Positions 1-44,768 of a DNA stretch of 44,768 nt are shown here, one piece after another. Made by a program: the position numbers and the translations under genes. The stretch is from assembly GCA_947373105.1 (NCBI GenBank), contig CANBWK010000012.1, positions 1 to 44,768 on the forward strand, written 5' to 3'. How positions within the stretch are numbered: the first letter of the stretch is position 1; each line of letters opens with the position of its first letter. This stretch comes from Comamonadaceae bacterium (GTDB lineage: Bacteria > Pseudomonadota > Gammaproteobacteria > Burkholderiales > Burkholderiaceae_C). The notes beneath the pieces are model-generated. The model did not search any database and was not told the origin of the DNA. It saw only the letters and a list, made by a program, of their open reading frames with translations.

Positions 1-439
1 CACTGTTCAATACACTGCAAAGGACACCCGCCGTGGTCGTGGCCAAACTGCTGGTCGTCGGTGTCACACTGACTGCGCCAGACGCGGCGCTGGCGCCCGC
101 AATGTTGCTGGCCGTGACGCTGCAGTTGTAAGCCATGCCATTGCTCAGACCGGCGACCACAATCGGGCTGGAGGTCCCCGCGCCACTGGCGCTGGTTGAA
201 CCGCTCAAGCACGAGGCGGTATAGCCGGTGATGCTGGCCCCGCCATTGGAGGACGGTGCACTGAAAGCGATGCTCGCACTCGCGTTGCCTGCGGTGGCCG
301 CACCGATGGTGGGTGCGCCGGGCACAGTGACAGAACTGGTGTTGCTGTCAGAACTGCTGCCCCCGCCGCCGCAAGCCACTAAAACCAGCGCACAGACTGC
401 GGCACTCAGCATCTGTCGGCTTAAAAAATGAATCCGCAT
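1..439 (-). CDS. Fibronectin type III-like lipoprotein, C-terminus cut off by window edge
   Basis: The reading frame starts at an ATG at 439 and stays open to position 1, giving at least 146 residues. It begins with a charged and hydrophobic signal sequence ending in a lipobox (LVAC) followed by a Gly/Ser-rich linker, so it is probably a lipid-anchored envelope protein. Residues about 40-125 read as one fibronectin type III domain, with PGAPTIGAA at its start and VTASNIAGAS near its end. The final visible residues (TTAGVLCSVLNS) may begin a second domain that lies outside the window. The function is unknown. The upstream 440-564 gap is AT-rich and probably holds its promoter, but no clear hexamers were assigned. 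This gene is unrelated to the purine genes to the right. Confidence 0.8.
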   Translation of the reverse strand, partial: MRIHFLSRQMLSAAVCALVLVACGGGGSSSDSNTSSVTVPGAPTIGAATAGNASASIAFSAPSSNGGASITGYTASCLSGSTSASGAGTSSPIVVAGLSNGMAYNCSVTASNIAGASAASGAVSVTPTTSSLATTTAGVLCSVLNS

Positions 440-564
440 GTCCGTGTCTCCTGTTGGGAATGTCAAAATCAATACACAAGTGTTTCGAAATTTTAATGAA
501 AAATCACATTCACCAAGAAATCAATTTGTAAATTTTTATAAAAATAAAGGCCTCTATTTATAAA

Positions 565-1905
565 TTACACGACCAGCAGGGCCCGGAAATCATTCACGTT
601 GGTGTAAGTCGGGCCGGTCACGACCAGATCGCCCAAGGCCGCAAAAAAAGTATAGGCATCGTTGCGTTGCAAATGGATGTCGAGTTTCAAGCCCAATGCT
701 TTGGCGCGGCTCAAGGTGTCAGGTCCCAAACGGGCGCCCGCATTGTCTTCGACCCCGTCAATCCCATCGGTATCTGCCGCCAAGGCCCAAACGCCTGCTT
801 GGCCTTGCAGCGCTTGGGCCAGGCCCATACAAAACTCACCGGCCCGTCCACCCCGGCCACGCGCCGTGCCCAAAGGCTGGGGTTTGATGGTCACTGTGGT
901 CTCGCCACCGCTCAAAATCACACACGGCTTTTGAAAAGGCCCTTGCCCCTTGGCGGCAGCCCGCGCCAGTGCGGCGTGGACCTTGCCCACCTCGCGTGAC
1001 TCGCCTTCCATTTCGTCACTGAGGATGTAGGCATTCAAACCCATGGCGCGGGCAGCATCCGCAGCGGCTTCGAGTGATTGTTGGGGGGTGGCTGTCATCT
1101 GCAAACTGTGGCCATCAAACACAGGCGAGCCCGGCTTGGGCGTTTCCCATGAGCCGGTCCGCAAGGCCTGGGTCACCGCGTCGGGCACATCAATGCCATA
1201 GCGCTGCAAGATGGCCATTGCATCGGCGCAGGTGCTGGCGTCGGGCACGGTGGGGCCACTGGCAATGATGGACGGGTCGTCGCCCGGCACATCGCTGATG
1301 GTCAGCGTCACCACGCGAGCGGGGGCGCAGGCTGCGGCCAAGCGACCGCCCTTGATGCGCGAGAGGTGTTTGCGCACGCAGTTCATCTCTGCAATGTTGG
1401 CACCGCTGTTCAGCAGTTGTCGGTTGATGCTTTGTTTGTCTTCCAGGCTGAAGCCCTCGGCTGGCAGTGTCAGAAGCGCCGAGCCACCACCTGAAATCAG
1501 GCACAGCACCAAGTCGTCAGCGTTCAAGCCCTGGGCAAGCGCCAATATGCGCTCTGCCGCCTGCAAGCCCGCGGCATCGGGCACGGGATGGGCGGCCTCG
1601 ACCACCTCAATGCGCACGGGCAAGCCCGCCGGGCGTGGCGGTATGTGGCCATAGCGCGTGACCACCAGACCCGACAGCGGGGCATTCTGAGGCCACAAGG
1701 CCTCGACCGCCTGCGCCATCGCACCACCGGCCTTGCCTGCGCCCAGCACCAGCGTGCGGCCCTTGGGGGAAGTTGGCAAATGCGCGGCGGTGTTCTGGAG
1801 CGGCAAGGCGCGTTGCACGGCGGCGTGGTAAAGCCCCAGCAGCAAAGCATGGGGATCGTTCGCGAAAGTGTTTGGACTCAAAGGCATGGGCAAATTGTGC
1901 CGCAT
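565..1905 (-). CDS. Glycerate 2-kinase, MOFRL/DUF4147 family (TtuD/GckA-like)
   Basis: The 446-residue protein belongs to the family that phosphorylates D-glycerate with ATP to 2-phosphoglycerate; older annotations call it hydroxypyruvate reductase TtuD. The N-terminal DUF4147 part (about 15-250) has a glycine-rich VLGAGKAGGAMAQAVE segment and the LISGGGSALL motif. The C-terminal MOFRL part (about 330-440) contains ILSGGETTVT, GRGGRAGEFC and ALAADTDGIDG. Length is normal for the family. The start could be the ATG at 1905 or the in-frame ATG at 1887; neither has a good ribosome binding site. Its start is only 20 bp from the divergent 8-oxoguanine deaminase. A role in feeding glyoxylate-derived glycerate from purine breakdown into glycolysis is inferred from context. 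Confidence 0.9.
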   Translation of the reverse strand: MRHNLPMPLSPNTFANDPHALLLGLYHAAVQRALPLQNTAAHLPTSPKGRTLVLGAGKAGGAMAQAVEALWPQNAPLSGLVVTRYGHIPPRPAGLPVRIEVVEAAHPVPDAAGLQAAERILALAQGLNADDLVLCLISGGGSALLTLPAEGFSLEDKQSINRQLLNSGANIAEMNCVRKHLSRIKGGRLAAACAPARVVTLTISDVPGDDPSIIASGPTVPDASTCADAMAILQRYGIDVPDAVTQALRTGSWETPKPGSPVFDGHSLQMTATPQQSLEAAADAARAMGLNAYILSDEMEGESREVGKVHAALARAAAKGQGPFQKPCVILSGGETTVTIKPQPLGTARGRGGRAGEFCMGLAQALQGQAGVWALAADTDGIDGVEDNAGARLGPDTLSRAKALGLKLDIHLQRNDAYTFFAALGDLVVTGPTYTNVNDFRALLVV

Positions 1906-1925
1906 CTGCGGTTAAAGTCTTTGCC

Positions 1926-3368
1926 ATGTCTACCCTGCTCATCCACCGCGCCCGTTGCATTGCCACCCAAGACGATGCCAACACCGAACTCCAAGACGCC
2001 TCGCTCTTGATCCGCAACGGTCGGATTGAACGCATCATTCCCGCCAGTGAAAATACCGATCTCGAAATAAGCGATCTGCTGTCGCAGGTCGATGAAGTCA
2101 TCGACGCTCGCCGCCATGTGGTGGTGCCGGGCTTGGTTAACACGCACCACCACATGGTCCAGTCGCTCACGCGGGCGATACCCAAGGTGCAAAATGCGGA
2201 GCTTTTCAGTTGGCTCCAGGGGCTTTACCCGATCTGGGTGGGCCTCACGCCCGAGATGGTGCGCGTGTCGGGCCAAGTGGCCATGGCCGAGCTGCTGCTG
2301 AGCGGCTGCACCACCAGCAGCGACCACCTCTACATTTACCCCAACGGCGTGCGGCTAGACGACAGCATCGAAGCGGCGCACACCATGGGGATGCGCTTCA
2401 CGGCCACGCGCGGCAGCATGAGCGTGGGCCAGTCGCAAGGCGGCCTGCCGCCTGACAGCGTGGTCGAAAAAGAGCCCGCCATTCTCAAAGAAACGCAGCG
2501 CCTGATTGAAGCCTGGCACGACGCCAGCTACGGGTCAATGACGCATGTGGCTGTGGCCCCTTGCTCGCCCTTTAGCGTCAGCCAAGACCTCATGCGCGAA
2601 GCCGCCAAATTAGCCCGCGCCTACAAAGTGCGCCTGCACACCCACTTGGCTGAGAACGACCACGACGTTGCTTACACAAAAGAAAGATTCAACTGCACGC
2701 CCGCGCAGTATGCGCAAGACCTGGGCTGGGTGGGTGACGATGTGTGGCACGCCCACGGCGTGAAGCTGGACGACGAAGGCACTGACCTCTTTGCCAAAAC
2801 CCGCACGGGCATTGCTCACTGCCCATGCAGCAACATGCGCTTGGCCAGCGGCATCTTGCCGCTGCGCAAAATGCTCGACGCCGGTGTGCCCATTGGTCTG
2901 GGTGTTGATGGCAGCGCCAGCAACGATGCGGCGCATATGCTGAATGAAGCCCGCCAAGCCATGCTGTTGGCGCGTGTGAGGCGAGCAATGGACGCACCGC
3001 GCATCGAAGACGGGCGTACCGTGTTCGGTTGCGACCGCGGCCCCGCCGAGATGACACCTCGCGACGCGTTGCGCCTGGCCACTCGCGGCGGCGCCCAGGT
3101 ACTGGGCCGCGCCCACGAGCTGGGGCAAATCAAGGAAGGCTATTGCGCCGACATCGCGATGTTTCGCACCGACACGCTGAGCATGGCCGGCGGCGCGGTG
3201 CACGACCCCGTGGGTGCGCTGTTGCTGTGCGCCAGCGACAACGCCGACTACACCATCATCAATGGCCGCGTGGTGGTGCGCAAGGGCGAGATCGCGACGG
3301 TGGACATGGGGCCGCTGATTGAGCGTCATAACCAGTTGGCTTTGCAATTGGCGCAAGGCGATCGGTAG
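1926..3368 (+). CDS. 8-oxoguanine deaminase (amidohydrolase superfamily)
   Basis: This 480-residue metal-dependent amidohydrolase resembles the family that deaminates 8-oxoguanine to urate, within the wider ATZ/TRZ group. Visible metal and catalytic residues are NTHHH (His74 and His76), HTHLAEN (His238, His240, Glu243), WHAHG (His275, His277) and the terminal aspartate in GLGVDGSASND (Asp328). The reading frame is open further upstream from a TTG at 1773, but that part overlaps the divergent kinase, and the family start (MSTLLIHRAR) fits the ATG at 1926. There is no obvious Shine-Dalgarno sequence, so a leaderless transcript is possible. Its product, urate, is the substrate of PuuD encoded 6.6 kb away. 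The family is confident. The exact substrate (8-oxoguanine rather than guanine or another azaheterocycle) is inferred from similarity to the described 8-oxoguanine deaminases and from context. Confidence 0.88.
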   Translation: MSTLLIHRARCIATQDDANTELQDASLLIRNGRIERIIPASENTDLEISDLLSQVDEVIDARRHVVVPGLVNTHHHMVQSLTRAIPKVQNAELFSWLQGLYPIWVGLTPEMVRVSGQVAMAELLLSGCTTSSDHLYIYPNGVRLDDSIEAAHTMGMRFTATRGSMSVGQSQGGLPPDSVVEKEPAILKETQRLIEAWHDASYGSMTHVAVAPCSPFSVSQDLMREAAKLARAYKVRLHTHLAENDHDVAYTKERFNCTPAQYAQDLGWVGDDVWHAHGVKLDDEGTDLFAKTRTGIAHCPCSNMRLASGILPLRKMLDAGVPIGLGVDGSASNDAAHMLNEARQAMLLARVRRAMDAPRIEDGRTVFGCDRGPAEMTPRDALRLATRGGAQVLGRAHELGQIKEGYCADIAMFRTDTLSMAGGAVHDPVGALLLCASDNADYTIINGRVVVRKGEIATVDMGPLIERHNQLALQLAQGDR

Positions 3369-3524
3369 TTGTGTGAGTTGCAGCTGTGGAAGTGGTGACC
3401 TCCAGGGTTTAAGAACCTCAAAGTTCATGATGCAATGCGCGTCATAATCACCCCGCGCTTCGTTGGACGGTGAAATAAGGCATCTGTCAAAAAACGAATT
3501 CTTTCATTTTCAGATCGGCCTTTC

Positions 3525-4118
3525 ATGCATCGCACCCTCTTTGACACACCCATTGTGAACACAGTTTTGCGAGCCGGTTCGGTTGGTTTTTTAAAGCTGA
3601 CGGGTTGGAAACTCGAAGGGGCCTTACCTGCAGGACTTGAAAAATGCGTGGTCATTGCCGCGCCCCACACCAGCAACTGGGATCTGCCTTATTTGTTGAT
3701 GGTGGCCTTCGGGTTGAACTTGAAGGCGTATTGGATGGGCAAGCAAAGTATTTTTTCACCCCCCTTTGGCCCGATCATGCGCTGGCTCGGGGGCATTGCG
3801 GTCAACCGCCAACAGGCCACCAACTTGGTGGACAGTTGCGCGCAAGCACTGATTCAAGCCGAAGGCTCGGTCCATTTAGTGATACCACCTGAAGGCACAC
3901 GCAGCAAGACGCGCTATTGGAAAACCGGCTTTTATTACATCGCCTTGAAAGCGCAAGTGCCGATCGTCATGGGCTACATGGACTACAGCCGCAAAGTCAG
4001 CGGCTTAGGCCCGCTGTTCTACCCTACGGGAGATATTGAAAAGGACATGGTCGCCATCAAGGCGTTTTATGCGCCCTTTAAAGGCAAAAACCCTGACCAG
4101 TTTGAGTCTGCGGCGTGA
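3525..4118 (+). CDS. PlsC-type lysophospholipid/1-acylglycerol-3-phosphate acyltransferase family protein
   Basis: The 197-residue protein carries the acyltransferase block I motif HTSNWD (His48 and Asp53, the HX4D catalytic pair) and the block III motif PPEGTRSK (Glu123, Arg126) that binds the glycerophosphate-type acceptor. It is short for PlsC and matches the small single-domain members that act at the inner membrane. A hydrophobic segment (about 54-66) follows block I. The substrate cannot be told from sequence. The gene is flanked by 156 bp upstream and 26 bp downstream and has no functional link to its neighbours. Confidence 0.85.
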   Translation: MHRTLFDTPIVNTVLRAGSVGFLKLTGWKLEGALPAGLEKCVVIAAPHTSNWDLPYLLMVAFGLNLKAYWMGKQSIFSPPFGPIMRWLGGIAVNRQQATNLVDSCAQALIQAEGSVHLVIPPEGTRSKTRYWKTGFYYIALKAQVPIVMGYMDYSRKVSGLGPLFYPTGDIEKDMVAIKAFYAPFKGKNPDQFESAA

Positions 4119-4144
4119 CAGGCTTTTGACGCATTCTTTTTAAG

Positions 4145-5248
4145 ATGGCGAGCATGAACTACGCTGCCTCTGACCTGACTGCCTTTGCGCACCAACTTTT
4201 AACCCACGCCGGACTGCCACAAGACAAAGCAAGTGCTGTGGCCGATGTGCTGGTCGAAGGCGACCTGCTCGGCCACACCACGCATGGCCTGGCCTTACTG
4301 CCCTCTTATTTGGGCGAAATCGAATCTGGCGCCATGCGCAAAGAAGGAGCGCCAGTGGTGGTCTCTGACTTTCCTGCGGCCCTGACTTGGGATGGCCAGC
4401 GCTTGCCTGGGCCTTGGCTGACGCTGCAAGCCATGGATGTGGCCATGCAGCGCGCCCGTTCACAAGGTACATGCACGGTGGTGATTCGGCGCAGCCACCA
4501 CATTGCTTGCCTGGCGGCCTACCACCAACGCGCAACCGACCTGGGTTTTGTGATGCTCTTGCATTGCTCGGACGCCAATTCGGCCAGTGTGGCGCCCTTT
4601 GGCGGGCTGGATGCGGTGTTCACGCCCAACCCGGTGTCGGTGGCTTTTCCGACCTCTGGACTGCCGGTGATGGTGGACGTCTCGACCTCGGCCACCACCA
4701 ATGGTCTGACCAACCGATTGCACAAAGAAGGCGGGCTCTTGCCTGCCGCTTGGGTGATGGATGGACACGGTCAAGCCAGCCATAATCCGGCCGTTTTATT
4801 TGAAGAACCTAAGGGCACCATCTTGCCTTTGGGCGGCATGGATTCAGGCCACAAAGGTTACGGCCTGAGTTTGATGGTCGAAGCCCTGACCGGCGGCTTG
4901 ACCGGCTTTGGCCGCGCCAACCCGCGTGAGGGTTGGGGTGCCACAGTGTATTTGCACATGATTGACCCGCGCGCTTTTGCGGGGCTGGAGGCCTTTCACC
5001 ACCAGATGGATGCCGTCACGGCACAATGCCGTGCATCCAAGCCCGCCACACATGGACAAGCGGTGCGCACACCCGGCGAGCGGGGTTTGCACTTGAAAGC
5101 CCAAAGTGCGCAAACGGGGGTGAGGCTTTACCCCTCCATCATGCCGATGCTGGCACCTTGGGCTGACAAACTGAAGGTCAGCTTACCCGTGGCCGTTGAA
5201 GAGTCGACACCTGCGGGCTTGGCGTCATTGACGGGTTCCGGTCAATAA
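4145..5248 (+). CDS. Ldh family (malate/L-lactate/sulfolactate-type) NAD(P)-dependent oxidoreductase
   Basis: The 367-residue protein belongs to the YlbC/YiaK/ComC fold family, which reduces or oxidises 2-hydroxy acids and related cyclic imines. Visible family features are the GHTTHGLALLP segment near the N-terminus, the VIRRSHHIACLAAYH segment with a likely catalytic histidine, and the nucleotide-contact region GGMDSGHKGYGLSLMVE. An in-frame ATG at 4154 is an equally plausible start. It lies 9 bp before the KDPG-type aldolase gene and then a sugar kinase and TTT transporter, so the unit probably catabolises an imported sugar acid or related hydroxy acid. The family spans malate, lactate, ureidoglycolate, sulfolactate and 2,3-diketogulonate enzymes, so the substrate is left open. 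Confidence 0.87.
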   Translation: MASMNYAASDLTAFAHQLLTHAGLPQDKASAVADVLVEGDLLGHTTHGLALLPSYLGEIESGAMRKEGAPVVVSDFPAALTWDGQRLPGPWLTLQAMDVAMQRARSQGTCTVVIRRSHHIACLAAYHQRATDLGFVMLLHCSDANSASVAPFGGLDAVFTPNPVSVAFPTSGLPVMVDVSTSATTNGLTNRLHKEGGLLPAAWVMDGHGQASHNPAVLFEEPKGTILPLGGMDSGHKGYGLSLMVEALTGGLTGFGRANPREGWGATVYLHMIDPRAFAGLEAFHHQMDAVTAQCRASKPATHGQAVRTPGERGLHLKAQSAQTGVRLYPSIMPMLAPWADKLKVSLPVAVEESTPAGLASLTGSGQ

Positions 5249-5257
5249 AGGTCCCTC

Positions 5258-5893
5258 ATGACTTCACGCACTTTGCGCCAAATATTGGCACGCACACCGG
5301 TGATGCCGGTCTTAACGATGCACGATGCGCGCTGGGCCGCCGACTTGGCACACGCTTTGGTACAAGGCGGTATCTGTGTTTTTGAAGTGGTGATGCGCAC
5401 CCCGCAAAGCGTGGCAGCCTTGCGCGCCATGCTCGAAGCGGCGCCAGACGCCGACATTGGCATGGGCACTTTACTCACACCTGAGGATTTGCAAACCGCT
5501 CGCCTGGCCGGCGCCAAGTTCGGTGTATCGCCAGGACTGACGCCTGAATTGGCCGCAGCGATTGAGGCTACAAAATTTCCTTTTTTACCCGGTGTGGCCA
5601 CCGCCAGCGAAGTGATGCAGGCACGGGCACGGGGGTTGAAAGAACTCAAGTTCTTTCCAGCCAACGGTTCTGCAGGCGCAAACTGGATCAAGGACATGAG
5701 CAGCGTGTTTCCGGATGTGCTGTTTTGCCCTACGGGCGGCATCCGCCCAGCCGACATTCCGGCCTATCTGAAATTACCCAACTGCACCACGGTGGGTGGC
5801 TCCTGGGTCGTGCCGCAAGACATGCTGGGCGACAGGGACTGGGCCGGTATCACGGCCCTGGCCCAGCAAGCACGGGCGTTTCGTCCCGACTGA
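5258..5893 (+). CDS. eda: 2-dehydro-3-deoxy-phosphogluconate-type aldolase (KDPG/KHG aldolase)
   Basis: The 211-residue class I aldolase matches Eda, which splits 2-keto-3-deoxy-6-phosphogluconate into pyruvate and glyceraldehyde 3-phosphate. The sequence shows the general base and phosphate region FEVVMRTP (Glu43, Arg47, Thr48), GMGTLLTPED, the Schiff-base lysine in LKFFPA (Lys131), CPTGGI and the phosphate-binding GGSWVVP. Length is typical. It lies 9 bp after the Ldh gene and 4 bp before a PfkB kinase, indicating one operon. A kinase acting on a 2-keto-3-deoxy sugar acid followed by this aldolase would be a simple pathway, but the natural substrate may differ from KDPG. Confidence 0.9.
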   Translation: MTSRTLRQILARTPVMPVLTMHDARWAADLAHALVQGGICVFEVVMRTPQSVAALRAMLEAAPDADIGMGTLLTPEDLQTARLAGAKFGVSPGLTPELAAAIEATKFPFLPGVATASEVMQARARGLKELKFFPANGSAGANWIKDMSSVFPDVLFCPTGGIRPADIPAYLKLPNCTTVGGSWVVPQDMLGDRDWAGITALAQQARAFRPD

Positions 5894-5897
5894 AGTC

Positions 5898-6803
5898 ATG
5901 ACACGCCCCCCTCGGATGGTGGCTTTGGGCGCAATTTGCACCACAGCGATTTACCAAGTGGCAACCATCGAGACGGCCCCGGCCAAAGTGATGGCCAGCA
6001 ACCGCTGTACTGTCGTCGATGGGATGGCCATCTCGGCGGCCTGCGCTTTTCAAAAACTGGGCGGTCACGCACAAGTCTGGGCTCGTGTGGGTCAAGATGC
6101 TGAAGCCGATGCCATGCGCGAGGCATTGACCCAGGAAGGCGTGGATGCAAGAGGTCTGTTTACTGTCCCCGGTGCGAGGTCTTCACACGCCACCGTGATT
6201 GTGGATGCCCTAGGACAACGTTTGGTGGTGCCTTTTCACGACCCTCAGGTCGATGCGTCCCCAGACTGGTTGCCTTTGCATGAACTGGCGCAGACCGACC
6301 TTCTGCATTGCGATGTGCGCTGGCCCCAAGGGGCGCTGGCCGCTTTGCAGTCGGCTCGCCAACAGGGCATCCCCACCATGGTCGATGGCGACGTTGCACC
6401 CCAAGAAGTGCTGCACAGCTTGATGCCACTGGCTGACTACGCTGTGTTTTCAGATGCCGGCTTGCGCACCTACACCGGCATTCAGGATGTGCCACAAGCT
6501 TTACTTCAAGTGGCCCAACAGCACAGCCGGCATGTGGGTGCCAGTTGCGGCGAAGAAGGCTATTACTGGGTACAGGACGGGAAAATTGTCCACGCACCAG
6601 CGATTGCGGTGAAGGTCGTGGACACCTTGTCGGCTGGGGATGTTTTTCATGGCGCCCTGGCCTTGGCCATTTTGGAAGGGCAAGAGATCGCACAAGCCGC
6701 CCGATTTGCCTGCGCAGCGGCCTCCCTCAAATGCACCCGCTTTGGGGGGCGTTTGGGTTGTCCTACGCGGGCTGAAGTCCTGCAGACCTTGGCAATGTCC
6801 TGA
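5898..6803 (+). CDS. PfkB family carbohydrate kinase
   Basis: The frame is open from a TTG-type codon at 5796 inside the aldolase gene, but the ATG at 5898, 4 bp after the aldolase stop, is the sensible start and gives 301 residues. The N-terminal signature region VDGMAISAACAFQKLGG and the C-terminal PfkB signature DTLSAGDVFHGALA (residues 242-255, catalytic base Asp248) are present. The DTxSAGDVFHG form occurs among ribokinase-like, keto-deoxygluconate and sulfofructose kinases. In context it would phosphorylate the intermediate cleaved by the adjacent aldolase. The substrate is not proven. Confidence 0.88.
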   Translation: MTRPPRMVALGAICTTAIYQVATIETAPAKVMASNRCTVVDGMAISAACAFQKLGGHAQVWARVGQDAEADAMREALTQEGVDARGLFTVPGARSSHATVIVDALGQRLVVPFHDPQVDASPDWLPLHELAQTDLLHCDVRWPQGALAALQSARQQGIPTMVDGDVAPQEVLHSLMPLADYAVFSDAGLRTYTGIQDVPQALLQVAQQHSRHVGASCGEEGYYWVQDGKIVHAPAIAVKVVDTLSAGDVFHGALALAILEGQEIAQAARFACAAASLKCTRFGGRLGCPTRAEVLQTLAMS

Positions 6804-6944
6804 TATTTGAGGCTGTCCATCGGGTATTCCTGAAGTACACATCTCTCTTTTCTATCCCACAATGTTCTGACGGCGCCATAAATGGTGTCTTGGTGGCATT
6901 CTTTTCGCCGCTTTTTATTCATTGATAACCCAAAGGAGATACGC

Positions 6945-7922
6945 ATGATGATCCGTCGTAACCTGATGAAATCCTTGACCACTGCCATTGCAGCCCTGAC
7001 CTTGTGTGGAGCTGCACTTGCGCAAAGTTATCCCAGTCGTCCACTGACCATGATCGTGCCTTGGGGCGCTGGTGGAGGCACAGATGCTACGGCCCGCATC
7101 GTGGCCGCTTTGCTTGAAAAAGAGATGGGGCAACCTGTCAACGTGGTCAACCGCACGGGCGGTAATGGTGTTGTGGGGCATTCAGCCATCGCTACAGCGC
7201 CCGCCGATGGCTACACGATAGGAATGATCACCGTTGAAATTTCCATGATGCATTGGGCCGGCCTGACCCAACTCACCCCTTCAGACTACACACCGATTGC
7301 ATTGATGAATATCGACCCTGCTGGGGTCACCGTACGTGCCGATGCGCCTTACAAGAACGTGGGTGATTTGTTAACGGCCATCAAAGCAAACCCAGGCAAA
7401 TTCAAAGCTTCTGGCACGGGCCAAGGCGGCATCTGGCATTTGGCTTTGGCGGGCATGTTGAACGACATGAAAATCCCCGTCTCTGCAGCGCCATGGGTGC
7501 CATCGAACGGCGCAGCCCCAGCCATGAACGACTTGGCTGCAGGCGGTATTGAGTTTGTGACTTGCTCATTGCCAGAAGCACGGGCCTTAATCGATGCAGG
7601 CAAAGCACGCCCCTTGGCTGTGATGGCCAGTCAACCCTCTGCCCTGTTCCCCAACGCGCCAACTTTGAAATCGGCTACGGGTAGCAATTGGTCTATCGGC
7701 GCTTGGCGAGGTATTGCCGCGCCCAAGGGACTGCCGGCAGACATCCAAGCCAAACTTGGTGCGGCAATGAAAAAAATCTATGACGGTCAGGAGTACCAAG
7801 GCTTCATGCAACAACGTGGCTTTGGTGTCATTTATGCTGACGGCAAAGGCTTTGAACAGTTCATGGCCAAAGGCAATGCGGACATGGGAACCGTTATGAA
7901 ATCGTTGGGCCTGGCCAAGTAA
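6945..7922 (+). CDS. Tripartite tricarboxylate transporter substrate-binding protein (BugT/TctC family)
   Basis: The 325-residue periplasmic binding protein begins at an ATG at 6945, six bases after an AAGGAG ribosome binding site; the in-frame ATG at 6948 is also possible. A signal peptide ends near ALAQ, and the mature protein starts SYPSRPLTMIVPWGAGGGTDATAR, the Bug family signature with the loop that grips a carboxylate. PADGYTIG and the VNRTGGNG segment are also typical. It captures an organic anion for the TctAB pair encoded next. The 141-bp gap before it suggests its own promoter as well as read-through from the kinase. The ligand may be the sugar acid degraded by the upstream enzymes. 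Confidence 0.93.
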   Translation: MMIRRNLMKSLTTAIAALTLCGAALAQSYPSRPLTMIVPWGAGGGTDATARIVAALLEKEMGQPVNVVNRTGGNGVVGHSAIATAPADGYTIGMITVEISMMHWAGLTQLTPSDYTPIALMNIDPAGVTVRADAPYKNVGDLLTAIKANPGKFKASGTGQGGIWHLALAGMLNDMKIPVSAAPWVPSNGAAPAMNDLAAGGIEFVTCSLPEARALIDAGKARPLAVMASQPSALFPNAPTLKSATGSNWSIGAWRGIAAPKGLPADIQAKLGAAMKKIYDGQEYQGFMQQRGFGVIYADGKGFEQFMAKGNADMGTVMKSLGLAK

Positions 7923-7929
7923 AGTTAGT

Positions 7930-8403
7930 ATGAAATTCAACGACACGATCATGGGCGCGGTGCTGCTGGCACTGTCGCTGTCCATTTTGCAAACGGTTCA
8001 ACAATACCCTGTGATTCCGGGCCAAAACATCGGCCCTGGCGCTTTCCCAGGTCTGTTGGCCGTCTTGCTCGCGGTTTGTTCCATACTCTTGATCGTGAAG
8101 GGTCTGAAATCCAAAAAAAATGAGGCTTGGATAGAGATGGGGGGCTGGGTCAAGTCTTGGCTACATTTGAGAAACTTCCTGATCACCATCGCTGGCTTGG
8201 TTTTTTATATCTATTTTTCAGACAAGCTCGGGTTTTTGATCAGTGCAACCGCGATTGTGTCGTTGATGATGTGGGCACTTGAGGTGCGACCCAAATTGAT
8301 TTTGCCGATAGGGGTGATCACGAGTTTCGTGATCCATTTCATTTTCTACAAAGGACTGCGCGTGCCTTTACCGTGGGGGATTTTGGCCCCCTTCCAATGG
8401 TAA
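7930..8403 (+). CDS. Tripartite tricarboxylate transporter small membrane subunit (TctB family)
   Basis: The 157-residue protein has four predicted hydrophobic segments (about 5-20, 36-56, 76-96 and 100-150 as a longer hydrophobic stretch), as expected for the small four-helix TctB subunit. The GPGAFPGLLAVLLA segment after the first helix is a family hallmark (GPxxFP). It starts 7 bp after the binding-protein gene and lies 13 bp before tctA. It pairs with the large subunit to move the bound carboxylate, coupled to an ion gradient. Confidence 0.9.
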   Translation: MKFNDTIMGAVLLALSLSILQTVQQYPVIPGQNIGPGAFPGLLAVLLAVCSILLIVKGLKSKKNEAWIEMGGWVKSWLHLRNFLITIAGLVFYIYFSDKLGFLISATAIVSLMMWALEVRPKLILPIGVITSFVIHFIFYKGLRVPLPWGILAPFQW

Positions 8404-8416
8404 GCAAGGACATCAT

Positions 8417-9922
8417 ATGACTGCTGCAGTTTTGAACCAAGCCTTTTGGCTGGTCTTTGATCCCTATGTCTTGATGGTGATTTTGTGCTCTGCCATTTTT
8501 GGCTTGTTTGTGGGGGCGATTCCTGGATTGAGCGCCACCATGGCCACAGCTTTGCTGGTTCCCATCACTTTTTTCATGCCTCCGGTGCCTGCGATCGCAG
8601 CCATCGTCACTGCGACTGCAATGGCTATTTTTTCAGGTGATATCCCTGGCGCACTGTTAAGAATTCCTGGCACACCAGCCTCAGCGGCCTACACCGATGA
8701 GGCCTATCAAATGACACTCAAGGGGCAGGCAGAGATCGCGCTGGGGGCGGGATTGGTTTTTTCTGCCATAGGTGGCTTGTTTGGCACCTTGGTCATGGTG
8801 CTGTTCTCCCCTGCTTTGGCTGAGATTGCGTTGAAATTCTCTTCCTTTGAGTACTTTTGGCTAGTTGTACTGGGTCTGGCTGGCGCCGTTTTCATAGGTA
8901 ATACGAGCGTTTTGAAAGCCTGTATTTCATTGCTATTGGGCTTATTAATTGCCTGCATCGGCTTGGAGAACCCTGCGGCGCTGCCACGTTTTACTTTCGG
9001 CATGAATGAACTTATGAGCGGCGTGGAGTTGATCCCAATGATGGTCGGCATGTTCGCTGTATCTGAATTACTGCGCTACATCACCAATCTCGATCCGCCA
9101 CCGATGATTGCTACGGAAAAAATTGGCAACATTTTCAATGGCATGTGGGATTTACTGAAAAAATACCGCTGGCCTTTGGTTCGTGGCAGCGCCTTGGGAA
9201 CAATCATCGGCATTCAACCCGGATCAGGCGCAGACATGGCCTCATGGCTGAGCTACGCCATGAGCAAGAAATTCTCTAAAGAACCTGAAAAATTTGGCAC
9301 AGGCCATGTTGAAGGCATTGTGGAATCAGGGGCTGCAAATAACTCTTCTTTGGCTGGGGCATGGATTCCGGCGATTGTCTTTGGCATCCCTGGCGACTCT
9401 ATAACAGCCATTGCAATTGGCGTTTTGTATTTGAAAAACATGAACCCCGGGCCGATGATTTTTGTCAACAACCCAGAGAACATTTACGCAATTTTTCTGG
9501 TCTTCATTCTGGCCAATATCATCATGGTCCCCCTGGGCTGGCTGACTGTTCGTGTCTCGACCAAAATTTTACGCGTGCCGCGCAACATACTGATGCCCAT
9601 TATTTTGTTGTTCTGCATTGTGGGTTCATTTTCAATCAACAATTCGGTGTGGGGTGTGACGTTGATCCTATTTTTCGGACTCGTGTCTTTTGTACTAGAG
9701 GAAAACGGCTTTCCTGTAGCGCCCGCCATTTTGGGGGTCGTGCTGGGCACCATGATGGAAGAGAACTTCGTCACCTCAATGATCAAGTCCGATGGCGACC
9801 CACTGGTCTTTTTCACGCGACCCATTGCGATGTGGCTCGCGGCCAGCACCTTCATCATCTTGTTGTGGCCTGTCGGCACCTGGGCATGGGACAAACTGCG
9901 CAGTCCCAAAATTGCGGCGTGA
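8417..9922 (+). CDS. Tripartite tricarboxylate transporter large membrane subunit (TctA family)
   Basis: The 501-residue, very hydrophobic protein has roughly ten to twelve membrane helices. The conserved TctA motif GAIPGLSATMATALLVP lies near residues 32-48, and the second, repeat-related motif IIGIQPGSGADMASWLSYA lies in the middle. It is the translocation subunit that takes substrate from the upstream binding protein. Its stop codon overlaps the first bases of a perfect palindrome at 9921-9958 that separates it from the convergent puuD gene. Length is normal. Confidence 0.93.
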   Translation: MTAAVLNQAFWLVFDPYVLMVILCSAIFGLFVGAIPGLSATMATALLVPITFFMPPVPAIAAIVTATAMAIFSGDIPGALLRIPGTPASAAYTDEAYQMTLKGQAEIALGAGLVFSAIGGLFGTLVMVLFSPALAEIALKFSSFEYFWLVVLGLAGAVFIGNTSVLKACISLLLGLLIACIGLENPAALPRFTFGMNELMSGVELIPMMVGMFAVSELLRYITNLDPPPMIATEKIGNIFNGMWDLLKKYRWPLVRGSALGTIIGIQPGSGADMASWLSYAMSKKFSKEPEKFGTGHVEGIVESGAANNSSLAGAWIPAIVFGIPGDSITAIAIGVLYLKNMNPGPMIFVNNPENIYAIFLVFILANIIMVPLGWLTVRVSTKILRVPRNILMPIILLFCIVGSFSINNSVWGVTLILFFGLVSFVLEENGFPVAPAILGVVLGTMMEENFVTSMIKSDGDPLVFFTRPIAMWLAASTFIILLWPVGTWAWDKLRSPKIAA

Positions 9923-9958
9923 AGAGAACAAAACCACGGCCGTGGTTTTGTTCTCTTC
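9921..9958. terminator. Perfect 38-bp palindrome between convergent tctA and puuD
   Basis: The 19-base arm GAAGAGAACAAAACCACGG is followed directly by its exact reverse complement, giving a loop-free perfect palindrome. Its first two bases belong to the tctA stop codon, and it ends 6 bp before the puuD stop codon on the other strand. Each strand reads a strong hairpin that contains the A-run and T-run in the stem, so it probably acts as a shared bidirectional terminator. There is no long T-tract after the stem, so intrinsic termination is inferred. Confidence 0.7.
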
Positions 9959-9964
9959 ATTCCT

Positions 9965-11176
9965 TCAATCCACCTTAGCACCTGATTGAAACCAGCGACC
10001 GATAAGGGCCCGCTCTTCGTCGGTGATACCCGTGGCATTGTTCATGGGCATTTGCCGGGTAATCACCACTTGCTGGTAGACGTTTTGAGCGTGTTGTTTG
10101 ACCAGCTCAGCGCTGTCCACGCGCACGTTTTTCATCTGCACTTGTTCTGCGTGACACATGTAGCAGCGTTGTTCCAGCACGGTCTTAACTTGGGCAAAGA
10201 CCACAGGAACAGCAGTCGCTGCTGACGCTGTAGGCGCAACAGGCCTCAAGGCCACGATCACGCCAGCAATCAGTATCACACCCACGGCCGCAAATGGCCA
10301 GGGGTTGGCGGCGCGGCCCAAGTGGTAGCCATGGCGCTGCACAAAGAACTGGCGGATCAAAGCACCAGCAAACATCATCACAAACAGCAGCACCCAGCGC
10401 TGCTGGTGCGTGTACAAAAAGCTGTAGTGGTTACTCAGCATCGCAAAGATCACAGGCAGCGTGAAATACGTGTTGTGTACGCTGCGCTGTTTACCGCGCT
10501 TGCCGTGAATGGCCAACGCATTGGCATCGTATTTTTCACCGTTGGTCATGGCGGCCACCACTTTGCGCTGACCGGGGATGATCCAGAAGAACACGTTGGC
10601 GCTCATGGCCGTGGCAATCATTGCGCCCACCAGCAAAAAGGCTGCTCGGCCTGCAAACAAATGGTTGGCCAACCACGAAGCAAAGGCGATGACCACCATC
10701 ATGAGGCCCGCGACGATGAGTTCGCCGTTTTGACGGAAGCCAAACACGCGGCATACCACGTCGTAAACGATCCAGAAAGCGGCCAAAAAACCCACCGCAC
10801 AAGAGCCAGCCATCACGGGCGTCCAGTCCATCAGCGATTTGTCGATCAAAAACGTGCCGGCATTCCAAAGATACAGCACCGTGAACAGCGCAAAGCCGCT
10901 CAACCAACTGGAATAGCTTTCCCAATAAAACCAATGCAATTTGGTGTGAATGATCTTGGGGGCCACCATGTATTTTTGGGGGTTGTAAAAACCGCCGCCG
11001 TGCACCGCCCACATGGCACCGCCCACGCCTTTTTCTAGCAAATCGGGCGAATTGGGTTTTTGCAGGTTATTGTCTAAAAAGACAAAGTAAAACGATGAAC
11101 CAATCCAGGCGATGGCGGTGATGACATGCACCCAGCGCAGCAAAAGATTGGCCCATTCCAGCAGATAAGCTTCCAT
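9965..11176 (-). CDS. puuD: Membrane-bound urate hydroxylase PuuD with C-terminal cytochrome c domain
   Basis: The 403-residue protein oxidises urate to 5-hydroxyisourate in the inner membrane and passes electrons through a fused c-type cytochrome. The N-terminal urate-oxidase-N domain (about 1-300) has eight or so hydrophobic helices and begins LLRWVHVITAIAWIGSSFYF. A haem c site CYMCH is at residues 338-342, with a later methionine (RQMPMNNAT) as the likely axial ligand. This is the described alternative to soluble uricase. The start has no competitor. A TGTATACA operator lies about 105 bp upstream. It is 154 bp downstream of xdhC on the same strand, and hiuH, encoding the next step, is 10 kb away. 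Confidence 0.94.
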   Translation of the reverse strand: MEAYLLEWANLLLRWVHVITAIAWIGSSFYFVFLDNNLQKPNSPDLLEKGVGGAMWAVHGGGFYNPQKYMVAPKIIHTKLHWFYWESYSSWLSGFALFTVLYLWNAGTFLIDKSLMDWTPVMAGSCAVGFLAAFWIVYDVVCRVFGFRQNGELIVAGLMMVVIAFASWLANHLFAGRAAFLLVGAMIATAMSANVFFWIIPGQRKVVAAMTNGEKYDANALAIHGKRGKQRSVHNTYFTLPVIFAMLSNHYSFLYTHQQRWVLLFVMMFAGALIRQFFVQRHGYHLGRAANPWPFAAVGVILIAGVIVALRPVAPTASAATAVPVVFAQVKTVLEQRCYMCHAEQVQMKNVRVDSAELVKQHAQNVYQQVVITRQMPMNNATGITDEERALIGRWFQSGAKVD

Positions 11177-11279
11177 CAGGGGGCTCCAAGCTGCTCACCA
11201 CTGCGGGCGCTGTGAGCAGTCATTCGGTCGCGAACAAGGTCAGTTAAAGCCTTTGCACCGCTGCGACCAGAGTGGCTAA

Positions 11280-11305
11280 GTGTATACAATTTTGAAGACA
11301 AAGCA
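11280..11305 (-). promoter_or_regulatory. Putative purine-regulon operator upstream of puuD
   Basis: A TGTATACA palindrome at 11281-11288 sits in GTGTATACAATTTT and is followed, 15 bases from its first base, by AGACAAAGCA (11296-11305). The same two elements with identical spacing occur upstream of the NCS2 permease at 27622-27646. The GTGTATACAATTTT part is identical at 21450-21463 between hiuH and gntR. Short palindromes of this kind are typical GntR/FCD operators. Assignment to the GntR protein at 21487 is inferred. Confidence 0.65.
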
Positions 11306-11330
11306 AGCACGAGTGGATCTGTCTCACGCT

Positions 11331-12143
11331 TCATTTTTCAAGCAGCAAGAGTTGTGCAGCAACCGCTATCGCAATGACTTCGGGCTCTTTGCCATGGATA
11401 CCCGGCACACCAATGGGGCTGGTCACATGGTCGCACTCGGCATCGGTAAATCCGCGCTCTCGCAATCGACTGCGAAAAGTCGCCCATTTGGTGGCGCTGC
11501 CAATCAAACCCACATAAGGCAAGTCACCCTTATTGCGTTGCCGCAAAAGGCAAGCCATGACCACGTCCAAGTCTTCGGCATGACTGAAGCTCATGATCAA
11601 GACACGGCTGTTGGTTGCCAATTCAGCCACGGCGGCCTGAACAGGATTGGAGTGTTCGCATTCAACTTGTGCGGGCATGCCTGGCGGAAAAATTTCATCT
11701 CGGCTGTCTATCCAGCGCACCCAAAAGGGCAATGTCGCCAGTATCTGCACCAATGCTTTGCCCACATGCCCACCACCAAATAAAGCCAAGGGCTGCAGGC
11801 TGCGGCGATGTGTATGTTGGAGGTCAGGCACATCTTGCAAGGTCACCCGGGTTAAGCGCAGAACCACAACACCGCCACAGCACTGGCCGAGGCTGGGGCC
11901 CAGCACAAAGCGCTTTTCAACAGGCTCCATGTCATGCGAGGTCTTGGCTTGCGCTAACAAAGCTCTGGCATCGGCTATGGCTTCGAACTCCAAATGCCCT
12001 CCCCCAATGGTGCCCCATTCGCCTTGCGCAAAGACGAGCATCCAGGTTCCCGTTTCACGCGGCACTGAACCTTGGGTGCTGTGCACTCTGATGGTGACAG
12101 CCGGTTCGTTTTGCAAACGTTGCATCCATGAATCAAAAAGCAT
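11331..12143 (-). CDS. xdhC: Xanthine dehydrogenase accessory protein XdhC
   Basis: The 270-residue protein matches XdhC, which binds molybdenum cofactor and inserts its sulfurated form into xanthine dehydrogenase. The N-terminal XdhC domain shows GSVPRETGTWMLV and TIGGGHLEFEAI. The C-terminal Rossmann-like part shows LALFGGGHVGKAL and YVGLIGSATKW. It is separated from xdhAB by five kilobases' worth of other genes starting at the plus-strand lipoprotein, instead of following xdhB directly. A degenerate TGTATTCA element lies 27 bp before its start. It probably continues into puuD, 154 bp downstream, although puuD also has its own operator. Confidence 0.93.
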   Translation of the reverse strand: MLFDSWMQRLQNEPAVTIRVHSTQGSVPRETGTWMLVFAQGEWGTIGGGHLEFEAIADARALLAQAKTSHDMEPVEKRFVLGPSLGQCCGGVVVLRLTRVTLQDVPDLQHTHRRSLQPLALFGGGHVGKALVQILATLPFWVRWIDSRDEIFPPGMPAQVECEHSNPVQAAVAELATNSRVLIMSFSHAEDLDVVMACLLRQRNKGDLPYVGLIGSATKWATFRSRLRERGFTDAECDHVTSPIGVPGIHGKEPEVIAIAVAAQLLLLEK

Positions 12144-12167
12144 TTCGAGGCAACTTTCTCACATTGG

Positions 12168-12180
12168 TTTGTATTCAAAT
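12168..12180 (-). promoter_or_regulatory. Degenerate TGTATACA-like operator upstream of xdhC
   Basis: TTTGTATTCAAAT contains TGTATTCA (12170-12177), one base different from the TGTATACA core seen at three other purine genes. It lies 27 bp before the xdhC start and 66 bp before the divergent lipoprotein gene. A single mismatch in an AT-rich 8-mer is weak evidence, so this is a candidate only. Confidence 0.3.
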
Positions 12181-12242
12181 CAGGTTCAGGGTGACACAAT
12201 CTGCCTGAAGATTAATTTGTTTATTTTCACCGTTTTCCAGTC

Positions 12243-12791
12243 ATGAACTTTTTACGCCAGCATATTCAATTCAAGGACTGCAGATTCCCGGCCGTGATCG
12301 CGGCCGTCATCATGGCCATGCTTGCAGCTTGCACAACCCCGCCTGCACCGCCACCCCCTGCGCCTATCCCTGTGCCTACTGTGCGCCCGTTACCACCTGC
12401 GCCCGTGCCGCAACCCCTCCCGCAGGTTGTTGCACCTGAAAGCACGAACAATTCACAGGCCAGCACACCGCGTGAATACCGCAAAGACGCTGCAATGCAC
12501 TTGTACAAACTGAACGGCAACCGCATTTACAAGGGCCGCTTACCGCCGATGCTTTACGCCATTGGCGTGCTCGATGTGGAGTTGGATCGCCAAGGTCGCG
12601 TCATGGCCACGAATTGGAAACGAGCCCCTACCCATGCACCAGAGGTGATGGCCGAAATCGAAAAGACAGTTCGCAAAGCTGCGCCCTATCCCGCCCCCGC
12701 TCGCATGGGTAAAGTTATTTACACCGATGTGTGGCTTTGGCACAAAAGCGGCAAGTTCCAACTCGATACGCTGACCGAAGGCCAGGACTGA
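12243..12791 (+). CDS. Proline-rich lipoprotein with TonB C-terminal-like domain
   Basis: The 182-residue protein has an N-terminal hydrophobic stretch ending in a lipobox (MLAAC, cysteine near residue 29), then a Pro-rich linker (about 32-65) that could span part of the periplasm. The C-terminal portion (about 85-170) looks like a TonB C-terminal-type fold: VLDVELDRQGRVMATNWKRA, then a helix PEVMAEIEKTVRKAAPYPAP and a final strand VIYTDVWLWHKSG. Unlike TonB it is probably lipidated and not a transmembrane energy transducer. It is the only plus-strand gene in the xdh region and ends 6 bp before the convergent thioesterase gene. Its role is unknown. Confidence 0.8.
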   Translation: MNFLRQHIQFKDCRFPAVIAAVIMAMLAACTTPPAPPPPAPIPVPTVRPLPPAPVPQPLPQVVAPESTNNSQASTPREYRKDAAMHLYKLNGNRIYKGRLPPMLYAIGVLDVELDRQGRVMATNWKRAPTHAPEVMAEIEKTVRKAAPYPAPARMGKVIYTDVWLWHKSGKFQLDTLTEGQD

Positions 12792-12797
12792 GTCCCT

Positions 12798-13604
12798 TTA
12801 ATCTTTGTAGTAAACCGTCTGGTGCGTCGTGGCCAACAAGTGGCCGTCGTGACTCCACATCTCGCCACTTTGGTCGAAAAAACCATTGTGAAACTTTTGA
12901 CCACGGGCTGTTCCGATCAGATAACGCTCACCTTGTGCTGCCAATGCAGCTTCATCGGCATGAAAATAGGTGGTGATGGAGATCGTGCCAATGGGCGTGA
13001 GACGGCGACGGCGCAGAAAAATACGCGGAAAAAAGCAATCGCTGATCGAAGCCAGAGAAGCGAAATCTAAAGGCCGAGGCGGATCGTCACGTATCCATTG
13101 GCTGGATCTGGAATCGGATTGCTCTTGACCTTTAAAGTCACTGAACACATCGCCTTCTGAAAAACGCATATCGTATTGCTGAACCCATGAGGGTTGTTTT
13201 AAGGTGGGCCTTCTGAACATAGACTCTGGCGATGGCATGTCCTGCGGGGCTTGCGTCTCTGTCGCGGACCACGCCTGGCGTCGCGTTGCAAACACGGCAG
13301 TGGCCAAGGTCACCACGCCGCTGGGTTGCGATGCTTCCATCACCCAGTGCTGGGTGGATCGATTGGTCCGCACCGCACGGGCAGTCACCGTGAAGGGGCC
13401 ATCAGCAACAGCGGCAGCAAAATTGACAGTCAAGGCAATAGGCATGCCTAACCGATCGGGGTGCTGCAACACCGCATTCAGCATCACAGCACAGGTCACC
13501 CCACCGTAAGGCCCGACCAAGTTGGTATAGGCACTCGATGTGTGGGCTTGGTAAGTCCCGGGGCCTGTCGCCGTTAATTGGATGGCTTGATCAAATGGAT
13601 GCAT
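12798..13604 (-). CDS. Acyl-CoA thioesterase family protein (TesB-like double hot-dog)
   Basis: The 268-residue protein has two hot-dog halves. The first shows NLVGPYGGVTCAVMLNAVL with a following LTVNFAAAV strand, and the second includes LDFASLASISDCFFPRIF and ISITTYFHAD. This is the layout of the TesB/4HBT_3-type thioesterases that hydrolyse acyl-CoA. The substrate is not predictable. It begins 3 bp after the HAD gene stop on the same strand, so the two are probably co-transcribed with the MFS and xdhAB genes. No obvious role in purine breakdown. Confidence 0.82.
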   Translation of the reverse strand: MHPFDQAIQLTATGPGTYQAHTSSAYTNLVGPYGGVTCAVMLNAVLQHPDRLGMPIALTVNFAAAVADGPFTVTARAVRTNRSTQHWVMEASQPSGVVTLATAVFATRRQAWSATETQAPQDMPSPESMFRRPTLKQPSWVQQYDMRFSEGDVFSDFKGQEQSDSRSSQWIRDDPPRPLDFASLASISDCFFPRIFLRRRRLTPIGTISITTYFHADEAALAAQGERYLIGTARGQKFHNGFFDQSGEMWSHDGHLLATTHQTVYYKD

Positions 13605-13607
13605 TTT

Positions 13608-14339
13608 TTAAATTGAAGAGGGAAGCCACGCATGCAATTGCGAAAGACTGTTGATGAAATGAACGCGATCTGCCACTTCGGCAGGCAATCCTTGGCGGAC
13701 ATGCAGACTGAAAACCTGCATACCCGCCGCCAAACCTGCGCGTAAGCCTGGCAGGCTGTCTTCAACCACGGCGCAGTTTTCAGGCGCGCAATTCAAGGCT
13801 GAGGCGACATGAAGAAACAATTCGGGATCGGGTTTGAAGCGCCCGACCTCTGGCGCGCAAAACAAGCGCTCACCAATCAAGTCTCTCAATCCAGTGATAC
13901 CCAAGGTCAACTCGGCTTTTTCACGCGGACCATTGGTTCCGATGGCAAACGGTATTTGCAAGGTGTGAAGCTGTTGCAACAAGACTTTGGCACCCGGAAT
14001 TTCTTGTAAATCCTGACGAAAACGGATGGCCATATTGGCGCGCAGTTGTGTGACAAATAAAGCCTCATCAAAAGGCCGCTGGTCTGAGGGGATGTGTTTG
14101 GCCAACTCGACCGCACATTGGGCCATGGGCTTGCCGCCAAACTGTGCGTGCATGTCTTCACGCCGCCATGGTGCGCCCAATGCACAAGCCATCTCATGCA
14201 AAACCTCAAGCCCCATCAACTCGCTGTCGACCAGTGTGCCGTCCAGGTCAAAAATAAAAGCAGATGGTTTTTTTTGAGCGCTCAAATCGGTGTACTCAGC
14301 ACTGCGATCATGCCGTTGCAGCTTGCTCTTGCGCCGCAC
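13608..14339 (-). CDS. HAD-superfamily phosphatase (phosphoglycolate phosphatase-like)
   Basis: The HAD motifs are FIFDLDGTLVDSE (motif I, nucleophile and acid-base aspartates), GTNGPREKAEL (motif II region), a lysine in KPDPELF (motif III) and VVEDSLPGLRAGLAAGM (motif IV). The helical cap between motifs I and II is of the beta-phosphoglucomutase/phosphoglycolate type. The longest frame starts at a GTG at 14339, overlapping the MFS gene by 32 bp; an in-frame TTG at 14285 just before the conserved domain is an alternative, so the start is uncertain. Substrate unknown. Confidence 0.82.
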   Translation of the reverse strand: MRRKSKLQRHDRSAEYTDLSAQKKPSAFIFDLDGTLVDSELMGLEVLHEMACALGAPWRREDMHAQFGGKPMAQCAVELAKHIPSDQRPFDEALFVTQLRANMAIRFRQDLQEIPGAKVLLQQLHTLQIPFAIGTNGPREKAELTLGITGLRDLIGERLFCAPEVGRFKPDPELFLHVASALNCAPENCAVVEDSLPGLRAGLAAGMQVFSLHVRQGLPAEVADRVHFINSLSQLHAWLPSSI

Positions 14340-15525
14340 TCGGCAGCAAACTCAGGATCAATGTGGTGACCACCGAAAATCCGGCCAGCAGTATCAGTGA
14401 ATCCGCAAACCCCATGGCTTTAACGACCGGCCCCAAAGCCCAAACAGACAAAGAGCTGACAGCAAAAGAAACCCCCAGCCGCATGCCCGAGACACGAGAA
14501 CGCAAACGGTCGTCTACATAACGGGCGATCATGAAATCAGTGAACGGAATCGAACCAAAGACGAAGACCATCACGCCGGTGAGCGCAACAAACAACCACC
14601 ACCCTTGGGCTTGCGAAGCCAGCAGCAGCATCGGTATCTGGCCGATGACCATGAACATGAAAAATTTCTTCAGGGCAAAACGATGGATGAGATGACCCAC
14701 AACCACCTGCGCCAGTGAAGCAATGGCATACACCACGGCCAACACCATGCCTAAAGCTGCAGGGTCTTGCATCACGTCGCGAAAACGTTCAGTCACCAAT
14801 TGGCCATTGCCATTGGTGGTGAAGTTGAACAAAACACTGCTGGTGATGGCTGCAGCCGTCATCACCAGCAAAGCACGCGTCAACATGGCGGGCGTCAGGT
14901 TCACTTTGGCGCCGCCTTTGCGTTTGGCAGGTGAGACGGCTTCAGCCGGACAATGTCGTGCAAAGATAAAACCGCACACTATAGCGGCCATACCAGGCAA
15001 GATGAAAGCAGCGCGCCAGCCCCACCATTGAATCAAAAATCCCGTCAGCAAAGCGGCCACGGCCACACCCAAGTTGCCCACAAGACCATTGAAACCAATG
15101 GTGGCCCCGGGGTTGATGGCGCGCTCCAACAACATGGGAATGCCCACTGGATGGTAGATCGAGGCGAAGACACCGATCAAGGTCAAGCTGACCGCCAACT
15201 GCCACACATTTTGCGATAAGGCCGTAAGAACAGAGGCTGCGCCAATTCCAAAAAAGAAGACCAACATCATGCTGCGGCGGCCCCATAAATCACCCAATCG
15301 CCCCGCAGGCAATGAACCCAAGCCAAACATGAAGAATGCACCTGCACCGTAAGGCATGAGGTCTTGCCATTGCTGGACTCCGAGGTCGGCCGCAATGGTG
15401 GTCACTGCTGCTGCAAAAATCAACAAGAAAAGGTGGTCCAGTGCATGTGCAATATTCAACAAGCCCCTGACCACCTTTGGATGATCGACCGGTATGTTTG
15501 GCATGGGGGCGGCTTGAGCGTTCAT
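14308..15525 (-). CDS. Major facilitator superfamily transporter
   Basis: The 405-residue protein has about twelve hydrophobic segments and the MFS loop 2-3 motif in GSLPAGRLGDLWGRRSMM. Its ATG overlaps the xdhB stop by 4 bp, which strongly suggests translational coupling with xanthine dehydrogenase. A role in moving a purine, urate or ureide is therefore attractive, but the sequence alone does not fix the substrate. Downstream it overlaps the HAD gene. Confidence 0.85.
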   Translation of the reverse strand: MNAQAAPMPNIPVDHPKVVRGLLNIAHALDHLFLLIFAAAVTTIAADLGVQQWQDLMPYGAGAFFMFGLGSLPAGRLGDLWGRRSMMLVFFFGIGAASVLTALSQNVWQLAVSLTLIGVFASIYHPVGIPMLLERAINPGATIGFNGLVGNLGVAVAALLTGFLIQWWGWRAAFILPGMAAIVCGFIFARHCPAEAVSPAKRKGGAKVNLTPAMLTRALLVMTAAAITSSVLFNFTTNGNGQLVTERFRDVMQDPAALGMVLAVVYAIASLAQVVVGHLIHRFALKKFFMFMVIGQIPMLLLASQAQGWWLFVALTGVMVFVFGSIPFTDFMIARYVDDRLRSRVSGMRLGVSFAVSSLSVWALGPVVKAMGFADSLILLAGFSVVTTLILSLLPSAAQEQAATA

Positions 15526-17888
15526 GCGGCAAGACCTGCGTTGGTCTTGGCTTTTTCACAGGCCATCAAAATACGTTCTGGCGTGGCCGGCGCATTCATG
15601 TGGACCACCGTTTGGTGATTGGCGCTGGCACTCACAGCATCGCGCAAGGCAAAGTAGCTTGACAAGGCCAACATCAAAGGCGGCTCGCCTACAGCTTTGC
15701 TGTTGAAGGGTGTTGGCTTGATGTTGTGGTTCTCGAAAAAGCTGATCTTCAGGTGTTCAGGCACGTCACCGGCCACAGGGATTTTGTAAGTACTCGGGCC
15801 ATGGGTGAGCAACTTGCCTTTCTTGTCCCAGATGCACTCTTCCATGGTGAGCCAACCCATGCCTTGTACATAAGCGCCTTCAACCTGACCTTTGTCGATG
15901 GCGGGGTTGATGCTATTGCCCACGTCATGCACGATGTCCACCGCTTTGAGCCACCACTCGCCGGTGCGGGTGTCAATCTCGACTTCGGTCACGGCAGCGC
16001 CATAACAGTAGTAATAGAAAGCACGGCCATTCAGGGTCGTGAAGTCGTACTTGATTTCAGGGGTCATGTAGAACCCTGTGACCGACAAGCCCACGCGTTC
16101 TAACCAGGCCTGTTTGACCATGTCAGCCCAGTCGACCGACTTGCCGCCGCCGTGCGCCTGTCCATTGGCAAAGCTGACTTCAGCGGCATCGCAACCGAGC
16201 ATGGCCGCGGCCACGGGTTGAAGTCTTGCACGCATTTGGGCGGTCGCGTTCATGATGGCGCCGCCGTTGATGTCTGCACCACTGGAGGCAGACGTTGCCG
16301 ACGCATTGGGCACCTTCTGGGTGTCAGTGCCCGTGACGCGCACCCATTCGGTTGTGATACCCAAACCGTCGGCGCAGACTTGCGCCATCTTGGTATTGAG
16401 ACCTTGACCCATTTCCGTGCCACCATGATTCACGCTGACCGAACCATCCATGTAAATGCTGAGCAGCGCGCCCCCTTGATTGAGCATGGTCGCGGTGAAG
16501 CTGATGCCAAACTTCAAGGGCACCAAAGCCAGTCCGCGTTTGCGTTTGGAGTTGGTTTTATTGAAGGCGTTGACCGCCTCGCGGCGTTCCCAATAGGCGG
16601 ACTCGGCTTCGACTTGACTCACCACTTTGTCGCCCACCCAGTCTTCGATCAACTGGTTGTATTGCGTGGTCATGGTGGCCGGATTGCCTGAAATCGCAGG
16701 GTCCTGATACAGGTTGAGCTTGCGCACCGTGAGCGCGTCTTTGCCCAGGCTGTTGGCGATTTGCTCGATCACCGTCTCAATGCCGAACATGCCTTGGGGG
16801 CCACCAAAACCGCGAAAGGCGGTGGCACTTTGGGTGTTGGTTTTGCAGCGGTGGCTGATCAACTGCAGCGCAGGAATGTAGTAGCAGTTATCGATGTGCA
16901 GGCAAGCACGGTCGTTCACCGGGCCTGAATAATCGGTGCTGTAACCGCAGCGCGACATCAAAGCGATGTTGGCGCCCAAGATGCGCCCTTCGTCGTCATA
17001 GCCCACTTCGTAGTCAATCCGAAAGTCGTGTCGCTTGCCGGTGATCATCATGTCATCGTCGCGGTTCACGCGCAGCTTGACAGGCTTTTGCAGCTTGAAA
17101 GCCGCCAGAGCCGCGCTCTGGCTGAAGATGCTGGCGTTGCCTTCTTTGCCGCCAAAAGCACCCCCCATGCGGCGGCAAATCACCTCGACGTCGTTGGTCG
17201 TCAGATTCAAGGCGGCAGCCGCTTCGCGCTGATTACCGTCAGGGTGCTGCGTAGACGAAAACAAGGTCATCTGGCCGTCTTCGCGCGGCACGGCGTAAGT
17301 GATCTGGCCTTCAAGGTAAAACTGTTCTTGCTGACCGGTTTCGGTGCTGCCTTTGAGCTTGTGGGGCGCTGCAGCGATTGCAGCGGCTGCGTCACCACGG
17401 GTAATACCTTTGGCGGGCATCACAAAACTTTGCGCAGCCATGGCTTCATCAATCGTCAAGATCGCTGGAAGCTCTTTGACGAGAACTTTGGCTTTGTGCG
17501 CCGCCTCGCGGGCATACAGCATGTTGCGTGCAACGACCACGGCCACGGCTTGGCCAATGAACTCCACTTTGCCCACCGCGAGAAAAGGATCGTCATGGTT
17601 AATGGGGCCGCAATTGTTTTCACCCGGAATGTCTTTGGACGTGTACACCGCCACCACACCATGCGTCTTGAGAATAGCTTCGCGGTCAATGCCATCTCCG
17701 ATCAACTCACCATGCGCCACGGGCGACAAAATCAGGGCCGCATACAAGGTGCCTGCATATTCTGGAATGTCGTCGGTGTAGGTGGCCGAGCCCGTCACAT
17801 GCAAGTGGGCAGATTCGTGAATCACGTCAGTGCCTTGCTGCACATTCGATTCAGGCAGCAGGTTTTTGAGTGCGGTAGGAGCGTTCAT
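15522..17888 (-). CDS. xdhB: Xanthine dehydrogenase molybdopterin-binding large subunit XdhB
   Basis: The 788-residue subunit binds molybdenum cofactor and oxidises hypoxanthine to xanthine and xanthine to urate. The N-terminal aldehyde oxidase/xanthine dehydrogenase a/b hammerhead domain (about 20-150) begins ESAHLHVTGSATYTDDIPEY. Cofactor-binding and active-site segments include EQFYLEGQ, RMGGAFGGKEG, TAFRGFGGPQGM, HGGTEMGQGLNTK and AVGEPPLMLALS, with the catalytic glutamate at Glu735. The ATG directly follows the xdhA stop. Length is normal for the split bacterial enzyme. Confidence 0.96.
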   Translation of the reverse strand: MNAPTALKNLLPESNVQQGTDVIHESAHLHVTGSATYTDDIPEYAGTLYAALILSPVAHGELIGDGIDREAILKTHGVVAVYTSKDIPGENNCGPINHDDPFLAVGKVEFIGQAVAVVVARNMLYAREAAHKAKVLVKELPAILTIDEAMAAQSFVMPAKGITRGDAAAAIAAAPHKLKGSTETGQQEQFYLEGQITYAVPREDGQMTLFSSTQHPDGNQREAAAALNLTTNDVEVICRRMGGAFGGKEGNASIFSQSAALAAFKLQKPVKLRVNRDDDMMITGKRHDFRIDYEVGYDDEGRILGANIALMSRCGYSTDYSGPVNDRACLHIDNCYYIPALQLISHRCKTNTQSATAFRGFGGPQGMFGIETVIEQIANSLGKDALTVRKLNLYQDPAISGNPATMTTQYNQLIEDWVGDKVVSQVEAESAYWERREAVNAFNKTNSKRKRGLALVPLKFGISFTATMLNQGGALLSIYMDGSVSVNHGGTEMGQGLNTKMAQVCADGLGITTEWVRVTGTDTQKVPNASATSASSGADINGGAIMNATAQMRARLQPVAAAMLGCDAAEVSFANGQAHGGGKSVDWADMVKQAWLERVGLSVTGFYMTPEIKYDFTTLNGRAFYYYCYGAAVTEVEIDTRTGEWWLKAVDIVHDVGNSINPAIDKGQVEGAYVQGMGWLTMEECIWDKKGKLLTHGPSTYKIPVAGDVPEHLKISFFENHNIKPTPFNSKAVGEPPLMLALSSYFALRDAVSASANHQTVVHMNAPATPERILMACEKAKTNAGLAA

Positions 17889-19361
17889 TCAAGCCACCTC
17901 TTTCTGTTCTTCAATGAAATCGATCACCAGGTTGCGCGCCACCAAAGCGCGGTACGCCCAGGTGGCTCGCAGGCCGTCTCGTGCGGTGAAGCTGGCGGTG
18001 ATGGCCGCATCCAGATCAGCGGCTTTTACCGCAGTTGGGGATTTGCCTTCAAGTACCGCTTCGAGCTTGGGGGCACGGCAAGGTGATGGGGCTAACCCGT
18101 TGTAGGCCAGCTTCACGCCGCTCAACTTGCCACCTTGGAGTGTGTAGCTGATGGCCGCGCAAGTGGCCGAAATGTCTTGCTCAAAACGCTTGCTCACCTT
18201 GTGGGCACGGAACACCTGACCCGCCACGGGTTTGGGCAACTCCACCGCTTCAATGAACTCGCCCGCTTCCATCACGTTCTTCTTCATGCCAGTGTAGAAA
18301 TTTTCCAACAAGACCTTGCGCTTCTTGTCGCCACGGCGCAGCACCAAGCTTGCGCCCAACGCCATCAGGCATGGCATGGAATCGCCAATGGGCGAGCCAT
18401 TGGCGATGTTGCCTGCCAGCGTGGCAGTGGAGCGGATCGGCGGCGAGCCAAAGCGCCGCAATACTTCTGCAAAATCAGGGTAGGCTTTGGCGATCAAGGT
18501 TTCGACCTGCGTCAACGACACTGCAGCGCCCATGCGCCAGGCTTGCGCTGTTTCGGTCACTTGGCGCAACTCGGCCACGTTACCCAAGTACATGATGTGC
18601 TCTGGGCGCGAGAACTTCTTGTTCACTTGCAAACCAATTTCGGTACTGCCCGCCAGCAAGGTGGTGGTCGGGTTTTTAAGGAGGTAATCAGCAACCTCGG
18701 CAAGCGTGGCGGGCGAGACAAACTCATTACCTTTTTTGGTGCGCACCACGGGTTGAACAATGATGTCGCCATCCAAAGTCAGGGTCGGGGTATGGGCCCG
18801 TTGGATTTCTTTGAGCAAGGCCACATCTGCGTGGTCGTCAAGCTTCAATTCTGATTTTTTTTCGACAGCTTTGAATGCCGCATCAATGATCGGCGTGTAA
18901 CCCGTGCAACGGCACAGATTGCCACTCAAAGAGTCTGTAATTTGTTGACGGCTTGGTGAGGGCAGAACTTGGACCAAGTTGACCAAGCTCATCACAATGC
19001 CGGGGGTGCAAAAACCGCACTGCGAGCCGTGGCACTTGATCATCTCGTCTTGCACGGGATGCAAGGAGCCATCGGCTTTTTTGAGGCTTTCGATGGTCTT
19101 AACCGATTTTCCGTCCAAGGTTGGCAGCAACTGGATGCAGCTGTTGACCGGCACATAGTCGACCCCGTTGCCTGCGGCATTGAGTTCACCCACCATCACC
19201 ACACAGGCACCGCAATCGCCTTCAGCGCAACCCTCTTTGGTGCCTGTGCGCTGGAGCTGTTCGCGAAGATAGTCCAGAACAGTGGTGGTGCGGCGTTCGC
19301 CCTGGGCTTCGACGATTTTGCTGTCGAGCACAAAGCGCACGGTATTAGAGACTTGGGTCAT
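17889..19361 (-). CDS. xdhA: Xanthine dehydrogenase small subunit XdhA (2Fe-2S and FAD domains)
   Basis: The 490-residue subunit carries electrons from the molybdenum site to NAD. The first [2Fe-2S] cluster is bound by Cys45, Cys50, Cys53 and Cys75 (GCAEGDCGAC), and the second by Cys115, Cys118, Cys150 and Cys152 (CGFC and CRC). The FAD domain (about 200-370) shows LLAGSTEIGLQVNKK and ATLAGNIANGSPIGDSMP. A CO-dehydrogenase-flavoprotein C-terminal domain follows. The gene starts 33 bp after a same-strand flavoprotein gene and abuts xdhB (TGAATG), so all three are probably one transcript. Confidence 0.96.
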   Translation of the reverse strand: MTQVSNTVRFVLDSKIVEAQGERRTTTVLDYLREQLQRTGTKEGCAEGDCGACVVMVGELNAAGNGVDYVPVNSCIQLLPTLDGKSVKTIESLKKADGSLHPVQDEMIKCHGSQCGFCTPGIVMSLVNLVQVLPSPSRQQITDSLSGNLCRCTGYTPIIDAAFKAVEKKSELKLDDHADVALLKEIQRAHTPTLTLDGDIIVQPVVRTKKGNEFVSPATLAEVADYLLKNPTTTLLAGSTEIGLQVNKKFSRPEHIMYLGNVAELRQVTETAQAWRMGAAVSLTQVETLIAKAYPDFAEVLRRFGSPPIRSTATLAGNIANGSPIGDSMPCLMALGASLVLRRGDKKRKVLLENFYTGMKKNVMEAGEFIEAVELPKPVAGQVFRAHKVSKRFEQDISATCAAISYTLQGGKLSGVKLAYNGLAPSPCRAPKLEAVLEGKSPTAVKAADLDAAITASFTARDGLRATWAYRALVARNLVIDFIEEQKEVA

Positions 19362-19394
19362 GGTGTGGATGAAGATTCAGGGTAATCCGTGATT

Positions 19395-20921
19395 TTAATG
19401 ACTTGTGCCTGAATTGGGTATGCCTGACCTGTTTTCTGCTTTAAATTCAATGTCATCAATTCGCCCGTCAACGCTCACCCTGTAGCAACGCACATCCAAG
19501 TTGAAAACCTCGGGCTTCACAATCGAATTGCCCATCAGCATGCGGGCGCACTCCTGTATCCCTTCGGGAATTGAAGGGTGCGGAAAAATCAGTTCAGCCA
19601 AATGCGCGATACCGATGTCCATGGAAATCATCAAGGCCACGGCCATGATGGTGCTGGAGGCATGGCTGCCCATCACCCGCATACCCAAGATTTTCATCTC
19701 ATCATCATCGGTCACCAGAATTTTGAAAAATCCATCCACTTTGCTCATTGCAATGGCTCGGCTGACGTAACGGTAATGCATGACTGCAATGCGGTACGGG
19801 ATTTTCCGTTGTCGTGCTTGCTTTTCATTCAACCCCACCGACGCCACCTCGGGATTCAAAAACATGATGGTTGAAATGTTTTCGTAGACCAATGGCTTGT
19901 GTGGAATCCCATAAATCCGTTCAATGGCATGGCGTCCTTCGAGCTCGCCGACGTTCACCAGCGAAATGTCGGCCGTGAAGTCACCCACCGCATAAATGTT
20001 GGGCACATTGGAGCGGGTGTGTTCGTCTTCGATGTTGCCCCTGTCGTTGAGCAACACCCCTGCGGCGTCGAGGCCCAGGTTTTCGCTGTTGGCCACGCGG
20101 CCCACTGAGATCAAGGCTTTCTCCACGGTGTAGGTCTCGTGTCGGCCATCTTTGTAGGTCAAGACGTATTCCACTTTGCCATTGACAATGCGCATTTGAT
20201 CGAGCGAGGCGCCATGGTGAATTACCACACCATTGCTCTCCAAATTGGCCGCGACAGCATGGGAGATGTCTTCGTCTTCAAAGGGCAGGATGTGCTCTTC
20301 CTTGTCGATCAAGAACACTTTGGTTTTGCCAAAATTTGAAAATATGGTGGCGAACTCGCAACCGATCACACCGGCGCCCAAGATCACCATGCTTTTGGGG
20401 AAGTCGGTCAAACCCGAGATGCCATCGCTGGTAAGGATGATTTTTTCGTCAATCGGAATGTGCGGCAAATAGCGGGGCCGGCTGCCGATCGCCATGACTG
20501 TGTTATCGGCCCACAGGCGTTGTTGACCGCCTTGAGCGTCGGTGATCTCAATCTCGTTTTTGGAACTGAATTTGCCGTGTCCCTGAAAAAACTGCAATTG
20601 CCCGCTTTTCTGGAAATAGGCAATTTGTTGTTTCAACTGGGAATGCTTTTCAACCACTGCGCGGTGCACCTGGTTCATCACACTGGAAAAACTCAACTCC
20701 GAGTCATACACCGTGTAACCCAGTTGAGTGTTGCGCGTGAGTTTGTAACTTTCTGACAATTCCCACAGGGTTTTGGAAGACAAGGCTCCATTGAAAAGCC
20801 CTGCACCACCCACTTTACCCCGCTCGACCAAGGCCACCCTATGCCCGTAATCGATGGCCCGCATGGCCGCCGCAAAACCCGATGGACCTGCACCCAACAC
20901 ACACACATCAAACTTTTCCAC
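19395..20921 (-). CDS. Dihydrolipoamide dehydrogenase-like flavoprotein lacking the redox-active disulfide
   Basis: The 508-residue protein has the fold order of class I pyridine nucleotide-disulfide oxidoreductases: FAD motif VLGAGPSGFAAAMRA, NAD(P) motif VILGAGVIGCEFA, second FAD motif IYAVGDFT, and the C-terminal dimerisation domain with PHPSIPEG (His448, Glu453). The segment that normally reads GGTCLNVGCIPSK is GGAGLFNGALSSK (38-50), so both redox cysteines are replaced by Gly41 and Ala46. It may be a transhydrogenase-like or otherwise disulfide-independent enzyme. About 45 extra residues follow the family end. It starts at GTG (20921) with a GGAG ribosome binding site 7 bases upstream. 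It is the first gene of the probable xdhAB transcript. Confidence 0.88.
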   Translation of the reverse strand: MEKFDVCVLGAGPSGFAAAMRAIDYGHRVALVERGKVGGAGLFNGALSSKTLWELSESYKLTRNTQLGYTVYDSELSFSSVMNQVHRAVVEKHSQLKQQIAYFQKSGQLQFFQGHGKFSSKNEIEITDAQGGQQRLWADNTVMAIGSRPRYLPHIPIDEKIILTSDGISGLTDFPKSMVILGAGVIGCEFATIFSNFGKTKVFLIDKEEHILPFEDEDISHAVAANLESNGVVIHHGASLDQMRIVNGKVEYVLTYKDGRHETYTVEKALISVGRVANSENLGLDAAGVLLNDRGNIEDEHTRSNVPNIYAVGDFTADISLVNVGELEGRHAIERIYGIPHKPLVYENISTIMFLNPEVASVGLNEKQARQRKIPYRIAVMHYRYVSRAIAMSKVDGFFKILVTDDDEMKILGMRVMGSHASSTIMAVALMISMDIGIAHLAELIFPHPSIPEGIQECARMLMGNSIVKPEVFNLDVRCYRVSVDGRIDDIEFKAENRSGIPNSGTSH

Positions 20922-20950
20922 AAGGCAACTCCGTCAAGTAAATATCAAAA

Positions 20951-20979
20951 TTGACTTTACTGACAGATTTCTAAGTCAA
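20951..20979. promoter_or_regulatory. Inverted repeat upstream of the flavoprotein-xdhAB transcript
   Basis: TTGACTT (20951-20957) and AAGTCAA (20973-20979) form a 7-bp inverted repeat with a 15-base spacer, 30-58 bp before the GTG start of the flavoprotein gene. Position and symmetry suit a regulator site or promoter element. It does not resemble the TGTATACA operators, so the xdhAB transcript may be controlled differently. Confidence 0.35.
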
Positions 20980-21006
20980 CAGAAGGGTTTTCCCTTGAAA
21001 CCTCTC

Positions 21007-21049
21007 AATTGGGGTCAGATCCCAATTAATCAGCTGACTTCAGCTGATT
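21007..21049. terminator. Two adjacent hairpins downstream of hiuH
   Basis: AATTGGG (21007-21013) pairs with CCCAATT (21021-21027) around GTCAGAT. Immediately next, AATCAGCTGA (21028-21037) pairs with TCAGCTGATT (21040-21049) around a two-base loop. They lie just after the hiuH stop codon on the minus strand and so probably terminate or stabilise that transcript. There is no long T-tract. The first hairpin resembles the GGGGTCAGA-type short repeats seen scattered in proteobacterial genomes (recollection, not checked). Confidence 0.5.
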
Positions 21050-21054
21050 CTTTT

Positions 21055-21408
21055 TCACGACCCACGGTAGGTAGAGTAACTCCATGGACTGGCCAGCAAG
21101 GGCACGTGGTAGTGCTGATCTTCGTGGGCCACGCCAAAATCAAGACTCACTTGATTCAGGAAGTTAGGCTCAGGTAAATCAACGCCTTTGGCCTTGAAGT
21201 AGCCGGCCACGTCAAACACCAAGCGATACGTGCCTTTGCGCAGGCTGGCATGGTCGTACAACATGCCGTCGGGGTTGCGACCATCGGGGTTGAGGGTAAA
21301 GCTTTTCACCAGTGTCGCGATTTCCCCTTGCATGGTGAACAAAAAAACTTGCATCCCCGCAGCGGGGCAGCCGTGCATGGTGTCCAAAACGTGCGTACTC
21401 AAGCCCAT
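21055..21408 (-). CDS. hiuH: 5-hydroxyisourate hydrolase (transthyretin-like)
   Basis: The protein hydrolyses 5-hydroxyisourate, the product of PuuD, to OHCU. It begins GLSTHVLDTMHGCPAAGM, has LNPDGRNPDGML in the middle, and ends HVPLLASPWSYSTYRGS with the diagnostic YRGS tail; conserved active-site His, Arg and C-terminal residues are present. An ATG at 21435 would add nine residues but has no ribosome binding site. The ATG at 21408 has GAAGGG six bases upstream and matches the family start, so it is preferred (117 residues). It is divergent from the GntR regulator, with a shared TGTATACA operator between them. Confidence 0.95.
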   Translation of the reverse strand: MGLSTHVLDTMHGCPAAGMQVFLFTMQGEIATLVKSFTLNPDGRNPDGMLYDHASLRKGTYRLVFDVAGYFKAKGVDLPEPNFLNQVSLDFGVAHEDQHYHVPLLASPWSYSTYRGS

Positions 21409-21449
21409 GGCAAGCCCTTCAAAATAGTTGACCATATTGGTTTACGATA

Positions 21450-21464
21450 GTGTATACAATTTTC
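21450..21464. promoter_or_regulatory. Putative GntR operator between hiuH and gntR
   Basis: GTGTATACAATTTT at 21450-21463 is identical over 14 bases to the site upstream of puuD. The palindromic core TGTATACA is at 21451-21458. It lies 42 bp before the chosen hiuH start and 28 bp before the GntR start, ideal for control of both genes and for autoregulation. The AGACAAAGCA element found at the other two sites is absent here. Confidence 0.65.
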
Positions 21465-21486
21465 TCTTTTACGGTAAGATGAGGGC

Positions 21487-22152
21487 ATGGAAAATTCCAC
21501 TACTTACAGCATCGTTGAGGCTTTGACCCGCGCCATTGTGGAGCACCGCTTGTTGCCGGGTGCCAAGTTGGCTGAACAAAAGTTGGCTTCTCACTTTGGC
21601 GTGTCACGTACCTTGATTCGACAAGCCTTGTTTCAGTTGTCCCAAAACAAGCTGATCCGCATGGAGCCCGCGCGTGGCGCTTTTGTGGCAGCGCCTTCGG
21701 TTCAAGAAGCACAACAGGTTTTCTCTGTGCGCCGCATGATCGAAGCCGAAATGGTTCGCGGCTTTTTGAAAGAAGTGACACCGGCCAAGATCAAAGCCTT
21801 GAAGGCCCACATCAAGCAAGAACGCGAAGCCGTGCACCAAGAAGACGTCTCCGGACGCACTGAATTGCTGGGGGATTTTCATGTGCGCATGGCTGAGCTA
21901 ATGGGCAACCAGGTTTTGGCTGAAATTTTGGGCGAATTGATTTCGCGTTGCGCCTTGATCACTTTGATGTACCAGTCTCGCCATGCGGCAGAACACTCAA
22001 CTGAAGAGCATGAAGCGATAGTGGCCGCACTGGCTGCCAAAGACGAAGCCTTGGCGGTGCAATTGATGAACGACCATTTGACCCATGTCGAAGCCAGTTT
22101 GACCTTTGACCGAAAAATTCCGACGCACGACATTGCGCTGGCCCTGGCCTGA
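21487..22152 (+). CDS. GntR family transcriptional regulator, FCD subfamily (probable purine catabolism regulator)
   Basis: The 221-residue protein has an N-terminal winged helix-turn-helix (about 8-72; LAEQKLASHFGVSRTLIRQAL is the recognition region) and a C-terminal all-helical FCD ligand-binding domain (about 80-205). Conserved FCD positions include FHVRMAELMGN and HEAIVAALAAKDEALAVQLMNDHL, with histidines that usually hold a metal or ligand. It sits between hiuH and puuE, and a palindrome shared with puuD and the NCS2 permease lies in its promoter. It is therefore the best candidate regulator of the pathway, probably sensing a purine or ureide intermediate. Both the ligand and the sign of control are unknown. 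Confidence 0.9.
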   Translation: MENSTTYSIVEALTRAIVEHRLLPGAKLAEQKLASHFGVSRTLIRQALFQLSQNKLIRMEPARGAFVAAPSVQEAQQVFSVRRMIEAEMVRGFLKEVTPAKIKALKAHIKQEREAVHQEDVSGRTELLGDFHVRMAELMGNQVLAEILGELISRCALITLMYQSRHAAEHSTEEHEAIVAALAAKDEALAVQLMNDHLTHVEASLTFDRKIPTHDIALALA

Positions 22153-22172
22153 AGCTTGCATTGAATAACGTC

Positions 22173-23123
22173 ATGAGCACCTACGATTCAACTCTCCCCT
22201 ATCCCCGCGACCTCAAAGGCTATGGCCGTGAAGTGCCGCACGCCCATTGGCCAGGCGGTGCCCGCATCGCGGTACAGTTTGTTTTGAACTACGAAGAAGG
22301 CGGCGAAAACTCGGTGCTGCATGGCGATGCAGGTTCCGAGCAGTTCCTCTCCGAGATGTTCAACCCTGCGTCCTTTCCCGAGCGGCACATCAGCATGGAA
22401 GGTATTTACGAATATGGCTCGCGCGCTGGCGTGTGGCGCATCCTGCGCGAGTTTGAAAAACGTGGACTGCCACTCACCGTCTTTGGCGTGGCCACCGCGC
22501 TGCAAAAGTTCCCCGAGTTAACGACAGCTTTCAAAGAACTCGGCTACGACATCGCCTGCCACGGCCTGAAGTGGATTCACTACCAACATATCGACGAGGC
22601 CACCGAGCGTGCGCACATGGCAGAGGCCATGGACATGCTTCTTAATCTCACCGGTGAACGGCCTTTGGGCTGGTACACCGGTCGTGACAGCCCTAACACC
22701 CGGCGCCTGGTGGCCGACTTTGGCGGCTTCGAATACGACAGCGACTACTACGGTGATGACTTGCCATTCTGGATGAAAGTGCGCAAAACCGACGGCACCG
22801 ATGCGGCGCAACTCATCGTCCCCTACACCCTGGACTGCAACGACATGCGCTTTGCGCTGCCACAGGGCTATTCGCACGCAGACCCGTTTTTTCAGTACAT
22901 GAAGGACACCTTTGACGCCTTGTACGCCGAAGGTGACCCCAACGGAGACAACGCCCCCAAGATGATGAGCGTCGGCATGCACTGCCGCCTGCTGGGCAGG
23001 CCTGGACGCATCACCGCGCTGCAGCGCTTTTTGGACCACATCCAGTCCCATGACAAGGTCTGGGTGGCGCGGCGCATCGACATTGCGCGGCATTGGAAAG
23101 AGACTCACCCGTATGCCGGTTAA
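22173..23123 (+). CDS. puuE: Allantoinase PuuE (polysaccharide deacetylase family)
   Basis: The 316-residue protein converts allantoin to allantoate without relation to the classical zinc allantoinase AllB. It opens with YPRDLKGYGREVPHAHWPGG and continues RIAVQFVLNYEEGGENSVLHGD, the diagnostic PuuE start. The NodB-like core includes DIACHGLKWIHYQ and GWYTGRDSPNTRRL. The frame extends to a TTG at 22161, but the ATG at 22173 fits the family. It lies 20 bp after the GntR gene in the same direction, so the two are probably co-transcribed. A repeat hairpin separates it from the next step's gene. Confidence 0.95.
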   Translation: MSTYDSTLPYPRDLKGYGREVPHAHWPGGARIAVQFVLNYEEGGENSVLHGDAGSEQFLSEMFNPASFPERHISMEGIYEYGSRAGVWRILREFEKRGLPLTVFGVATALQKFPELTTAFKELGYDIACHGLKWIHYQHIDEATERAHMAEAMDMLLNLTGERPLGWYTGRDSPNTRRLVADFGGFEYDSDYYGDDLPFWMKVRKTDGTDAAQLIVPYTLDCNDMRFALPQGYSHADPFFQYMKDTFDALYAEGDPNGDNAPKMMSVGMHCRLLGRPGRITALQRFLDHIQSHDKVWVARRIDIARHWKETHPYAG

Positions 23124-23135
23124 GTCACGAAATTA

Positions 23136-23209
23136 TTGTAGGAGCTTGCCTGCAAGCGATGGCTTTAGGGTATGCGAAGAGAGAATCGCCAGCAGGCTGG
23201 CTCCTACAA
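23136..23209. repeat. REP-like imperfect inverted repeat between puuE and uraD-allC
   Basis: The 25-base arm at 23136-23160 (starting TTGTAGGAGC and ending GCGAT) is matched by the reverse complement of 23185-23209 at 21 of 25 positions, with a 24-base spacer. The TGTAGGAGC...GCTCCTACA layout is that of extragenic palindromic elements common in Pseudomonas and some Burkholderiales. As RNA it would form a long hairpin that could stabilise the upstream puuE message or reduce read-through. The TTG-extended reading frame through it is not real coding. Confidence 0.75.
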
Positions 23210-23263
23210 AAACCAATCACGAACTCAAATAAACACGACCTGAAACGATCACGAAAAAACACC

Positions 23264-25039
23264 ATGCCATTGACCCTCGAACAACTCAACAGTGCCAGCC
23301 GTGAAGAGGCCGCTCTCATGCTTGATGGCCTGTACGAACACTCGCCTTGGATTTCAGAGCAGGTGATCAACGAACGCCCTTTCAAATCGTTGGCACACCT
23401 CAAATATGCGATGACCGAAGTGCTTGCACACGCCGGGCGCGATGCGCAACTCAGCTTGATCCGCGCCCACCCCGAGTTGGCAGGCAAGGCCATGGTCAGC
23501 AAATCACTGACTGCTGAATCAACTCACGAACAGGCCCAAGCTGGCCTGACCCAGTGCACGCCAGATGAGTTTGCCAAGATCCAAAAACTCAACGCCAACT
23601 TCAACGCCAAGTTCGGCTGGCCGTTTATTCTTGCGGTGCGGGGTCCGCGTGGCGTGGGTCTGAACAAGCAGCAAATCATCAACGCTTTTGAGCGCCGCTT
23701 GCAAGGCCACCCTGAGTTTGAAATGCTGGAGTGTCTGCGCAACATCCACCGCATCGTCGAGATTCGCTTGAACGATAAATTTGCAGCAGAACCTGTGCAA
23801 GGCCATCAAGTTTGGGACTGGCAAGAGCAACTGGCGCAGCACAGCGATCCGGGCTTTGCGCAAGTGGGTCAATTGACCGTGACTTACCTCACCGATGCCC
23901 ACCGCGCCTGTGCTCAAGACATAAGCCGCCAGATGCAAGCGTGTGGCTTTGACGAAGTCAGCATCGATGCCGTAGGCAACGTGGTGGGTCGTTACCATCC
24001 AGCCGCTTCAGATGGCAAATACCTGCTGACCGGAAGCCATTACGACACCGTGCGCAATGGCGGAAAATACGACGGTCGGTTGGGTTTCTTTGTGCCCATG
24101 GCCTGCGTCCAAGCGTTGCAGCAGCAAAACAAGCGACTGCACTTTGGCATTGAAGTTGTGGCTTTTTCGGAAGAAGAGGGGCAACGTTACCGCGCCACGT
24201 TTTTGGGCTCTGGCGCTTTGATAGGCGACTTCAAACCAGAGTGGTTAGAACAACAAGACACAGACGGTATTTCCATGCGCCAAGCCATGGTGCATGCGGG
24301 TTTGCGTGTCGAAGACATTCCTCTTATCAGGCGCGACGCGGCACAGTATCTGGGCTTTGTCGAAGTGCATATCGAACAAGGACCGGTCCTCAATGAAATG
24401 AATTTGCCTTTGGGTGTGGTCACCTCCATCAACGGCAGTGTCCGTTTTTTGGCCAAGATCATTGGCACTGCCAGCCACGCAGGCACCACGCCCATGGACC
24501 GACGCCGAGACGCAGTCTCGGCCATGGCCGAACTGGCTTTGTACATGGAGCAACGCGCGGCGCAAGACGGCGATTCGGTGGCCACCATCGGCCAATTGAA
24601 CGTGCCCAATGGCTCCATCAATGTGGTGCCGGGAGTGTGTCAATTTTCAATGGACATGCGCGCACCGCGCGATGCCCAGCGCAATGCCTTGGTCAATGAT
24701 GTCCTGTCTCAACTGCATGCCATTTGCGAACGCCGCAGTGTCCGGCTGGAACTCGAAGAAACCATGCGCGTGGCTGCAGCGCCGAGCGCGCCAGCTTGGC
24801 AAGCGCGTTGGGAACAAGCCGTTCACGCAACCGGAATACCTGTCTTCAAGATGCCCAGCGGTGCAGGCCATGATGCGATGAAGCTCCACGAAGTCATGCC
24901 GCAAGCCATGCTGTTTGTACGCGGCGAAAACGCAGGCATCAGTCACAACCCCCTCGAATCGACGACCAGCGATGACATGCAATTGTGTGTCGACGCCTTC
25001 ACCCATGTTTTGCACCAACTGGAACAAGAAATTCAATGA
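23264..25039 (+). CDS. Bifunctional OHCU decarboxylase / allantoate amidohydrolase fusion (UraD-AllC)
   Basis: The 591-residue fusion covers two non-consecutive steps. The N-terminal UraD domain (1-172) decarboxylates OHCU to S-allantoin; His69 in IRAHPELAGK and Glu89 in STHEQAQAGL are its signature catalytic residues. The C-terminal M20 amidase domain (about 182-591) matches allantoate amidohydrolase, which releases ammonia and carbon dioxide from allantoate. Metal and active-site residues are His259 and Asp261 (GSHYDT), Asp270 (GKYDGRLG), FSEEEGQRY (Glu303-305) and HIEQGPVLNE. The true start is the ATG at 23264 (MPLTLEQLN); the upstream extension crosses a repeat. PuuE, encoded immediately before, performs the step between the two domains. 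The stop overlaps the next gene by 4 bp. Confidence 0.94.
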   Translation: MPLTLEQLNSASREEAALMLDGLYEHSPWISEQVINERPFKSLAHLKYAMTEVLAHAGRDAQLSLIRAHPELAGKAMVSKSLTAESTHEQAQAGLTQCTPDEFAKIQKLNANFNAKFGWPFILAVRGPRGVGLNKQQIINAFERRLQGHPEFEMLECLRNIHRIVEIRLNDKFAAEPVQGHQVWDWQEQLAQHSDPGFAQVGQLTVTYLTDAHRACAQDISRQMQACGFDEVSIDAVGNVVGRYHPAASDGKYLLTGSHYDTVRNGGKYDGRLGFFVPMACVQALQQQNKRLHFGIEVVAFSEEEGQRYRATFLGSGALIGDFKPEWLEQQDTDGISMRQAMVHAGLRVEDIPLIRRDAAQYLGFVEVHIEQGPVLNEMNLPLGVVTSINGSVRFLAKIIGTASHAGTTPMDRRRDAVSAMAELALYMEQRAAQDGDSVATIGQLNVPNGSINVVPGVCQFSMDMRAPRDAQRNALVNDVLSQLHAICERRSVRLELEETMRVAAAPSAPAWQARWEQAVHATGIPVFKMPSGAGHDAMKLHEVMPQAMLFVRGENAGISHNPLESTTSDDMQLCVDAFTHVLHQLEQEIQ

Positions 25040-26289
25040 CCGTGACAGCCCAACACTACGCACAACTTGACGCCTGGATCGACGCACACTTTGACGAGCA
25101 GATTCTCTTTCTGCAGGCGCTGGTGCAAGTACCCACTGATACGCCACCCGGCAACAATGCCCCACATGCCGAGCGCACGGCAGCGTTGCTTCAACCCATG
25201 GGCTTTCTGGCCGAAAAACACGCCGTACCAGAAGCCGACGTCAAGGCCTATGGCTTGGAATCCATTACCAACCTGATCGTGCGCCGAAAATACGGCGAAG
25301 GCAAAACCATCGCACTCAATGCGCACGGCGACGTGGTGCCCCCGGGCGATGGTTGGACCCACCCGCCTTATGGCGCTGAGATCGAGAACGGCGCGATATA
25401 CGGCCGCGCCACGGCAGTGAGCAAGTCAGACTTTTCCACCTTCACCTTTGCCACACGAGCGATTGAATCGCTTGGCCTGCCCTTGAAGGGCGGCGTGGAA
25501 CTGCACTTCACCTATGACGAAGAGTTTGGCGGGGAAATGGGCCCCGGCTGGCTGTTGGCCAAGGGTTTAACCAAACCAGATTTGATGATCGCGGCAGGCT
25601 TTAGCTACCAGGTCGTGACCGCACACAACGGCTGCCTGCAGATGGAAGTGACTGTCAACGGCGAGATGGCGCACGCGGCCATTCCCGACAGCGGCACGGA
25701 CGCGTTGCAAGGCGCGGTGCACATACTGAACGCGCTGCATGCTCTGAATACGCAGTACCTGCAGGTCACGTCGAAGGTCGAGGGCATTAGCCACCCCTAC
25801 CTGAACGTGGGCATGATTGAAGGCGGGACCAACACCAACGTGGTGGCCGGCAAAGTTGTCTTCAAACTCGACCGTCGCATGATCCCCGAAGAAAACCCGG
25901 CCGAAGTCGAAGCCAGCATCCGCCAGACCGTTGCCGACGCGGCCGCCAGTTTCAAGCCCCCACGCGGCGGCAAGCACCTCACGGTAGACGTGCGCCGCAT
26001 GCTGCTGGCCAACGCCATGAAGCCGCTGGCGGGCAACCAGCCCCTGGTCAACGCCATCCAAAAACACGGTGAGCAAGTCTTCGGCGAACCCATCCCCGCC
26101 CTGGGCACACCGCTGTACACCGACGTGCGCTTGTACGTGGAGCGCGGCATCCCCGGCGTGATCTATGGCGCAGGCCCGCGCACGGTGCGCGAGTCCAACG
26201 CCAAACGTTCAGATGAGCATGTGCAACTGGAAGACGTGCGACGCGCCACCAAGGTGGTAGCGCGAACGCTGTTGGATTTGTTGGGCTAA
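25036..26289 (+). CDS. M20/ArgE-like amidohydrolase paralogue with altered metal ligands
   Basis: The 417-residue protein starts at an ATG overlapping the uraD-allC stop (ATGA). The fold is M20: NAHGDVVPPGDGW (His97, Asp99), TYDEEFGG (Glu161, Glu162) and the dimerisation-domain motif MAHAAIPDSGTDA (His213) are present. By hand alignment the metal-bridging aspartate is Val128 (in GRATAVSKSD), the later Glu/Asp ligand is Gly188 (AAGFSYQ) and the final His ligand is Lys390 (NAKRSDEHV). It may use a different metal arrangement or have a different role. Translational coupling suggests action after allantoate, for example on ureidoglycine or ureidoglycolate. This is inference only. Confidence 0.8.
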   Translation: MTVTAQHYAQLDAWIDAHFDEQILFLQALVQVPTDTPPGNNAPHAERTAALLQPMGFLAEKHAVPEADVKAYGLESITNLIVRRKYGEGKTIALNAHGDVVPPGDGWTHPPYGAEIENGAIYGRATAVSKSDFSTFTFATRAIESLGLPLKGGVELHFTYDEEFGGEMGPGWLLAKGLTKPDLMIAAGFSYQVVTAHNGCLQMEVTVNGEMAHAAIPDSGTDALQGAVHILNALHALNTQYLQVTSKVEGISHPYLNVGMIEGGTNTNVVAGKVVFKLDRRMIPEENPAEVEASIRQTVADAAASFKPPRGGKHLTVDVRRMLLANAMKPLAGNQPLVNAIQKHGEQVFGEPIPALGTPLYTDVRLYVERGIPGVIYGAGPRTVRESNAKRSDEHVQLEDVRRATKVVARTLLDLLG

Positions 26290-26319
26290 TTCTGAGCCAT
26301 GTGCGACACAGCTCAGAAT
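26289..26319 (+). terminator. Hairpin at the end of the puuE-uraD/allC-M20 transcript
   Basis: ATTCTGAGC (26289-26297) pairs with GCTCAGAAT (26311-26319), and within the loop TGTG (26300-26303) pairs with CACA (26307-26310). It begins at the last base of the M20 stop codon. No T-run follows, so it may be a weak terminator or a 3'-end stabiliser. It marks a transcript boundary before the CoA-transferase gene. Confidence 0.55.
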
Positions 26320-26370
26320 GTTTAGAGCTTAAATTAAGGTCTATTTTTCAACCCGCATTGCGTTCAAACC

Positions 26371-27579
26371 ATGTCCCCTTTTTCTTCTAAATTGCCCTTG
26401 TCCGGTATTCGCGTTCTGGACTTGTCCCGCGTCTTCGCGGGCCCTTGGTGCGGCATGGTGCTGGGCGACTTTGGCGCAGAGGTTGTCAAAATTGAACATC
26501 CCGTGCGCGGGGACGATACGCGGGATTGGAGCATACGCATCGGGCAGACCGAATCGGCTTATTACAACAGCGTCAACCGCAACAAACGTTCGGTGACGGT
26601 CGACTTGCAAACCTCTGAGGGCCAGCAAATCGTTCGCGATCTGGCCCAGCACTGCGACGCTGTTTTACACAATTTTAAGTTCGGCGGACTGGACAAATTG
26701 GGTCTGGGCTATGAAGACATACGCAAAGTCAAGTCCGACATCATCTATTGCTCGATTTCAGGCTACGACCGCACTGGCAAAGAAGCCAAACGCCCTGGCT
26801 ACGACCTGGTGGTCCAAGGCGAAGCTGGATTAATGGCACTTAACGGTGAGGCCACACAACCTCCTTTGAAATTTGGCATGGCCGTGGTCGACATGTTCAC
26901 CGGCATGTACAGTGCGCAGGCGATTTTGGCAGCCTTGTTTGAAAGGCAAACCACCCAACAAGGCCGTCACATTGAAATGGCCTTGTTCGATTGCGGTCTG
27001 ATGATCACCTCTTACTGCGGCTTGGAAGCCATGGTCATGAACGAGGACCCGCCCCGCTACGGCAATGCCCACCCGTCCATCGTGCCCTATGGTGTCTTTG
27101 AAACTGCGGATGGCCCCGTGGTCATCACGGTGGGTAACAACGCGCAGTTTCACCGTTTTTGCAAAGAGGTCATTGACCGTGAAGACTTGGCAAACGATGC
27201 CCGCTTTAAAACCAATCTGGACCGGCGAACCCACCGGGACATATTGGTGCCCGAAATTTTGAATGAACTCAAAGCACGGCCAAGACAAATGCTTCTGCAA
27301 AAGCTCACGGCAGCAGGCATTCCCTGCGGCGAAGTACTGGGCTTGTTAGAAGCCTTGAATTCAGACCGCGTCAAAGCGGGGGGGTTGGTCACACAGCAGC
27401 CGCACCCTGTTGCCGGTGCGACACCGGTGCTGTCTTCACCTTACCGCTTTGATGGACAGCGCATGCCTGTTCGCATGCCACCGCCCGTGTTGGGCGAAGG
27501 TACGCAGGACATACTGAAAGATTGGTTGGGCTTGCCCAGCGAACGCATCAGTGAATTGAAAACCAAGGGCGTCATCTAA
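26371..27579 (+). CDS. CaiB/BaiF (class III) CoA-transferase family protein
   Basis: The 402-residue protein is a family III CoA-transferase, which moves CoA between carboxylic acids through an aspartyl intermediate. The N-terminus GIRVLDLSRVFAGPWCGMVLGD is diagnostic, followed by VKIEHPVRGDDTR and KSDIIYCSISGYDRTG. The probable catalytic aspartate is Asp174 in VVDMFTGMYSA, aligned by eye with the aspartate of formyl-CoA transferase. Length is typical. Its substrate is unknown, and it has no established place in purine breakdown. It lies between two purine transcripts with its own 80-bp upstream region. Confidence 0.9.
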   Translation: MSPFSSKLPLSGIRVLDLSRVFAGPWCGMVLGDFGAEVVKIEHPVRGDDTRDWSIRIGQTESAYYNSVNRNKRSVTVDLQTSEGQQIVRDLAQHCDAVLHNFKFGGLDKLGLGYEDIRKVKSDIIYCSISGYDRTGKEAKRPGYDLVVQGEAGLMALNGEATQPPLKFGMAVVDMFTGMYSAQAILAALFERQTTQQGRHIEMALFDCGLMITSYCGLEAMVMNEDPPRYGNAHPSIVPYGVFETADGPVVITVGNNAQFHRFCKEVIDREDLANDARFKTNLDRRTHRDILVPEILNELKARPRQMLLQKLTAAGIPCGEVLGLLEALNSDRVKAGGLVTQQPHPVAGATPVLSSPYRFDGQRMPVRMPPPVLGEGTQDILKDWLGLPSERISELKTKGVI

Positions 27580-27620
27580 ATCAAACCACAGGGTTTTCAC
27601 GCATTACAGCGCATTCTTTT

Positions 27621-27646
27621 TTGTATACACTTTGGGAGACAAAGCA
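27621..27646 (+). promoter_or_regulatory. Putative purine-regulon operator upstream of the NCS2 permease
   Basis: TGTATACA at 27622-27629 is followed by AGACAAAGCA at 27637-27646. Both elements and the 15-base offset are the same as at the puuD site. The centre is about 80 bp before the permease ATG, which has an AAGGAG ribosome binding site at 27692-27697. Confidence 0.65.
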
Positions 27647-27704
27647 GTACACACCCATCTGCTTTGGTTTTTCCCTTCCTATCTAAACCACAAGGAGACG
27701 CGCC

Positions 27705-29192
27705 ATGAGTTCGAGCATCCACCCCGTTGATGAGCGCTTGCCCACTGGCAAGCTTGCCGCTTTGGGTCTGCAGCATGTACTTGTGATGTACGCTGGCGCT
27801 ATTGCAGTTCCTTTGATAGTCGGACGAGCGCTCAAACTCAGCCCCCAAGAAGTGGCATATTTGATTTCCGCCGATTTGTTTTGCTGTGGTCTGGTCACCT
27901 TGATTCAATCTTTGGGTGCAACACAATGGTTTGGCATTCGCCTGCCCGTGATGATGGGAGTCACCTTCGCTTCAGTGGCGCCCATGGTGGCGATGGCCAA
28001 CAACAACCCCGGTGCAGCAGGTGCACAGTTGATCTTTGGCGCCATCATTGGTGCTGGCGTCATTTCGATATTGATAGCGCCCTTAGTTTCGCGCATGTTG
28101 CGCTTTTTCCCACCGGTGGTGACGGGCACCATCATTGCTGTGATCGGTATCAGCCTGATGCGCATTGGCATCAACTGGATTTTTGGTAATCCGGTTGGCC
28201 CGACTGCCCCAAGCATCGTTGCACCTGAACACAAACAATGGTTAGACGCCGCCACGGCTGCTGCGGGTGCACCAGGTTCCATTTTGCCTCTGCCCCCCAA
28301 AGACTTGGCTTTGATGGCCAAAATGCCAAACCCCAAATACGCAGACCTGACCGGCGTGGGCATTGCAGCCTTGGTGTTGGTCTCTATTTTGCTGATCGCC
28401 CGTTATGCCAAGGGTTTTGTGGCCAATATTTCGGTTTTGTTGGGTATTGTGATCGGCGGCGTAGTGGCCTCGGCCATGGGCTTGATGACCTTTGGCAAAG
28501 TAGGTAAAGCCGACTGGTTTGGCCTAATCATGCCCTTTAACTTTGGGGCGCCTATTTTTGATCCGGTATTGATCATCACCATGACGCTGGTGATGATTGT
28601 GGTGATGATCGAGTCCACCGGAATGTTTCTGGCTTTGGGCGAGATGACCGACCGGCAAGTGGATCAAGCCGCGCTGACCCGCGGCTTGCGGACCGATGGT
28701 TTGGGCACCCTGATTGGCGGTATTTTCAACACCTTTCCCTACACCAGCTTTTCGCAAAACGTGGGTTTGGTGGCGGTCACCGGTGTCAAGAGCCGATTTG
28801 TCTGCGTGGCCGGCGGGGTGATTCTGATTGCCTTGGGGCTGTTGCCCAAAATGGCAGCCTTGGTCGAGTCCTTGCCCACCGTGGTGTTGGGCGGCGCAGG
28901 TCTGGTGATGTTCGGTATGGTCGCTGCCACAGGTATTCGTATTTTGGGAGGGGTGGACTTCAAAAACAACCGCTTTAACGGGATTGTGGTTGCCATTTCG
29001 ATTGGCATCGGCATGATTCCACTGATTGCACCCAATTTCAAACAGTGGATGCCACACAACTTGCATCCCTTGATTGAGTCTGGCATTTTGCTTTCTTCGA
29101 TCAGCGCGGTCATTTTGAATCTGTTTTTCAATGGCCCCAGCGGGGACGACAGTGCAGCAATTGAAGCGGCCAAGCAAACCGAGGCGCATTGA
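27705..29192 (+). CDS. NCS2 family nucleobase:cation symporter, probable xanthine/urate type
   Basis: The 495-residue protein has about fourteen membrane helices. It starts with the family LGLQHVLVMYAGAIAVP helix (the QH pair) and carries the substrate motif QNVGLVAVTGVKSRF. A glutamine before the Asn in this motif is typical of xanthine and urate carriers, whereas uracil carriers usually have glutamate, so xanthine or urate is favoured. It imports the substrate with protons or sodium across the inner membrane. The upstream operator links it to puuD and hiuH. A good intrinsic terminator follows. Confidence 0.93.
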   Translation: MSSSIHPVDERLPTGKLAALGLQHVLVMYAGAIAVPLIVGRALKLSPQEVAYLISADLFCCGLVTLIQSLGATQWFGIRLPVMMGVTFASVAPMVAMANNNPGAAGAQLIFGAIIGAGVISILIAPLVSRMLRFFPPVVTGTIIAVIGISLMRIGINWIFGNPVGPTAPSIVAPEHKQWLDAATAAAGAPGSILPLPPKDLALMAKMPNPKYADLTGVGIAALVLVSILLIARYAKGFVANISVLLGIVIGGVVASAMGLMTFGKVGKADWFGLIMPFNFGAPIFDPVLIITMTLVMIVVMIESTGMFLALGEMTDRQVDQAALTRGLRTDGLGTLIGGIFNTFPYTSFSQNVGLVAVTGVKSRFVCVAGGVILIALGLLPKMAALVESLPTVVLGGAGLVMFGMVAATGIRILGGVDFKNNRFNGIVVAISIGIGMIPLIAPNFKQWMPHNLHPLIESGILLSSISAVILNLFFNGPSGDDSAAIEAAKQTEAH

Positions 29193-29225
29193 ATCTCGAC
29201 CCCTTTAGGTCCCACCCTTTAAGCC

Positions 29226-29256
29226 AAAAGCCAATTCTGCAGGATTGGCTTTTTTA
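29226..29256 (+). terminator. Intrinsic terminator after the NCS2 permease
   Basis: AAAGCCAAT pairs with ATTGGCTTT around the loop TCTGCAGG, and the descending arm runs into six T residues. It is a classical rho-independent terminator 34 bp after the permease stop. Confidence 0.85.
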
Positions 29257-29341
29257 ATCTCAAGAATGATGCTGCACAGAGGAAGAAAGCTGCAAATAGG
29301 TTACGCTTAGCAGTCCACCTGCCTAGAGACTGACGAATAAA

Positions 29342-31645
29342 ATGAACGAGAACCTCTCACCTGCCGAACACGCTTTGCGCGAAGCTGCCCGTGATTACCA
29401 CCGTTTTCCCACACGGGGGAAAATTTCGGTGACGCCCACCAAGCCCTTGTCCAATCAACGCGATTTGTCGCTCGCCTATTCACCTGGAGTGGCTTACCCT
29501 TGTTTGGACATTGAAGCCGACCCGTCCAAAGCGCACGAATACACCTCCCGTGGCAATTTGGTCGCCGTGATCACCAACGGCACTGCGGTACTGGGTTTGG
29601 GTGACATTGGCCCGCTGGCCGCCAAGCCCGTGATGGAAGGCAAAGCTTGTTTGTTCAAAAAATTTGCGGGCATTGATGTTTTTGACATCGAGCTGGCCGA
29701 GCGGGATCCTGACAAGTTGGTCGACATCATTGCCGCTATGGAGCCCACACTGGGGGGCATCAACTTAGAAGACATCAAAGCGCCCGAATGCTTCTATATT
29801 GAAAAGAAGCTGCGCGAGCGCATGAACATCCCGGTTTTTCATGACGACCAGCACGGCACTGCCATTATTTCAGCCGCAGCCATGCTCAACGGTCTGGAGT
29901 TGGTCGGCAAGGACATCGGCAACATCAAGCTCGCCGTGTCGGGTGCAGGTGCTGCGGCTATTGCATGTTTGGATGTGATGGTGGGCTTGGGTGTCAAGGT
30001 CGAGCATATTTTTGTATCTGACTCCAAAGGCGTGATTTACCAAGGCCGCCCTGGCGGTTATGACGAATCTAAAGCACGTTATGCGCAAAAAACCGAAGCA
30101 CGCACGCTGGCCGATGCGGTCAATGGTGCCGATGTGTTCTTGGGTTGCTCTGCACCCGGCGTGATGACGGTTGAAATGATCAAGACCATGGCACGCGATC
30201 CGATTATTTTGGCGCTGGCCAACCCTGAACCAGAAATACGGCCTGAATTGGCCAAGGCCGCCCGCCCAGATTGCATCATTGCCACGGGCCGTTCGGACTA
30301 CCCGAACCAGGTGAACAACGTTTTGTGTTTCCCCTACATTTTCAGGGGTGCTTTGGACTGCGGCGCGACCAAAATCACCGAAGCCATGAAGCTCGCCTGC
30401 GTGCGTCAGATCGCTGATTTGGCCAAAGCCGACATCAGTGAAGAAGTGGCGAGTGCTTATGAAGGCAAGGAACTGTCTTTTGGGCGCGACTACATCATTC
30501 CGACACCGTTTGACTCACGCCTGATCCTTCGCATAGCGCCGGCCGTAGCGCAGGCCGCTGCTGAATCCGGTGTGGCCACGCGCCCCATCACCGACATGGA
30601 TGCGTACCGCCAACAACTGCAAAGCTTTGTAACGCAAACCGGCATCTTGATGCAGCCCGTTTTCAATGCGGCCAAGGCCTTGTCAAAGGGTCTCGCCCGG
30701 GTCGCCTATGCCGACGGCGAAGACCAGCGCGCCTTGCGTGCCGCGCAGATGGCGATTGATGAAAAAGTGGCCCAGCCCATCTTGATCGGACGCCCCTCCG
30801 TCATTACCGCCCGCATCGAAAAAGCGGGCCTGCGCATGCGATTGGGCGTGGACGTACAAAACGTCAATCCTGAAGACGACCCTCGCTTTCGCCAATACTG
30901 GGAACATTACCATCACTTGATGAAACGCAGTGGCGCAACCCCTGATGTAGCCAAGGCTGCAGTCCGACGCTCCAACACCATCATTGGCTCACTGATGGTT
31001 TCACTCGGCGATGCAGACGCCATGATTTGCGGCCTGACAGGCAACTACATGACGCATTTGGAGCGCATCGACAGCATTTTGGGCAAACGTGCAGGCGCGA
31101 ACAACTACGCCGCCGTGAACGCCTTGATGACCAACCAGGGCCCGCTGTTCATCACCGACACTTATGTGAATGAAGACCCGAGCGCGGAACAACTGGCCGA
31201 GATCGCCGCCATGGCAGCGCTGGAAGTGCAGCGCTTTAACGTTGTACCTAAAGTGGCGTTCTTGTCGCACTCGAGCTACGGTTCCTCCAAGCGAGCCTCT
31301 GCACGCAAGATGCGCATGGCCCGTGACCTGTTTGTGGCGCAAAACCCGCATATTGAATGCGATGGTGAGTTACATGGCGATGCAGCGCTGCAGCCCGAAA
31401 TTCGCAGCGCCTATTTGGAAGACAGCACACTTTCTGGCTCGGCCAATTTGCTGGTCTGCCCGAATTTGGATTCAGCTAACATTCTTTACAACGTGCTGAA
31501 AACAACCACCAGTGGCGGGGTGACGGTTGGCCCTATCTTGATGGGTGCGGCCGGAACGGCACATATTCTCACGCCTGCTGCAACGGTTCGTCGTATCTTG
31601 AACATGACTGCATTGGCGGCTGCTCCCAATTCAGTTGCACGATAA
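29342..31645 (+). CDS. maeB: NADP-dependent malic enzyme with C-terminal phosphotransacetylase-like domain (MaeB)
   Basis: The 767-residue protein decarboxylates malate to pyruvate with NADP. The N-terminal malic domain shows [15 protein letters not shown] (Tyr46) and [11 protein letters not shown], the metal and substrate region [11 protein letters not shown] lies at 165-175, and the dinucleotide fold [10 protein letters not shown] at 201-210. The C-terminal domain (about 430-760) resembles phosphate acetyltransferase and is usually regulatory, binding acetyl-CoA. Length is normal for MaeB. It has its own 149-bp upstream region after the terminator and no visible purine operator. It may supply NADPH and pyruvate from glyoxylate-derived malate, but it is a housekeeping enzyme in many species. 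Confidence 0.95.
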
Positions 31646-31661
31646 TGGCACCGTTATTGCT

Positions 31662-31673
31662 TGATACGTATCA
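31662..31673. promoter_or_regulatory. Perfect 12-bp palindrome upstream of an ABC importer
   Basis: TGATACGTATCA is a perfect palindrome 33 bp before the binding-protein start codon and 16 bp after the malic enzyme stop. Its size and position suit a dimeric repressor site, for example of GntR or LacI type. It differs from the TGTATACA core, so a separate regulator is likely. Confidence 0.4.
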
Positions 31674-31706
31674 TCTTCCCGATTTCATTTGCACTGGAGC
31701 CTCAAA

Positions 31707-32744
31707 ATGAGCAAACGTTTCTTCCTCAAAGCCACCGCCATGCTGGCCGTTGTGACCGCCATGGGCACTGCCCATGCCCAGTCCACCCCAATTAAATTCC
31801 AATTGGACTGGCGCTTTGAAGGCCCAGCAGCCTTGTTTTTGACGCCTGTGGCCAAGGGTTATTTCAAAGACGCCAAGTTGGACGTCACGGTCGACGCAGG
31901 CAACGGCTCTGGCGGCGCGGTTACCCGTGTGGCTTCAGGTACCTATGACATGGGCTTTGCCGATCTGGCGGCCTTGATGGAGTTCCACGCCAATAACCCC
32001 GATGTGCCCAACAAACCCGTTGCGGTGATGATGGTGTACAACAACACGCCCGCATCGGTTATGGCTTTGAAGAAGTCAGGCATCAAGACACCGGCTGATT
32101 TGTCAGGCAAAAAATTAGGGGCCCCTGTGTTTGATGCGGGACGCCGTGCGTTCCCTATTTTTGCAAAAGCCAACGGGATCTCCAATGTCGCTTGGACTGC
32201 CATGGACCCGCCGCTGCGTGAAACCATGTTGGTGCGCGGGGATGTGGATGCCATCACCGGGTTTACGTTCACCTCCTTGCTGAATATCGAAGCGCGTGGC
32301 GTCAAAGCAGAAGACGTGACGGTTTTGCAATACCCTGACTTCGGCGTCAAGCTGTATGGCAACGCCATCATTGCATCACCCAAATTGATCAAAGAAAACC
32401 CAGCTGCTGTTAAAGCTTTCCTGGTCGCTTTCACCAAAGGTGCCAAGGATGTCATTACCAATCCGGCGGCTGCCATCAATGACGTCAAAGCACGCGACGG
32501 CATCATCAACGTCGAGTTGGAAACACGCCGCATGAAGTTGGCCATTGACACTGTTATCAACAGCCCTGACGCGCGCGAAGAAGGTTTCGGCCAGATCAAG
32601 GGCCCTCGCTTGAGCTTGATGGCCTCGCAAGTGTCGGACGCCTTCAACACCAAAACGCGCGTCAATCCGGAAACGATCTGGAATGGCAGTTTTCTGCCCA
32701 CGGCCAAAGAGCTGGACATCTTGCCCAAGCCCGCTAAAAAATAA
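31707..32744 (+). CDS. ABC transporter periplasmic substrate-binding protein (NMT1/THI5-SsuA/TauA family)
   Basis: The start is the ATG at 31707, with GGAG seven bases upstream; the frame also extends to a TTG at 31689. The 345-residue product has a signal peptide ending GTAHAQS, then IKFQLDWRFEGPAALFLTPVAKGYF, the NMT1-type opening. GGAVTRVASGTYDMGFADLAALM is the hinge and ligand region. Members bind thiamine precursors, sulfonates, nitrate or aromatic acids, so the ligand is open; a nitrogen compound or pyrimidine would suit the neighbourhood. ATPase and permease genes follow directly. Confidence 0.9.
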   Translation: MSKRFFLKATAMLAVVTAMGTAHAQSTPIKFQLDWRFEGPAALFLTPVAKGYFKDAKLDVTVDAGNGSGGAVTRVASGTYDMGFADLAALMEFHANNPDVPNKPVAVMMVYNNTPASVMALKKSGIKTPADLSGKKLGAPVFDAGRRAFPIFAKANGISNVAWTAMDPPLRETMLVRGDVDAITGFTFTSLLNIEARGVKAEDVTVLQYPDFGVKLYGNAIIASPKLIKENPAAVKAFLVAFTKGAKDVITNPAAAINDVKARDGIINVELETRRMKLAIDTVINSPDAREEGFGQIKGPRLSLMASQVSDAFNTKTRVNPETIWNGSFLPTAKELDILPKPAKK

Positions 32745-32767
32745 GCTACAACACACCCGCATTGCGC

Positions 32768-33586
32768 ATGACATCGCCTAACTTTGTTGACTTTCAAAAC
32801 GTATGGCTCGCCTATAACGACGAGCTGTTAGCAGAAAATCATTTTGCGGTTGAAGACATCAACCTCCAAGTCAAACAAGGTGAGTTCATTGCCATTGTGG
32901 GACCTTCAGGTTGCGGCAAGTCCACCTTCATGAAGTTGACCACGGGTTTGAAAATGCCCAGCAAAGGGCGCATTCTGGTGGATGGCGCGCCGGTCACCGG
33001 GCCGCTAAAAATAAGCGGCATGGCATTTCAAGCGTCATCGCTGCTCCCTTGGCGCACCACGCTCGACAATGTCTTGCTTCCGCTCGAAATCGTGGAGCCG
33101 TTTCGCTCCAACTTCAAGCAAAAGCGGGCTGAGTATGAAGCCCGTGCCATCAAGCTGCTTCAAACCGTGGGGTTGGCGGGTTACGAAAAAAAGTTCCCTT
33201 GGCAACTTTCAGGGGGTATGCAACAACGCGCCAGCATTTGCCGCGCATTGATTCATGAGCCGAAAATGCTGCTGCTCGACGAACCTTTTGGTGCGCTTGA
33301 CGCTTTCACCCGAGAGGAGTTGTGGTGCATCTTGCGTGATCTGTGGACTGCGCAAAAGTTCAACGTGATTTTGGTCACCCATGATTTGCGCGAGTCGGTT
33401 TTCCTGGCTGATACGGTGTATGTGATGAGCAAGAGTCCTGGCCGATTTGTGGTCAAGCGCGACATTGACTTGCCCCGCCCCCGTGACCTTGAAATCACCT
33501 ACACACCCGAATTCACCAACATCGTGCACGAATTGCGGGGCCATATTGGTGCCATGCGCCAAAACAGTGCCATCACCCCACCTTGA
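32768..33586 (+). CDS. ABC transporter ATP-binding protein (SsuB/TauB family)
   Basis: The 272-residue ATPase starts at the ATG at 32768 (a TTG at 32762 is also in frame). Walker A is GPSGCGKS at residues 45-52, the signature is LSGGMQQR, and Walker B is MLLLDEPFGALD, followed by the switch histidine in LVTHD. It powers the importer whose binding protein is encoded 23 bp upstream and whose permease is 7 bp downstream. Confidence 0.94.
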   Translation: MTSPNFVDFQNVWLAYNDELLAENHFAVEDINLQVKQGEFIAIVGPSGCGKSTFMKLTTGLKMPSKGRILVDGAPVTGPLKISGMAFQASSLLPWRTTLDNVLLPLEIVEPFRSNFKQKRAEYEARAIKLLQTVGLAGYEKKFPWQLSGGMQQRASICRALIHEPKMLLLDEPFGALDAFTREELWCILRDLWTAQKFNVILVTHDLRESVFLADTVYVMSKSPGRFVVKRDIDLPRPRDLEITYTPEFTNIVHELRGHIGAMRQNSAITPP

Positions 33587-33593
33587 TCCAGCC

Positions 33594-34361
33594 ATGAAAC
33601 AAAAAACACTTGAAAGCTGGTCGCCTTGGATTTTATTGGTGGCGACTATTTTGATTTGGCAAGGTTTGTGCTCGGCCTTTCAAGTCTCAGAATTTATATT
33701 CCCCAGCCCGTGGCGGATTGCGGTGCAAACCATCGAATACCGCGATGTCATTGCGGGCCACGCTTGGCGCACCTACTGGGTGACGATGGCAGGCTTCGGC
33801 ATTGCCATTGTGGTCGGCGTGTTGCTGGGCTTTGTGATCGGCAGCTCGCGTTTGGCCTATGCCGCGGTTTACCCCTTGATGACCGCATTCAACGCATTGC
33901 CTAAAGCGGCCTTTGTGCCGATCTTGGTGGTGTGGTTCGGGATTGGCATTGGCCCCGCCATTCTGACCGCGTTTTTGATCAGTTTCTTTCCGATCATGGT
34001 CAACATCGCAACAGGCTTGGCCACCTTGGAGCCTGAACTCGAAGACGTCCTGCGCGTCCTCGGTGCCAAGCGCTGGGATGTGTTGGTCAAAGTAGGGCTG
34101 CCCCGATCGATGCCTTACTTCTATGGGTCACTCAAAGTGGCGATCACTTTGGCCTTTGTAGGCACCACCGTTTCAGAGATGACGGCTGCCAATGAAGGCA
34201 TTGGTTACCTGTTGATCTCCGCCGGTTCAGCCATGCAAATGGGCCTGGCCTTCTCGGGCTTGGTGGTGGTCGGCGCCATGGCCATGGTGATGTATGAACT
34301 CTTCAGTTACATCGAAAAACACACCACGGGTTGGGCACACCGAGGTTCACAGAATGACTAG
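33594..34361 (+). CDS. ABC transporter permease (SsuC/TauC family)
   Basis: The true start is the ATG at 33594, 7 bp after the ATPase stop; an upstream open frame inside the ATPase gene is an artefact. The 255-residue protein has about six membrane helices and the EAA-type coupling loop near LEPELEDVLRVLGAKRWDVL. It completes the three-gene importer and is followed by a strong intrinsic terminator. Confidence 0.93.
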   Translation: MKQKTLESWSPWILLVATILIWQGLCSAFQVSEFIFPSPWRIAVQTIEYRDVIAGHAWRTYWVTMAGFGIAIVVGVLLGFVIGSSRLAYAAVYPLMTAFNALPKAAFVPILVVWFGIGIGPAILTAFLISFFPIMVNIATGLATLEPELEDVLRVLGAKRWDVLVKVGLPRSMPYFYGSLKVAITLAFVGTTVSEMTAANEGIGYLLISAGSAMQMGLAFSGLVVVGAMAMVMYELFSYIEKHTTGWAHRGSQND

Positions 34362-34385
34362 ACATCTCTGAATTTCACTTTCCCC

Positions 34386-34412
34386 AAAAACGAGCAAAAG
34401 CTCGTTTTTTTT
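34386..34412 (+). terminator. Intrinsic terminator after the ABC importer
   Basis: AAAAACGAGC pairs with GCTCGTTTTT around an AAAA loop, and the arm continues into eight T residues and TTATTT. It insulates the ABC importer from the channel operon that starts 107 bp further on. Confidence 0.9.
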
Positions 34413-34429
34413 ATTTCATTGGTCCACCA

Positions 34430-34443
34430 TTGATTTTTATCAA
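34430..34443. promoter_or_regulatory. Perfect FNR/Anr-type box upstream of the channel operon
   Basis: TTGATTTTTATCAA is an exact match to the TTGAT-N4-ATCAA consensus for FNR/Anr/CRP-family regulators. Its centre is 82 bp before the first ATG of the operon. Possible -10 hexamers downstream are TAATAC (34455-34460) and GATACT (34471-34476); the latter would put the box near -46, slightly off the classic -41.5. The box is in an AT-rich region, so a chance match is possible, but the fit is perfect. Confidence 0.55.
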
Positions 34444-34518
34444 TTTATTCGATTTAATACCCTCACCACAGATACTGACATTTTCCGCATTTAAACGCAA
34501 TCAATTAGAGGAGAACCG

Positions 34519-35064
34519 ATGAATTCAACAGAAGTTATAACCGAGCCCGTACAAACGGGGCCTAACGCCTTTGACATCGGTTTTATGGTCGTAATGGCCT
34601 GCTTGATGGTCTTTGTCTTCTGGTTGACGACCATCAACTACTCTGAAGGCATGAAAACTGAAGTGGCCAAACGCAATGGTGAAGCTTGGACAGAATGGCT
34701 AACCACAGCGGGCACGACACGGTTCAACGATGATTATGCGCATGCGCCCTGCTCAGGAAAAGCAGAACCAGGCACTTGGGGTGAATGTGCGGCCTATATC
34801 AAGTCGCAAACCAGCCTGAAGGCATTGGTCAATACTTTTTTTGACAAACCCCCTGAATTCATACCCCAATGCAACAAAGAAGATCGCTCCACCACCGGCG
34901 CGATCGTGATTGAAAACATGGTGGCAACACCTCCCGGCTCTGCCGTTCCTTTTATTGTCAAGCCCTTGACCAATGAGGACCTCATCAGCACCAAATTGCA
35001 GTTGCGAATCACCGTTTGCGACAAGGGTGGCTATTCGATCAAAGTTTCCGAGTTTGAGTTCTGA
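34519..35064 (+). CDS. Small single-helix membrane protein of unknown function in the channel operon
   Basis: The 181-residue protein is not recognised. It has one strong hydrophobic helix at about 19-40 (DIGFMVVMACLMVFVFWLTT) and a soluble domain of about 140 residues with four cysteines (78, 90, 118, 167), enough for two disulfides if the domain is periplasmic. The N-terminal tail is acidic and lacks the positive charges expected for a cytoplasmic N-terminus, so orientation is uncertain. A GAGGAG ribosome binding site precedes the start. It ends 8 bp before the tandem voltage-sensor channel gene and is almost certainly co-transcribed, so an accessory channel subunit is a reasonable guess. 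Confidence 0.8.
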   Translation: MNSTEVITEPVQTGPNAFDIGFMVVMACLMVFVFWLTTINYSEGMKTEVAKRNGEAWTEWLTTAGTTRFNDDYAHAPCSGKAEPGTWGECAAYIKSQTSLKALVNTFFDKPPEFIPQCNKEDRSTTGAIVIENMVATPPGSAVPFIVKPLTNEDLISTKLQLRITVCDKGGYSIKVSEFEF

Positions 35065-35072
35065 GGTGCACC

Positions 35073-36716
35073 ATGGCAAACGATAAAACCATTTATCTCA
35101 AAGACCTGAACGTCGCCTCTTTGTTGGGCAAAGACGAAGCAGCCAATATCCCCTCTGACCTGCCCATGCGCAAGTGGCTGTATGCGTGGCTTCTGGATCC
35201 CACCATTCCAGGCAACATGCAGAAATCCGTTGACAAGTGGCTGGGCATCCTGATTGTGGCCAACTTGTTCACGTTGATGTTTGAACATGTACCCGCCATC
35301 TTTGAGCCCAATAAAACATGGTTTCACTTCTTTGATATTTTCTCGGTTGCGGTCTTCACGGTGGAGTACTTTCTTCGCCTGTACATGGCACCTGAAGACC
35401 CGGAATTCAACAAGAAAAAGCACGCCCGACTGGGTTTTGTCAGCAGCCCCTTTGCCATCATTGACTTCTTGGCTGTCGCACCTTTTTACTTGCAAGCCTT
35501 CTTGCCTGTTGACTTGCGCGTCTTGAGAGCCCTGCGACTGTTGCGGATTTTGAAGCTTTTCAGAATCGTGATTCCAGCCTACAAGGACTTCCAAGTCCTG
35601 AATGCCGGCAGAACTTTCCGCCAAAAAGTACACGCACTGGTCTTTCCAAGCAAGTTTGGAGGCGAATTACAAAAAATATTCGATGTCTTTATTGGTATTT
35701 GGGTTTTACTGTCGGTATTGGCTGTGATCCTGGAGTCTGTTCAAAGCATTCACTACATCCTGAACCTGCAATTTGTCATTTTGGACGGTGTCGCAGTGGC
35801 CATTTTCTCGCTGGAATATTTCATGCGCTTGTATTCATGCGTAGAAGAACCAGGTCACAAAAATGCGGTGATGGGTAGGATCAAGCAAGCCAAGTCACCT
35901 TCAACCTTTATTGACTTTATTGCCATCCTGCCCTTTTTCTTGGAGGTGTTTTTGCATCACCTTCTGGATTTGAGATTCTTGCGAATATTCCGCTTGTCAA
36001 GATTACTCAAACTCACCCGCAACAGTGATGCCACCGAAGTCTTGTTCCGTGTGATTGCGCGTGAATGGCCTGTCATGGGCGCTGCTGCTTTTATCATGGG
36101 TTTGTTATTGATTTTGACTGCCAGCTTAGGTTACTTGCTTGAGCACGATGCCCAGCCTGAGAAGTTTGAAAACATTCCCCAGTCGATTTACTGGGCCGTC
36201 ATCACACTGGCATCGGTGGGCTATGGGGACATCTCACCTGTGACCCCCATCGGGCGGGCCATGACATCTGTACTGGCCTTGCTGGGTATTGGTATTTTTG
36301 CCATCCCTGCTGCGCTGTTGGCGTCTGCTTTCAGTGACGAATTGGTCAAAGACCGTGATGCATTGAAGGCCAATTTGTTTGCGATTCTCAAAGACGGCAA
36401 AATTGAAGAAAAAGAGGCTCAATTCATCCGCGAAGAAGCTGAACGCCTTCACCTTACAGTTGCCGAAGTCAATGCCTTGATTGACACGGTGATGAAAGAA
36501 AAGGAAATCGAGGACAACCTCAAAGCCTTACCAATACATACCATTGCACAAAGGCCTGAACACGCTGTGGAGTACTTTAAAACGGCGATCAGCGAGTTGC
36601 GCCAAATGAGCATGCAAATGGAGCCAGGATCATTTGAAGCAACTGCAAAACAGTCCGATCGACTTACAGCCTCTGAAATGGCTTTATGGCATCAAATACA
36701 AGGCAAATCGCAATAA
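35073..36716 (+). CDS. Voltage-gated potassium-type channel with two tandem voltage-sensor domains
   Basis: The 547-residue protein has a first S1-S4 domain (about 55-166) with S4 charges R149, R152, R155, R158, K161 and R164, and no pore behind it. A second S1-S4 follows (about 203-317; R301, R304, R307, R310, K313, R316), then S5 (about 333-356), a pore with TLASVGYGD (378-386) and S6 (about 394-420). The S-V-G-Y-G-D filter fits potassium selectivity. The C-terminal 430-480 stretch (ILKDGKIEEKEAQFIREEAE) is a helical module also found in the next two channels. Usual prokaryotic Kv subunits have one sensor and about 250-300 residues. It starts 8 bp after the small membrane protein gene. Confidence 0.88.
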   Translation: MANDKTIYLKDLNVASLLGKDEAANIPSDLPMRKWLYAWLLDPTIPGNMQKSVDKWLGILIVANLFTLMFEHVPAIFEPNKTWFHFFDIFSVAVFTVEYFLRLYMAPEDPEFNKKKHARLGFVSSPFAIIDFLAVAPFYLQAFLPVDLRVLRALRLLRILKLFRIVIPAYKDFQVLNAGRTFRQKVHALVFPSKFGGELQKIFDVFIGIWVLLSVLAVILESVQSIHYILNLQFVILDGVAVAIFSLEYFMRLYSCVEEPGHKNAVMGRIKQAKSPSTFIDFIAILPFFLEVFLHHLLDLRFLRIFRLSRLLKLTRNSDATEVLFRVIAREWPVMGAAAFIMGLLLILTASLGYLLEHDAQPEKFENIPQSIYWAVITLASVGYGDISPVTPIGRAMTSVLALLGIGIFAIPAALLASAFSDELVKDRDALKANLFAILKDGKIEEKEAQFIREEAERLHLTVAEVNALIDTVMKEKEIEDNLKALPIHTIAQRPEHAVEYFKTAISELRQMSMQMEPGSFEATAKQSDRLTASEMALWHQIQGKSQ

Positions 36717-36788
36717 TTTGAAGTTATGATTCATGCTTGATATTTTTATCAACATCAGATTTTAATTTCATATATTCCAACGACAGTC

Positions 36789-37700
36789 ATGCTCGGAAAA
36801 CTTCAAAAAAATGTGATGGAGATCCTGGCAGGGGCTCCTCACCAACCCCTCAGCCGGTATGTGGAGTGGATGATCACTGTGGTGGTTCTGGTGAACTGTT
36901 CGGCAGTGATTTTGGACTCGGTTCCCGAAATTCACGCCGATCACAAAGAGTTTTTTCACGAGCTGGAATTTTGGAGCGTGATGTTTTTCACGGTGGAATA
37001 CGTTCTGCGCGTTTGGTCATTGGGTGCACTTTACTCCCCTGATCAAGGCGGCGCCTGGAAGGGCCGCAAGGGCTACATATTCAGTGCTTTTGGTTTGGTC
37101 GATTTTTTTGCCACCATGCCCCATTACCTGCACATGTTCATGCCCGGTTTGGATCTGCGCATCTTGCGCGTATTGCGACTTTTGCGCATTTTGAAATTGT
37201 CGAAATACAACACCGCTTTGCAAGACTTGTTTCAGGCCGTTTACGCTGAACGGCGGGCCTTCGGTTCGGCGGCTTTTTTGTTGTTGATTTCCACGGTGGT
37301 ATCCGCCTCCTTGATGCACTTTGCTGAAGGCCATGAGCAACCAGAAGCCTTTGGCTCTATTCCTCACGCCATTTATTGGTCGATTGTCACCATCACTTCT
37401 GGATATGGAAACATCGAACCCGTCACCAAAGCGGGTGAGCTTATTGCGCTGATGACAGGCTTTTTGGGAGTGTGTATGGCGGCGATCATGACGGGTATTG
37501 TGGCCTCCGCCTTTGCAACACAGCTCTCGCGCAAGAAATCGGCTTACCTGGTTCAATTGCGCAAAGTACTTGAAGATGGTGTGGTCAGTGATGCAGAGCG
37601 CAACACCCTCAAACATCTCCAAACACAGTACCGATTATCGGACGCAGAAGTTCAAAAGATGTCAGATGAAATCCTCGCAGGTAAAGCTGCCAAGCCATGA
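36789..37700 (+). CDS. Voltage-gated ion channel paralogue with shortened TSGYGN filter
   Basis: The 303-residue protein has one S1-S4 domain (about 27-140; S4 charges R124, R127, R130, R133, K136), S5 (about 158-178), a pore helix and S6 (about 215-245). The filter reads TITSGYGN (201-208). Compared with TLASVGYGD in the upstream channel, the valine is missing and Asp is Asn, so the filter is one residue shorter. Residues 255-297 (LRKVLEDGVVSDAERNTLKHLQ) form the shared C-terminal module. It lies 72 bp after the first channel gene, in an AT-rich gap, and overlaps the third by 4 bp. Ion selectivity cannot be predicted safely. Confidence 0.87.
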   Translation: MLGKLQKNVMEILAGAPHQPLSRYVEWMITVVVLVNCSAVILDSVPEIHADHKEFFHELEFWSVMFFTVEYVLRVWSLGALYSPDQGGAWKGRKGYIFSAFGLVDFFATMPHYLHMFMPGLDLRILRVLRLLRILKLSKYNTALQDLFQAVYAERRAFGSAAFLLLISTVVSASLMHFAEGHEQPEAFGSIPHAIYWSIVTITSGYGNIEPVTKAGELIALMTGFLGVCMAAIMTGIVASAFATQLSRKKSAYLVQLRKVLEDGVVSDAERNTLKHLQTQYRLSDAEVQKMSDEILAGKAAKP

Positions 37701-38626
37701 ACGAGGCCAACACAAGCAGTTTGCGAAAGATCAAACGCAGGATTTACGAGATCCTTGAAGGCGAGGTCATTGACCGGGCCAGCCGTAGTTGTGAAATTTT
37801 TATCGCCGCCTTGGTCGTAGCCAACGTGGTGGCGATCATTCTGGAGTCAGTTCACTCCATTCACGAAGCCTACGAAGCCTACTTCCATATTTTTGACTTG
37901 GTCAGTGTGATTGTTTTTTCGCTGGAATATGTGCTCCGCGTGTGGACTTACAGCGAAAAACACACCGGCCCAGGTGACAGCCCGTGGAAAGGCCGCAAGG
38001 AATACGTTTTCAGCGTGTTCGGCTTGGTCGACTTCTTCAGCACCGTGCCGTTTTACTTGCAGTTGCTTTTCCCTGGAGCCGATTTGCGTGTGCTGCGGAT
38101 GTTCCGCTTGCTGCGAATTTTCAAACTCTCCCGCTACAACAGTGCCATGGAAGACATGCTGGAAGCGATCAAGTCCGAGTGGGATTCTTTCTCTTCGGCC
38201 ATGTTCCTGCTTTTCATCAGCTGCTTGCTCTTTTCTTCCCTGATCTACATCATTGAAGGTCATGACCAACCTGAGGTTTTCCCCTCCATCCCCGCTGCCA
38301 TGCATTGGTTTATGTTGACCATCATTTCAGGATGGGGCAACGTAGATCCGGTGACCTATTTGGGTACCGTTTTGGTTATCGTGACGCAAATTTTGGCCAT
38401 TGCCTTGGCGGCGATCTTGACCGGCGTGGTAGCCACCGCCTATACCGCACAGGTTCAGCGCAGAGAATCTATCTATGAAATGGAAGTGCGTGAAGTGCTG
38501 GCCGACGGCGTCGTCACCGAAGAAGAAAAAATCAAACTCAAAACTCTGCAGTTGAAATATGGCATGTCTGATGAGCAAGTTGATGCCATTGCCAACCAGG
38601 TTAAAGCTGAAAACAGCAACGGCTGA
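37697..38626 (+). CDS. Voltage-gated ion channel paralogue with ISGWGN filter
   Basis: The 309-residue protein is a close paralogue of the preceding one (similar EGHDQPE turret and PWKGRKEYVFSVFGLVDFF S2-S3 loop). S1-S4 spans about 33-147 (R131, R134, R137, R140, K143, R146). The filter is TIISGWGN (208-215), again one residue shorter than the potassium signature and with Trp for Tyr. The C-terminal module is at 262-306 (VREVLADGVVTEEEKIKLKT). The ATGA overlap with the previous gene implies translational coupling and near-equal synthesis, compatible with a heteromeric channel. The urease accessory gene ureD starts 37 bp downstream with no terminator between. Confidence 0.87.
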   Translation: MNEANTSSLRKIKRRIYEILEGEVIDRASRSCEIFIAALVVANVVAIILESVHSIHEAYEAYFHIFDLVSVIVFSLEYVLRVWTYSEKHTGPGDSPWKGRKEYVFSVFGLVDFFSTVPFYLQLLFPGADLRVLRMFRLLRIFKLSRYNSAMEDMLEAIKSEWDSFSSAMFLLFISCLLFSSLIYIIEGHDQPEVFPSIPAAMHWFMLTIISGWGNVDPVTYLGTVLVIVTQILAIALAAILTGVVATAYTAQVQRRESIYEMEVREVLADGVVTEEEKIKLKTLQLKYGMSDEQVDAIANQVKAENSNG

Positions 38627-38663
38627 TGGCCATGAAATGAATGGGGCACATTAAAATAGTCCC

Positions 38664-39494
38664 ATGACTTGGCACGCGGAACTCTCACTTAACTACCTGA
38701 ATGAGAACCATCGCAGCGTCGCCCGTTACGCCCATCAAGGGCCGCTGCGAATTTTAAAAAGCCTCTACCCAGAAGGCGATGCCATCTGTCACAACGTCCT
38801 GGTTCATCCTCCCGGTGGTTTGGTTGGGGGCGACACCCTGGACATGACCGTGACTGTCGGTTCGGGTGCACACGGACTGGTCACGACACCGGGTGCAACG
38901 CGCTTTTACAAGTCAGAGGCTGGCTTGGCGACGCAACAATTACAGGCACGTGTCGAAGATGGCGCACGGCTTGAATGGTTACCTCTCGAATCCATCGCCT
39001 ATAACCAATGTGACGCGCTGAACCGGGCTGTGTTTGATCTGTCACCCAACGGTGAAATGATGGCTTGGGACATCACGGCACTGGGATTGCCGTCCGCTGG
39101 CATGCCTTTTGTTCAAGGAACTTTCAGACAGCATTTGGAGATCAAGGGGGCGTGGCTGGAGCGCGGCACATTGGATGCCACGGACACCCGTTTACTCAAC
39201 AGTCCCTTGGGCCTGGCGGGTCAAAAATGCATGGCGACCTTGGTGTTTGCCAGTGGGAGCGCCATTGCACCCGCCAGATTAGAGCGTGGCCTTGCCAGTG
39301 CCCGAGAGCGGATGGAGGCGCACAGCCTTCGCCTTCAAGCGGGCATAACATCACCGCACCCGCAGGTCATGGCCGCTCGCGTTTTAGCGCCCGTCACTGA
39401 ACATGCCATGCAACTGCTCAAACACATTTGGGCGATTTGGCGACAAGACATGTGGCAACTTGGCAGCACACCTCCTCGCCTGTGGAACCTTTAG
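38664..39494 (+). CDS. ureD: Urease accessory protein UreD (UreH)
   Basis: The 276-residue protein helps assemble the nickel centre of urease together with UreF and UreG. Family segments are GPLRILKSLYPEG, VLVHPPGGLVGGD, TTPGATRFYKS and WLPLESIAYNQC. No urease structural gene (ureA, ureB or ureC) lies next to it in this window, which is unusual, because ureD commonly heads the ureDABC cluster directly after urtE on the same strand. Here it points toward urtE. It could be transcribed from the channel operon, 37 bp upstream. Confidence 0.94.
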   Translation: MTWHAELSLNYLNENHRSVARYAHQGPLRILKSLYPEGDAICHNVLVHPPGGLVGGDTLDMTVTVGSGAHGLVTTPGATRFYKSEAGLATQQLQARVEDGARLEWLPLESIAYNQCDALNRAVFDLSPNGEMMAWDITALGLPSAGMPFVQGTFRQHLEIKGAWLERGTLDATDTRLLNSPLGLAGQKCMATLVFASGSAIAPARLERGLASARERMEAHSLRLQAGITSPHPQVMAARVLAPVTEHAMQLLKHIWAIWRQDMWQLGSTPPRLWNL

Positions 39495-39530
39495 AAAAAA
39501 ATCAAAAGGTCGCACCTTAACGCCCTTTCG

Positions 39531-39554
39531 GTAGGTCGGACCTTCAGGTCCGAC
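39531..39554. repeat. GTAGGTCGGA-type hairpin repeat between ureD and urtE
   Basis: GTAGG is followed by a 9-bp stem, GTCGGACCT paired with AGGTCCGAC, around TC. The identical 24-base unit recurs at 40278-40301. It sits between the convergent ureD and urtE stops and could act as a bidirectional terminator. It looks like a dispersed extragenic palindrome. Confidence 0.75.
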
Positions 39555-39558
39555 TGGT

Positions 39559-40263
39559 TTAAATCGCCACCAACTGTTGAACGCTCTTTGCCTTCATCTC
39601 ACTGCCCGGGCCTTGCGCGATGACCTCGCCGCGTTCCATGACCAGATACTGGTCGGCCAGCTCTTCGGCAAAGTCGTAGTACTGCTCGCACAGCAACACA
39701 GCCATGCGCTGGCCTTGCAGGCCCACGTCGGCCAGTTGCCTGATCACGCGGCCGATGTCCTTGATGATACTGGGCTGAATGCCTTCGGTCGGCTCGTCCA
39801 GAATCAATAAACGCGGCTTGGCCGCCAACGCACGGGCAATGGCGAGCTGCTGCTGCTGCCCACCCGACAAGTCACCACCCCGACGGTAAAGCATTTGCTT
39901 GAGCACCGGAAACAACTCGAACAGCTCAGCTGGAATGGGGGTGCCACCGGGCTGCGTAGCCAAGCCCATGCGCAGGTTGTCTTCCACCGTCAAACGGGCA
40001 AAAATTTCGCGGCCTTGCGGCACATAGCCAATGCCCGCTGAGGCGCGTTCATACGGCTTGGCGTTGCTGAGCTCTTTGCCGTCCAGCACCACACTGCCGC
40101 TCTTGATAGGCACAACGCCCATCAACGATTTAAGCAAGGTGGTCTTGCCCACGCCATTGCGTCCCAGCAACACCGTGACCTGGCCTTGCACAGCGGTCAA
40201 ACTCACATCGCGCAGGATGTGAGAGCCGCCGTAGTACTGGTGAATATTTTTAACTTCAAGCAT
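39559..40263 (-). CDS. urtE: Urea ABC transporter ATP-binding subunit UrtE
   Basis: The 234-residue ATPase has Walker A GRNGVGKTT (34-42), the signature LSGGQQQQLAIARAL and Walker B LLILDEPTEGIQPS. The EGIQPSII sequence and overall length match UrtE, the LivF-like subunit of the urea importer. It is the last gene of the minus-strand urtABCDE operon, separated from urtD by an 88-bp gap that holds two repeat hairpins. Confidence 0.95.
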   Translation of the reverse strand: MLEVKNIHQYYGGSHILRDVSLTAVQGQVTVLLGRNGVGKTTLLKSLMGVVPIKSGSVVLDGKELSNAKPYERASAGIGYVPQGREIFARLTVEDNLRMGLATQPGGTPIPAELFELFPVLKQMLYRRGGDLSGGQQQQLAIARALAAKPRLLILDEPTEGIQPSIIKDIGRVIRQLADVGLQGQRMAVLLCEQYYDFAEELADQYLVMERGEVIAQGPGSEMKAKSVQQLVAI

Positions 40264-40277
40264 GTTTCACTCTTCAA

Positions 40278-40343
40278 GTAGGTCGGACCTTCAGGTCCGA
40301 CGCATTAAAACGGGTGCTTGTCGGAGCTCAAGCTCCGACCTAC
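40278..40343. repeat. Inverted pair of GTAGGTCGGA-type hairpin repeats between urtD and urtE
   Basis: The first unit (40278-40301) is identical to 39531-39554. The second (40320-40343) is the same family in reverse orientation, with a stem GTCGGAGCT/AGCTCCGAC and the terminal CTAC. The two units face each other, forming a BIME-like pair. They lie inside the urt operon and may reduce or protect the urtE message. Confidence 0.75.
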
Positions 40344-40351
40344 CCATGTGT

Positions 40352-41224
40352 TCACCGTCCCAAATAAACTTCAATCACCCGCTCATCAGCCTGAACCTGA
40401 TCCAGTGTGCCCTGTGCCAGCACAGAACCATCGCACAAGACCGTCACGATGTCCGAAATACTGCGAATGAAACTCATGTCGTGTTCGACCACCATCAGCG
40501 AGTGCTTACCCTTCAGTGTCAAAAACAATTCTGCTGTGCGTTCAGTTTCATGGTCGGTCATGCCTGCTACGGGCTCATCAAGCAACAAGAGTTTGGGGTC
40601 TTGCATCAGCAGCATCCCGATCTCCAGCCATTGTTTTTGTCCATGACTCAAAGTGCCCGCCTGGACTCGCACGCTATCGGCCAAATGAATGGTGTGAATG
40701 ACTTCAGCCAAACGGTCACTTTGGCGCGAGTCAAGCTTAAAGAACATCGATGCTTTCACGCCCTTGGGCATATTGAGCGCAAGTTCCAAGTTTTCAAAGA
40801 CACTTAAATTTTCGAATACCGTGGGTTTCTGGAACTTCCGGCCAATGCCCAATTGGGCAATTTCTGGTTCGTTGTGACGCAATAAATCGATGGTGCTGCC
40901 AAAGAAAACACTGCCCTCGTCGGGTCGGGTTTTACCGGTGATGATGTCCATCATGGTCGTCTTGCCTGCGCCGTTGGGGCCAATGATGCAACGCAGTTCA
41001 CCAGGTTTCATATCAAGGGACAGCTTGTTGATGGCTTTGAAGCCGTCAAAGCTTACGCTCACATCTTCGAGATACAAAATGCGGCCGTGCGTCACATCCA
41101 CTTCGCCTGGTACGGCAATTCGCCCATAACTGGTTTCGCGACCACCTGACTCGGTTTTTTGAGATGTTTTCAGCGTGCGTTCCGCCACACGACGGGCGCC
41201 TTGTTCGAGCAGATTGGGGGTCAT
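40352..41224 (-). CDS. urtD: Urea ABC transporter ATP-binding subunit UrtD
   Basis: The 290-residue ATPase starts at an ATG overlapping the urtC stop (ATGA at 41221-41224); a longer open frame into urtC is not coding. Walker A is GPNGAGKTT (82-90), followed by LSHGQKQWLEIGMLLMQDPKLLLLDEPVAGM, with the LSHGQKQWLEI signature that separates UrtD from LivG. The N-terminal 45 residues are a family-typical, poorly conserved extension. It works with UrtE to energise urea import. Confidence 0.95.
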   Translation of the reverse strand: MTPNLLEQGARRVAERTLKTSQKTESGGRETSYGRIAVPGEVDVTHGRILYLEDVSVSFDGFKAINKLSLDMKPGELRCIIGPNGAGKTTMMDIITGKTRPDEGSVFFGSTIDLLRHNEPEIAQLGIGRKFQKPTVFENLSVFENLELALNMPKGVKASMFFKLDSRQSDRLAEVIHTIHLADSVRVQAGTLSHGQKQWLEIGMLLMQDPKLLLLDEPVAGMTDHETERTAELFLTLKGKHSLMVVEHDMSFIRSISDIVTVLCDGSVLAQGTLDQVQADERVIEVYLGR

Positions 41225-42330
41225 GTGCGGCGTCCTTTCCATTTTTGGATCAGGCCCAAAACACCCTGAGGCAAATAAAGGGTGACCGCAATAAAGAGTG
41301 CGCCCAGAAAATACAACCAGAACTCGGGTGCAGTGACCGTGAGCCAACTCTTGGCACCGTTGACCAGAAACGCCCCCAGAATAGGTCCGACCAAAGTGGC
41401 ACGTCCGCCGACTGCAGCCCAGACCGCAATCTCGATCGAATTGGCAGGACTCATTTCACCGGGGTTGATGATGCCAACTTGTGGTACGTACAGAGCCCCA
41501 GCCACACCACACATGACGGCAGAGATCACCCAAATGCTCAACTTGTAGGGCAAAGGCGAATAACCCGAGAACATGACACGGGTTTCCGCATCCCGAATGG
41601 CCTGCAACACGCGCCCGTATTTGCTGCCGACCAACCAACGGGCAAACAAGTAAAAAGCCAATAAGGTGCATCCGGTCATGACGAACAAAGTCATGCGCAT
41701 ACTGGGTGTGGCGATCGGCAAGTCCAAGATGCGCTTGAAATCCGTGAAGCCATTGTTGCCACCAAAACCGGTCTCGTTGCGAAAGAACAGCAACATGGCG
41801 GCATAGGTCATGGCCTGTGTGATGATGGAAAAATAAACCCCTTTAATGCGTGAGCGAAAGGCAAAGTAGCCAAACACAAAAGCAACAGCAGCAGGGGCCA
41901 CCACGATCAAGACCAAGGTCGCTACAAAGCTGTCTGACAACCACCAGTGCCAAGGCAAAGTCTTCCAGTCCAGAAAAACCATGAAGTCAGGCAAAGTACT
42001 TTTGTAGTTGCCATCAGCACCAATCTGTCGCATCAGGTACATGCCCATGACGTAGCCGCCCAATGCAAAGAACAGACCGTGGCCGAGCGACAAAATGCCG
42101 GTGTAACCCCAGATCAGGTCCATGGCCAATGCACAAATGGCGTAGCACATGATTTTGCCCACCAGGGCCACGGCATAGTCACTCAAGTGGAACACACTGC
42201 TTTCAGGCACGATCAAATTGAGCAAGGGAGCCAAGGCGCACACCACCAGCAAAACCAATATAAACGCTGTCCAACCGGTTCGGGTCAAGAGCGCAGACTT
42301 TGGGGGCAAAGAAAAAGATTTGTCAGTCAT
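41221..42330 (-). CDS. urtC: Urea ABC transporter permease UrtC
   Basis: The start is the ATG at 42330, one base after the urtB stop; a GTG at 42345 would overlap urtB. The 369-residue protein has about ten hydrophobic helices and the LivM-type segments DLIWGYTGILSLGHGLFFALGGY and FRNETGFGGNNGFTDF, both typical of UrtC. The C-terminal half includes the ATPase-contact loop VLQAIRDAETRVMFSGY. It forms the membrane channel with UrtB. Confidence 0.95.
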   Translation of the reverse strand: MTDKSFSLPPKSALLTRTGWTAFILVLLVVCALAPLLNLIVPESSVFHLSDYAVALVGKIMCYAICALAMDLIWGYTGILSLGHGLFFALGGYVMGMYLMRQIGADGNYKSTLPDFMVFLDWKTLPWHWWLSDSFVATLVLIVVAPAAVAFVFGYFAFRSRIKGVYFSIITQAMTYAAMLLFFRNETGFGGNNGFTDFKRILDLPIATPSMRMTLFVMTGCTLLAFYLFARWLVGSKYGRVLQAIRDAETRVMFSGYSPLPYKLSIWVISAVMCGVAGALYVPQVGIINPGEMSPANSIEIAVWAAVGGRATLVGPILGAFLVNGAKSWLTVTAPEFWLYFLGALFIAVTLYLPQGVLGLIQKWKGRRT

Positions 42331-42331
42331 A

Positions 42332-43930
42332 TCAGGCCTCCGCACTGCGGCCTTTCATCGCAAAGATACCTTGCGGGCGTTTTTGAATGAAGATAATGAT
42401 GAACACCAAAACACAAATTTTGGCCAATACAGCACCCGTCCAACCTTCCAGTATTTTGTTGATCAGGCCCAGCCCCAATGCGGCATACACCGTGCCTGCC
42501 AACTGCCCCACCCCGCCCAGCACCACCACCATGAACGAGTCCACGATGTAGCTTTGCCCCAAATCCGGACCGACGTTGCCCACTTGGCTCAGTGCGCAGC
42601 CGGCCAGTCCGGCAATACCCGAGCCCAATGCAAAGGCGTAGGTATCAATACGGGCTGTGTTAACGCCCATGCAAGAGGCCATGGGCCGGTTTTGTGTCAC
42701 GCCGCGCACGAACAATCCCAATCGGGTTTTTCCAATCAAAATCGCCATGCCCAGTAACACGAAGGCCGCGAAAGCAATGATCACCAAACGGTTGTACGGC
42801 AACGTCAAATTGGCCATGACTTGCACGCCGCCGCTCATCCAACTGGGGTTTTCGACGCCCACATTTTGTGCGCCAAAAATGCTGCGCACACCTTGCATCA
42901 ACATGAGACTGATACCCCATGTGGCCAGCAAGGTTTCAAGTGGCCGACCATACAAATGCCGCAAGATGCTGCGCTCGAGCAGGGCTCCGACCACAGCCGA
43001 TGCGAGAAAGGACAACGGCACCGCCAACACCAGGTAAGCATCAAATGCATCCGGTAGGTATCTGCGAAATGCGGCCTGCACCATGTAAGTGGCATAAGCG
43101 CCAATCATCATCAACTCGCCATGGGCCATGTTGATGACGCCCATCAACCCATAGGTGATGGCCAAGCCCAGTGCGACCAGCAGCAAGATAGAGCCCAGAC
43201 TGGCGCCGGTGAATAAAGCGCCTAAACGCTCACCCCAATGCAACGCACCCTCAATGTCGCGCAATGACGCCTGCAGCTGGGCTTTGACTTGTGGATCGGT
43301 CTCTTGCCCGAGTCGCTGATTCAGTTGCAGCTGTGTTTCGGGGGTTTTGCTTTCAGCCAATGTTTTGGCGGACTGCATCCGAATGGACACATCGTCACTG
43401 CCTAATTGGGCTGCCGCTTTGGCAAGCCGAATCAATGCGGATGTGCGCGTGTCTTTTTCCTGTGACAGGGCTTTGTCCAGCAAAGGCAGTTTGGCTGCAT
43501 CTGGCTCTTTAAGCAAAGCCATCGCTGCGGCAGAGCGCAATGCGGTTTCTGGGCTGAATAATTTCAGCGCTGCCAAAGCGGTGTCTATTTCACCGCGCAA
43601 GCGGTTGTTACTGATCACATCTTGCGCCGTGTCGGGCAATGGTTTGCTCACACCAGTCAGCAGATCAAGGCCTTGCGTACCTTTGACCACAAGGACCTGT
43701 TCTCCGGCCAACTTGACAGCATCGTCTGCCAAGGCTTGCAAAAATAAAATGGTTTTCTCATCGGCTTGCACCACGGCTTTGCCCAGGGCTTCGATGCGTG
43801 CATCGGTTTCGCCGTCCACCATTGACCGCATTTCTTGCGCCGTCAGTGCATGGGACGGGTTGACCACTAACAGCACCAGCACCAGGCTCAGAAGGGCATG
43901 CGTCATGCCAGTCATCCATCGCTTCATCAT
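42332..43930 (-). CDS. urtB: Urea ABC transporter permease UrtB
   Basis: The 532-residue permease starts at ATG 43930 (or 43927). A signal-like hydrophobic N-terminus (about 8-28) is followed by a 200-residue helical region with repeat-like segments (about 30-230), then the LivH-like membrane domain (about 235-530) with YGLMGVINMAHGELMMIGAYATYM. The long extracytoplasmic insert is normal for UrtB and absent from LivH. It lies 97 bp after urtA, behind an attenuator-like hairpin. Confidence 0.94.
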   Translation of the reverse strand: MMKRWMTGMTHALLSLVLVLLVVNPSHALTAQEMRSMVDGETDARIEALGKAVVQADEKTILFLQALADDAVKLAGEQVLVVKGTQGLDLLTGVSKPLPDTAQDVISNNRLRGEIDTALAALKLFSPETALRSAAAMALLKEPDAAKLPLLDKALSQEKDTRTSALIRLAKAAAQLGSDDVSIRMQSAKTLAESKTPETQLQLNQRLGQETDPQVKAQLQASLRDIEGALHWGERLGALFTGASLGSILLLVALGLAITYGLMGVINMAHGELMMIGAYATYMVQAAFRRYLPDAFDAYLVLAVPLSFLASAVVGALLERSILRHLYGRPLETLLATWGISLMLMQGVRSIFGAQNVGVENPSWMSGGVQVMANLTLPYNRLVIIAFAAFVLLGMAILIGKTRLGLFVRGVTQNRPMASCMGVNTARIDTYAFALGSGIAGLAGCALSQVGNVGPDLGQSYIVDSFMVVVLGGVGQLAGTVYAALGLGLINKILEGWTGAVLAKICVLVFIIIFIQKRPQGIFAMKGRSAEA

Positions 43931-43973
43931 GATTTCCCGCAAACAACTTCAGGCTGCTTGCTGATGTCTCTTT

Positions 43974-44008
43974 AATAAAAAATGGGAAAGAGGCACGCGC
44001 CCCTTCCC
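43974..44008 (-). terminator. Attenuator-like hairpin between urtA and urtB
   Basis: On the minus strand GGGAAGGGGC can pair with GCCTCTTTCCC, with wobble pairs and one bulge, and is followed by ATTTTTTATT. Such partial terminators after a binding-protein gene let it be expressed more strongly than the membrane subunits. That role is inferred; the hairpin and T-run are seen. Confidence 0.6.
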
Positions 44009-44027
44009 CAAGGACGCTCATCCGCAA

Positions 44028-44768
44028 TTACTTCTTGGCTGGCTCGTCAGGCTTCACGTCATTGCCAGGAATGTAAGGACTCCATGGCTTGGCTTTAACG
44101 GGGCCAGGTGTCTTCCACACCACATTGAACTGACCGTCAGCCTTGATCTCACCGATGAACACCGACTTGTGCAAGTGGTGGTTTTTCTCATCCATCTTGC
44201 TGGTGATACCGCTCGGTGCCTTGAAGGTCTGGCCGGCCATCGCGGCGATAACCTTGTCGGTATCGGTGGACTTGGCTTTTTCAACCGCTTGCTTCCACAT
44301 GTTGATACCGATGTAAGTGGCTTCCATCGGGTCGTTGGTCAAAGCCTTGTCTTTGTGACCAGCGATGCCTTTGGCTTTGGCATAAGCAGACCATTTTTTG
44401 ATGAACTCGTCGTTCGCAGGATTCTTGATGGACTGGAAGTAATTCCAAGCAGCCAAGTGACCCACCAACGGTTTTGTGTCCACGCCTCGCAACTCTTCTT
44501 CGCCCACCGAGAAGGCGACCACTGGCACGTCTTTGGCTTTCAAGCCAGCGTTGCCCAGTTCTTTGTAGAAGGGCACGTTGGAATCACCGTTGATGGTGGA
44601 GACCACCGCGGTCTTGCCACCAGTTGAGAATTTCTTGATGTCGGCCACGATGGTTTGGTAATCCGAATGACCAAACGGTGTGTACTTCTCATCGATGTCT
44701 GACTCTTTAACGCCTTTGCTGATCAGGTAAGCGCGCAAGATTTTGTTGGTGGTCCGGGGATACACATA
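44028..44768 (-). CDS. urtA: Urea ABC transporter substrate-binding protein UrtA, N-terminus cut off by window edge
   Basis: The C-terminal 246 residues of the periplasmic urea-binding protein are present, and the frame is open to the window edge. Family segments are VYPRTTNKILRAYL, YTPFGHSDYQTIVADIKKF, STINGDSNVPFYKELGNAG and FSVGEEELRGVDTKPLVGHL. The usual UrtA length is about 420 residues, so the signal peptide and first lobe lie to the right of the window. It is the first gene of urtABCDE, and its promoter is outside. Confidence 0.95.
   Translation of the reverse strand, partial: YVYPRTTNKILRAYLISKGVKESDIDEKYTPFGHSDYQTIVADIKKFSTGGKTAVVSTINGDSNVPFYKELGNAGLKAKDVPVVAFSVGEEELRGVDTKPLVGHLAAWNYFQSIKNPANDEFIKKWSAYAKAKGIAGHKDKALTNDPMEATYIGINMWKQAVEKAKSTDTDKVIAAMAGQTFKAPSGITSKMDEKNHHLHKSVFIGEIKADGQFNVVWKTPGPVKAKPWSPYIPGNDVKPDEPAKK

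Follow-up and report, generated by a model that had tools for sequence, protein, structure and literature searches.

The window (the whole stretch of DNA that was analysed, 44,768 nucleotides) is a whole contig ending at 44768. It harbours a double-sensor potassium-channel gene preceded by a small membrane-protein gene and followed by two further channel genes; scans for RNA families and tRNAs gave no hit in it. The features, with the evidence in brackets, are as follows.

31689..32744, + strand: NMT1/SsuA-like substrate-binding protein of an ABC importer, a lineage-specific neighbour (Pfam, NCBIfam)
32762..33586, + strand: ATPase of the ABC importer (Pfam)
33594..34361, + strand: permease of the ABC importer (Pfam; start set by relatives of 255 aa)
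34386..34409, + strand: terminator-like ten-pair hairpin with a T tail, between the ABC genes and MP181
34519..35064, + strand: MP181, 181 aa with one N-terminal membrane helix (18-36), proposed accessory subunit
35073..36716, + strand: DVSD, double-sensor channel, 547 aa with 10 predicted membrane helices (ORF reading, Pfam, structure model)
35220..35576, + strand: VSD1 (residues 50-168), S1-S4 (Pfam stretch, model helices, VIA-align, conservation in 89 proteins)
35577..35660, + strand: linker (residues 169-196) with a pre-S1 helix at 182-190 (model)
35661..36026, + strand: VSD2 (residues 197-318) (Pfam, model, VIA-align, conservation)
36027..36347, + strand: pore, S5-P-S6 (residues 319-425), S6 with an IPA motif (PF07885, alignment)
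36204..36230, + strand: selectivity filter TLASVGYGD (residues 378-386) (direct reading)
36348..36713, + strand: cytosolic helical C-terminus (426-547) (model; mean entropy 1.81 bits)
36789..37700, + strand: CH2, single-sensor channel, 303 aa, filter TITSGYGN at 37389-37412 (Pfam, direct reading)
37697..38626, + strand: CH3, single-sensor channel, 309 aa, filter TIISGWGN at 38318-38341 (Pfam, direct reading)
38664..39494, + strand: ureD, urease accessory gene, a lineage-specific neighbour (PF01774)

The preliminary description had placed at 35073..36716 two complete S1-S4 units, each with six basic residues at every third position, in front of a single pore (TLASVGYGD). The ORF was found there, and both S4 ladders read as described: R149, R152, R155, R158, K161 and R164 in VSD1, and R301, R304, R307, R310, K313 and R316 in VSD2. 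Further key residues are E71, F95/E98 and D131 in VSD1 and E221, F245/E248 and D281 in VSD2, such that both sensors carry the Kv features of an S4 with regular Arg/Lys and counter-charges in S2 and S3. Pfam scanning returned PF00520 as two stretches (protein E 1.5e-45) and PF07885 as a single match above cut-off (residues 344-420), with no domain found beyond sensors and pore. VSD1 alone scored 61.9 bits against PF00520 (E 7.9e-17; curated cut-off 25 bits), and the two sensors align at 36% identity over 131 columns (E 2e-25). The monomer model is of moderate quality (mean pLDDT 67, pTM 0.46, with pLDDT <50 over most of the pore, 352-420) and so does not fix the placement of VSD1 relative to VSD2; it does show two separate sensor bundles, each matching Kv sensors in VIA-align, and together with the separate Pfam match of VSD1 this bears out residues 55-166 as an S1-S4 bundle of their own. 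The observation of two sensors before one pore is confirmed in the sequence, and the sensor-sensor-pore reading is supported.

A scan of genome contigs for the channel retained the best 80 of 580 relatives, further and weaker ones lying beyond that list. The homologues sought by the preliminary description were thereby recovered, as every one of these 80 loci spans both sensors (residue <=26 to >=504), with identity to the channel of the window from 58 to 92% and a full-length uninterrupted main-type ORF in 79 (that of L061 is cut by a contig end). Their record labels are Limnohabitans, Rhodoferax, Polaromonas, Comamonas, Comamonadaceae and Burkholderiales, nearly all of them metagenome bins; some labels, taken as given, lie outside (Methylococcaceae for L120, Thermoflexus for L134). 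A second type of double-sensor channel, 44-48% identical, was observed at L039:5308-6912(-), L044:5926-7569(-), L063, L065, L066, L135 and L138. Within the genus of the window, a both-sensor copy was found in 20 of 59 other genomes (in G195 the copy runs off the end of its contig; G203, with two channel fragments, is excluded from the count), while the samples of other genomes gave 1 of 149 for the family (G080), 2 of 348 for the order (G789 and G579; threshold 1e-60) and 1 of 397 for the phylum (G579; threshold 1e-25). A sensor HMM was run on 12 stretches, drawn from the genus, family and phylum searches for their long open frames or as near hits, and found a second significant sensor in none; G591, whose frame has 725 aa, and weak hits to the pore alone that have long frames lay outside this set. 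The double-sensor K+ channel is carried by some freshwater bacteria.

Conservation was determined in an alignment of 89 proteins, comprising 84 from the best 80 loci (79 of the main and five of the second type), the window's own, L039 and L044 (second type), and L139 and L148; two single-sensor TLSTVGYGD neighbours and one fragment were left out. In VSD1, E71, F95, E98, D131, R155, R158, K161 and R164 are unchanged in 89/89, and R149 and R152 are kept in 87/89, with His and Lys instead in L081 and L082. All ten corresponding VSD2 residues (E221, F245, E248, D281, R301, R304, R307, R310, K313 and R316) and the VGYGD of the K+ filter are unchanged in 89/89. As both sensors are covered in the best 80 loci and the charge-sensing residues are near-invariant in the 89 proteins, the sensor pair is neither chance nor an assembly artefact. 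Mean entropy (bits) is 1.08 for VSD1, 0.97 for VSD2, 0.54 for the pore, 1.18 for the linker and 1.81 for the C-terminus; by this measure VSD1 is nearly as conserved as VSD2. Rough dN/dS of the window's gene versus three near relatives, at saturated dS, is 0.020-0.041 for VSD1, 0.022-0.028 for VSD2 and 0.006-0.019 for the pore; the respective values for L042/L043 are 0.021, 0.076 and 0.038, and three closer pairs, with few changes, gave 0.05-0.18 for VSD1 and 0.09-0.19 for VSD2. That VSD1 is so well conserved is an argument for its working as a sensor.

The portion of DVSD formed by VSD2 and the pore matches KCNQ4 over 202-423 (E 2e-24), with the VGYGD filter, the S4 ladder and the S6 PA motif in common; unlike the six-helix subunits of Kv/KCNQ type, DVSD has a second complete sensor in front. 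As PF00520 (Ion_trans) and PF07885 (K+ pore) are both over cut-off, the filter reads VGYG and two sensors serve one pore domain, DVSD is, judged by sequence, a Kv channel variant that departs in one feature only, that of one sensor per pore. The score against the methanogen hyperpolarisation-activated K+ channel family NF040645 was 55.1 bits, versus a curated cut-off of 300. Three short single-sensor relatives (L048, L049 and L150; 387-397 aa) are 44-46% identical over VSD2, pore and C-terminus but are without VSD1, and the DVSD linker aligns with the N-terminus of such relatives (L048 from residue 166, L049 from 177). Two-pore channels, Nav and Cav also hold several sensors per chain, each with its own pore, whereas in DVSD two sensors, with only the linker of ~28 residues (169-196) between them, precede one pore. 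In the sensor-only proteins Hv1, Ci-VSP and TMEM266 the sensor likewise has no pore of its own, but VSD1 is fused to a full Kv channel. No chain in the VIA-align list spans both DVSD sensors, which does not show a new fold. The preliminary description knew of no characterised example, and in the open-access literature, with subscription papers and preprints largely outside it, no description of two sensors before one pore per subunit was found.

MP181 ends 8 bases before the channel start in the window. Among the 79 full-length main-type genes of the best 80 loci, MP181 was found by script in 71 and by eye in one more (L116), and in three (L083, L084 and L119) the upstream side is cut by contig ends; it is thus directly upstream in 72 of the 76 loci with upstream sequence, at a gap of 8-13 bases in 55/71. 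It also adjoins the divergent channel copies L139 (E 8e-29) and L148 (E 1e-12), and is kept beside the channel while other neighbours change: in the 38 loci without permease or CH2 genes, MP181 is the only cluster recurring in most (30/38), the next having 8 members. Since four main-type loci (L123, L126, L130 and L131) and the second paralogue of L044 are without it, MP181 is not obligatory; neither L039 nor L044 has it directly adjoining the second-type gene. In a separate search that serves as an independent check, MP181 was found in 24 of 60 genus genomes, including every one of the 21, the window's own among them, that have the channel. Of the three further genomes, G180 has a channel fragment on a different contig from MP181, both located at contig ends; in G184 MP181 likewise lies at the end of its contig, and G205 gave a partial match to MP181 and no channel. 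G203, which has channel fragments, gave no MP181 hit.

Exactly four Cys follow the membrane helix in 73 of a set of 74 MP181 sequences (in the window at 78, 90, 118 and 167), and hydropathy indicated one helix in 65, two in 7 and none in 2. The Cys pattern suggests disulfides and hence a periplasmic domain; K/R residues lie mostly after the helix (mean 3.0 vs 1.3 before), a distribution that speaks against it. No Pfam family was found in any of 12 members scanned, nor any NCBIfam match for the MP181 of the window. The model built from 12 sequences is poor (pLDDT 51.6), so that the Foldseek result, no match at E <0.001, is uninformative. Gene linkage and co-occurrence are the basis on which MP181 is proposed as an accessory subunit.

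Several other genes were observed next to MP181 or double-sensor genes. At L148:48-1013(+), a canonical single-sensor channel (TLTTVGYGD) has an open frame that overlaps with the MP181 frame, in the order channel, MP181, double-sensor channel. K+ channels also lie immediately before MP181 and the double-sensor gene at L128:5711-7291 and L129:5706-7292; these neighbours (526-528 aa) have one sensor region, split in two HMM pieces in L128, and a tail that we take to be TrkA-type NAD-binding. Two sets of small proteins with a hydrophobic stretch and then LGG[NS]NA, to us reminiscent of DUF4337, occur beside double-sensor genes, one at L039:6993-7613(-) and the other downstream in L079, L093 and L097.

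Sensors of animal Kv channels serve as docking sites for accessory subunits, and VSD1 could similarly be a docking or assembly module that moves little with voltage and holds MP181 and the CH2/CH3 sensors to the channel. The way in which MP181 tracks the double-sensor gene, both in the 72 of 76 loci and in the 21 genus genomes, favours such a role, as does the finding of no MP181 beside the single-sensor relatives L048, L049, L149 and L150 (the L149 and L150 loci being only 3.6 and 4.1 kb). Yet VSD1 keeps a full S4 ladder plus charge-transfer residues, more than docking needs; moreover, L081 and L082, the exceptions at R149 and R152, both have MP181, while channel copies without MP181 retain all VSD1 charge-sensing residues. 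This explanation is thus considered unlikely, if still worth weighing.

Downstream, the start of CH3 overlaps the stop of CH2 by 4 bases, which suggests that their translation is coupled; the two proteins are 45% identical. Both genes are present in 28 of the best 80 loci, and CH2 alone in L070, which ends soon after. As CH2 is not seen in 51 of the 80, some of which are cut short by the end of the contig, CH2 and CH3 are not obligatory. CH2 filters, in 30 same-strand rows, read T-I-T-[SA]-G-[YWF]-G-N in 29, the other being a fragment without filter, and those of CH3 read [SA]GWGN in 28/28; in every filter read (57 rows) one residue is missing, the alignment placing the deletion at the valine, with Asp replaced by Asn. 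This count excludes five TLTTTGYGD channels encoded on the other strand. Channels of 343-354 aa with the filter TLTTTGYGD were observed near the second double-sensor gene in L063, L065, L066, L135 and L138 (minus strand); in L138 the pore helix is preceded by a long insert. The presence of CH2/CH3 beside the channel in the best 80 loci is partly by construction, as the loci were chosen by channel similarity; the genus search with CH2 (60 genomes, threshold 1e-60) is an independent test. It matched in 22 of 60, among which five (G000, that is, the window's own assembly, G157, G163, G191 and G195) have the short-filter pair, all five with a double-sensor gene, and the other 17 have 18 channel loci, all TTVGYGD. 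No description of a GYGN filter was found in the open-access literature. Based on linkage and co-occurrence, CH2 and CH3 may be modulatory subunits, much as CNG channel B subunits and silent Kv subunits join a main subunit, although the CH2/CH3 filter is one residue short and the heteromers are hypothetical.

Upstream of the channel region are the ABC importer, a xanthine permease and purine-degradation genes; downstream, ureD is followed by a convergent urea transporter operon (urtB was tested, the other urt labels come from position). The hairpin at 34386-34409 weakly suggests that the channel genes are transcribed apart from the importer: its ten-pair stem is the longest listed, in a region where 14 terminator-like sites were found vs 11.6 expected. 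In the best 80 loci, many with short flanks, the ABC permease occurs in 35, ureD in 20 and neither in 42. No ureC or ureA was over cut-off in the window's own assembly; since relatives (G157, G191, G155, G179 and G190) carry ureC 7-11 kb from the channel gene on the same strand, its ureC probably lies beyond the contig end. Urease as the core function was rejected and the link is lineage-specific, as G150 has a double-sensor gene with no ureC over cut-off, and ureC lies ~490 kb from the channel gene in G080 and on another contig in G181.

Isolated sensors can conduct protons, as established for Hv1, and urea breakdown consumes H+; VSD1 as an Hv1-like, voltage-gated leak path for protons or cations that has been fused to a K+ channel and pairs H+ with K+ flux would agree with this and with ureD nearby in 20 of the 80 loci. 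It is very improbable, given that the 20 matches of VSD1 to solved chains at E <1e-3 are one Nav and 19 Kv, that the S4 Trp signature we take to mark Hv1 is missing in LRVLRALRLLRILKLFRI, and that double-sensor genes without urease occur (G150). Extending the comparison to E 1 gave Kv, Nav, Cav and three rows of the glucose transporter SLC2A9 (E 0.1), with no Hv1 among the 60 of 63 matches listed.

In a sensor tree of 85 rows, VSD1 forms one group (100/99) spanning both paralogue types, indicating that it has been kept for long, and VSD2 another (99/91), to which three of the four short single-sensor relatives are sister (99/96), the fourth (L149) being a long branch elsewhere. A single origin of the two-sensor layout, predating the split of the two paralogue types, is therefore the most likely. 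The tree joins VSD1 neither to VSD2 nor to CH2/CH3, and AU tests reject none of the groupings (VSD1 with VSD2 and the short relatives, p 0.39; VSD1 with the CH clade, p 0.38; VSD1 with VSD2 alone, p 0.14), such that VSD1 could stem from an internal duplication or from the fusion of a second channel. That VSD1 is a passive leftover of a tandem channel that was fused or has been partly deleted, for which adjoining genes such as CH2-CH3 offer a ready source, is scarcely credible in view of its single long-kept clade, its near-invariant charges and the uninterrupted ORF in 79 of the best 80 loci, the other being cut by a contig end.

The reading that we favour, and hold to be rather probable, is a voltage-gated, K+-selective sensor-sensor-pore channel in which VSD1 modulates the pore via the linker, MP181 is an accessory subunit and CH2/CH3 are modulatory. 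Each subunit would consist of ten membrane helices, and four subunits would make up a tetramer with a single canonical VGYGD pore and eight sensors. VSD2 would be wired to the pore via S4-S5, as in any Kv channel, and confer voltage gating. VSD1 would lie on the outer side of VSD2, connected to the pre-S1 helix of VSD2 by the short cytosolic linker, through which movement of the VSD1 S4 may shift or steepen the voltage response and so alter pore opening. The single helix of MP181 may pack beside the sensors, and CH2 and CH3, where present, may be built into the complex as modulatory subunits whose filters are non-standard. Of all this, the sequences establish the domain layout, the intact and conserved sensors, the K+ filter and the linkage and co-occurrence of the genes; the tetramer, voltage gating, MP181 binding, the heteromers and coupling via the linker are inferred. 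More tentatively, and with less than even confidence, the operon could encode a multi-subunit channel complex of a ten-helix two-sensor pore subunit, a one-helix accessory and two short-filter sister subunits, whose heteromers would tune voltage response and ion selectivity.

DVSD separates sensor number and pore number in nature and offers a natural way to test how an additional sensor affects a channel; with relatives of one sensor (L048, L049 and L150) and of two, the contribution of the second sensor to gating charge, cooperativity and slope can be asked. Experiments are possible, as two carriers appear from their record labels to be cultured (Limnohabitans sp. Jir61, L138, and 2KL-17, L132). 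The CH2/CH3 filters are likewise a natural test of K+ filter tolerance, and MP181 would be a bacterial channel accessory subunit. If the multi-subunit complex exists, it would be a prokaryotic counterpart of the animal Kv and CNG channels with main and auxiliary subunits, with sensors outnumbering pore subunits.
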